Source: Fructobacillus ficulneus (GTDB lineage Bacteria; Bacillota; Bacilli; Lactobacillales; Lactobacillaceae). Taken from it: DNA of 40,769 nt. This document shows, in pieces, positions 1-40,769 of the stretch. Each line of letters begins with the position of its first letter. Within the stretch, counting starts at the first letter, position 1. The position numbers and the translations under genes were made by a program. The DNA lies in contig NZ_DF968005.1 of NCBI RefSeq assembly GCF_001047075.2, forward strand, positions 586,368-627,136, read 5' to 3'. The notes under the pieces are model-generated. The model made no database searches, was not told where the DNA came from, and saw only the letters and a list, made by a program, of their open reading frames with translations.

Positions 1-38
1 TAAAAATTGAAAGCCTGACTTTTGCCAAATAAATTACT

Positions 39-737
39 TTACAGTAACCATGTCCTCTTCATTGCATCCTCAAACGTTAGTTCTAAACCTTTAACAGGAG
101 ATGGATTTGTAATTTTAACTATCCCATATTCACCGATGTAAACCAAACCCTTTCGGATTACATATTCACAAGAAAAATCAATCTGACCATTTTTATTAAC
201 AAATTTAGCCTGGTTACCGGCAAAAACAATCTTTGAATTTTGTGGGTAAGCATCAGAACTAGCAGGCTTGTATCGATAAGAACCAGACATTTGTGGTGTC
301 GTCTTTTTCTGGTGGGCCTTTGTGTAGATACCGATATTACCCTCCGACGTCGAAAGAATTAAGTGCTTGTGGGAATCATCCCAGAACCCCTTAAATTTTA
401 GTGTTTGAATCGTAATTTCCATCTGACCTGTCCAGACATTTGTCACTCGATAGGTTCCACTTACCTGATCTCCTGCCTGAATACCAAAAATCCCAACCTC
501 AGGACTGTCACTTATTGTCCTCAAGGTAACGCGGTGATGACTAGTAATTTTCAATTGAGTAGCGACTTTTAATCCCACCAGAGATTCTGATAGTTGATGG
601 TCATAGGTCCCCTCGATATTGGTATTTTTGTCAATTCGATTTATAACCCAACTAGTTCCAACACCAATAACCAACAACGTCAGTATCAGTAAAGTGCAGA
701 CTTGCTTTTTCGAAAGTAATCGAGCAAATTTTTTCAT
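39..737 (-). CDS. Unrecognised membrane-anchored or secreted protein, about 232 aa
   Basis: I do not recognise this protein. I chose the ATG at 737 because an AGGAG ribosome site lies 7 bases upstream; an in-frame ATG at 788 has no such site. The N-terminus is basic (MKKFARLLSKKQ) followed by a hydrophobic segment at about residues 13-32, so it is a signal anchor or uncleaved signal peptide with the rest outside the cell. The outer part looks beta-rich and may hold two related modules, each opening with a G-T/S-Y motif (near residues 42 and 151). It has no cysteine catalytic motif, LPxTG or lipobox that I can see. The gene stands alone, separated from guaA by a terminator, and its codons look more AT-rich than those of its neighbours, so it may be lineage-specific. 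Confidence 0.7.
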   Translation of the reverse strand: MKKFARLLSKKQVCTLLILTLLVIGVGTSWVINRIDKNTNIEGTYDHQLSESLVGLKVATQLKITSHHRVTLRTISDSPEVGIFGIQAGDQVSGTYRVTNVWTGQMEITIQTLKFKGFWDDSHKHLILSTSEGNIGIYTKAHQKKTTPQMSGSYRYKPASSDAYPQNSKIVFAGNQAKFVNKNGQIDFSCEYVIRKGLVYIGEYGIVKITNPSPVKGLELTFEDAMKRTWLL

Positions 738-904
738 TTTTCTTCTCCTAGATACGTAATAACTAATTGAGTTATTCATTTTTATCAATTAAAATCAATC
801 CATTCTTCCCTCAAAAACAATGATTCTATTTTAACATATTGCCCGTGTCTGGTCGGATTGCTACTAACATGGCCAGATAGTATGGGCCTCAACTATAGTT
901 TCAA

Positions 905-942
905 CTAAAAAAAAACCTGTTCAAAGTGAACAAGGTCTTTTA
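905..942 (-). terminator. Rho-independent terminator of the gua operon
   Basis: On the minus strand a stem (CCTTGTTC pairing imperfectly with GAACAGG, loop about 5 bases) is followed by a run of nine or more T. It lies just after the guaA stop codon. Confidence 0.85.
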
Positions 943-962
943 AAAATCAAGCAATTTTATAT

Positions 963-2504
963 TTATTCCCACTCAACCGTTGCTGGTGGCTTAGCGGTAA
1001 TGTCGTACACGACTCGGTTAATGTGGTCGACTTCGTTAACAATCCGTGATGAGACCTTTTGCAAGACATCCCATGGCAAACGGGCAAAGTCAGCCGTCAT
1101 CCCATCAACAGAAGTGATGGCCCGAACAGCAATCGTGTATTCATAGGTTCTAAAGTCCCCCATGACCCCGACTGACTTATTGTTGGTCAAGACAGTAAAG
1201 TACTGCCAAACGTCGGCCTCAAGACCCGCCTTGGCGATTTCATCGCGCAAGATGTAGTCTGATTCACGAACAGTTTCCAAACGGTCTTCGGTGATGGCAC
1301 CCATGATACGGATACCCAAACCAGGACCAGGGAATGGCTGACGCCAAACCAATTCGTGGTCCATGTTTAACTCTTCCCCTAAGGCGCGAGCTTCATCCTT
1401 GAACAACTTGTTCAATGGTTCGATCAACTTGAAGTGCATTTCTTCTGGCAAGCCACCAACATTGTGGTGAGACTTGATGGTCTGAGCAGTGTCAGTTCCA
1501 GATTCGATGACATCAGTATACAAAGTTCCTTGAGCTAGGAAATCAACATCCTTCAACTTCAAGGCTTCATCGTTAAAGACTTCGATGAATTCGTTACCGA
1601 TAATCTTACGCTTTTGTTCAGGGTCAGTAACATCAGCCAACTTTGACAAGAAACGTTCTTGGGCATCAACCTTGATGATGTTCAAACCGAACTTGCCACC
1701 TAACATGTCCATAACTTGTTGGGCTTCGTTCTTCCGCAACAAACCGTGGTCAACGAAGATACAAGTTAATTGGTCACCGATGGCCTTTTGGAGCAAAACC
1801 CCAACAACTGAGGAATCAACCCCACCTGACAAACCGAGCAAGACCTTCTTGTCGCCAACTTCGGCACGAATCTTTTCGATTTGTTCATCGATAAAGCCGG
1901 CCATCGTCCATGAGGCGTCGGCACCAGCAACTTCGATAACGAAGTTCTTGATGATTTCCTTCCCATGTTCTGACAAAGTGGTTTCTGAATGGAATTGTAC
2001 TCCGTACAACCGGTCCTTGTCGTTAGCAATTGCAGCGATTGGTGTCTTTTCAGACCCAGCAGCAACGACGAAGTTTTCTGGCAACTTTGTCACGTTGTCT
2101 GAGTGAGACATCAAGACAACTTGTTCTTCGGGTGTGCCAGCAAAGAGCTTTGATGGTTCCGTTTGCTTGATGACAGTTTGACCAAATTCCCCGTTACCAG
2201 GGTTGGCTTCAACTTTTCCACCCAAGTGTTGGGCCATCAATTGCATGCCGTAGCAAACACCCAAAACAGGGATACCAAGCTTGAAGACTTCTGGATCAAT
2301 CTTGAAGGCATCGTCTTCATAAACTGACTTTGGTCCACCTGAGAGGATAATTCCTTTGGGGTTGTAGGCCTTGATTTCATCAATGGTCATCTTTGATGAC
2401 TTCAATTCAGAAAAAACGCCCAATTCACGGACACGGCGCGTGATTAATTGGTTGTATTGTGACCCATAGTCCAATACTAAGATTTTGTCATTACCTGTGG
2501 TCAT
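963..2504 (-). CDS. guaA: GMP synthase (glutamine-hydrolysing)
   Basis: This enzyme converts XMP, ATP and glutamine to GMP in the cytoplasm, the last step of guanine nucleotide synthesis. The N-terminal class I glutamine amidotransferase domain (about 1-200) shows the nucleophile motif GVCYGMQ and the partner VQFHSE. The ATP-pyrophosphatase domain shows the P-loop LSGGVDSSV near residue 225. The C-terminal dimerisation domain ends with the typical KPPATVEWE. The length of 513 aa is normal. The ATG lies 3 bases after the stop of the upstream IMPDH-like gene and has only a weak ribosome site, so translation is probably coupled. It is the last gene of the riboswitch-controlled operon. Confidence 0.97.
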
Positions 2505-2507
2505 GGC

Positions 2508-3467
2508 TTAGTCTCTTTCTTGTTCAACGTAGTTCGGTGCTTTTTTCGTAATTTCCACATCGTGGGGGTGTGATTCTTTCAAGCCATTATCCGTAATTTG
2601 GACAAATTGCGCTTTCTCTTTCAAATCAACAACCGTATGTGACCCAGTATAACCCATTCCGGCCCGGAGCCCACCATCAATTTGGAAAACAGCATCGGCT
2701 GGAACTTCTTCTTTGGCAAGGTAATCTGAAACCATCACCAGGTCAGCCCCACCGGCCAAGGCTTTAACAACATCCCCAGAATAGTGGATTCCACCCTGGG
2801 CAATCACAGCCTTGTTCAATGGGGTAGCTACTTCAGCCAAGCCCATCACTGTCGTCAAGAATGGATAGTGGATATCATCTGGCCAGGCAGAATGGACTGA
2901 CCGACCAGCGATAACGGCGTCAGCGCCCAAGGCCAAAACCTTTTCTGCTGCGGCTGGGTCTTCCAAGGTTCCAACTGCCAAAACGGCGTTTTGCAATTGA
3001 TCCTTCACAGCCTTGATAGCTGCGGCAACTTCTTCCGTTACGTCATCATTTAAGTACAAGAAGACGGCTGATACGCCGGCTTCAACCAAGGCTGCTACGC
3101 GGTCTTGGACATCAGCTGTTAACCAAACCTCGGCTCCAACGGCGTATGTTTCGTCAGCGGCAGTCAAAGTCTGTGGGCTCACTGCCAAATCAACAGCTGT
3201 TCCCTTAATGGCAACAACTTGAGCTGCTTGATCTTCAATCTTTTCAGTTGCTGGTACCAAGCCTAAACCACCTGATTGCGCAATTGCCAAGATTACTTCC
3301 TTGGCATCAGCTGCTGGGTTCAATGGTGCCCCAGCCAATGGGTTGGCTAATTCTAAGGCACCCAATTTTGTTTTCAAATCAACTAAGTGAGGCAAAACAT
3401 TTGATGCTGCTGGCACGAGCAAGGTTTCATCGTAGCCCAGTCCGTGTTGTGCATGTGTGTCAGTCAT
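2508..3467 (-). CDS. IMP dehydrogenase-like protein lacking the catalytic residues
   Basis: This 319-aa protein is clearly a paralog of IMP dehydrogenase. It starts with the family pattern YDETLLVP...VDL and ends with GLRAGMGYTGSH, KEKAQFVQIT, ESHPHDVEITKKAPNY, which is the canonical bacterial IMPDH C-terminus. Between these the catalytic parts are gone. The SAMDTVTE strand reads GAPLNPAADA, the cysteine loop (GIGPGSICTTR in GuaB) reads AGRSVHSAWPDD with no cysteine, the substrate aspartate loop is changed, and the whole flap with its Arg-Tyr pair is deleted. It also has no CBS domains. A GGGAG site sits 5 bases before the ATG, and the gene is intact between guaB and guaA. I infer a pseudoenzyme, perhaps a regulatory or structural partner of GuaB or GuaA. 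It is unlikely to be an active IMPDH or GMP reductase. Confidence 0.85.
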   Translation of the reverse strand: MTDTHAQHGLGYDETLLVPAASNVLPHLVDLKTKLGALELANPLAGAPLNPAADAKEVILAIAQSGGLGLVPATEKIEDQAAQVVAIKGTAVDLAVSPQTLTAADETYAVGAEVWLTADVQDRVAALVEAGVSAVFLYLNDDVTEEVAAAIKAVKDQLQNAVLAVGTLEDPAAAEKVLALGADAVIAGRSVHSAWPDDIHYPFLTTVMGLAEVATPLNKAVIAQGGIHYSGDVVKALAGGADLVMVSDYLAKEEVPADAVFQIDGGLRAGMGYTGSHTVVDLKEKAQFVQITDNGLKESHPHDVEITKKAPNYVEQERD

Positions 3468-3503
3468 AATTTCTCCCGATCAATCGTTTAGTGTTCGCAA
3501 AAA

Positions 3504-4616
3504 TTACAAAGAAGCTTGGTAGTCAAAGACACCAGTGGTCTTTTCGACGTTATCAGCTTGGTCGATGGCTTCTTGGACAGTTTTAACACCCATTTCAGCC
3601 ATTTCATGGCGGACGTGGTCCAAAATTGGCCCTAAGATATCAGCCAAAGTACCCTTGTAGGCAACGCGGGCTTCAATTCCTTCTGGAACCATCTTCTTGG
3701 CTTCATTAACTTCACCTTGGAAGTACCGGTCCTTTGACCCGTTTTCCATGGCTGCAATTGAACCCATGCCCCGGTAGAACTTAAACTTTTGGCCGTTGTC
3801 TTCAAAGACCTCACCAGGAGTTTCCTTTGTTCCTGAGAACATTGAACCGAGCATCACGGCATTTCCACCCATGGCAATCGCCTTCATGATGTCATCAGCG
3901 GTCTTAGCCCCACCATCAGCGATGATGGTCTTACCACGGCGCTTAGCTTCCTTAGCAGCGTCACGAATAGCTGACAACTGTGGTACACCGATTCCGGCGA
4001 CAACACGAGTTGTACAAATTGAACCAGGTCCGATTCCAACTTTAACCACATCGGCACCGGCATCGTAAAGGTCTGAAGCAGCTCCCTCTGTGGCGATGTT
4101 ACCGGCAATAATGTTGACATCTGGGAAAGCATCCTTAACTTCACGAACCTTGCGTAAAACGCCTTCTGATTGGCCGTGGGCAGAATCCAAGATAATAGCA
4201 TCGGCACCGGCATCAACCATGGCACCAGCCCGGTCAACCGTATCGTTAGTAACACCAACAGCACCGGCAACAATCAAGGCACCATTAGCATCAGTTGCCG
4301 CATTGGGAAACTTTTCCAAATCAACGGGGTGGGCCTTAACCTTAGCAATTTCACCTGCTTGGGCAGCAATTGTCATGTTCTTGTGAACGACACCAAGACC
4401 ACCAAACTGGGCCAAAGTAATGGCAAAGTTGGCTTCAGTGACTGTATCCATTGCAGCGGAAAGCAAAGGGATTTTGAGCTTCAAAGTTGGTGTCAACTCA
4501 GTTTCAAGAGAAACATCATCTAATGCTACGTCGTCTTGTTTAGGGGCTGACATTTGCATGTCATCAAAAGTCAAACCCATTGGGACGAACTTATTTTTGA
4601 TCTTAAATTCTGCCAT
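3504..4616 (-). CDS. guaB: IMP dehydrogenase, short form without CBS domains
   Basis: It oxidises IMP to XMP with NAD+, the committed step to GMP. The catalytic TIM barrel is intact: SAAMDTVTEA, the loop GIGPGSICTTR with the catalytic cysteine, IADGGAKT, YRGMGS, and the flap PEGIEARVAYKG with its Arg and Tyr. The usual pair of CBS domains (about 120 residues) is absent: the chain passes directly from VHKNMTIAAQ to NGALIVAGAVGV. The C-terminus also lacks the ESHPHD segment that its neighbour retains. I chose the ATG at 4616 (GAGGAG site 4 bases upstream, MAEFKIKNK), giving 370 aa; a TTG at 4652 lies inside the leader terminator and is not credible. Confidence 0.95.
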   Translation of the reverse strand: MAEFKIKNKFVPMGLTFDDMQMSAPKQDDVALDDVSLETELTPTLKLKIPLLSAAMDTVTEANFAITLAQFGGLGVVHKNMTIAAQAGEIAKVKAHPVDLEKFPNAATDANGALIVAGAVGVTNDTVDRAGAMVDAGADAIILDSAHGQSEGVLRKVREVKDAFPDVNIIAGNIATEGAASDLYDAGADVVKVGIGPGSICTTRVVAGIGVPQLSAIRDAAKEAKRRGKTIIADGGAKTADDIMKAIAMGGNAVMLGSMFSGTKETPGEVFEDNGQKFKFYRGMGSIAAMENGSKDRYFQGEVNEAKKMVPEGIEARVAYKGTLADILGPILDHVRHEMAEMGVKTVQEAIDQADNVEKTTGVFDYQASL

Positions 4617-4650
4617 GATTCTCCTCACCATCTGTACAAATATATCTACC

Positions 4651-4690
4651 AAAAAAGCACTTTGCTAGCAATAACAGCTCCGCAAAATGC
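4651..4690 (-). terminator. Riboswitch expression-platform terminator before guaB
   Basis: On the minus strand GCATTTTGC pairs with GCAAAGTGC (9 bp with one G-T), the stem continues imperfectly inside, and six T follow. It lies between the guanine aptamer and the guaB ribosome site, so it is the ligand-controlled terminator. Confidence 0.9.
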
Positions 4691-4715
4691 TCCCTAAAAA
4701 GTTTAGAAGTTCGCA

Positions 4716-4785
4716 TTCACGGATAGTCACGGCTTTGGGTGCGTGGTAGAGACTGCTGGCCATTTTCCAGCGATATATCTGTAAA
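4716..4785 (-). promoter_or_regulatory. Guanine riboswitch aptamer (purine class)
   Basis: The minus-strand RNA shows the purine-riboswitch core in order: TATA junction, P2 GCTGG/CCAGC with loop ending ATGG, junction AGTCTCTACC, P3 CACG/CGTG with loop CACCCAAAGC, and the closing GACTAT. The C in GACTAT is the specificity base that marks guanine rather than adenine sensing. P1 pairs TTTACAG with CCGTGAA with one mismatch. Loop 3 differs from the usual CCGTAAA. It begins about 15 bases after the predicted transcription start and is followed by a terminator, so guanine should switch the guaB-guaA operon off. Confidence 0.9.
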
Positions 4786-4807
4786 TTCCTCTTAAATTGT
4801 TATATCT

Positions 4808-4836
4808 ATTGTACTTGGTTTTTTCTCATTTAGCAA
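4808..4836 (-). promoter_or_regulatory. Promoter of the guaB operon
   Basis: A TTGCTA -35 box (4831-4836) and TACAAT -10 box (4808-4813) are separated by 17 bases on the minus strand. Transcription would start near 4800, just ahead of the aptamer. Confidence 0.75.
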
Positions 4837-4857
4837 TAAAAATTTCCGAACATTCAA

Positions 4858-4897
4858 ATAAAAAATGCTGGTTCCACATTTCGCGGACAACCAGCAT
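4858..4897 (-). terminator. Terminator after the YitT-family gene
   Basis: The minus strand has the perfect 9-bp stem ATGCTGGTT/AACCAGCAT with a 15-base loop, followed by a T run. It lies 5 bases beyond the stop codon at 4903. Confidence 0.88.
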
Positions 4898-4902
4898 CAG
4901 TT

Positions 4903-5892
4903 TTATTTTGAATCGTCTTGATGTTGCTCTTTAAGTTGTTCCAACTGGTCAGCTAATTGTTGTTCAGCTTCCAATTGGGCGTCAATCGTGACCGCCTTGG
5001 GCCCCATTGATTTTTTCATTTGCAACTGCCGGTCGGCATCGAGGAATTCACCTGCCACCGAAACAGTTGATAAGAAGTTAATAAAGGCCCGCGGATCAAC
5101 TGCACGAACAGTTTCTTGCATTTCAAAAAGTTCAAACCGTGATAGAACCATCATCAAGGTTGTTGACTCACGCTTAGTGTATGCACCTTCTGAGGGCAAG
5201 ATAGTAATACCGCGAATTAAGTCACGGTGCAAAGCATCGATAACCTCTTCGCCCTTAGAAGTGACAATCATTGCCGTCAATTTCTGATATCCGGTATAGA
5301 TACTGTCAATCATCCGTCCAGTCGCATAAATACCAATCAAAGTATAAAGGGCGTTCTGCCAGCCAATAAATGATCCAGACAAAAGAACAATGATGAAATT
5401 GACCATATTTGAGAAGACACCAATCGACTTTCCTGTTCGTTTCTGAACCACCATCGAAATGATATCAAGGCCACCAGTTGAAAAACCATAACGAAGGGCA
5501 ATTCCTACGGAAGCACCGACTAACAATCCCCCAAAGAGTGAGGCCAGCAAAGGCTGGGTCGTAAAGTGGTGAACCGGCACGAAAATCAAACAAAATGAAA
5601 CGGCGACCGCATTCAGAAATGATAAGATAGTAAACTTACCGCCAATCAATTTCCAACCCATAATTCCAATTGGGATGTTAAAAATCAAGAAGAATAATCC
5701 GGTTGGAATATGCACATGCCAAAAATCCAATGTCAAAAGTGACAACAACTGGGAAACCCCGTTAATTCCAACTGAGAAAATGTCATTTGGGATTAAAAAA
5801 TAGTTCAGACCGAAGACCTGAAGACCCACAGAAATGATAAAAACAGCACCAGTTAAGGCACTCTTCCGCCAAGATTTAATACGAGCTTGCAT
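4903..5892 (-). CDS. YitT-family membrane protein (YitT_membrane plus DUF2179)
   Basis: The N-terminal two thirds carry about five or six hydrophobic segments typical of the YitT family, including GLNYFLIPNDIFSVGINGVS and the conserved FSTGGLDII. The C-terminal soluble domain (about residues 210-290; EEVIDALHRDLIRGITILP, GAYT) matches the DUF2179 domain. The end is a charged, glutamine-rich helix. The transported substrate of this family is not established. I chose the ATG at 5892 (GAGG 5 bases upstream, MQARIKSWRK); a TTG at 5928 has no ribosome site. The gene appears to be a single transcription unit with its own terminator. Confidence 0.85.
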   Translation of the reverse strand: MQARIKSWRKSALTGAVFIISVGLQVFGLNYFLIPNDIFSVGINGVSQLLSLLTLDFWHVHIPTGLFFLIFNIPIGIMGWKLIGGKFTILSFLNAVAVSFCLIFVPVHHFTTQPLLASLFGGLLVGASVGIALRYGFSTGGLDIISMVVQKRTGKSIGVFSNMVNFIIVLLSGSFIGWQNALYTLIGIYATGRMIDSIYTGYQKLTAMIVTSKGEEVIDALHRDLIRGITILPSEGAYTKRESTTLMMVLSRFELFEMQETVRAVDPRAFINFLSTVSVAGEFLDADRQLQMKKSMGPKAVTIDAQLEAEQQLADQLEQLKEQHQDDSK

Positions 5893-5983
5893 GGCAGCCT
5901 CACTTTCAAAAAAGAATTTTGTATTCAAGTTTCATAATATCATAGACTAGCCCCATCTACAGCCCTTGATTTTAAAAATTTCA

Positions 5984-6014
5984 AAGAAAAATGACTAGGG
6001 ATTTCCCTAGTCAT
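5984..6014 (-). terminator. Terminator after the flippase gene
   Basis: A perfect 10-bp stem ATGACTAGGG/CCCTAGTCAT with a 4-base loop is followed on the minus strand by TTTTCTTTG. It lies 20 bases beyond the stop codon. Confidence 0.88.
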
Positions 6015-6034
6015 TCAGGCTTTAAACGATATTG

Positions 6035-8071
6035 TTATTTTTGACCGCGTGCCAAAACTTGGCGCAACAAGCCCATCTTCTTGTACAAGATAACCAAGAC
6101 GACTAAACCGGCACCAACACCTAAGGCAGTGGCTAAGCCAGCCCCGATCTTAGACGTTGCCGCCAAAAGATAATGGGTTGAAAGCCAGGACACTGCAAAG
6201 GCAACAATTGCCATTATAATCGCAGCAACATAAGTCTTTGTCATGGTTGTCCGAATCGTTCCTAATGAGACGTGGTACTCTCGTTTGAGGAACTTCATCA
6301 TCAAAATCAATGACCAACCCAATCCAAGGGCGGTAGCAATCAAGGCCCCCATCCCCTGGAAGAGGTAAATCAAGGGTGCTTGGACAATTAGCTTAATCAA
6401 GAAGCCCCAACCAAAGGCCCGCATCACCTCTGTTCCATGGGACAAGGCCTGTAAGATAAAGGCCAAGAGCATGAAGAAGGACATAATTACCGTCAAAAAT
6501 GCGGAGAACTGCAAGAGGTAAACCCCTTCTTGAACAGTATGGTCGATTGGGTAGAAGAACCGGTAGAGCGGGTCAGCGATGGCATACATCCCCAATGCCG
6601 ATGGAATAAGGACCAGTGAGGTTAGGCGCAAAACCGCTACCAACTGTTCCTTCAACTCCTTGGCATTCCCAGCCGCTTTCTTAGCAGCCAAGATTGGCAA
6701 GGCCGTCGCAGCGATACTAGTGGCAAAGGAAATCACGATCATGACCAACTTATTCGGATTAGCCGAAAAGAGGGCGAATTGAATTTGTAAATTATTAGCC
6801 GTTGAATGGAAGAAGGTCTTCATCAATGGGAAGTAGGTGTACTGGTCAACGAACAAGAAGAGGTTGGTTGATGACCCAATCACGACAAAAGGCCATGATT
6901 CCTTCAAGATACTCCAAACCAGGTCCAAAGCCTTAGCAGTGGGTTCTGGTGTCTTTTCATCAGAGCTAGCGCTGCGACCGGCATTGCTCCGCTGAGCTAA
7001 GACCGCCTGCTCATCCGGCACACCCGCAACTGGGTGAATTAACCGTGCATAGCGGACCCAGCCATAGCCCAAGACCGCCATTGAGAACAAGGCTCCAATA
7101 AAGGCAGCAAAGGTGGATTGAACAACCGCACCGGTCCAGTTACTGCTATCATGGCTCAAAACCAACCATGTTGCTCCAAGCAAATAAATCACCCGGCCAA
7201 CTTGTTCAAAGATATCAGACATGGCCGAGATGTGCATTAACTGGTGACCTTGAAAAATCCCTCGAATCATTGACATAACCGGGAAAATCAGGACAGCCGG
7301 AGCCAAGGAATGTAAGACTGGCACAACCGCCGAGTTGCCATTCGACAAGGCCGGTGCAGCCACATAAAGCAAAATTGAGAAGACAATTCCCAAAATCACA
7401 CCAATTTGCAAGGACTTGATTGTCAAAGACCAGAGACCCTTTTGATCTTTTTTGGCAATTAACTGAGCCATGACCTTCGAAATCGCCGATGGAAATCCAA
7501 AGGTCGCAATCGAAAGCAAAATAGCATAGATGTTATAACCCTGAGAAAACAAGGCGTTTCCCTGGTTGGCTGCTTGGCCTAACATCGCTAACCATGGCAA
7601 GATGTAGACTGCCCCGAGCAGCCGGGACACGATGTTTCCTAACGACAGCCAAAAAGATCCGCGAACCAGGGCATTATTGCCCCCACCTTGACTTTGGTCT
7701 AAGGCCTGACTATCACTAGCCGACTGGCCAAAACTAGCAACAGCTTCATCAGCTAAGGTCGTGACTTCATCACCCTGACTTGCGGCCCAATCTTGCTGGT
7801 TCTTTTGGCGAGTTTCTTGTCGCTTAACTAGATCTTTCGACGCTTTTTGCCGGGCCTTTTTTTCTGATGAAAAAGACCACCAACTCTGCTTTTTACTATA
7901 GGGTTTATTTAACCGTGACTTGCCAAAGGACTTCGCCCGCCGGCTTTTTGGCCGTAAGTTTACTTCCAACTTGGCTAAGAGTTCATCCGCCGTTAACAAT
8001 TGGTTATCAAGGGCACTACGGTCAAGTGGTCCTTGCTTTTTTTCTTGATTTTGATTTGAATCCTGGGACAT
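6035..8071 (-). CDS. MurJ/SpoVB-type (MOP superfamily) lipid flippase with long N-terminal tail
   Basis: From about residue 130 the protein is a multi-pass membrane protein of the MATE-like MVF/SpoVB family: GSFWLSLGNIVSRLLGAVYILPW, followed by roughly 14 hydrophobic segments. In Gram-positive bacteria the closest described relatives are the YtgP/MurJ lipid II flippases and polysaccharide transporters, so a role in moving a wall precursor across the membrane is likely but not proven. The first 130 residues are unusual: hydrophilic, rich in Lys, Gln and Ser, and probably cytoplasmic, making the protein 678 aa against about 540 for the family. I chose the ATG at 8071 because AAAGGTG lies 8 bases upstream. 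It follows leuS with a 109-base gap and may be co-transcribed with it. Confidence 0.85.
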   Translation of the reverse strand: MSQDSNQNQEKKQGPLDRSALDNQLLTADELLAKLEVNLRPKSRRAKSFGKSRLNKPYSKKQSWWSFSSEKKARQKASKDLVKRQETRQKNQQDWAASQGDEVTTLADEAVASFGQSASDSQALDQSQGGGNNALVRGSFWLSLGNIVSRLLGAVYILPWLAMLGQAANQGNALFSQGYNIYAILLSIATFGFPSAISKVMAQLIAKKDQKGLWSLTIKSLQIGVILGIVFSILLYVAAPALSNGNSAVVPVLHSLAPAVLIFPVMSMIRGIFQGHQLMHISAMSDIFEQVGRVIYLLGATWLVLSHDSSNWTGAVVQSTFAAFIGALFSMAVLGYGWVRYARLIHPVAGVPDEQAVLAQRSNAGRSASSDEKTPEPTAKALDLVWSILKESWPFVVIGSSTNLFLFVDQYTYFPLMKTFFHSTANNLQIQFALFSANPNKLVMIVISFATSIAATALPILAAKKAAGNAKELKEQLVAVLRLTSLVLIPSALGMYAIADPLYRFFYPIDHTVQEGVYLLQFSAFLTVIMSFFMLLAFILQALSHGTEVMRAFGWGFLIKLIVQAPLIYLFQGMGALIATALGLGWSLILMMKFLKREYHVSLGTIRTTMTKTYVAAIIMAIVAFAVSWLSTHYLLAATSKIGAGLATALGVGAGLVVLVILYKKMGLLRQVLARGQK

Positions 8072-8101
8072 GCTTTTATCACCTTTAAATATGTATCCCG
8101 G

Positions 8102-8119
8102 CGGTTGGTTAAACAACCG
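8102..8119 (-). other. Hairpin without T tract between leuS and the flippase gene
   Basis: CGGTTG pairs with CAACCG around a 6-base loop. No T run follows on either strand, so it is not a standard terminator; it may be an RNA processing or stability element, or chance. Confidence 0.35.
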
Positions 8120-8180
8120 TCAGGTCAATCTTGGAATCATTAGCATTAATCAGCTAAAGACTAAGATAACACGTTACCTC

Positions 8181-10616
8181 TTACTTGGCAACAATATTGA
8201 CGAACTTACCTGGAATGGCAATTACCTTTTTGATATCCAAACCTTCTAAGTTCTTTTGAATCTTGTCATCTGCTTTGGCAGCAGCAATCATGTCATCTTG
8301 GCTAGCGTCAACCGACATAACTTGCTTTGAACGAACCTTACCGTTAATTTGGAAAATAATTTCCTTACTATCATCAACCAAGGCAGATTCGTCATAAGTA
8401 GGCCAAGCAACATATGTGATTGATTCCGTTGAACCGGTCAACTTTGACCAAAGTTCTTCAGCCAAGTGCGGTGCAAATGGCGCCAACATTTGAACGAAGC
8501 CCTCCATGTAAGCTTCTGGCAAAGCATCAGCCTTGTATGCATCATTGATGAAGACCATCATGGCTGAAATAGCCGTGTTGAAATGCAAGTTTTCCAAGTC
8601 TTCCGTGACCTTCTTAACGGTCATGTTGTACTCTTTTTTCAACGTGTCATCGTTAACCTTGTCAGTCAACTTATCAGTCAATGATCCATCTTCTTGAACG
8701 AACAAGCGCCAAACCCGGTCTAACCAACGGCGTGATCCTGTCACCCCTTCTTCAGACCAAGGCTTACTTTGCGTCAAAGGACCCATGAACATTTCATAAA
8801 TCCGCAAAGTGTCGGCCCCGTATTCGTTGACGATATCATCAGGGTTAACAACGTTACCCTTTGACTTTGACATCTTTTCGTGGTTTTCACCCAAAATCAT
8901 TCCTTGGTTAACCAGCTTGTGGAACGGTTCCTTTTCCTTGACAACACCCAAGTCGTACAAGACCTTGTTCCAGAACCGGGCGTAGAGGAGGTGCAAAACA
9001 GCGTGTTCAGCCCCACCAACGTACAAATCAACATTCTTCCAGTAAGCCAATTTTTCAGGATCTGCTAAAGCATTTTCGTTGCGAGGGTCAACATAGCGCA
9101 AGAAGTACCATGATGAACCGGCCCACTGAGGCATCGTATTCGTTTCACGACGACCCTTCATACCATCTTCACGAGTAACTTCCAACCAGTCCTTGGCATT
9201 GGCCAAAGGTGATTCACCAGTTCCAGACGGCTTCAATTGTTCTTCTGTCATGTCTGGCAAGCGCAATGGCAATTCATCTTCGGGAACCAAAGTTTGCGTG
9301 CCATCTTCCCAATGGATAACAGGAATTGGTTCACCCCAGTAACGTTGACGAGAGAAAATCCAATCACGCAAGCGGTAGTTAACCTTCTTTTCACCGTCGC
9401 CATGTTCTTCCAGCCATTCAATCATGGCGTCAATGGCTTCTTGCTTACCCATCCCGTTCAAGAAACCAGAATTGATATGCACCCCAGTACCTGTGTAAGC
9501 TTCATCAGACAAGTCACCACCTTCGATGACTGGCGTAATCTTTAAGTCAAATTTCTTAGCAAAGTCGTAATCACGTTGGTCGTGGGCACCAACACCCATA
9601 ACGGCACCAGTTCCATATGAACCTAGGACATAGTCGGCAATCCAGATTGGTAACAAGTCACCATTGACTGGGTTTTTCGCATAAGCCCCAGTGAAGACCC
9701 CTGACTTATCCTTGTTCAAGTCTGTTCGTTCCAAATCAGACTTCAAGGCAATCTTTTCTTGGTAAGCAGCGACAGCAGCCTTTTGGTCGGCTGTTGTGAT
9801 TTGGTCGACCAAATCATGTTCCGGTGCCAAGACCAGGTATGAGGCCCCGAACAAAGTATCAGGACGGGTTGAGAAAACTTCAATTTTTTCACCAGCATGG
9901 TTTTCAACATCAAAACGAATTGAGGCCCCAATTGAACGACCAATCCAGTTGCGTTGTTGTTCCTTGATGGCTTCTGGCCAATCCAAACCATCCAAATCAT
10001 CGATTAAGCGGTCGGCATAGGCCGTAATCCGCAAAACCCATTGCTTCATTGGCTTACGGTAAACGGGGTAACCACCACGTTCCGTCTTACCATTAATGAC
10101 TTCTTCGTTGGAAACAACCAAACCACCACCTGGGAAGTCTGGTGCCCAGTTAACCATGATTTCATCTTCATAGGCTAAGCCCATTTCGTAGAGCTTTTCA
10201 AAAATCCATTGGGTCCAACGGTAATAGTTAGGGTCAGTCGTTTTGATTTCCCGGTCCCAGTCATAAGAGAATCCCAATGATTGAACTTGGTTCTTGAAAA
10301 CTTGGATATTTTGATCTGTAAAGGTAGCTGGGTTATTTCCAGTCTTCAAAGCATACTGTTCAGCGGGCAAACCAAAGGCATCCCATCCCATTGGATGTAA
10401 GACGTTCTTCCCCTGTGCACGCTTAAACCGCGACACAATATCCGTTGCCGTATACCCTTCAGGGTGACCAACGTGGAGTCCTTGACCAGATGGGTAAGGG
10501 AACATGTCCATGACAAAGTACTTTTCCTTGTCTGACTTGTCGTCCGCCTTAAAGGTCTTGTTTTCTTCCCAATAGTGTTGCCACTTTCCTTCAATCTTCT
10601 TGTGATCGTATCCCAT
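8181..10616 (-). CDS. leuS: Leucyl-tRNA synthetase
   Basis: It charges tRNA-Leu with leucine. The class I signature HIGH appears as HVGH in [16 protein letters not shown] near residue 50, and KMSKS as [11 protein letters not shown] near residue 590. The CP1 editing domain lies between ([13 protein letters not shown] and [13 protein letters not shown] are its conserved threonine-rich and aspartate parts). The C-terminal anticodon-binding and closing domains follow, ending with [13 protein letters not shown]. The length of 811 aa is normal. The ATG at 10616 has GGAGG 5-6 bases upstream. Expression should respond to uncharged tRNA-Leu through the T-box leader. Confidence 0.97.
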
Positions 10617-10631
10617 TTTTTCCTCCATCAA

Positions 10632-10866
10632 ACAAAAAAAGCCCTATGTTAGACAAAAAAAGCCTAACATAGGGCGATTATCACCGCGGTACCACCTACG
10701 TTTTGTCCAAATTAATGAACCTCAAGAATGCCTTAACGCAGCAAAAACGTACCGACTACTGGACTTCACCGGCAGGTGCATCAACCGAGTTCGTGATTTT
10801 AGTTGGTAGACTCGCAGTCCCGTCTACTTTCTGAAGCTCCGCTATCACTACTAGTGTTGAAAAGTA
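10632..10866 (-). promoter_or_regulatory. T-box leader of leuS (tRNA-Leu sensing)
   Basis: The minus-strand leader holds the T-box motif AGGTGGTACCGCGGTGA (10681-10697), whose TGGT bulge matches the 3' end ACCA of tRNA-Leu. Upstream, in the Stem I region, GAA-CTC (10787-10792) fits the usual GAA-codon arrangement, so CTC (leucine) is the specifier. The terminator is a perfect 12-bp stem GCCCTATGTTAG/CTAACATAGGGC (10641-10675) followed by T residues. The antiterminator can form by pairing TAGG of the T-box with CCTA in the 5' arm of the terminator. This stretch explains the whole gap of about 300 bases between leuS and the plus-strand methyltransferase gene. Confidence 0.93.
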
Positions 10867-10871
10867 ACTTT

Positions 10872-10880
10872 ATTATAGCA
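10872..10880 (-). promoter_or_regulatory. Extended -10 promoter of leuS
   Basis: The minus strand reads TGCTATAAT, a perfect extended -10 box, just upstream of the T-box leader. No convincing -35 box is present. It lies back-to-back with the plus-strand gene starting at 10934. Confidence 0.7.
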
Positions 10881-10899
10881 CAAGGTCACAAAAATTCGC

Positions 10900-10905
10900 T
10901 ATACT
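10900..10905 (+). promoter_or_regulatory. Possible -10 box of the methyltransferase-like gene
   Basis: TATACT lies about 19 bases before the ribosome site. The -35 region is not recognisable, so this is tentative. Confidence 0.4.
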
Positions 10906-10933
10906 AGGACTAAGAAAACAAGTGGAGTACATG

Positions 10934-11464
10934 ATGCAAATTTCAAATCGTTCATTTATTCAAAATATTTTAGAAAATACCATCCAAGCTGGCGCCCTAG
11001 TTTTGGACGGTGCCGCCGCTACCGGGCTTAACACCCGATTTTTAGCCAGTCGCGTTGGTAGCCAAGGTCAAGTATTGAGCTTCCACCAGCACAAGGAAGA
11101 CGCTAACAAGACCGCTTCTTCCCTCTTTATGGCCGGTCTGCAAGACCGGGTAGCCGTAATTAATGGCGAATTGGATGCTAGTAAGCTCCAGGCCGAAATT
11201 GGTAAGTTTACCAAGTTAGACCTAGCCATCCTTGATTATGGGTCAGACACCGACCAGGCCCTTCCGGTAGCAGAGCAAATCACAGACCAGGCTCAGCTTT
11301 TATTTGATCACCTAAAAGATACCGGTCTTCTGGTGGTCAATATCGCCAAAAACAATAATCAAGGACCACAAAGTTTCTCACTTACTGATGAAGATATGGA
11401 AAACGCGACCTACCAAACAACAACTGATACAACCTACCTCTTTGAAAAAGTACCAGCAGAATAA
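10934..11464 (+). CDS. Divergent class I methyltransferase-like protein (YtqB/MnmM-related)
   Basis: The order of motifs resembles the small Rossmann methyltransferases of the YtqB/MraW_2 family, which in Bacillus acts as MnmM on the wobble uridine of some tRNAs. Motif I reads VLDGAAATGLNTRFLA near residue 28, where active family members have a glycine-rich D-x-T-x-GNG-x-DT pattern. The conserved NLGYLPGGDK-type segment reads AILDYGSDTDQ, and the later Y-x-GH-x-GG motif is missing. SAM binding or catalysis may therefore be weakened or lost. GGAG lies 6 bases before the ATG at 10934 and 3 bases before an in-frame ATG at 10931; I prefer 10934 (176 aa). The gene is transcribed away from leuS. 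Confidence 0.7.
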   Translation: MQISNRSFIQNILENTIQAGALVLDGAAATGLNTRFLASRVGSQGQVLSFHQHKEDANKTASSLFMAGLQDRVAVINGELDASKLQAEIGKFTKLDLAILDYGSDTDQALPVAEQITDQAQLLFDHLKDTGLLVVNIAKNNNQGPQSFSLTDEDMENATYQTTTDTTYLFEKVPAE

Positions 11465-11476
11465 CAGTTAAAATCG

Positions 11477-11485
11477 TGCTATAAT
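11477..11485 (+). promoter_or_regulatory. Extended -10 promoter of the 43-residue ORF
   Basis: TGCTATAAT is an exact extended -10 box located 22 bases before a GGAGG ribosome site. It begins 13 bases after the preceding stop codon. No clear -35 box is seen. Confidence 0.65.
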
Positions 11486-11520
11486 AGGTGCCAATCAAAG
11501 CCAATTGGAGGAAACATGCG

Positions 11521-11652
11521 ATGGGACGAATTGTTAACCAAGAAGAACGTATCAATACACCTTTAGAAGATTTGATTAGCATGCCCGCTGTCGACGCGGA
11601 AGCCGATAAGGCTGCTCGTGACAAGGCCTTGGGACAAGATAAGAACAAATAG
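11521..11652 (+). CDS. Small protein of 43 aa, unknown function
   Basis: The ORF encodes a short, hydrophilic, charged peptide starting MGRIVNQEERINTPLEDL and ending in a lysine-rich tail. It has no hydrophobic segment, so it is probably cytosolic. Support for its being real: a consensus extended -10 promoter, GGAGG (11507-11511) 9 bases before the ATG, and a very strong terminator directly after the stop. A second ATG at 11516 in another frame gives only 16 residues and lies closer (4 bases) to the ribosome site. I do not recognise the family. Confidence 0.6.
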   Translation: MGRIVNQEERINTPLEDLISMPAVDAEADKAARDKALGQDKNK

Positions 11653-11657
11653 TGAAA

Positions 11658-11701
11658 TAAAAGGAGGCAACCAGCTGAACAGCTGGTTGCCTCCTTTTTT
11701 T
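11658..11701 (+). terminator. Strong terminator after the 43-residue ORF
   Basis: A long perfect stem (AAAGGAGGCAACCAGCTG and its complement, 2-base loop) is followed by T residues on the plus strand. Its 5' arm has a preceding A run, so it may also act on the minus strand. Confidence 0.92.
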
Positions 11702-11721
11702 GTAGCCCAATTTACTGCAAA

Positions 11722-11750
11722 GAAAAAAGCCCACCTAAGTGGACTTTTTT
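11722..11750 (-). terminator. Terminator of tuf
   Basis: GTCCAC pairs with GTGGGC around the loop TTAG on the minus strand, followed by TTTTTTC. It lies about 15 bases after the tuf stop. Confidence 0.85.
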
Positions 11751-11764
11751 GAAAAATAATTAGA

Positions 11765-12952
11765 TTATTCTTCGATTTCAGTAACAGTTCCGGCACCAAC
11801 AGTGTGGCCACCTTCACGAACAGTAAACTTCAATCCCTTTTCAATGGCAACTGGTGCAATCAATTCAACGTCGAACGTTACTTGATCACCAGGCATAACC
11901 ATTTCAACACCTGCTGGCAATTCTACGACACCAGTAACATCAGTTGTGTGGAAGTAGAATTGTGGACGGTAGTTAGTGAAGAATGGCGTGTGACGGCCTC
12001 CTTCTTCCTTAGTCAAGACATAAACTTCAGCCATGAACTTCTTGTGAGTCTTGATTGAGCCAGGAGCAGCCAAAACTTGACCACGTTCGATCTGGTCACG
12101 ATCAACACCACGAAGCAATGCACCGATGTTGTCACCAGCTTGAGCTTCTTCCAAAGTCTTACGGAACATTTCGATTCCAGTAACCGTAGTCTTTTGGATT
12201 TCTTCCTTCAAACCAACGATTTCAACTTCAGTACCAGTAGTCAAGACACCACGGTCAACACGACCTGAAGCAACAGTACCACGACCAGTGATCGTAAATA
12301 CGTCTTCGATAGGCATCAAGAATGGCTTGTCATCTTCACGTGCTGGAGTTGGGATGTAAGTATCAACAGCATCCATCAATTCCAAGATAACCTTAGCTTG
12401 TTCTTCGTCGCCTTCCAATGCCTTCAAAGCTGATCCCTTGATAACTGGGATATCATCGCCTGGGAAGTCATATTCTGACAACAATTCACGAACTTCGATT
12501 TCAACCAATTCGATTAATTCTTCATCATCAACCAAGTCAGTCTTGTTCAAGAAGACAACCAAATGTTCAACACCAACCTGGCGAGCAAGCAAGATGTGTT
12601 CGCGAGTTTGTGGCATAGGACCATCAGTTGCGGCAACAACAAGGATGGCACCATCCATTTGTGCGGCACCAGTGATCATGTTCTTAACGTAATCGGCGTG
12701 ACCTGGGGCATCGATGTGGGCGTAGTGACGAGCATCCGTCTCATATTCGATATGAGAAGTGTTGATCGTGATACCACGTTCCTTTTCTTCAGGAGCGTTA
12801 TCGATTTCAGCGAAATCAGTAGCAGTTCCACCATCTTTTTTTGCCAATACCTTTGAGATAGCAGCAGTCAAAGTAGTCTTTCCGTGATCGACGTGTCCGA
12901 TCGTACCAATGTTAACGTGGGGCTTATTGCGAACGTAAGTTTCCTTAGCCAA
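11765..12952 (-). CDS. tuf: Elongation factor Tu
   Basis: This GTPase delivers aminoacyl-tRNA to the ribosome. All G motifs are present: GHVDHGKTT (P-loop, residue 19 on), the switch region RGITINT, DAPGH, NKTD, and GSALKAL; domains 2 and 3 follow. The length is 395 aa. The start codon is TTG at 12952: the N-terminus aligns with the family start [14 protein letters not shown], and GGAGG lies 8 bases upstream, with no nearby ATG. A TTG start is notable for one of the most highly made proteins. It is a single-gene unit with its own consensus promoter and terminator. Confidence 0.97.
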
Positions 12953-13074
12953 TGTAGTTTCCTCCAATTTTGTCTCTCAGTTTGTCCCGAGAAAATCGTA
13001 TGTTTATATTTTACAACGCCTGGGCCATAAAGGCAACCTTAATCAGCGTTTTTCTGGCACTTAAGCCGAGAATT

Positions 13075-13103
13075 ATTATACTAATTTCTCTATTCTTTGT
13101 AAA
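13075..13103 (-). promoter_or_regulatory. Consensus promoter of tuf
   Basis: TTTACA (13098-13103) and TATAAT (13075-13080) are spaced by 17 bases on the minus strand. The resulting untranslated leader is about 115 bases and can form a small stem (AACGC with GCGTT, enclosing AAGG/CCTT). The -35 box lies within 13 bases of the TPR gene's start-distal end at 13116. Confidence 0.82.
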
Positions 13104-13115
13104 CACCTATTATTG

Positions 13116-14033
13116 TTAAAGTTGTTGTTGGGCCAACTCAATAAAAGCCTTTTGAACGAGGTCATGAACTTGCTTTTGGTCTGGCTCTTCATCTGGCTTT
13201 TGGTCCTGATAAAAATTTGCCAAATCAACATCTACCCAGGCTTCAGGATCAGGAATTCCTTCGCTTAATCGTGGGAAGACCAACATTGCTTCCAGTCGTA
13301 ACTGGTCAAAGAGAGCCTGATAGGCGACTGGGTCTTCTTGACCAACTAAGTCATCCAAGGCCCCTACTAGGTCCGTAAAGGTCTTTGATGCGAAAACAGG
13401 GGCTGTTGCTTGAAAATCAACCTGGTAGCGGTTTCCATCCAGCCATTGGTATGTGGTTGAGCCATCCTCACCTAATTGTTGTAAGTCTGCCATCAAGGTT
13501 GCCCGCATCAACGGTGTGGCAAATGGGTCAACTAACAAAAATTTTGCCCCCGTAGTGAAGCTGGCGACCGGCAAATGAAATCCCTGTTGGTAGCGGTCTT
13601 GTTGGCCGGACCAGTCTTCGTCACTCAAGTGATAGAATTGCTTTTCAATCACAGCAATTGTTTGGCCCTGGTTCGCGATAGCTTCATTTTCAGCAGCACG
13701 GATTTTTCCTAGCTCAGTTTCCCGGTCTAAATCCTCTGGTCCTTGCAACACCCATTGTTGTGCCAGCACAAAATTTTGGGTGGCTAACAGTAAATCTAAG
13801 TACAAGGTAAAAAGGTCGGTGTCCTGCAAATAATCATTAATATGGTCATTAGCATAGTCTTTTGCTAGCTGAAATTGTTGGTCTTTTTGCAAAGCCAAGA
13901 CCAAACTATGATTAACCTGGAGGCTCGATTCTTCTTGGTAAACTTCAGCCAATAAATCTGCAGCCTGACGGTAATTTTCCTGGTCATACTCATTTTGGGC
14001 CTGATCGATTAACTTGCTAATTTCAATTGACAA
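13116..14033 (-). CDS. TPR-like protein between rnjB and tuf
   Basis: The N-terminal 110 residues are helical and fit degenerate tetratricopeptide repeats (IDQAQNEYDQENYRQAADLLAEVY; LQKDQQFQLAKDYANDHI). The remainder (about 195 residues) has no motif I recognise and is very rich in Gln, Asp and Leu, with an acidic segment (DQKPDEEPDQKQ) near the end. No signal peptide or membrane segment is seen, so it is probably a cytosolic scaffold-type protein. Start choice is uncertain: GGAGG lies 8 bases before a TTG at 14033, while the in-frame ATG at 14048 has no site upstream and overlaps the GGAGG itself. I prefer TTG (305 aa). Confidence 0.75.
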   Translation of the reverse strand: MSIEISKLIDQAQNEYDQENYRQAADLLAEVYQEESSLQVNHSLVLALQKDQQFQLAKDYANDHINDYLQDTDLFTLYLDLLLATQNFVLAQQWVLQGPEDLDRETELGKIRAAENEAIANQGQTIAVIEKQFYHLSDEDWSGQQDRYQQGFHLPVASFTTGAKFLLVDPFATPLMRATLMADLQQLGEDGSTTYQWLDGNRYQVDFQATAPVFASKTFTDLVGALDDLVGQEDPVAYQALFDQLRLEAMLVFPRLSEGIPDPEAWVDVDLANFYQDQKPDEEPDQKQVHDLVQKAFIELAQQQL

Positions 14034-14072
14034 ATTCTCGTCCTCCATCTGTTTTTTAATTTTTAAGAAAGT

Positions 14073-14098
14073 AAAAAAGGCCCTTCCGGGTCCTTTTA
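14073..14098 (-). terminator. Terminator between rnjB and the TPR gene
   Basis: On the minus strand AAAAGG-A-CCC pairs with GGG-CCTTTT around a GGAA tetraloop with one bulged A, and the T run continues. The rnjB stop codon lies at the stem base. Confidence 0.7.
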
Positions 14099-15967
14099 TT
14101 TGGCAGTAGCAGACTCTGCTATTGCCTTTTTCTTTGCTTGGTTGGGGTTCGACTTTTTCTGACCCTTCCCTTGGTTTTTATTATTTTGCTTTTTATTATT
14201 TTGGTTTTTAGCCTGGGGCTTGTTACTTTCACCCTTTTCGCCAGGCTTTTTACCTGTCTGTTCAGGACCCTTATGGTGCGGACGGCGGTTTTGGTTAACT
14301 TCCATTACCACTGGCATCACCATTGGCCGGCGACGGGTTTCATTAAACAAGAACCGTGATAACGTCTCACGGACCCCATTCTTCAACTCGTTCCAATCAA
14401 AGACCTTTGAATCCTTCAAATAGTCTTCAATGGCATCGATGGTTAATTTGCCAGCTTCTTTCATCAAGTCACGGTTCGCCTTGACGTAGACAAAACCACG
14501 CGATGTCATCTTAGGCTTTGAAACAACCTTACGCTTTTTACGATCGATGGTCACAACAGTGACAAAGACACCATCCTCAGACAAGATTCGGCGATCGCGC
14601 AAAACAACATTACCGATATCATTCAATGAATCACCATCAATCATGGTTTCACCAACGGTAATTCCGCCTTCTTTGGCAAAGGTTTCACCGTTATAACGGT
14701 ATTGGTCACCACGTTTGGCCATGATAATTTTATCGCTCGCAATATTTACTTCTTCCGCAGCCTTCTTGCCAGTTACCATCACCCGGTATTCACCAGAGAC
14801 AGGGAACAAGAATTCCGGCTTCAAGAAATTAATCATCATTTGCAAGTCTTCTGCTGATCCGTGACCAGATGACCGCAAGTCAGTTGAAATTTGTTTAACA
14901 TCAGCGCCCTGTTGGAACAAGAGGTTTCGTGTCTGTGCAACATAAGATTCAACCGCAAACGAAGGTGTTGTCGCAATAAAGACCAGGTCCGAGTTGCCCA
15001 ACGAAATATTGGGGTTTTCGCCCTTAGCCATCTTGTGTAGATTTTTGACAGGTTCGCCCATCTTACCTGTTTCCAAGACGACAATCTGACCCGCTGGCAA
15101 GGTTTCTAAGTCAGCTAGGGTTGCAAAAAGTTCTTCCTTCGGTGCAGGCAAGTTTAACTTTCCGAGGTCCAAAGCAGTCGTCACGATTTGTTCAACATCT
15201 TGGCCTGAAAAAATCAAGCGGCGATGAGTCTTGACCGTTGCATCGATGACTTGTTGGACTCGTTGGATATTCGATGCCACAACAGCAACGATAATCCGCT
15301 TTCCTTTAGCATTTTCAAAACTTTCTTGAACATACTCGTGAATCCGCTTTTCGCTGACCATTGGCTTGCCAATATCTTCAGTTCCGGCCGTATCGGCCAA
15401 CAAAGCCAAAACTGGCTTAGAACCGATTTCTGCCAAGCGAGCAAAGTTTGTTTGGTACCCAGCCTGGGCTGTTTGGTCAAACTTGAAATGGCCAGTATAA
15501 ACCACTTGTCCTTCGTCTGTTCCCAAAACAATTCCCAAAGCATCAGGAATGGTGTGGGTGGTGTTGAAGAACGATACTTTTACGGTCCCAAAATCAATTT
15601 CAGTATTCTCATTAACAGCATGAAAATCATCAAAATGCTTCAGTGAGTCTTCACCCTCAATGGCCAACTTGGCTAGGGCTACCGTCAATTCAGAACCAAA
15701 AATCGGCACCTGTAATTGTTGGAGTAAATAAGGTAAAGCCCCAATTGAATCTGCGTGACCATGAGTCAAAAAGATTCCAGCAATCCTATCTTGGTTTTTC
15801 AACAGATATTCAAAGTCTGGGATGACGACGTCAATCCCGAGTTGTTCAGTTTCAGGATACTTTAACCCTGCATCTAAGATGAAAATCTCATCGTTGACTT
15901 CTACAGCATACATGTTTTTTCCGTTTTCACGTACGCCCCCGAAGGGAATTATATTTAAGTTTGTCAT
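14096..15967 (-). CDS. rnjB: RNase J2-type protein with degenerate metal site
   Basis: The protein has the RNase J architecture: beta-lactamase fold, beta-CASP insert, and C-terminal domain ending with RRPMVMPVVMEV. In Gram-positive bacteria RNase J1 and J2 form an mRNA-degrading complex in which J2 has little activity. Here HGHEDH of active RNase J reads HGHADS near residue 77, the TGDFKFD motif reads TGHFKFD, and the H-G-E-Y-R motif reads PVSGEYR. At least three metal ligands are therefore altered. SGHGS and INFLKPEFLFPV resemble J2 more than J1. A basic Asn/Lys-rich tail of about 65 residues follows and probably binds RNA. The ATG at 15967 has AAAGGA 6-7 bases upstream; 623 aa. Confidence 0.82.
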   Translation of the reverse strand: MTNLNIIPFGGVRENGKNMYAVEVNDEIFILDAGLKYPETEQLGIDVVIPDFEYLLKNQDRIAGIFLTHGHADSIGALPYLLQQLQVPIFGSELTVALAKLAIEGEDSLKHFDDFHAVNENTEIDFGTVKVSFFNTTHTIPDALGIVLGTDEGQVVYTGHFKFDQTAQAGYQTNFARLAEIGSKPVLALLADTAGTEDIGKPMVSEKRIHEYVQESFENAKGKRIIVAVVASNIQRVQQVIDATVKTHRRLIFSGQDVEQIVTTALDLGKLNLPAPKEELFATLADLETLPAGQIVVLETGKMGEPVKNLHKMAKGENPNISLGNSDLVFIATTPSFAVESYVAQTRNLLFQQGADVKQISTDLRSSGHGSAEDLQMMINFLKPEFLFPVSGEYRVMVTGKKAAEEVNIASDKIIMAKRGDQYRYNGETFAKEGGITVGETMIDGDSLNDIGNVVLRDRRILSEDGVFVTVVTIDRKKRKVVSKPKMTSRGFVYVKANRDLMKEAGKLTIDAIEDYLKDSKVFDWNELKNGVRETLSRFLFNETRRRPMVMPVVMEVNQNRRPHHKGPEQTGKKPGEKGESNKPQAKNQNNKKQNNKNQGKGQKKSNPNQAKKKAIAESATAK

Positions 15968-16052
15968 GTTGTTTCCTTTAATTACTTTTTTATAAAGTGA
16001 ATCAGCTTGAAAAGCGGTACATTTGACCATTCTTCTCTTTGTCTCGATTTCA

Positions 16053-16058
16053 ATTATA
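16053..16058 (-). promoter_or_regulatory. Possible -10 box of rnjB
   Basis: TATAAT appears on the minus strand about 85 bases before the rnjB start. A second candidate, TGGTAAACT, lies just upstream. The -35 boxes are weak for both. Confidence 0.4.
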
Positions 16059-16173
16059 TCTAGTTTACCATAATTCGCTCATATTTAAACAGTTAAGACT
16101 TAGTGAGTCCAAAAAGTTTTTTTAAAGGTAATCAAAGAAGTTTAGACTAAGTCGCCTGCGGCAACAATAAAAT

Positions 16174-16207
16174 CAAAAAAAGACCTGACCGAAGTCAGAT
16201 CTTTTAA
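16174..16207 (-). terminator. Terminator of the infC-rpmI-rplT operon
   Basis: On the minus strand AAAAGATCTGAC pairs with GTCAGGTCTTTT around a TTCG tetraloop, followed by further T residues. It lies 20 bases beyond the rplT stop. Confidence 0.92.
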
Positions 16208-16226
16208 AATCATTAACCAATACTGA

Positions 16227-16646
16227 TTAACGATCAACCTTAACAGTTGTTTCAGTAGTTGCTGCATGACGTTCTTGAACCAATACTGAATCGTTTGACA
16301 AAGCTGACTTTGCTTGTTCAGCAAGCTTTGAGAAAGTATCGAAGTCAGATACGGCCAAATCAGCCAACATCTTACGGTTCAATTGAACACCGGCCAAATC
16401 CAAGCCGTGCATCAACTTTGAGTATGACAAACCGTTCATGCGGGCGGCTGCGTTAATACGAGCAATCCACAACTTACGGAAGTCACGCTTACGGTTACGA
16501 CGGTCGCGGAAAGCGTACAAGTATGACTTGTACACTTGTTGCTTAGCAACCTTGTAATTGATGTGACGTTGGCCACGGTAACCCTTAGCCAACTTAATAA
16601 ACTTTTTACGACGTGCGCGTGAAACTGTACCACCCTTAACTCGCAT
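16227..16646 (-). CDS. rplT: 50S ribosomal protein L20
   Basis: This protein binds 23S rRNA and is needed early in 50S assembly; in several bacteria it also represses its own operon. The sequence [25 protein letters not shown] and the conserved [18 protein letters not shown] are diagnostic. The typical length is about 118 aa, while this one has 139: a C-terminal extension of about 20 residues (after [10 protein letters not shown]) is rich in Thr, Val and charged residues. AGGAGG lies 8 bases before the ATG. It is the last gene of the operon. Confidence 0.97.
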
Positions 16647-16691
16647 GGGTAATTCCTCCTAAATAATTAGTAATTTAACGACCCTTTAAAA

Positions 16692-16889
16692 TTAGAGGGT
16701 AGACAACATCTTTGCGTACTTCTTGATGGTTGTCTTGTTCATCATTCGCGTACCACGCAATTGACGACGTTGCTTCTTTGTCTTACCGTGGAAACGGTGT
16801 GAAGTATAAGCTGAGGCTGACTTAAAGCCACCCTTAGCTGTCTTCTTGAAACGCTTTGCTGCAGCGCGATGAGTCTTCATCTTGGGCAT
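16692..16889 (-). CDS. rpmI: 50S ribosomal protein L35
   Basis: The 65-aa basic protein begins [20 protein letters not shown] and contains the family pattern [16 protein letters not shown], typical for L35. AGGAG lies 9 bases before the ATG. It sits between infC and rplT, the standard order. Confidence 0.97.
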
Positions 16890-16940
16890 GAGTCCATTCT
16901 CCTATCGTTTTTCAAGTATCCCAGAAACCAGCAGTTTGTC

Positions 16941-17459
16941 TTAGCCCTTCTTAGGTGAAAGAACCAAGAACATTTGCCGGCCATCCATCTTAGCGCGTTG
17001 TTCAACCTTGGCAATATCATCCAATTCGTTGGCCATTCGTTCTAAGACTTCTCGTCCAATGTCTTGGTGAGTAATCATCCGACCGCGGAACCGCAAGTTT
17101 AGCTTAACCTTGTTACCTTTTTCAAGGAACTTGATAGCAGCCTTTTTACGTGTTTCGAAATCGCCAGAATCAATCACCGGAGACATCCGGACTTCTTTAA
17201 CCTGGACAACCTTTTGGTTTTTACGTTGTTCTTTTTGGCGCTTTTGCGCTTCGAACTTCGCTTTACCCCAGTCCATGATTTTAGCAACTGGTGGGACAGC
17301 GTTAGCCTGTACTAAGACCAAATCTTCTCCCTTGTCATCAGCGATGCGTTGCGCATCAGCAGTTGACATTTCCTCTTGCTTACCGTCATGAATCAATAAA
17401 ACTCGACTTGCTCGAATATTGTCGTTGATCAAATCAACTTGTCGTGGTTGGCGTGCTAT
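16941..17459 (-). CDS. infC: Translation initiation factor IF-3, probable ATA start
   Basis: IF-3 binds the 30S subunit, prevents premature 50S joining and rejects wrong start codons. The protein shows the N-domain ([13 protein letters not shown]), the linker rich in Lys/Gln, and the C-domain with VRMSPVID and [16 protein letters not shown]. The family N-terminus aligns at [14 protein letters not shown]. The codon there is ATA (17457-17459), 9 bases after a perfect GGAGG; no ATG, GTG or TTG is better placed. A rare start codon fits IF-3 autoregulation, known for infC of other bacteria (ATT in E. coli). The reading frame stays open to 17654, but that part is the attenuator leader, not coding. 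Length 172 aa. Confidence 0.93.
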
Positions 17460-17497
17460 GGCTAGGTACCTCCAAAATATTTTGTTGTGAACAACGA

Positions 17498-17532
17498 AGA
17501 AAAAAGTGGACGAACCGAAGTTCGCCCACTTT
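17498..17532 (-). terminator. Attenuator terminator in the infC leader
   Basis: AAGTGGGCGAAC pairs with GTTCGTCCACTT around a TTCG loop on the minus strand, followed by a T run. It lies between the promoter and the infC ribosome site, with two upstream hairpins (GAAGCG/GCTTC, GCCTAG/CTAGGC). The layout matches an L20-type attenuation leader, but the binding site itself is inferred. Confidence 0.85.
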
Positions 17533-17618
17533 ACCTGACTGTACATAAGTACAACGTGTATCTGCCTAGCAACAGCAATCATCACTAGGCGAGAAGCGGG
17601 CGCTTCTACTTGTTCAAC
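17533..17618 (-). promoter_or_regulatory. Structured leader of infC-rpmI-rplT, probably an L20 leader
   Basis: The transcript from about 17619 to the attenuator is about 87 bases and folds as two or more hairpins. In Bacillus-type operons such a leader binds L20 and shuts off transcription; I infer the same here from position and shape only. Confidence 0.6.
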
Positions 17619-17625
17619 AACAGTA

Positions 17626-17654
17626 ACTATACGTTCTTTTGGTGCTAAAGTCAA
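17626..17654 (-). promoter_or_regulatory. Promoter of infC-rpmI-rplT
   Basis: TTGACT (17649-17654) and TATAGT (17626-17631) are separated by exactly 17 bases on the minus strand. This strongly suggests that transcription starts near 17619 and that the region upstream of the IF-3 start is untranslated. Confidence 0.82.
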
Positions 17655-17678
17655 GCACCTTTTTAATTTTAAATGAAT

Positions 17679-18326
17679 TTATTGTTCTGGTCGTTCAATA
17701 GCCAAATTTGCTAACAAGCGGCCACCAAAATGATAAACAACTAGGATGGCGAACTGGGCGCCCGCAAAGAAAATCACAAAGGCAGCCATATGTGTCGAAG
17801 CAGAGGCCTTCATATAGTCCCAAACCATCTGCAGGTTAGTAAAGACATCCCAGGAGTTCAACCGTAGGAACCGACCCAGGTAAATCCCAAAGGATGATAC
17901 TAGTGAAACCACTGCCAAAGTAATCAAGATAGCTGCATCTTTTTGTTTTGGTAGGTAGTGATACATGATAATGTCCAGCGACAAGGCTCCTAAGAACACA
18001 CCGATGAAAATCCCAGTAGCTAGGACTGAATAGTTAAAGTATTGGAAACGGACATCTAGGCCATCGCTGATGTACTGCAGATGAATAAAGTCCGTAATCA
18101 TGTACATAGTATTTGGGAAGAACAAGAGCCAAAGCGTTGAAAAAACGGCCCGCAAAACCTTCGTTGGTGTCACTAAGACCATTAAGGCAAAGTCCAGTGG
18201 TAAAATAGCCAAAAAGACATTCCACATTAAAAAGGTAAAATGCGTCGGTGTAACCTCGACAAAAAGAATAAAAGCAATGACCACTAAATGAACCATTATC
18301 ATATTTTTAACATTTTGCTTTACCAT
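17679..18326 (-). CDS. DUF1361 membrane protein
   Basis: This 215-aa protein has about six hydrophobic segments and the family motifs MWNVFLAILPLDFAL and WLLFFPNTMYMITDFIHL of DUF1361, a conserved membrane family without known function. The start at 18326 (MVKQNVKN) follows AAAGGA 10 bases upstream; an earlier TTG at 18371 has no site. There is no terminator before the infC promoter, so transcripts may read through. Confidence 0.82.
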   Translation of the reverse strand: MVKQNVKNMIMVHLVVIAFILFVEVTPTHFTFLMWNVFLAILPLDFALMVLVTPTKVLRAVFSTLWLLFFPNTMYMITDFIHLQYISDGLDVRFQYFNYSVLATGIFIGVFLGALSLDIIMYHYLPKQKDAAILITLAVVSLVSSFGIYLGRFLRLNSWDVFTNLQMVWDYMKASASTHMAAFVIFFAGAQFAILVVYHFGGRLLANLAIERPEQ

Positions 18327-18401
18327 TTGCCCGGTGTCCTTTAAAATATAGTTTGCTTGGCTTGTTAACAATCGACAATCCCAAGCACTTCAGTACCTAC
18401 T

Positions 18402-18430
18402 ATTTTAACAGAACTCTTTGTCTACGTTAA
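18402..18430 (-). promoter_or_regulatory. Candidate promoter of the DUF1361 gene
   Basis: TTAACG (18425-18430) lies 17 bases from TAAAAT (18402-18407), which is preceded by TGT as an extended -10. The boxes are imperfect. Confidence 0.45.
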
Positions 18431-18481
18431 GCTTTGTTTCTTGATTTTAAGGTTATTTCTTTGAAATTTAAAGGCAAGATG

Positions 18482-18510
18482 TTGACATTCGAGAACAAAT
18501 TCGATAGACT
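18482..18510 (+). promoter_or_regulatory. Promoter of rpmF
   Basis: A perfect TTGACA (18482-18487) and TAGACT (18505-18510) are spaced by 17 bases, about 40 bases upstream of the rpmF start. Confidence 0.78.
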
Positions 18511-18549
18511 TAATAGGTTGAATAAATTGGACCGAAAGGAGGTGCCAGC

Positions 18550-18723
18550 ATGGCTACCCCATCAAACAAGAATTCTAAGTCTCACAAGCGTAACCGTCGC
18601 GGACACATCGGTTTGAATGTACCAAACATCGTTTTGGACAAGACTACCGGTGAATACCGCGTTGCTCATCGCGTCTCTCCATCAGGGATGTACAACGGTA
18701 AGCAAGTGACTGAAAATAAGTAA
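18550..18723 (+). CDS. rpmF: 50S ribosomal protein L32 (cysteine-free form)
   Basis: The 57-aa product starts [23 protein letters not shown] and ends [12 protein letters not shown], matching L32. The zinc-binding CxxC pairs of many L32 proteins (CPNCG and CxxCG in Bacillus) are replaced by LDKTTG and SPSG, so this is a zinc-independent variant. AAAGGAGGTG lies just before the ATG with ideal spacing. It has its own consensus promoter and terminator. Confidence 0.96.
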
Positions 18724-18732
18724 TTTCACTTT

Positions 18733-18760
18733 AAACCTCGCTTTCAAAGCGAGGTTTTTT
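18733..18760 (+). terminator. Terminator of rpmF
   Basis: AACCTCGCTT pairs with AAAGCGAGGTT, and a T run follows on the plus strand. Confidence 0.92.
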
Positions 18761-18801
18761 GTTGTCTTCTTTTGCTAAAAGCATTTCAAGTCCTCATCCG
18801 T

Positions 18802-18807
18802 TATAAT
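18802..18807 (+). promoter_or_regulatory. -10 box of rqcH
   Basis: TATAAT lies about 24 bases before the AAAGGAGG ribosome site of rqcH. The -35 box is not clear. Confidence 0.5.
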
Positions 18808-18843
18808 AGATGTATCCCTATTTCCTTTAAAGGAGGAACGCAC

Positions 18844-20553
18844 ATGCCCCTTGATGGCCTCTTTGTCCATTCCCTGGCCAAAGAATTAAATGAACAACTC
18901 GCTGGTGGCCGCATTACTAAAATCCACCAACCATACCCAAACGAAATTATTATGGTTGTCCGGAATAACAGCACAAATTATCCGGTCCTACTTTCAGCAA
19001 ACCCCGCCTATGCTCGAGCTCAAGTAACAAAGATTCCTTATCAAAATCCAGCTACCCCTCCTAACTTTGCCATGTTTTTGCGACGGAACCTCGAGGGTGC
19101 TCGATTGACGGCTGTTGACCAAGTCGAAAACGACCGAATCCTTAATTTTTCAATCAGTACCCACGATGAATTAGGTGATATGCAAACCTTAGTACTGACT
19201 TTGGAAATGATGGGCCGGCATTCAAACCTCTTCTTAGTTCGCCAAAAAGATCAGCGAATTCTCGAGCTCATTAAGCATGTCCCCGCTGACCAAAACCGTG
19301 TTCGTTCACTAATTCCTGGGGCAACCTATACCTTGCCACCAGCTCAAAATATGACGAACCCCTTCGGCAGCGACTTTCAAGCTCTCGGCCCAATCCTCCT
19401 TGACCAAGATAAGGCTGATTGGGCAAAGGCTATCCAACAAACCTACCAGGGCTTTTCGACAATTGCCGCTCAAAACTTAGCAACTGCCCTCGAAACCGGA
19501 GCTGATGCTATCCAAACCGCCAAGGACTGGCTAGCCAACTTTGATCAGGCTCAACCAACTCTCTACCAAATCAAAAACAAGTTTTCATTTGCCGCCTTTG
19601 ATTGGCAACCTGAACTAGGTGGACAACATTTTGAAACTCTTGGGGCCTTGCTCGATGCCTATTTCCAAGGCCAAGCAGAAGCGGACCGCGTTAACCAACA
19701 GGCCAGTTCCCTAGTTCGTTTGGTAAAAAATGAATTAAAGAAAAATCTAACGAAGAAGAAGAAGTTGGAACAAACCCTAACTGACTCGGATAATGCCGAT
19801 ACCTTCAAGGTTAAGGGTGATCTCTTAATCACCTACCCTCATCTGGTTAAAAAAGGTATGCAGTCCGTTAAAATCGAAAACTACTACGACGATAACAAAC
19901 TCTTAGATATCGCCTTAGACCCCCGTTTTGACGGTCTGCAAAACGCCAACCGCTATTTCCGCAAGTACCGCAAGCTCCGGTCAGCTAAGGATTACGTCAT
20001 TGATCAGTTAGCTACCACCGACCAAGAAATTGACTACTTTAACCAGATTGCCACCCAGCTAACTGTTGCTTCCCCAAAAGATGTCGCCGACATCAAAGTG
20101 GAGCTAATCGACCAGGGTTACCTTCGTGAAAAAGTCCGGATTAAAACTAAGGGTAAGCAGACTAAAAAGCCCAAGCACGTTTTGTCAGCCCCAGATAAGT
20201 TCACGGCTAGTGATGGTACTTTGATTGAAATTGGTAAAAATAACTTACAAAATGATCAATTGTCACTTAAAAAGGCTAACCGTCAGAACATTTGGCTCCA
20301 CGTTCAAAAGCTCCCAGGTTCGCACGTCATTATTCACTCGGACCACCCTTCTGACCAAACAATTGATGAAGCGGCTAAATTGGCCGCCTATTTCTCCAAG
20401 GCTCGCGAATCAGCCAACGTACCCGTTGACTATCTGCCAGCTGGCAAGTTGCGGAAACCAAATGGTGCCAAGCCGGGTTATGTGATTTTTGAAGGACAAT
20501 CCACCACTTATGTCACACCAGACCCAAGTCTAGTGCAAAAATTGAAACAGTAG
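18844..20553 (+). CDS. rqcH: RqcH/NFACT family ribosome quality-control protein (Rqc2 homolog, FbpA-like)
   Basis: In bacteria RqcH binds 50S subunits carrying stalled nascent chains and recruits tRNA-Ala to add a C-terminal alanine degradation tag. Older annotations call the family fibronectin-binding protein. The NFACT-N domain starts MPLDGLFVHSLAKEL and keeps the functional DR pair in ENDRILNF. A long charged helical region with a coiled-coil pattern (SSLVRLVKNELKKNLTKKKK) lies in the middle, and the C-terminal NFACT-R domain shows IGKNNLQNDQLSLKKA, IWLHVQKLPGSHVII. The ATG at 18844 has AAAGGAGG 7 bases upstream; an upstream open frame from 18772 is not coding. Length 569 aa. Confidence 0.93.
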   Translation: MPLDGLFVHSLAKELNEQLAGGRITKIHQPYPNEIIMVVRNNSTNYPVLLSANPAYARAQVTKIPYQNPATPPNFAMFLRRNLEGARLTAVDQVENDRILNFSISTHDELGDMQTLVLTLEMMGRHSNLFLVRQKDQRILELIKHVPADQNRVRSLIPGATYTLPPAQNMTNPFGSDFQALGPILLDQDKADWAKAIQQTYQGFSTIAAQNLATALETGADAIQTAKDWLANFDQAQPTLYQIKNKFSFAAFDWQPELGGQHFETLGALLDAYFQGQAEADRVNQQASSLVRLVKNELKKNLTKKKKLEQTLTDSDNADTFKVKGDLLITYPHLVKKGMQSVKIENYYDDNKLLDIALDPRFDGLQNANRYFRKYRKLRSAKDYVIDQLATTDQEIDYFNQIATQLTVASPKDVADIKVELIDQGYLREKVRIKTKGKQTKKPKHVLSAPDKFTASDGTLIEIGKNNLQNDQLSLKKANRQNIWLHVQKLPGSHVIIHSDHPSDQTIDEAAKLAAYFSKARESANVPVDYLPAGKLRKPNGAKPGYVIFEGQSTTYVTPDPSLVQKLKQ

Positions 20554-20562
20554 TGTTATAAT
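20554..20562 (+). promoter_or_regulatory. Extended -10 promoter of mscL
   Basis: TGTTATAAT begins at the rqcH stop codon and lies about 14 bases before AAAGGAG of mscL. No clear -35 box is present. Confidence 0.6.
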
Positions 20563-20588
20563 AGACTCATTATACAAAGGAGTCTACT

Positions 20589-20981
20589 ATGCGCTGGGTA
20601 AAAGAATTTAAAGAATTTATTAGTCGGGGGAACATGGTTGACCTCGCTGTTGGTGTCATTATTGGTGGTGCTTTCACAGGAATTGTCAAGTCATTAACGA
20701 CCAACTTGATCAACCCCCTAGTGGGATTTTTTACCGGCCAAGGCGACAGCCTGACCAGTTTAAAGTGGGTGGCCTATAAGCACCTGGTCTTCAAGTATGG
20801 TGCTTTCTTGAATGACTTGGTTAACTTCTTCATCACTGCCTTAGTGGTCTTTTTCTTAATCAAGATTTTAACGAAGCTAGTTGTTAAAGAAAAAGAAAAG
20901 CCTGCTGCGCCAAGTCCTGAATTAGTCGTTTTGCAAGACATCAAAAAATTGCTGGCTGACCAACAAAATCAAAATAACTAA
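20589..20981 (+). CDS. mscL: Large-conductance mechanosensitive channel
   Basis: MscL opens under high membrane tension to release solutes on osmotic downshock. The sequence has the typical N-terminal amphipathic helix (WVKEFKEFISRGNMVDLAVGVIIG), the pore-lining TM1 rich in Gly and Ala, a periplasmic-type loop, TM2 (FFITALVVFFLIKIL), and the charged cytoplasmic helix (PAPSPELVVLQDIKKLL). The length of 130 aa is normal. AAAGGAG lies 6 bases before the ATG. It is the last gene of the plus-strand run and converges on the kinase gene. Confidence 0.96.
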   Translation: MRWVKEFKEFISRGNMVDLAVGVIIGGAFTGIVKSLTTNLINPLVGFFTGQGDSLTSLKWVAYKHLVFKYGAFLNDLVNFFITALVVFFLIKILTKLVVKEKEKPAAPSPELVVLQDIKKLLADQQNQNN

Positions 20982-20984
20982 CAT

Positions 20985-21024
20985 AAAAAACGGTTCCAAT
21001 CAGATTTGATTGGAACCGTTTTTT
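20985..21024. terminator. Bidirectional terminator between mscL and the kinase gene
   Basis: AAAAAACGGTTCCAATCA is followed after GATT by its complement ending in TTTTTT. The symmetric A and T runs let it serve both converging units. Confidence 0.95.
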
Positions 21025-21029
21025 AGTTA

Positions 21030-21665
21030 TTATGAACGGACCGCTTGAAGCGCATCCTCAATTTGACCCAAGATAATTTCTTGATTTTTTGGATCTTCTA
21101 AGTCGTACTTTTGCAAATCGACCTTAATTTTTGGTGATTGGTCATAACTAGCAAACCAACCTTGGTAGGCTTCCCACATTTTGCGGTAGTAAGCCTTTAA
21201 TTCTTCATTATTTTCGAATTGTTCATACTCACGCCCACGTTTCTTAATTCGCTTCAAAATCGTGTCAAAGTCAGCATCAGCATAAACCATCAGGTCGGGT
21301 GCCTTTTTGGGTAGGGCCTGAAGTTCATCCATCATTCTTGTTAGAAGGTTATGGTAAACATCCATTTCCATGTCGGAAATATTGCCATCCTTGTGGTTTT
21401 CTTCTGTGAACAACTCATCTTCATAAATTGACCGGTCTAAAACATTATTATCATCAGCCAAAGCCTTCTTAATCATGTCAAAACGGCGGTTCAAAAAGAA
21501 AATCTGGAGTAAAAAGCCATATTGCTTTGGGTCTTCATAGTACAAGGGTAAGACCGGATTATCACCAACGGGTTCAAAGAATGCCTGTGTACCGAAGTGG
21601 TTAGCCACTAGCTCCGTTAATGTTGTTTTTCCAACCCCAATCATTCCTGCTGTAATTATCACCAT
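21030..21665 (-). CDS. Deoxynucleoside kinase (dGK/dAK family)
   Basis: The enzyme phosphorylates deoxynucleosides for nucleotide salvage. The P-loop GMIGVGKTTLT is at residues 7-17, the catalytic and substrate-binding DRSIYEDELF near residue 78, and the lid segment KRIKKRGREYEQ near residue 138. At 211 aa it matches lactobacillal deoxyadenosine/deoxyguanosine kinases; the exact base preference cannot be read from sequence. AAGGAG lies 5 bases before the ATG. It follows ruvA by 95 bases with no terminator between. Confidence 0.92.
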   Translation of the reverse strand: MVIITAGMIGVGKTTLTELVANHFGTQAFFEPVGDNPVLPLYYEDPKQYGFLLQIFFLNRRFDMIKKALADDNNVLDRSIYEDELFTEENHKDGNISDMEMDVYHNLLTRMMDELQALPKKAPDLMVYADADFDTILKRIKKRGREYEQFENNEELKAYYRKMWEAYQGWFASYDQSPKIKVDLQKYDLEDPKNQEIILGQIEDALQAVRS

Positions 21666-21760
21666 ACTTACTCCTTCTTCTTTTCGCTAACGATTCTTTT
21701 CAAAACCATCGCATTCGCTCTTGTGGTTCACGGTTGCTTACACCGCATCGACTGTCATTA

Positions 21761-22369
21761 TTATGCTGAAACCAATAAGGCTAAGGCCTTAGAAATCAAA
21801 TCTTCCGTTGGACCCGGTTCGCCTGCCAATGCCTTTTTAACTTTGGCAACGTCCTTAGCACTGTAGCCAAGGGCCGTCAAAGCCTCGAGGGCGTCGGTCA
21901 AGTTCTGATTGTCATTGGCTGTCAATGTCATTTGTCCACCAATGGCCGGCTCTTGTCGGGCTAGGTTTTCAAAGTCAGACATCTTCCCCTTCAAATCCAA
22001 AATGATTTGTTGGGCTGTTTTCTTACCAACCCCCGGGAACTGAGTAAGGTACGTGACCTCATCTTGGTCAATCGCGGCCACCAAAGCAGCCGGGTCTGCC
22101 CCAGCTAAAATGGCTAGCGCCGACTTAGGACCAATCCCGGAAACGTTCAACAGCTTATTAAAGAGACCTTTTTCAGTTAGTGTCGCAAAACCATACAATG
22201 ACAGTTCCGTTTCGCGAACGATTTGTTCAATGTAGACTTGGGCCTCTTGGTCAACTTTGAAATGGTAAGGATTGGCCGGATAAATCTTATAGCCGACCCC
22301 TCCTTGATTTTCTAAAACAATATAACCAGGATAAACTCCAGTTATCATGCCTTTCAGGTACTCAAACAT
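21761..22369 (-). CDS. ruvA: Holliday junction DNA helicase subunit RuvA
   Basis: RuvA binds four-way junctions and loads RuvB for branch migration. Domain I begins MFEYLKGMITGVYPGYIVLEN; domain II has the helix-hairpin-helix motifs (LLNVSGIGPKSALAIL and LTQFPGVGKKTAQQIILDLKGK); the C-terminal domain III that contacts RuvB is at about 150-200 (EALTALGYSAKDV). AAGGAGTTACT precedes the ATG. In most relatives ruvB follows directly; here it does not, and the neighbour is a deoxynucleoside kinase. Confidence 0.96.
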   Translation of the reverse strand: MFEYLKGMITGVYPGYIVLENQGGVGYKIYPANPYHFKVDQEAQVYIEQIVRETELSLYGFATLTEKGLFNKLLNVSGIGPKSALAILAGADPAALVAAIDQDEVTYLTQFPGVGKKTAQQIILDLKGKMSDFENLARQEPAIGGQMTLTANDNQNLTDALEALTALGYSAKDVAKVKKALAGEPGPTEDLISKALALLVSA

Positions 22370-22404
22370 AGTAACTCCTTGTTTGTTATTTTAACTTAAC
22401 CGTA

Positions 22405-23166
22405 TTACGGCGTGACGTTTGTTTTTTGCGTTTTAGTATCAAAATAACCAACCTCTTGATTGCTGGCCTTTGACCAGGATTCAAACTTGGTGAACTTAGC
22501 ATTCGTGATAATTCGCTTAGTTGTATCCGGGAAAAGACAGGTAATAATCGTCAACATTGCCTGACCTTGGTCTCGGTTATTAACGTCCAAAACAGACCCA
22601 TCATTTTGATCAACACCTTTTTGACCGGTAATTTCATAGGTATAAATACCGTCAGTATTAGCTAAATAAATCTTTTCGCCATTCAACCAGTCAGATGTGC
22701 CCATTTGTCCACTCTGGTAATAGGGTGCATCTTGCTTTAAATGCTGCTGTAAGGCAGAAAATCCGGTGTAACCATTGTCCCAATTGTGGGCAGCCAAAGT
22801 ATAGTTTCCTTGACCCATGGTTGGCACGGGTGTCCCCTTTTGAGCCGTATCTGCACCAACATCCAAGGCCTTCAATGAATAGGCATTATCGTAGATGGGT
22901 AGTAAGATTGATAGCTTTGGAATGGCAACAAAGCCCTGTTTATTAATTTTATAGCCCGTCTGGTCATTTTCACCGACATGACTAGCAATCTTTTTTCGAG
23001 CACTAGCATTGTAAGTCTTCTTTTGCGTCAACAACTTTTTCGTTGTTGTCTTAACGGGGCTCAGTGCTGGTTGAGTTTCATACCAGTGATACCCCATATA
23101 GGCGACCAAGACAATTAAAACTAGCCATAACGATCGTCGAATCCACTTAATCATTCGCTTAGACAT
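22405..23166 (-). CDS. Class A-type sortase
   Basis: Sortases cleave LPxTG-type signals and join surface proteins to the cell wall. An N-terminal signal anchor (RRSLWLVLIVLVAYMGYHWY) is followed by the sortase beta barrel. The catalytic His is in AAHNWDNGYTGFSAL near residue 133, the Cys in LTIITCLFPDTTKRIIT near residue 211, and the Arg in that same segment. A short tail after the barrel (NQEVGYFDTKTQKTNVTP) is not typical. The ATG at 23166 has GGAG 9 bases upstream. It leads a likely unit with ruvA (35-base gap) and the kinase. No LPxTG substrate is encoded in this window. Confidence 0.92.
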   Translation of the reverse strand: MSKRMIKWIRRSLWLVLIVLVAYMGYHWYETQPALSPVKTTTKKLLTQKKTYNASARKKIASHVGENDQTGYKINKQGFVAIPKLSILLPIYDNAYSLKALDVGADTAQKGTPVPTMGQGNYTLAAHNWDNGYTGFSALQQHLKQDAPYYQSGQMGTSDWLNGEKIYLANTDGIYTYEITGQKGVDQNDGSVLDVNNRDQGQAMLTIITCLFPDTTKRIITNAKFTKFESWSKASNQEVGYFDTKTQKTNVTP

Positions 23167-23242
23167 GATTCATTTCTCCAATCCATTTCGTCTTAATTTA
23201 GCATTATAAATACAAAGAAAATTTTCTGGCTCAATGATGCTT

Positions 23243-23251
23243 ATTATAGCA
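23243..23251 (-). promoter_or_regulatory. Extended -10 promoter of the sortase unit
   Basis: The minus strand has TGCTATAAT about 77 bases before the sortase start. An imperfect inverted repeat CTTAT-GCTATA-ATAAG overlaps it. No good -35 box is seen. Confidence 0.6.
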
Positions 23252-23291
23252 TAAGGAATTCATCACCAAGTCAGACAGACCCAGACAAAGA

Positions 23292-23316
23292 AGAAAAACA
23301 ATCCAACTGGATTGCT
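23292..23316 (-). terminator. Terminator after the Cof-type phosphatase gene
   Basis: CAATCC pairs with GGATTG around AGTT on the minus strand, followed by TTTTTCTTC. It closes the rnc-to-phosphatase run. Confidence 0.75.
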
Positions 23317-23324
23317 TAATTCAT

Positions 23325-24137
23325 TTAAGAAATAAAGAGCTTCGTTAAAATTGTTTTTAAAACACCATCATGGTTTGAGTCAGTGACAGCTTCATTAAAA
23401 CCATGAGCAAATAAAGCTGGATCGGCGTTAGGCATAATAAAGGGGTGCCCGACAAATTGCAACATTTCTAAGTCGTTGAGCCCATCACCAAAGGCCGCCA
23501 TTTCTTCTGCAGAAATGCCTAATTGCTGACCTAAGTCATGCAAGGCGACCCCCTTATTAATTTGAGGGTTAACCATATCAACGGCACCATAACCCGACGT
23601 CGTGACATGAATCGGTAGACCTTGTTTTTCAATCGCAGCCATAAACGGCAATTCATAATCAGGTAAATCAACTGTTAGCTTCAAAATTGGTTCATCAATT
23701 TCAGACAGGTCATCAATCATCTGTAAGTCTTTAAAGTAGGATTGGGCCTTTCGTTCACCCATCCCTAAATCAGCCATTTCCTTGAGCATGAAGGCTTTTG
23801 TCACCCCCGTAAAGACCATTCCCATCGAAACCCGAGCCTGGTTGTCTTTGACAGTTTGCACAATTGGTGCAAATGCTTGTGGATCAATTGGATAGGTTTT
23901 TAAAATCTGACCATTTCGAACCACTTCGGCCCCATTATTGGCAATTAAAATGAAGTCCTGGTTAGTTCCCGCAAAATAGCTAGCAACTTTATCGGGGTGG
24001 TTCCCCGTTGCCACGACAAAAGTAACCCCCCGTTGTTGAGCCATTTCAACCATTGTCTGGTAGGCCTGGTGGTCAAAAGTCTTATCCGCCCGTAAAAAAG
24101 TGGCGTCTAAATCAGTTGCAATTAGTTTAATCGTCAT
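23325..24137 (-). CDS. Cof-type HAD-IIB sugar or nucleotide phosphatase
   Basis: The HAD motifs are present: motif I DLDATFLRADK near residue 8, motif II VVATGNHPDKV, motif III lysine in NPQINKGVAL, and motif IV GDGLNDLEML. The cap domain between motifs II and III is of the IIB type. The Gly of the usual DLDGT is Ala here. Substrate cannot be told from sequence; related enzymes hydrolyse sugar phosphates or flavin precursors. AGGA lies 5-6 bases before the ATG. It follows ffh by 89 bases without a terminator, so it may be co-transcribed. Confidence 0.9.
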   Translation of the reverse strand: MTIKLIATDLDATFLRADKTFDHQAYQTMVEMAQQRGVTFVVATGNHPDKVASYFAGTNQDFILIANNGAEVVRNGQILKTYPIDPQAFAPIVQTVKDNQARVSMGMVFTGVTKAFMLKEMADLGMGERKAQSYFKDLQMIDDLSEIDEPILKLTVDLPDYELPFMAAIEKQGLPIHVTTSGYGAVDMVNPQINKGVALHDLGQQLGISAEEMAAFGDGLNDLEMLQFVGHPFIMPNADPALFAHGFNEAVTDSNHDGVLKTILTKLFIS

Positions 24138-24226
24138 CGTTTTCCTATCGTTTGTGAATCAACCAATCCTATTTAGCCTTGGTCCAGGTCAATCAATTAG
24201 GTGGCAAAAAATCCACAATCCTCGGC

Positions 24227-25702
24227 TTACTTCTTACCGCGCTTCTTCTTCAACTTCTTCATTTTGCGAGCAGCCTGCTTCATGGCAAAGTTTTGGACCT
24301 TTTGCCCAAAGTTACCACTTGGCATGCCGCCACCCATGCCGCCCATCATGGCGTTCATGTCCATGCCAGATTGGCCCATCATTGATTCCATGCCAGAGAA
24401 GTTACCATTTGAGGCTTGGTTCATCATCTTCCGCATTTGGTCGAATTGTTTGATCATCTTGTTAACTTCAACAATTGGACGACCAGCACCGGCTGCCAAA
24501 CGTCGACGACGTGATGGGTTAATCAAATCAGGATCTTCCCGTTCGGCCTTAGTCATTGATGAAACAATGGCTTCCATATGAGTAAACTGCTTAGGGTCAA
24601 TTGATAAGTTGGCCAAGGCCGGGTTACCAGCCATTCCTGGAATCATCTTAATCAAGTCTTCCATTGGTCCCATATTTTGAACCTGGTGGAGTTGTTCGAT
24701 AAAGTCGTTGAAATCAAAGGTGTTCAGGCGCATCTTTTCCAGTTGCTCTGCCTGCTTCTTTTCATCAACATCCTGTTGAGCCTTTTCAATCAAGGTCAGG
24801 ATATCACCCATGCCCAAGATACGAGAAGCCATTCGGTCAGGGTAGAAAACATCCAAGTCCGTTGGCTTTTCACCTTGACCCACAAACTTAATAGGCTTAC
24901 CCGTCACATCACGGATTGAAAGGGCTGCTCCACCACGAGTATCCCCATCCAACTTGGTCAAAACAACCCCAGTTAGGTTCAATTCGTCAGCAAACCCTTG
25001 GGCCGTTTCGGTTGCGTTCTGACCGGTCATGGCATCGACCGTCAACAAGACTTCATCAGGTTGGGCAATTTCTTGCACATCCTTCAATTCAGCCATTAAT
25101 TCGGCATCGATTTGCAAACGACCGGCCGTATCGATCAAGACATAGTCGTTCTTGTTAGCTGCGGCTTCTGCTAACCCAGCCTTAACGATTTCACGGGGAT
25201 CAACATCAGTTCCCATTGAGAAGACAGGAACACCCAAGTCTTTACCAAGGATTTCCAACTGGTCAATGGCAGCCGGACGATAAATGTCGGCCGCAATCAA
25301 AAGTGGGCGAGCATTTTCTTCCTTCTTCAACTTGTAAGCCAACTTCGCAATTGTCGTTGTCTTACCAGCCCCCTGCAACCCAGCCATCATAATCTTGGTT
25401 GGAATCTTGTCGGGCTTGTTTAAAGGAACCGCTTCGTCCCCCATCAAAGCCGTTAATTCATCATTAACAACCTTGATGACTTGTTGGGCACCGTTCAAAC
25501 CATCGAGGATTTCAGTCCCCTTGGCTTTTTGGCGGATTTGATCAATAAATTTCTTTACCGTTGGGTAAGAAACATCGGCTTCCAATAAGGCTAAACGAAT
25601 TTCTCGCAGGGTCGCCTGCAAGTCTTCTTCGTTAATTTTCCCCTTACCAGTTAGGTTTTTCAGTGCCTTCGATAGGCGTTGCGTCAAATTTTCAAATGCC
25701 AT
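24227..25702 (-). CDS. ffh: Signal recognition particle protein Ffh
   Basis: Ffh with the SRP RNA targets ribosomes making membrane proteins to FtsY. The N domain is followed by the GTPase domain (GLQGAGKTTTIAKLA near 108, DTAGRLQ near 190, TKLDGDTRGG near 248) and the methionine-rich M domain (GPMEDLIKMIPGMAGN; DPDLINPSRRRRLAAGAG). The tail is unusually rich in Met and Gly with a poly-Lys end. The ATG at 25702 is preceded by no close ribosome site: AAGGAGG lies 31 bases upstream at the ylxM stop, and a 7-bp hairpin sits between, leaving an effective 10-base spacing. Length 491 aa. Confidence 0.96.
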   Translation of the reverse strand: MAFENLTQRLSKALKNLTGKGKINEEDLQATLREIRLALLEADVSYPTVKKFIDQIRQKAKGTEILDGLNGAQQVIKVVNDELTALMGDEAVPLNKPDKIPTKIMMAGLQGAGKTTTIAKLAYKLKKEENARPLLIAADIYRPAAIDQLEILGKDLGVPVFSMGTDVDPREIVKAGLAEAAANKNDYVLIDTAGRLQIDAELMAELKDVQEIAQPDEVLLTVDAMTGQNATETAQGFADELNLTGVVLTKLDGDTRGGAALSIRDVTGKPIKFVGQGEKPTDLDVFYPDRMASRILGMGDILTLIEKAQQDVDEKKQAEQLEKMRLNTFDFNDFIEQLHQVQNMGPMEDLIKMIPGMAGNPALANLSIDPKQFTHMEAIVSSMTKAEREDPDLINPSRRRRLAAGAGRPIVEVNKMIKQFDQMRKMMNQASNGNFSGMESMMGQSGMDMNAMMGGMGGGMPSGNFGQKVQNFAMKQAARKMKKLKKKRGKK

Positions 25703-25711
25703 GGTAATTTG

Positions 25712-25740
25712 GCTGGTGACTCAACCACCAGCACCTCCTT
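25712..25740 (-). promoter_or_regulatory. Hairpin-bridged ribosome-binding site of ffh
   Basis: The minus strand has AAGGAGG (25734-25740), one base, the stem CACCAGC/GCTGGTG read as GCTGGTG...CACCAGC (25712-25732, 7-base loop), and then 9 bases to the ffh ATG. Folding brings the Shine-Dalgarno to about 10 bases from the start codon. A similar arrangement is known for phage T4 gene 38. Confidence 0.6.
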
Positions 25741-26080
25741 AATTAATTTCTTGGTTAACCAAATCATCTAAAATTTGCTTCAAATGTTGGTCGGAGTGGT
25801 AATTTTTTTCAACATAGGCCAACAGGTCTTGTTCCTGCTGTTGCCGACTTAAAGAGTCACGGTAAAGACCTAATAGGTCTTCATAGTGGTTTAAAGCCTC
25901 GACTCCCCGCTTTAAATTATCCGAAACCGCTTGGCGACTGACAACTTCAGACTCAGCAATTTCAATAATGGAAAAGTCATCTTCAAAGTATGACCGCAGG
26001 TAACTTTGTTGCTTATCTGTTAGGAGTGGCCCATAAAAGGGTAAAAGAGCGTTAACTTGGTTCTTCTTGGCTAAGTCCAT
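25739..26080 (-). CDS. ylxM: YlxM family SRP-associated helix-turn-helix protein
   Basis: YlxM proteins stimulate the SRP GTPases in streptococci. The 113-aa sequence has the sigma-70 region 4-like helix-turn-helix (TDKQQSYLRSYFEDDFSIIEIAE; SRQAVSDNLKRGVEALNHYEDLLGL). Its ATG overlaps the ftsY stop as TAATG, so translation is coupled. It lies between ftsY and ffh, the typical place. Confidence 0.95.
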   Translation of the reverse strand: MDLAKKNQVNALLPFYGPLLTDKQQSYLRSYFEDDFSIIEIAESEVVSRQAVSDNLKRGVEALNHYEDLLGLYRDSLSRQQQEQDLLAYVEKNYHSDQHLKQILDDLVNQEIN

Positions 26081-27366
26081 TATTCTTGGACCAAATCTTT
26101 AAAAAGACCATAGACAAAGTCTTCCGCCGAGAAAACCCGCAAGTCAGTCGCTTTTTCACCAAAGCCAATCCATTTCACTGGCAGGTGAAGGCTGTCGCGG
26201 ATAGCAAAGACAATTCCACCCTTGGCCGTTCCGTCCATCTTCGTCAAGACAATTCCCGTGACGTCCGATGAATTCTGGAAGAGCTTGGCTTGTTGCAAGG
26301 CGTTTTGTCCGGTCGTGGCATCCAAGACTAACAAAACTTCCTGGGGTGCCTCCGGCAAAACCTTCTGGATAACTCGGTTCATTTTTGCTAATTCGTTCAT
26401 CAAATTAACATTGTTCTGCAACCGGCCGGCAGTGTCAACGAACAAAACATCGTAATTTTCGTTCTTAGCCTTTTCAACCGCCGTATATACGACAGAAGCT
26501 GGGTCAGCCTTTTCCGGCCCGGCTACAACAGGGACACCGTCTCGCGTTCCCCATTCTTGGAGTTGCTTAACAGCACCGGCCCGGAAAGTATCCGCAGCGG
26601 CCAACAAAACCTTTTTACCTTCTTGCTTATAAGTTGATGCCAACTTACCAACAGTCGTGGTCTTTCCAACCCCGTTGACGCCAACAAACAAAATCACCGT
26701 TGGTTGTCCCGCTGGGGCAAAGTGCATCGATTGGTCTTCGTTTTGACCCTGTTCTTCATACTGGTTAACCATTTTTTCAATGATTAAAGCCTGAATCTCA
26801 GCTTTGTCTTTGATGTTGCGTTCTTTAACGGCTTCTCGGACCTGGTTTGAAATCTGAATCGACAAATCAAAACCCAAGTCGGCCCCGATCAACGTGTCCT
26901 CTAACTGTTCAAAGAAGTCCTCATCAACCGATCGAAAATTGGCCAAGAATTGGTTAAACCGTTGGGCAAAGCCCTTCCGTGACTGGGACAAACCCTGGTC
27001 ATAGGCTTCAGCTGTTGTTTTTTCCGACTCATCAGGATTTCCAGACTTAACCGATTCGGCAACGTCATCGACTTTGTCTGACTGACTAGCAGGAATTTCA
27101 ATTTCACCCGGTGTTTCTTCCTCGGTTATGACAAATTGCATCGGGTCAAATTGATCTTTTGAATCAGTAGAGTCACCAGTAGCTTGAGTCACCGACGTTT
27201 CTTCCGTCGCTGCCTTCGGTTCTTCTTCTGTTTGGCCATCATTGGCAGGGGCACTTTTGTCAACTGACTCCTGGTCAGCAGGATTGGCTAGTCCTTCCTC
27301 TTGGTCAAGTGATTCTTCTGGGCTGTCAACCCGGTTCTTTTTCTTAAAAATATCAAAAAGTCCCAT
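26080..27366 (-). CDS. ftsY: Signal recognition particle receptor FtsY
   Basis: FtsY receives SRP-ribosome complexes at the membrane. A long acidic N-terminal region (about residues 10-125, rich in Glu, Asp, Ser and Thr) precedes the NG domain: N-domain helices (FAQRFNQFLANF), P-loop GVNGVGKTTTVGKLA near 228, DTAGRLQNN near 310, TKMDGTAKGG near 370, and the C-terminal WIGFGEKATDLRVF. The length of 428 aa is normal. AGAGGAG lies 8 bases before the ATG; smc ends 15 bases upstream. Confidence 0.97.
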   Translation of the reverse strand: MGLFDIFKKKNRVDSPEESLDQEEGLANPADQESVDKSAPANDGQTEEEPKAATEETSVTQATGDSTDSKDQFDPMQFVITEEETPGEIEIPASQSDKVDDVAESVKSGNPDESEKTTAEAYDQGLSQSRKGFAQRFNQFLANFRSVDEDFFEQLEDTLIGADLGFDLSIQISNQVREAVKERNIKDKAEIQALIIEKMVNQYEEQGQNEDQSMHFAPAGQPTVILFVGVNGVGKTTTVGKLASTYKQEGKKVLLAAADTFRAGAVKQLQEWGTRDGVPVVAGPEKADPASVVYTAVEKAKNENYDVLFVDTAGRLQNNVNLMNELAKMNRVIQKVLPEAPQEVLLVLDATTGQNALQQAKLFQNSSDVTGIVLTKMDGTAKGGIVFAIRDSLHLPVKWIGFGEKATDLRVFSAEDFVYGLFKDLVQE

Positions 27367-27381
27367 AGACTACTCTCCTCT

Positions 27382-30300
27382 TTAAGCGAGTTGTTGGTGT
27401 GCTTCTTCCAAATTAACGGCCACCATCTTTGAAATACCAGCTTCTTGCATCGTTACCCCATACAAGACCTTCGCGGCCACCATTGTTCCCTTTCGGTGAG
27501 TAATGGTAATGAATTGCGTATCACCGGCAAAATTCTTCAGATAAGCAGCAAAACGATCAACGTTCGCTTCATCCAAAGCCGCCTCAGCTTCATCCAAAAC
27601 GGCAAAAGGCACTGGTCGAACTTGCAAAATTGCAAAAAGCAAAGAAATGGCTGTTAAAGCCTTCTCTCCACCCGACAGCAATGACATTTGTTGGAATTTT
27701 TTGCCTGGTGGCTGGGCCTTAATATCGATTCCAGTTGTTAATAAGTGTTCTGGGTCAGTCAGCTCAAGCTGAGCCTGACCACCAGCAAACATTTTGGTAA
27801 AGACGTCAGAAAAGTTTTCTGCCACTGCATCAAAGGTCTGCTTGAACCGGACCTGGACCTCTTGGTCCATCTCATCAATCGTGTCTTGCAAGGTTTGTTT
27901 AGCTGTCCGCAAATCGGCTGATTGCTGGGTCAAGAAATCATGACGAACTTTAATTTCATCATACTCTTGAATAGCTGCGATGTTAACCGGGCCAAGAGCA
28001 TCCAAGGCCTTTTTGGTTGCTGATAATTCGCGGTCAACTTCCTGGTCAGACTGGTCTGATTGGACGAGGTCATCTTCAGACTCGACGTTTAATCCATATG
28101 TCTGACGAAGAGTTGTCACTAGCTTAACCAACTTTTCTTGGCTCGTCTGCAATTGATGAGTCACCGTCGATTGGTCGACTAAGCCGGTATTCAGGCTTTC
28201 TTGCACTTGACTCAACGCCTGTTCTTGGTCCTTAACCTGTGTCGATAACTGCGTCCACTGGTCAGCCAAAGTTTGCGCCTTGGCCTGATCTTGGTCTAAG
28301 ACTTCCGTCAAAGCCGTAACAGCTTGGTCCAATTCTTCAGCACTTTGAACTTGGTTCAAGGTTGCTTGAAGCTTTTCTTCTTTGTCCGCTAAGACCTGCA
28401 ATTGGTTTTGAGCTTGGTTCAAGCTGGTCTGGAACCGCTTTTGGTTATCCTGGTCCCCGACCTTTTGAGCTTGAACCTTAGCCAACTCAGCTTGAAATTC
28501 AGCCTTTTGGTCTTGGTAGGCCTGGTGCTCATGGTTTAACTGTTCTAATTGCGTCGTTAAATCAGCACTTTGGCTTTCAGCTTCGGCCTTGGCTTGGTCG
28601 CTGGCTGTCAAGGCTGCTTCAGCTTCTTGCTGGTCAGTGTCCAAGTCAGCCAACTGCGCCTGCAAATCGTCCAAATCCAATGACAGCGTTTGAACTTCGG
28701 TTTGATACTTAGCAACATTATCTTTCAAAGTTGCCAATTCATAATCAACCTGTTGTCCTTGAGCAACAAAGGTCCGACTTGATTGTTCCAAATCGGCCAA
28801 TTGGTTTTGTAAGGTTAGAACCTTGTCTTGGCTTTGGTCTCGCTTTTGTGCTAAGTCGTTCAAGGCTTGCTGGCTTTGTGCGAGTTCCTGCTCCTTAGCC
28901 TTTAAATCGTTTTGTCGAGATAGGACAGATGGTCCTTGACGGAAATTGGCACCACCGGTAATTGACCCACCAGCGTTAACCAACTGCCCATCAAGAGAAA
29001 CGACTCGTACTCGGTTTTGACAAGCTCTGGCAACTCGAGTGGCTGCATCCAAGTTAGTCACAACTAAGGTTGTTCCGAGCAGAGCGGAAAGAATGTTATC
29101 CATTCCCGCTGGCATCTTAACCAAATCGGCTGCCACCCCAATATAACCATTTTCCCGCGTTGCCGCATGAATATCACGAATTGACCGAGGCTTGATCGTA
29201 TCAACTGGTAAGAGCGTTACCCGCCCCTTCTTGTTTTTCGTCAGGTAAGAAACAATCCCCTTGGCTGTCGCCGTCGTATCGACAACAACCTGTTGAAGGG
29301 CTCCACCCAAAACAGTTTCAATCGCCTTAGTATAGTCGGTTGGCACGGATAACAACTCCGCCACAACGCCCTTAATACCGGGAAACTGCCCCCGTGCTTG
29401 AGGATTCATCAAGTTTTTGACACCCTGATAGAAGCCCGCATATTCGTCTAAGGCCGCTTCAGCATGGTACCGTGATTGTGCTTGTTCTAACCGGTAGGCA
29501 GCCTGTTGCCAGTCTTTTTGTTGGCTTTGGTAGGCCTGCTTCGCCAACTCTAAGGCATCGGTTGCCCGATTAATCTTATCGACAAAGGGATTTTCACCAC
29601 TAGCCACCGTTGGATGACTTTCCTGGTATTGGCTTAGTTTTGCTTCCGCTTCTTGCAGGTTGCCCTGAGCACTGGCCAAGGCAGCTTGTTTTTCACCCAA
29701 CTGACGCTGGCTTTGCTCGGCTGCCTGTTTTTGATAGGCCAACTTATTATGTAATGAGGCCAACTCTTGCATCGTCGCAACATAGGCATTCCGATTTTCA
29801 TCTAATTGACTTTGAACCGCAGTTATTTTAGCTGAACCATGGTCTTGGTCAATCTTAGTAATCGTTTGCTTCAATGCTTTTTCTTGGTCAACTAGGGCCG
29901 TTAGGTGGTCTTGGACCTCTTCCAAGTCGGCAGTTGCAGCTGTCAACCGTTCATTTTCAGCCGTCCGACTTTCCTGAACATTAGCTAAATCACGAACCAA
30001 TGTTGCTTGTTCTTGGGAGGCTAGTTTTTGGTTCCCAATTAATTGCTCTTTTTCTTGAGTCTTGGCAACAATTTCGTTTTGTAATTGGTCGCGTTGAGAT
30101 TGAACCTGGTCTAAGTCTCGGCGAGTTTGGTTCAAGTTGTTTTGTGTATCCTGAACGCTAGCCTGCTTTTGTTCAACCAAAACTTTGGCTTGGTCGACCT
30201 CAAGGCCTTGCTGGGCAACTGCTTTTTGCAAAGCCAAAATTGACCGTGTTAGCCGAACCTGGTCGAGCTTTTCAAACTTTTCTCGCTTAGCCAAATAGTC

Positions 30301-30939
30301 TTTCGCCGTGTCAGCCTGATGTGCCAAAGGCAATAATTGACTTTCCACTTCTTGAACAATATCGTCAACACGGGCTAAATTATCTTCTGTTGCAGCAAGG
30401 TCCTTTTCGGCCTTGTCCTTGTTTTGCTTATACTTATAAACGCCGGCAACTTCTTCGATAATGCCGCGCCGGTCCTCTGGCTTAGCTGAAAAAATCTTTT
30501 CAACTTGACCCTGAGAAATAATTGAAAAGCCATCGCGACCAAGGCCAGTATCCATAAAGAGATCATGGATATCCTTCAACCGACAATCTGACCCATTCAA
30601 TTGGTAGGCGGACTCACCAGACCGGTAAAGACGACGGGTAATCCGAATTTCGGAAAAATCAGAAGCAATATAGTGGTCTGAGTTATCGAAAGTAATTGAA
30701 ACCTCAGCTCGGTTCAAGGCCTTCCGGTCTTTAGTTCCACCAAAAATAACGTCAGCCATCTTATTTCCCCGAAGGTCTTTGGCTGACTGTTCACCCATCA
30801 CCCAACGGATGGCTTCAATAATATTTGATTTTCCGGACCCGTTTGGGCCAACAATCCCTGTCATTCCCTGCTGGAAATCGATGACAGTTTTATTTGCAAA
30901 AGACTTAAAACCAATAATTTCCAATGTTTTTAATTTCAT
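27382..30939 (-). CDS. smc: Chromosome segregation protein SMC
   Basis: SMC forms a ring with ScpA and ScpB that organises the chromosome. Walker A is in GIVGPNGSGKSNIIEAIRW near residue 32, the first coiled coil runs to about 500, the hinge (FPGIKGVVAELL ... GSITGGANFR) spans about 510-665, the second coil follows, and the head closes with LSGGEKALTAISLL and Walker B FAVLDEAEAALDEANV. The length of 1185 aa is normal; the coils are rich in Gln. The ATG has no Shine-Dalgarno: the 22 bases upstream are pyrimidine-rich next to the start, and an in-frame TGA lies just before. Translation may depend on coupling to rnc. Confidence 0.97.
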   Translation of the reverse strand: MKLKTLEIIGFKSFANKTVIDFQQGMTGIVGPNGSGKSNIIEAIRWVMGEQSAKDLRGNKMADVIFGGTKDRKALNRAEVSITFDNSDHYIASDFSEIRITRRLYRSGESAYQLNGSDCRLKDIHDLFMDTGLGRDGFSIISQGQVEKIFSAKPEDRRGIIEEVAGVYKYKQNKDKAEKDLAATEDNLARVDDIVQEVESQLLPLAHQADTAKDYLAKREKFEKLDQVRLTRSILALQKAVAQQGLEVDQAKVLVEQKQASVQDTQNNLNQTRRDLDQVQSQRDQLQNEIVAKTQEKEQLIGNQKLASQEQATLVRDLANVQESRTAENERLTAATADLEEVQDHLTALVDQEKALKQTITKIDQDHGSAKITAVQSQLDENRNAYVATMQELASLHNKLAYQKQAAEQSQRQLGEKQAALASAQGNLQEAEAKLSQYQESHPTVASGENPFVDKINRATDALELAKQAYQSQQKDWQQAAYRLEQAQSRYHAEAALDEYAGFYQGVKNLMNPQARGQFPGIKGVVAELLSVPTDYTKAIETVLGGALQQVVVDTTATAKGIVSYLTKNKKGRVTLLPVDTIKPRSIRDIHAATRENGYIGVAADLVKMPAGMDNILSALLGTTLVVTNLDAATRVARACQNRVRVVSLDGQLVNAGGSITGGANFRQGPSVLSRQNDLKAKEQELAQSQQALNDLAQKRDQSQDKVLTLQNQLADLEQSSRTFVAQGQQVDYELATLKDNVAKYQTEVQTLSLDLDDLQAQLADLDTDQQEAEAALTASDQAKAEAESQSADLTTQLEQLNHEHQAYQDQKAEFQAELAKVQAQKVGDQDNQKRFQTSLNQAQNQLQVLADKEEKLQATLNQVQSAEELDQAVTALTEVLDQDQAKAQTLADQWTQLSTQVKDQEQALSQVQESLNTGLVDQSTVTHQLQTSQEKLVKLVTTLRQTYGLNVESEDDLVQSDQSDQEVDRELSATKKALDALGPVNIAAIQEYDEIKVRHDFLTQQSADLRTAKQTLQDTIDEMDQEVQVRFKQTFDAVAENFSDVFTKMFAGGQAQLELTDPEHLLTTGIDIKAQPPGKKFQQMSLLSGGEKALTAISLLFAILQVRPVPFAVLDEAEAALDEANVDRFAAYLKNFAGDTQFITITHRKGTMVAAKVLYGVTMQEAGISKMVAVNLEEAHQQLA

Positions 30940-30962
30940 AGGGGGTCAGTTTACTCTTATTT

Positions 30963-31664
30963 TTATTTAGCAGTTAGCTCTTGATAAGCTTTTTGTGCGG
31001 CTGCTTTTTCCGCATCTTTAATGGATTGACCGGCACCATGGGCCAGTGTCTTGCCATCAACGGCAACAAAGACTTCAAAGACTTGACTGTTGTCTTCGTT
31101 CCGTTCTTCTTTTTCGATTTCGTAGCTGATGTCAACAGATCCTTGCGCTTGCAATTTTTCTTGCAGCCGTGATTTAAAATCAATAAATTGGTCGAAGAAA
31201 TTTTCATCAATTGCGGCAAAAACAGTTTGGTTCAACAAATCAACAACTGCTTTTTGGCCCTGGTCGAGGAATAAGGCCCCGATAAAGGCTTCCCAGATAT
31301 CTTCTAGTAAGGATGCCCGGTCACGAGCACCGTTCATTTCTTCACCCTTACCGAGGCGAATAGCCTCGTTCAAGTGAATTACCCGGGCGAAGTGAGCAAA
31401 TGATTTTGTTTGGACCATCGTGATCCGCATTTCAGTCAATTGGCCTTCATCCCAATCGGGATAGCGCTTGAATAAGTATTCTGTCACAGTCGCTTGCATG
31501 ATGGCATCACCTAAAAACTCAAGTCGTTGATAATCACGGCCGGTTTCCTTTGGATGTTCATTTAAGTAATTGCGTTGCGTCAATGCCTCTTGTAAGAGGG
31601 GGATATTATTAAAACTAATTTGAAAATTCTCTTCTAAATAGCTTTTAAAGTCAGATGGTGACAA
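30963..31664 (-). CDS. rnc: Ribonuclease III (TTG start)
   Basis: RNase III cuts double-stranded RNA such as rRNA precursors. The catalytic domain has RLEFLGDAIMQ near residue 46 and the metal-binding segment EDIWEAFIGALFLDQG near residue 120; the C-terminal double-stranded RNA-binding domain (SRLQEKLQAQG ... KDAEKAAAQKAYQEL) spans about 160-230. The start codon is TTG at 31664 with AAAGGA about 7 bases upstream, and no ATG is available nearby. It leads the run smc-ftsY-ylxM-ffh. Confidence 0.96.
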   Translation of the reverse strand: MSPSDFKSYLEENFQISFNNIPLLQEALTQRNYLNEHPKETGRDYQRLEFLGDAIMQATVTEYLFKRYPDWDEGQLTEMRITMVQTKSFAHFARVIHLNEAIRLGKGEEMNGARDRASLLEDIWEAFIGALFLDQGQKAVVDLLNQTVFAAIDENFFDQFIDFKSRLQEKLQAQGSVDISYEIEKEERNEDNSQVFEVFVAVDGKTLAHGAGQSIKDAEKAAAQKAYQELTAK

Positions 31665-31695
31665 GGTAGTTTCCTTTCAAAATACAGTTGCTATT

Positions 31696-31704
31696 ATTAT
31701 AACA
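31696..31704 (-). promoter_or_regulatory. Extended -10 promoter of the rnc-smc-SRP run
   Basis: The minus strand has TGTTATAAT about 30 bases before the rnc start and just downstream of the glmM terminator. There is no clear -35 box. Confidence 0.6.
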
Positions 31705-31735
31705 GATTTGCCATTTTCATTGAGCTGAATCCAGA

Positions 31736-31781
31736 CAAAAAACCAAGGAAAGAAGGTACTCATTCTCTTTCCTTGGTTTTT
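31736..31781 (-). terminator. Terminator of the murB-to-glmM operon
   Basis: AAAACCAAGGAAAG pairs with CTTTCCTTGGTTTT on the minus strand, followed by a T run. It lies just after the glmM stop. Confidence 0.92.
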
Positions 31782-31789
31782 AACGTTAC

Positions 31790-33151
31790 TTATTTTTCTT
31801 CGTTAACGACTGCAACAATTGCAGCAACATATTGATCAACTAAATCTTCTGTTTTGGCTTCAGCCATTACTCGAACAATTGATTCCGTTCCAGAAGGTCG
31901 GACCAAAACTCGGCCATCCCCCGCCATCTGCTTTTCAACTTCTGCAATTTTTTCTTGCAGAGCTGGATTAGCCATCATGGCGGCCTTATCAGGAACAGCG
32001 ATGTTGACTAACTTTTGTGGATACAAAGTCACATCTTGGGCTAATTCGGACAAAGGCTTCCCAGTCTCACGCATGATATAAATCAATTGCAAGGCTGTCA
32101 ACATACCATCCCCGGTTTTGGCCCAATCACTAAAGATAATATGGCCTGATTGTTCACCACCAAGGTTATCATCGTCAGCGACCATCTTTTCCATCACATA
32201 ACGGTCACCAACTTGGGTTTTAACAGACTTAATCCCTTGAGCTTCTAATGCTTTGTAAAAACCAATGTTTGACATCACCGTTGAAACTACTGTTTGGTGC
32301 TTCAACCGGCCCTGATCATTCATAAAGCGAGCAGTGATATACATAATCTTATCACCATCAACAATATCGCCGTTTTCATCAACGGCAATCAACCGGTCAC
32401 CATCGCCATCAAAGGCCAAACCAGCATTGAAATTGCCATTCTTCACCATTTCAATCAAGGCTTCTGGGTGGGTTGAACCGACATGGTCATTGATGTTCAA
32501 ACCATCGGGTTCAGTCCCCATCGTCTTAAAGTCAGCACCCAAGTCAGCAAATAGTCGTGGTAAGAGGTCAAAGGTCGCACCATTGGCACCATCGAGGGCC
32601 AAATTAAAGCCGGCTAAGTCCGTTGGAATCGTCTTCTGTAAGAAGGCCAAGTACTTTTGGGCTCCCTCCTGGTAGTGAGAAACTTTTCCAAGGCCTAATG
32701 CACTTGGCCGAGGCAAATCATCGCTGGGGCTGTCCAACAAAACTTCGATTTCAGCCTCTAATTCATCTGATAGTTTAAAGCCGTCTTGGCCAAAAAACTT
32801 AATCCCATTATCTGCCGCTGGGTTATGCGAAGCCGTAATTTGAATACCGGCATCAGCTTCTAGTGCTTCCACGAGGTAAGCCACCGCTGGGGTGGTAATT
32901 ACACCAAGGTTCAAAACATCAACCCCAACTGACAAAAGTCCGGCTGTTAGGGCCTGTTGTAGCATTTCTGATGAAATTCGTGTGTCTTGTCCAACCACAA
33001 CGACCGGACGGCGGTCCGAACTATCATTATGTCGGGTCAGAATTGTTCCACCCGCCCGACCTAAGCTTAAGGCCAGTTCTGGCGTCAAACTTTGGTTGGC
33101 AATACCACGGACACCATCAGTGCCGAAGTATTTAAGTTTTATGTCTGTCAT
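31790..33151 (-). CDS. glmM: Phosphoglucosamine mutase
   Basis: GlmM turns glucosamine-6-phosphate into glucosamine-1-phosphate for UDP-GlcNAc and cell-wall synthesis. The start [16 protein letters not shown], the phosphoserine loop [13 protein letters not shown] near residue 100, the metal loop DGDGDR near residue 246, the sugar-binding GGEQSGH, and the phosphate loop [12 protein letters not shown] near 422 are all present. The length of 453 aa is normal. GGAG lies 8 bases before the ATG. It follows cdaA and cdaR, an arrangement in which GlmM is known to bind and restrain CdaA. Confidence 0.97.
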
Positions 33152-33204
33152 TTAATAATCTCCAATAATGGTTGCTCTGGTTGCCTGCTTAATGCTTACA
33201 GGAC

Positions 33205-34224
33205 CTATTTGGGGATAATCGTTACCTGGACGCTCTGGTCCGATATTGTATCGACACCACTAGGCTTTGTAAGGGCCACGGTCTTGGTTACTTTACTCGT
33301 GATATTTGATAAATCCAAGCTAAGTGGAATTGAATCAATGCTATTTAGTGTATCACTGGAACCAGAAATTGTCACTGACCCAGGATTAAAGCTAATCGTG
33401 AAATTATCAAGTGAACCGCTGGTCGCTTGAGACGCTAGACCAACTTTTTTACTCGTTGAACTGCTTGATGAAGAACTGGCAGCTGAAGAAGCTGACGATG
33501 ATGACGAAGATGAGCTACTTGAAGATGAACTATCGACCGTCAATGAAACCTTAGCCGTCTTCTGAGAGAGTGTCACTTGGAGGGGTTGATTGTTCTTGTC
33601 ATATGCCGTTAATTTGGCCGTTTGGCTAACATTGGACTTAGTATTTTTATCTAGGTCCACGTCCGCACCAACGTGGTCAACGGCTGCAACTATATCCTTC
33701 GGTCCAGTCACCGTGACTGTCTTCGTATCCGTGCTAGTATCCGTTACTTCATAGCCGTCAGCAATCTTGCTATTATCATATTGAACCTTGACGTTCTTCT
33801 TGGCTGAATCCTTGACTGCCAGAGTCATCGTCACCGTTTGCGGGTTAGCCGTCGCTGTCAACGATGAGCTAACACCAGTTAAGGCAACCGTCACCGTATG
33901 TTGACCAGAGTACAGGCCACGCAAGTCAGCTACAGCCTGGATCTCGTTGTGGTTTTGTGCCGCCGTTACAAGGGCCGATGTCCCTTGGATATTTACAGCA
34001 ACCGTGCTTCGTCCACCAACAATTACATAATCATCCGAATCATATTGTACCGTTAGTGGCACTGTTAATGTTGCCTTCTTTTCCGGTAACAAAGAGGTCG
34101 TATACTGTGAACTATTCGAACCGGAATAGCTTGGCTTGGTCGACAAAACATAGGCAGCAATCAATAGTGCCAAGAAAAATGAAAAAAGTAAACTAAGTGC
34201 TTTTGATGAACTCAACTTTTTCAT
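33205..34224 (-). CDS. cdaR: CdaA regulator, YbbR-domain protein
   Basis: CdaR is an extracytoplasmic partner of the c-di-AMP cyclase CdaA. An N-terminal membrane anchor (LSLLFSFFLALLIAAYVLS) is followed by about three YbbR repeats (e.g. VPLTVQYDSDDYVIVGG; NVKVQYDNSKIADGYEV). Between the second-to-last and last repeats (about residues 233-260) lies a long, nearly pure serine linker. The start overlaps the cdaA stop as ATGA with GGGGGA upstream, so the two are translated together. Confidence 0.93.
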   Translation of the reverse strand: MKKLSSSKALSLLFSFFLALLIAAYVLSTKPSYSGSNSSQYTTSLLPEKKATLTVPLTVQYDSDDYVIVGGRSTVAVNIQGTSALVTAAQNHNEIQAVADLRGLYSGQHTVTVALTGVSSSLTATANPQTVTMTLAVKDSAKKNVKVQYDNSKIADGYEVTDTSTDTKTVTVTGPKDIVAAVDHVGADVDLDKNTKSNVSQTAKLTAYDKNNQPLQVTLSQKTAKVSLTVDSSSSSSSSSSSSSASSAASSSSSSSTSKKVGLASQATSGSLDNFTISFNPGSVTISGSSDTLNSIDSIPLSLDLSNITSKVTKTVALTKPSGVDTISDQSVQVTIIPK

Positions 34225-35048
34225 AGTTTCTTCCCCCGAATCAAGAAATTAACAATTGGCCATTTCTTGCTATTCTTCTGGGATGTTTCAACCCATTGCT
34301 TTTCAAAGAAATTCAGGTAAGAATCACGGTCCATGTTACGGAGCAAGTCACCCCGTTGGGTGATCGAAATTTCCCCGGTTTCTTCGGAAACGACGACCGT
34401 GACCGCATCAGTTGCTTCAGAAATTCCCACTGCGGCTCGGTGTCGAGTACCCAATTCTTTTGGAATTCGAGTTGAGTCTGACAAAGGCAAGTAAGCAGCC
34501 GCAACAGCGATTTTATCATCATTAATGATGACAGCCCCGTCATGCAGTGGCGTATTTGGAATAAAGATGTTAATAAGTAATTGACCAGTGACAACAGCGT
34601 CAAGGGAAATCCCAGTTTTGATATACTCGTCTAAACTGTCCTTCCCGTTGATGGTGATTAAAGCCCCAATTCGACGCTTAGACATATATTCCAAGGCCAT
34701 ATCGAGCCCCTTAATCAATTCCCGGGCCTGCTCATTATCTAAGTGTCGTCGACGAACGGTTAGTCGACGACCAAGGTTTTCTAAACCACGCCGAATTTCT
34801 TGCTGGAAAATCACAACTAAGGCGATTGGTGCCCATGTAATCAATTGGTCCATCAGCCATGAAACCACGACTAGACCAACGTACCAGGCAACGACCTTGA
34901 TTAAGATAATGGCTCCAACCCCTAAAAGAATTTGGAGAGCCCGCGTCCCTTCCACAAAGGTAATTACCTTGTAAAGTAAGAACCAAATAATTAATACATC
35001 GAGTATGTGGACCAAATTACTACTGGTCATGTACGCCCAAATTTCCAT
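34221..35048 (-). CDS. cdaA: Diadenylate cyclase CdaA
   Basis: CdaA makes cyclic di-AMP, which controls potassium and osmolyte uptake and wall integrity in Firmicutes. Three N-terminal membrane helices (to about residue 95) are followed by a linker and the DAC domain with the catalytic DGA motif (NTPLHDGAVII near 168) and RHR motif (GTRHRAAVG near 203). The length of 275 aa is normal. GAGGAG lies 6 bases before the ATG, and the antiporter gene ends 3 bases upstream. It is in the conserved cdaA-cdaR-glmM order. Confidence 0.97.
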   Translation of the reverse strand: MEIWAYMTSSNLVHILDVLIIWFLLYKVITFVEGTRALQILLGVGAIILIKVVAWYVGLVVVSWLMDQLITWAPIALVVIFQQEIRRGLENLGRRLTVRRRHLDNEQARELIKGLDMALEYMSKRRIGALITINGKDSLDEYIKTGISLDAVVTGQLLINIFIPNTPLHDGAVIINDDKIAVAAAYLPLSDSTRIPKELGTRHRAAVGISEATDAVTVVVSEETGEISITQRGDLLRNMDRDSYLNFFEKQWVETSQKNSKKWPIVNFLIRGKKL

Positions 35049-35051
35049 TTT

Positions 35052-37151
35052 TTACTCCTCATTTCGGCCAACTAAAATCCTAGTTTCCGCATAGTTTATC
35101 ACTTGTCTTAAGTTAATACTAGTTTGTCGAGAAATTCGTTTTTGTTCATAAAGCTGCTGAATAAAATCTCGTTCGGCATTCAAAGCCTTGAGCTCTAATT
35201 CTAATCGCATCCGATCATCTTTCTCTTGTTGATCAAAGGAAGCAACGTGCTTCGTTTTTTCAATTTCAAACCGATAGACAACAATTAAATTATACGCCTC
35301 TTGGCGCAGGACACGCTGCATAACTGTATCCCCAACTTGCAAAGCAACATAATTTGAAATTGCTGCGATTGCGGCCTTTAATAATTCCCGTTTGGCGTAG
35401 GCGTTCTCGTCACGTACTTTTTCAGATTCTTCATCAGACAACCAAATCAAAAAGTTTGCCCGCACCCGACGGTATAACCACTTAATTCGTTTTTTAGAGT
35501 AGAAATCTTGACTAGAACCCAAATCAGCTTCAGCTTGGTTTAAATAACGAACCTGGATAGAATAAGTAATCGGTGTGATTTCTTCATTGACTAACAATTG
35601 ACGCAGACGATCTTTTTGTGCTCGAACCGCTAATTCTTGCAATTCTAGATCTTTTTCGGCCACGAAGTCGCGCTGGTCCTGATCTTCATGCAAAGACCGT
35701 CTTAACTGACGAACCTTCTTCTGTCTTCGGGCAACCAGTTCATGAACAATTCGCCGGTTTTGGTTGGTCTGCATATCCCGTAATTGTTGGATACCAACAC
35801 GTGTTACCCAGAGGCGGGCCTGTTCTTCTGAAAGGTCTGCACGGTGGTCTTCAGGAATATCATCGTCGACCTCCATGGCTCCTTCAGGTCGAGTAAAGTC
35901 ATGCTTGGTGCTTTGCTTAGTCACGATTGGTAACATCACAGCTGCAGCAATCAACGAAAAAATTACAACGACAGCGGCAATGAAAATCACTAGGTCGCGG
36001 CCAATAAAGGCCCCACCCTCTTTGGTTGTCAGAGGGATAGTCAAGACAGCGGCCATAGTCACTGCACCACGAACTCCCGTTAAACCAGAAACAATCGCAG
36101 ACTTGAAGGAAACATTTTGACCATGGTGTCGCCACTTTTGACCAACTTGCGTTCCATAGGCCCATATCACTCGGATAGCAAAGACAATCAACCAAACGAG
36201 CAATCCATATAACAAGGCTTGCCAGTTGGCAATCTGAGTATCTTCTAAAATGTTATGCAAAGCATTAGGCAAGGTTACGCCTAAAAGAACAAAAATTAAG
36301 CCATTTAAGACATAAACCAAAACTTCCCAAGCATGTAAGGAAACAATGGTTGCCTCAGCCGATAATTGTCCCTCATGACGGTCATTCAACAGTTTGGCTG
36401 TTACGCCACCCGTTACCACCGCAATCAAGCCAGAGGCATGTAAGGGGTACTCAGCAATCCAATAAATGATAAAGGGCAACAAGACGGTGACAATGGTATA
36501 AAAGACCACATCCGCCAAGCCAAAGCGTGAAACTGAATCACGAATCCAGATGACAACGGCACCAACAATGATTCCTGTCACAATTCCCGCCAATGTCATC
36601 CAGGCAAAATTAAGTAAGGCATCCGTCACCATAAAAGTTCCCACCACAACGGCTTTAATCGCCGTATTAAAGGAAACCAAACCAGTGGCGTCATTAACCA
36701 AACTTTCACCAGTCACGACGTGTAACAAGTTTTCAGGTAATTTCACTCGTTTAGCAATTGCTTGAACGGCAACCGGGTCAGTTGGTGAAACAACCGCTGC
36801 TAAGGCCAAAGCCACTGGCAGTGGTAATGCCGGCACAAGCCAATAAATGGCAAAGCCACCAACAATGGTTGTTAATAAGACCAGCCAAATCGCATTGGCC
36901 AAAATTGGCACTCGTAACTTCCACAGCTCACGTTTGGGAAACCGCCAAGCATCGTTAAACAGGATTGGAGCAACGAAAAGCATCATGAACCAGTGAGAAT
37001 CAACCTCTATGTATGTCCCGCCTAAGGTGGCGAGTAAAAAACCAATCAAAATTTGGAATAGTGAGATTGGAATAGCGGGGATAAAGTGAGAAATGATACT
37101 CGAAAGGGCAACTCCTATCACTAAAACAATCATCAACTCAATTATATCCAT
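35052..37151 (-). CDS. Na+(K+)/H+ antiporter, CPA1 (NhaP) family
   Basis: The N-terminal 420 residues form about 12 membrane helices with CPA1 signatures: AAVVSPTDPVAVQAI, GESLVNDATGLVSF, and GLTGVRGAVTMAAVL. It should exchange sodium or potassium for protons. The C-terminal 280 residues are cytosolic, charged and helical (QTNQNRRIVHELVARRQKK) and show no RCK/TrkA domain that I can recognise. The ATG lies 3 bases after the murB stop with AGGAG 11 bases upstream. It is embedded directly before cdaA, so cation transport and the c-di-AMP cyclase are made from one message. Confidence 0.93.
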   Translation of the reverse strand: MDIIELMIVLVIGVALSSIISHFIPAIPISLFQILIGFLLATLGGTYIEVDSHWFMMLFVAPILFNDAWRFPKRELWKLRVPILANAIWLVLLTTIVGGFAIYWLVPALPLPVALALAAVVSPTDPVAVQAIAKRVKLPENLLHVVTGESLVNDATGLVSFNTAIKAVVVGTFMVTDALLNFAWMTLAGIVTGIIVGAVVIWIRDSVSRFGLADVVFYTIVTVLLPFIIYWIAEYPLHASGLIAVVTGGVTAKLLNDRHEGQLSAEATIVSLHAWEVLVYVLNGLIFVLLGVTLPNALHNILEDTQIANWQALLYGLLVWLIVFAIRVIWAYGTQVGQKWRHHGQNVSFKSAIVSGLTGVRGAVTMAAVLTIPLTTKEGGAFIGRDLVIFIAAVVVIFSLIAAAVMLPIVTKQSTKHDFTRPEGAMEVDDDIPEDHRADLSEEQARLWVTRVGIQQLRDMQTNQNRRIVHELVARRQKKVRQLRRSLHEDQDQRDFVAEKDLELQELAVRAQKDRLRQLLVNEEITPITYSIQVRYLNQAEADLGSSQDFYSKKRIKWLYRRVRANFLIWLSDEESEKVRDENAYAKRELLKAAIAAISNYVALQVGDTVMQRVLRQEAYNLIVVYRFEIEKTKHVASFDQQEKDDRMRLELELKALNAERDFIQQLYEQKRISRQTSINLRQVINYAETRILVGRNEE

Positions 37152-37154
37152 AAT

Positions 37155-38033
37155 TTATCGGTCTCCTAATATGCGTACCTCGGGCTCCAATTCAACTTGG
37201 TAGGCCTCAAAAACTTTTTCTTGAACTAAATGGATCAAATCTTCGTAGTCATTGCCAGTTCCTTGGGCCAAATTAACCATAAAGCCGGCATGCTTTTTGG
37301 ATACCTCAACGCCACCAACCCGGGTGCCTTGGAGGCCAGCATCCATAATTAACTTACCAGCAAAGTGGCCCGTTGGTCGTTTAAAGACAGAACCATTTGA
37401 TGGCCAAGACAGCGGTTGCTTGTTAGCCCGAGCGTAGTTAATTTCATCCATCTTAGCGCGAATATCGGCTTGGTTACCTTCAGTTAAAGCAAAGGTAACC
37501 TCAACAATTACGCCCCCATTATCCTGGAAAACTGAATGACGATAGGCAAAGGCCAAGTCATCTTGAGCAAAGGTCTGGAGGGTCAAATCGGGCATGACCG
37601 CCTTGACCTCTGTGACGACCATATCAGCCTGGCCACCGTAGGCTCCAGCGTTCATAAAGACCGCCCCTCCAACCGTTCCAGGAATTCCTGCCGACCATTC
37701 TAGACCAGCCAATCCTTTTTCTTGGGCAACTGCAGCTAACCAAATAATATCGCAGCCGGCTTGAGCCGTCAGTTTCAGTCCATCTTGGCGAATGTCTTTT
37801 AAGTCTGTTGTTAAGATGACCAGGCCTCGGAGGCCGCCGGAGCGAACCACTAAGTTTGAGAGCCGACCAAAAATGTGAACTGGTAAGTCTTGGTCTTTGG
37901 CCCAAGCTAACAAATCCGTCAATTCAGTTAAAGTCTGGGGAATTGCTAAATAATCTGCAACCCCACCGGCCTGTGTATAGGCATAGGGAGCAATGGCTTG
38001 CTGTTCTTTGATTTGCAGTGGGGCTTTTTCCAT
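37155..38033 (-). CDS. murB: UDP-N-acetylenolpyruvoylglucosamine reductase
   Basis: MurB reduces the enolpyruvyl group to make UDP-MurNAc for peptidoglycan. The FAD-binding domain shows IFGRLSNLVVRSGG (a variant of the usual G-x-GSN) and SAGIPGTVGGAVFMNAGAYG; the catalytic serine is in PSNGSVFKRP near residue 227 and the catalytic Glu in LEPEVRILG at the end. It is a type IIb-like short MurB of 292 aa. I chose the ATG at 38033 because GGAG lies 6 bases upstream; the in-frame ATG at 38039 touches that site. Confidence 0.96.
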   Translation of the reverse strand: MEKAPLQIKEQQAIAPYAYTQAGGVADYLAIPQTLTELTDLLAWAKDQDLPVHIFGRLSNLVVRSGGLRGLVILTTDLKDIRQDGLKLTAQAGCDIIWLAAVAQEKGLAGLEWSAGIPGTVGGAVFMNAGAYGGQADMVVTEVKAVMPDLTLQTFAQDDLAFAYRHSVFQDNGGVIVEVTFALTEGNQADIRAKMDEINYARANKQPLSWPSNGSVFKRPTGHFAGKLIMDAGLQGTRVGGVEVSKKHAGFMVNLAQGTGNDYEDLIHLVQEKVFEAYQVELEPEVRILGDR

Positions 38034-38062
38034 GGTCATCTCCAATAATTCTTCTACTATCT

Positions 38063-38071
38063 ATCATAACA
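38063..38071 (-). promoter_or_regulatory. Extended -10 promoter of murB operon
   Basis: TGTTATGAT is on the minus strand about 30 bases before the murB start, downstream of the preceding terminator. No clear -35 box is seen. Confidence 0.55.
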
Positions 38072-38095
38072 AATTTTCATAAATGTAATATAAAG

Positions 38096-38158
38096 AAAAA
38101 AGACAACCGTGCCCGACCTCTTCTGAAAAACAGAATTCAGGTCCGCAGTGTTGTCTTA
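38096..38158 (-). terminator. Long stem-loop terminator after the DUF1456 gene
   Basis: AAGACAAC pairs with GTTGTCTT at the base and an inner stem (GACCT...ATTCTG with CAGAAGAGGTC) extends it; the minus strand then runs into T residues. It separates the mutL unit from the murB operon. Confidence 0.85.
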
Positions 38159-38185
38159 TTCATCCCAGCAAATGGGTTAGGAGTC

Positions 38186-38674
38186 TTAGCCGCGGTACTT
38201 TTTACTCATCCCTGCCAACATTTTCCGCAGATAACGGTCACCGGCTGGCCGGTAATTGCGGTGGTCTGGACGGCGAAGAATGGCTGATAATTCACCATTA
38301 GAAATCTTGTCCCCAGCCAATGCTAATAATTCTTGAATATCATCTGACGTGTAAGCCATGGCAATTTTGATTTTCTTAATGGCCACGTTATTAACTAATT
38401 CATGGTTGGTGATATCAAAAGTTGGTGGAACGATTTTGCCGTCCTTGTCTGTCCGTTCACCCCGCTTTTCAATCACTAGGCCATTCAAAAAGGCCTCTAA
38501 ATTCCGAGCTGACAAGTTTTGATTTGGCAGGCTATCATCGTCTTGCTTAGTTAAAATCTTGTCCAATTGGCTTTGAGAAACTTTCAAGCCACCCAAGGCA
38601 AAGATAGCAATAATGTCTTGGTTTGAAAGGTCCAAAGCGTAACGCAGACGGATAATAATATCGTTATAGTTCAT
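38186..38674 (-). CDS. DUF1456 (YehS-like) protein
   Basis: The 162-aa protein has two copies of the DUF1456 repeat: first LRYALDLSNQDIIAIFALGGLKVSQSQL, then IKIAMAYTSDDIQELLALAGDKISNGELSAILRRPDH. The C-terminus is basic (RYLRKMLAGMSKKYRG). Its function is not known. AAAGGA lies 6 bases before the ATG. It follows mutL by 21 bases and is probably co-transcribed. Confidence 0.93.
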   Translation of the reverse strand: MNYNDIIIRLRYALDLSNQDIIAIFALGGLKVSQSQLDKILTKQDDDSLPNQNLSARNLEAFLNGLVIEKRGERTDKDGKIVPPTFDITNHELVNNVAIKKIKIAMAYTSDDIQELLALAGDKISNGELSAILRRPDHRNYRPAGDRYLRKMLAGMSKKYRG

Positions 38675-38695
38675 AAATTTTCCTTTAAATAATGA

Positions 38696-40769
38696 TTAAA
38701 ATGGGTGGGTATCATAGGTCTGCCAAGACTCATGTGAGTCCTGAATGCGCTTAAACATCCGTTCCATTTCAGTTAATGTAAATGAAGTCAGGACTGGCCG
38801 GCCATGCGGACAGTTATAGGGATTTTCGGCCCGGGCTAAGTCATGTAATAACGTCTTGGCTTCTTGGTCAGAAATATGCCAATTAGCCTTAATGGCTCGC
38901 TTACAAGACATCATAATCGCGGTCTTTTCACGAAAGGCGGCCACGGTCAATTGACCATCGTGTAGGACCCAGTCAATCATTTCGGCGATTGTTGCCTCAG
39001 CTTGGTCGACTGGTATCCAGGTTGGGTGCTCATAAACCGCAACCGTGTTCGGTCCAAACTCCTCAACCGTCAAACCAACCTGAGCCAAAACATCGTGATA
39101 GTCGTTAATTTTGAGCATATCGGCCGTTGAATAGGTTAGCGTAATCGGTGCAAGGAGTTGCTGCTGGTTATCACTAACCTCACCTACCGCTTGCCGATAG
39201 TACTCATAATTGAGTCGTTCCTGGGCCGCATGCTGGTCAACCAGGTACAAGTGGTCCTGGTCTTGAGCAAAGAGAAAGGTTCCGTGCATTTGCCCAATAT
39301 AGGTCAAAGTCGGAAAGCCATTTTTCTCAGCTTCCTGGTCAGCCAAATCAAGGTCTTGGTTAACCGGCTTAGCTGGTCTTCCTTCTTTTTCGGCAGGGCT
39401 GGTAGTCGTGGCTGATTCAATACCAACCTCGCTCAAAGCCTGGTCAGCTAGAACATCGTTTGTTACAACAGTTGAGTCACTTTGACTCGGTGTCTCTGTC
39501 TCATCCGACTTCTGATAGCTAGCCATTGGCTCTGCAACCTGGTCAACATTTACTTGGTCCATCTGGTCTTCAAAAACAGCTTGGTATTGTTCGTGGGCAT
39601 AGCGGTCAGCAAAGTCGGCCACTACTCCACTCGTCAACTGGTCTTCAGCTTGGATTTCAACCACATGGTCCGGTTCGTTAGTAATTGCAACCTCTTCAAT
39701 CTTTTTAGGACTAGTTGGCTGCGGCTGGGGTTGCACCTGACTAGTCTCTGCCGAGGTATCGTCTTGGTCATCAACTGACTGACCCAAGTTTTCCAAAGCC
39801 TGGGGTATCAGATTTTCCTGACTCAACCGATCGCGAATTACAGCGGCAATCAAGCTGGTCAACTCCCCCTCTTCACTCAAGCGAATTTCCGCCTTTTGCG
39901 GGTGGACGTTGACATCGACTAGGAGTGGGTCAAGTTCGATATTGATGGCCCCGATAGGAAAACGACCAACCATTAGCTTCGATCCGTAACCACTGGTAAT
40001 AGCATTGGAAACCGAAAAGTTTTTAACAAAGCGGTGGTTCACAATTACGGCGAAGTACGACCGTGATGACCGTGTTTGCTCTGGCAAGGACAAATAGCCG
40101 TTAATTTTGAAGTGTTCTGAAGCTCCCTTAAAATCAACCAACTTCTCGGCAGTCTTACGGTCGTAAACCACGGCTAAGACCTGCTTCAAATCGCCGTTGC
40201 CGGCCGTCTTCAACAAGGATTTCCCGTTGTGAGTCAAAGATAAAGCAATCTGTGGATAGGCTAAGGCCAGGTGATTGAGTGTCTCAACAATCAGTGACAT
40301 TTCCGTCTGTGGCTTTTTAAGGTACTTCAGCCGGGCCGGTGTGTTGTAAAAGAGCGACCGAACCGAAACGGCGGTCCCAAACCGACCAGCGGCTGGCGCT
40401 TCCGAGACGACCTGGCCACCCTGAATTTGGTAAGTCAGACCAGTTTCAGAATCAGCAGCCCGAGTTTGCAAAGTCACATTAGCCACTGAGGCAATTGATG
40501 GCAAGGCTTCACCACGAAAACCCAGGGTCATGATTTTAAAAAGGTCATGACGGTTTTGGATTTTTGAGGTGGCATGGCGGACAAAGGCCAATGGCACATC
40601 TTCGTTAGCAATTCCATCCCCGTTATCAATCACCTTAATCAGGTCCAGACCGCTATTTTCAATGACGACATCCACTTGACTGGCATGGGCATCGATGGCG
40701 TTTTCCACCAATTCTTTGACGACCGATGCCGGTCTTTCAATCACTTCACCAGCCGCAATCTGGTTGGCC
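38696..40769 (-). CDS. mutL: DNA mismatch repair protein MutL (5' end outside the window)
   Basis: MutL links mismatch recognition by MutS to strand incision. The gene is cut at the window edge: the frame reads through to the last base with ANQIAAGEVIERPASVVKELVENAIDA, so only about 10 N-terminal residues are missing. The GHKL ATPase has DNGDGI and GFRGEALPSIASVA. A long low-complexity acidic linker (about residues 330-480, rich in Gln, Asp, Val and Ser) leads to the C-terminal domain with the endonuclease motif DQHAAQERLNYE, SCKRAIKANW, and CPHGRPV. The nuclease motif is intact, as expected for a species without MutH. Confidence 0.96.
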   Translation of the reverse strand, partial: ANQIAAGEVIERPASVVKELVENAIDAHASQVDVVIENSGLDLIKVIDNGDGIANEDVPLAFVRHATSKIQNRHDLFKIMTLGFRGEALPSIASVANVTLQTRAADSETGLTYQIQGGQVVSEAPAAGRFGTAVSVRSLFYNTPARLKYLKKPQTEMSLIVETLNHLALAYPQIALSLTHNGKSLLKTAGNGDLKQVLAVVYDRKTAEKLVDFKGASEHFKINGYLSLPEQTRSSRSYFAVIVNHRFVKNFSVSNAITSGYGSKLMVGRFPIGAINIELDPLLVDVNVHPQKAEIRLSEEGELTSLIAAVIRDRLSQENLIPQALENLGQSVDDQDDTSAETSQVQPQPQPTSPKKIEEVAITNEPDHVVEIQAEDQLTSGVVADFADRYAHEQYQAVFEDQMDQVNVDQVAEPMASYQKSDETETPSQSDSTVVTNDVLADQALSEVGIESATTTSPAEKEGRPAKPVNQDLDLADQEAEKNGFPTLTYIGQMHGTFLFAQDQDHLYLVDQHAAQERLNYEYYRQAVGEVSDNQQQLLAPITLTYSTADMLKINDYHDVLAQVGLTVEEFGPNTVAVYEHPTWIPVDQAEATIAEMIDWVLHDGQLTVAAFREKTAIMMSCKRAIKANWHISDQEAKTLLHDLARAENPYNCPHGRPVLTSFTLTEMERMFKRIQDSHESWQTYDTHPF

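Follow-up and report, generated by a model that had tools for sequence, protein, structure and literature searches.

infC of Fructobacillus ficulneus is predicted to start at ATA, a codon found at this site in nearly all sampled Lactobacillales

From sequence comparisons, we conclude that the infC gene of Fructobacillus ficulneus, encoding translation initiation factor IF-3 (IF3), nearly certainly starts at an ATA codon (positions 17459-17457, minus strand, of the analysed stretch of 40,769 nucleotides, hereafter the window). Through this start, IF3 probably restrains its own synthesis, as in E. coli. The best explanation of the locus is very likely an AUA start with feedback from IF3, combined with control of the transcript through an L20_leader. 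On the minus strand, the promoter-like site is followed by the L20_leader, GGAGG, ATA, infC, rpmI and rplT:

17626..17654, minus strand: promoter-like site TTGACT-17-TATAGT (consensus match only).
17492..17617, minus strand: L20_leader (RF00558), attenuator 5' of infC; Rfam 67.3 bits against a gathering score of 58.7, E 3e-13.
17503..17532, minus strand: terminator-like hairpin of the L20_leader; 13-pair stem, then a T run.
17469..17473, minus strand: Shine-Dalgarno (SD) sequence GGAGG (GGAGGT) of infC.
17457..17459, minus strand: predicted ATA start codon of infC, nine bases 3' of GGAGG; kept in 13/13 genomes of the genus.
16941..17459, minus strand: infC, translation initiation factor IF-3; 172 codons including ATA; TIGR00168, PF05198, PF00707.
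16692..16889, minus strand: rpmI, ribosomal protein L35; TIGR00001.
16227..16646, minus strand: rplT, ribosomal protein L20; TIGR01032.

The product of infC matches NCBIfam TIGR00168 with 194.7 bits (cut-off 60) over residues 8-171, and contains complete IF3_N (PF05198) and IF3_C (PF00707) domains. The first-pass annotation had proposed the ATA start and a perfect GGAGG nine bases before it; both are borne out, the start by the alignment of the IF3 N-terminus with codon 17459-17457, by the SD spacing and by conservation, and the GGAGG by its presence at 17473-17469. The spacer between GGAGG and ATA is the nine bases TACCTAGCC, and the reading frame continues as GCA CGC CAA to a TAA stop at 16943-16941. 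The organism's own assembly contains one copy of the 16S 3' end, GGATCACCTCCTTTCT, in its usual form, so that the anti-SD sequence for GGAGGT is present. In six genera, that of the window and its five allies, the IF3 N-terminus is rich in Arg, Gln and Pro (17400-17459 in the window), and IF3_N matches there are far weaker, with E-values of about 1e-22 to 1e-24 compared with 1e-28 to 1e-35 for the remaining genera. Elsewhere in the locus, L20 (16227-16646) comprises 139 residues, extending about 25 past the end of the L20 model, and an L20-type protein of equal length with a similar tail occurs in 26/26 named loci. Upstream lies a minus-strand open reading frame (17679-18371) of 230 codons, membrane-protein-like and with no NCBIfam match.

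Conservation of ATA among relatives, which the first-pass annotation had suggested as a check, proved very strong. The arrangement of GGAGG, nine bases, ATA and GCA is exact in all 26 named loci (10 Fructobacillus, one 'Leuconostocaceae bacterium', two Convivina and 13 Leuconostoc), and ATA is present in 34/34 rows of the six allied genera, the window's own included. For a wider comparison, 248 Bacillota infC genes were analysed with a codon-blind start caller, which considers pairing with the 16S end and a spacing of 7-11 bases only and ignores codon identity. It called ATA in 159, ATT in 65 and ATC in 21 genes (245/248), with three others; these three rows (L150, L216 and L264), which have a weak SD, show ATA, ATT and ATC when read by eye. 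ATG, GTG or TTG was called at the infC site in none of the 248 rows. Of the 245 calls, 90 were tied, and the candidate with the spacing closest to nine bases was taken; the competing triplet, directly downstream, was GCA, GCT, AGC or another non-start codon. Among the rows without a tie, 155/156 were ATA, ATT or ATC.

The distribution of these codons follows taxonomy. The family search matched 249/251 genomes, and among the matches listed (about 150) 44 places were read, from 30 other genera of Lactobacillaceae, giving 43 ATA and one ATC. Further family rows came from the organism's own genome and 12 others of its genus, then 21, then 11 more; these last 11, from the last four genera, were all ATA, so that at least one row was obtained for all 40 genera among the family-search matches listed. 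Other Lactobacillales (36 new places, 118 genomes) yielded 28 ATA, five ATC and three ATT, and the named streptococci (n=53) 48 ATA and five ATC. Outside Lactobacillales, ATT was dominant in the sampled Bacilli (40 of 108 matched: 33 ATT, four ATC, three ATA) and Bacillota (40 of 109 matched: 29 ATT, seven ATC, four ATA), and one Bacillus row was ATT. The grand total of 259 rows comprises 171 ATA, 66 ATT and 22 ATC, not all from independent species, as several genomes are near-identical and some of the 53 named streptococci may also be present in the genome sample. Several Bacilli (G364, G402, G412, G447 and others) contain second, weaker IF3_N genes (about 66-78 bits), possibly IF3 paralogues.

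The call was examined with several controls. The same caller assigned ATG to 25/26 rpmI and 24/26 rplT genes, the remainder being miscalls to CCA and CGA, and is therefore without bias to AT-rich codons as such; for infC of E. coli K-12 it placed the annotated ATT among four tied best candidates. In an alignment of 29 sequences, codon 1 of infC is ATA in 29/29, while seven other invariant Ile columns contain ATA in 1/203 cases, and ATA makes up 5/150 Ile codons in ten open reading frames of the window. A mere Ile codon should vary, yet codon 1 is always ATA, which argues that ATA is not there by chance. Columns with identical codons are concentrated in the first eight codons (6/8, against 11/121 overall; hypergeometric 3e-6, kinship ignored). 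An in-frame stop occurs at most three codons upstream in 58/245 rows, with no ATG, GTG or TTG between stop and start; in the allied genus g39 the sequence is TAA TTC GTC ATA, closing the frame just upstream of the infC start.

The infC gene is the textbook example of a gene that senses its own product through a poor start codon. The locus studied here has the attributes of a self-controlled infC of the E. coli type, namely an IF3-encoding gene, a predicted near-cognate start and an SD sequence at usable distance. The ordinary initiator tRNA would read AUA, guided by the strong GGAGG at nine bases, and the protein would begin with fMet-Ala-Arg-Gln-Pro, or with Ala once Met is removed. A surplus of IF3 would reduce infC translation, because IF3 destabilises initiation complexes at codons other than AUG, GUG and UUG, and a shortage would increase it, by analogy with E. 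coli. The first-pass annotation had likewise interpreted ATA as a means of negative autoregulation, an interpretation that is very likely right. L20, acting through the L20_leader attenuator, would control transcription of infC-rpmI-rplT, and AUA would provide infC with a private translational control.

Comparable systems are described in several papers. The E. coli infC starts with AUU, through which IF3 controls itself, and this autoregulation is described as demonstrated (PMC5472188). It resembles infC of the window in its near-cognate start and SD sequence (GGAGG), but has AUU instead of AUA, follows thrS and lacks a match to the L20_leader family used here. For S. aureus, an AUA initiation peak at infC was obtained by retapamulin ribosome profiling (Ribo-Ret), and autoregulation was suggested by the authors (PMC13009471); codon and strong SD are as in the window, but S. 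aureus belongs to a different family, and the start was shown there by Ribo-Ret and is predicted here from sequence. The B. subtilis infC-rpmI-rplT operon shares gene order, leader family and a non-AUG start with that of the window (PMC6097659), but its infC starts with ATT instead of ATA (PMC6097659; PMC1805508). ATT starts are also described as experimentally confirmed in Listeria (PMC13068326) and as having peptide support in Xanthomonas (PMC5559785), and Streptomyces infC is stated to start with ATC (PMC5472188). The noncanonical GTC start of Streptomyces sigR, repressed by IF3, is a further likeness, although it concerns another gene, in which a sigma factor and not IF3 itself is controlled (PMC5472188).

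Alternatively, AUA could be the start but simply hold IF3 yield down by a constant amount, with no response to the level of IF3, which we regard as unlikely. Near-cognate starts do cut yield, to about 10% of AUG in S. aureus reporters in poor medium (PMC13009471), and a Listeria reporter ranked ATG > ATA > ATT (PMC13068326). The L20_leader, moreover, would already supply feedback to the operon. Such codons are, however, discriminated by IF3 itself, and the IF3 of the window has both domains; in E. coli, changing the infC AUU to AUG abolishes control, as reportedly found by Butler in 1987.

That translation begins elsewhere, either in the leader frame upstream or at a downstream TTG, is very improbable. 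The infC frame of the window is open upstream as far as TTG 17654, and the nearest in-frame canonical codon on that side is ATG 17546-17544, 87 nt from the ATA; this ATG lies within the L20_leader, before the terminator hairpin. The upstream frame consists of the L20_leader and its terminator, which argues against a start there, and stops interrupt it in relatives such as L005, L097 and L101. The nearest downstream canonical codon, TTG 17432-17430, has no SD sequence and is not conserved, being TTA, CTA or CTT in other loci, and was rejected. The earlier statement that no ATG, GTG or TTG lies in a suitable place therefore holds. A CTA/CTG start two codons upstream was also rejected, this codon being CTA in the window and CGA, CTG, CAG or TTC in other species. 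Among the 248 rows, 22 (21/245) have an ATG at most three codons upstream, 20 of these rows being from Lactobacillales other than the six allied genera, and 82 (81/245) have a GTG overlapping the SD; neither occurs in any of the 34 rows from the six allied genera. In the rows concerned the ATG usually lies three bases past GGAGG, which we judge too close, yet it is, like the GTG, in principle a possible start in those genomes. In L160, L161, L164, L167 and similar loci, ATG stands two codons before ATA and three bases after GGAGG; this ATG, present in many Lactobacillales outside Lactobacillaceae, is possibly a second or decoy start. No conserved hairpin hiding the SD was detected by RNAalifold in 27 sequences, the one structure being a downstream six-pair stem.

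The upstream frame had been interpreted as an attenuator leader with its own promoter, and the Rfam match and the terminator-like hairpin, which also speak against a start within the leader, agree with this. Its assignment to the L20_leader family, a result of the sequence comparison that was absent from the first-pass annotation, follows from a score above the gathering threshold, a position before infC-rpmI-rplT and a terminator-like end. As this is a known family, the operon is predicted to be under its established L20 control as well. In B. subtilis, L20 controls the infC-rpmI-rplT leader (PMC6097659; PMC1805508), binding to it and promoting termination (PMC6097659). When 20 loci were compared with the L20_leader model, 14 scored above threshold (12/12 Fructobacillus, one g7 and 1/3 g29); the six below it were two of Convivina type, one g39, one g16 and two g29. 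The promoter-like site at 17626..17654, a consensus match, has counterparts in aligned loci (TTGAC in 14/14, TATAGT or TATACT in 12/14). Locus L009 (40-233) has a marginal Rfam match to the Listeria sRNA rli28 (46.1 bits, threshold 45).

Variation at the third base of the start codon points to selection. A rough N-domain tree (70 residues, 248 rows) requires 26 or more substitutions between A, T and C at this base, compared with 70 or more when the labels are shuffled, and G was found in 0/259 rows. If all bases were equally free, the chance of 26 changes all missing G would be about 3e-5, a rough figure given the weak tree and unequal change rates; for these reasons the avoidance of G favours, but does not prove, retention of a non-AUG codon at this site. 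The genomes are related by descent, and their counts therefore overstate the number of independent observations, but an inherited leftover at a site of no importance is scarcely credible as an explanation of ATA, as the third base does move between A, T and C while G is absent from the rows read.

A non-AUG start of infC is a known phenomenon, and AUA has already been published for another family of Bacillota. No paper describing an ATA infC start in Leuconostoc, Lactobacillus or Fructobacillus was found in the open-licence literature, most subscription papers lying outside it. The survey by Gvozdjak and Samanta of genes preferring non-AUG starts (arXiv 2008.10758) may already cover ATA in infC. 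What the present analysis adds is the predicted near-universal AUA start of infC in the sampled Lactobacillales, together with the absence of G at its third base. Tentatively, and with somewhat more doubt than confidence, we suggest that AUA is the standard in nearly the whole of Lactobacillales, where it would have replaced the AUU common elsewhere in Bacillota, be maintained by selection against AUG, and give IF3 self-repression a different, weaker set point. If AUA is indeed order-wide, most current infC start annotations in Lactobacillales merit rechecking; gene finders restricted to ATG, GTG and TTG are unable to place this start correctly. The combination of an order-wide AUA, a third base limited to A, T or C in the rows read, and L20 control on one transcript would make the set points of AUA and AUU directly testable.
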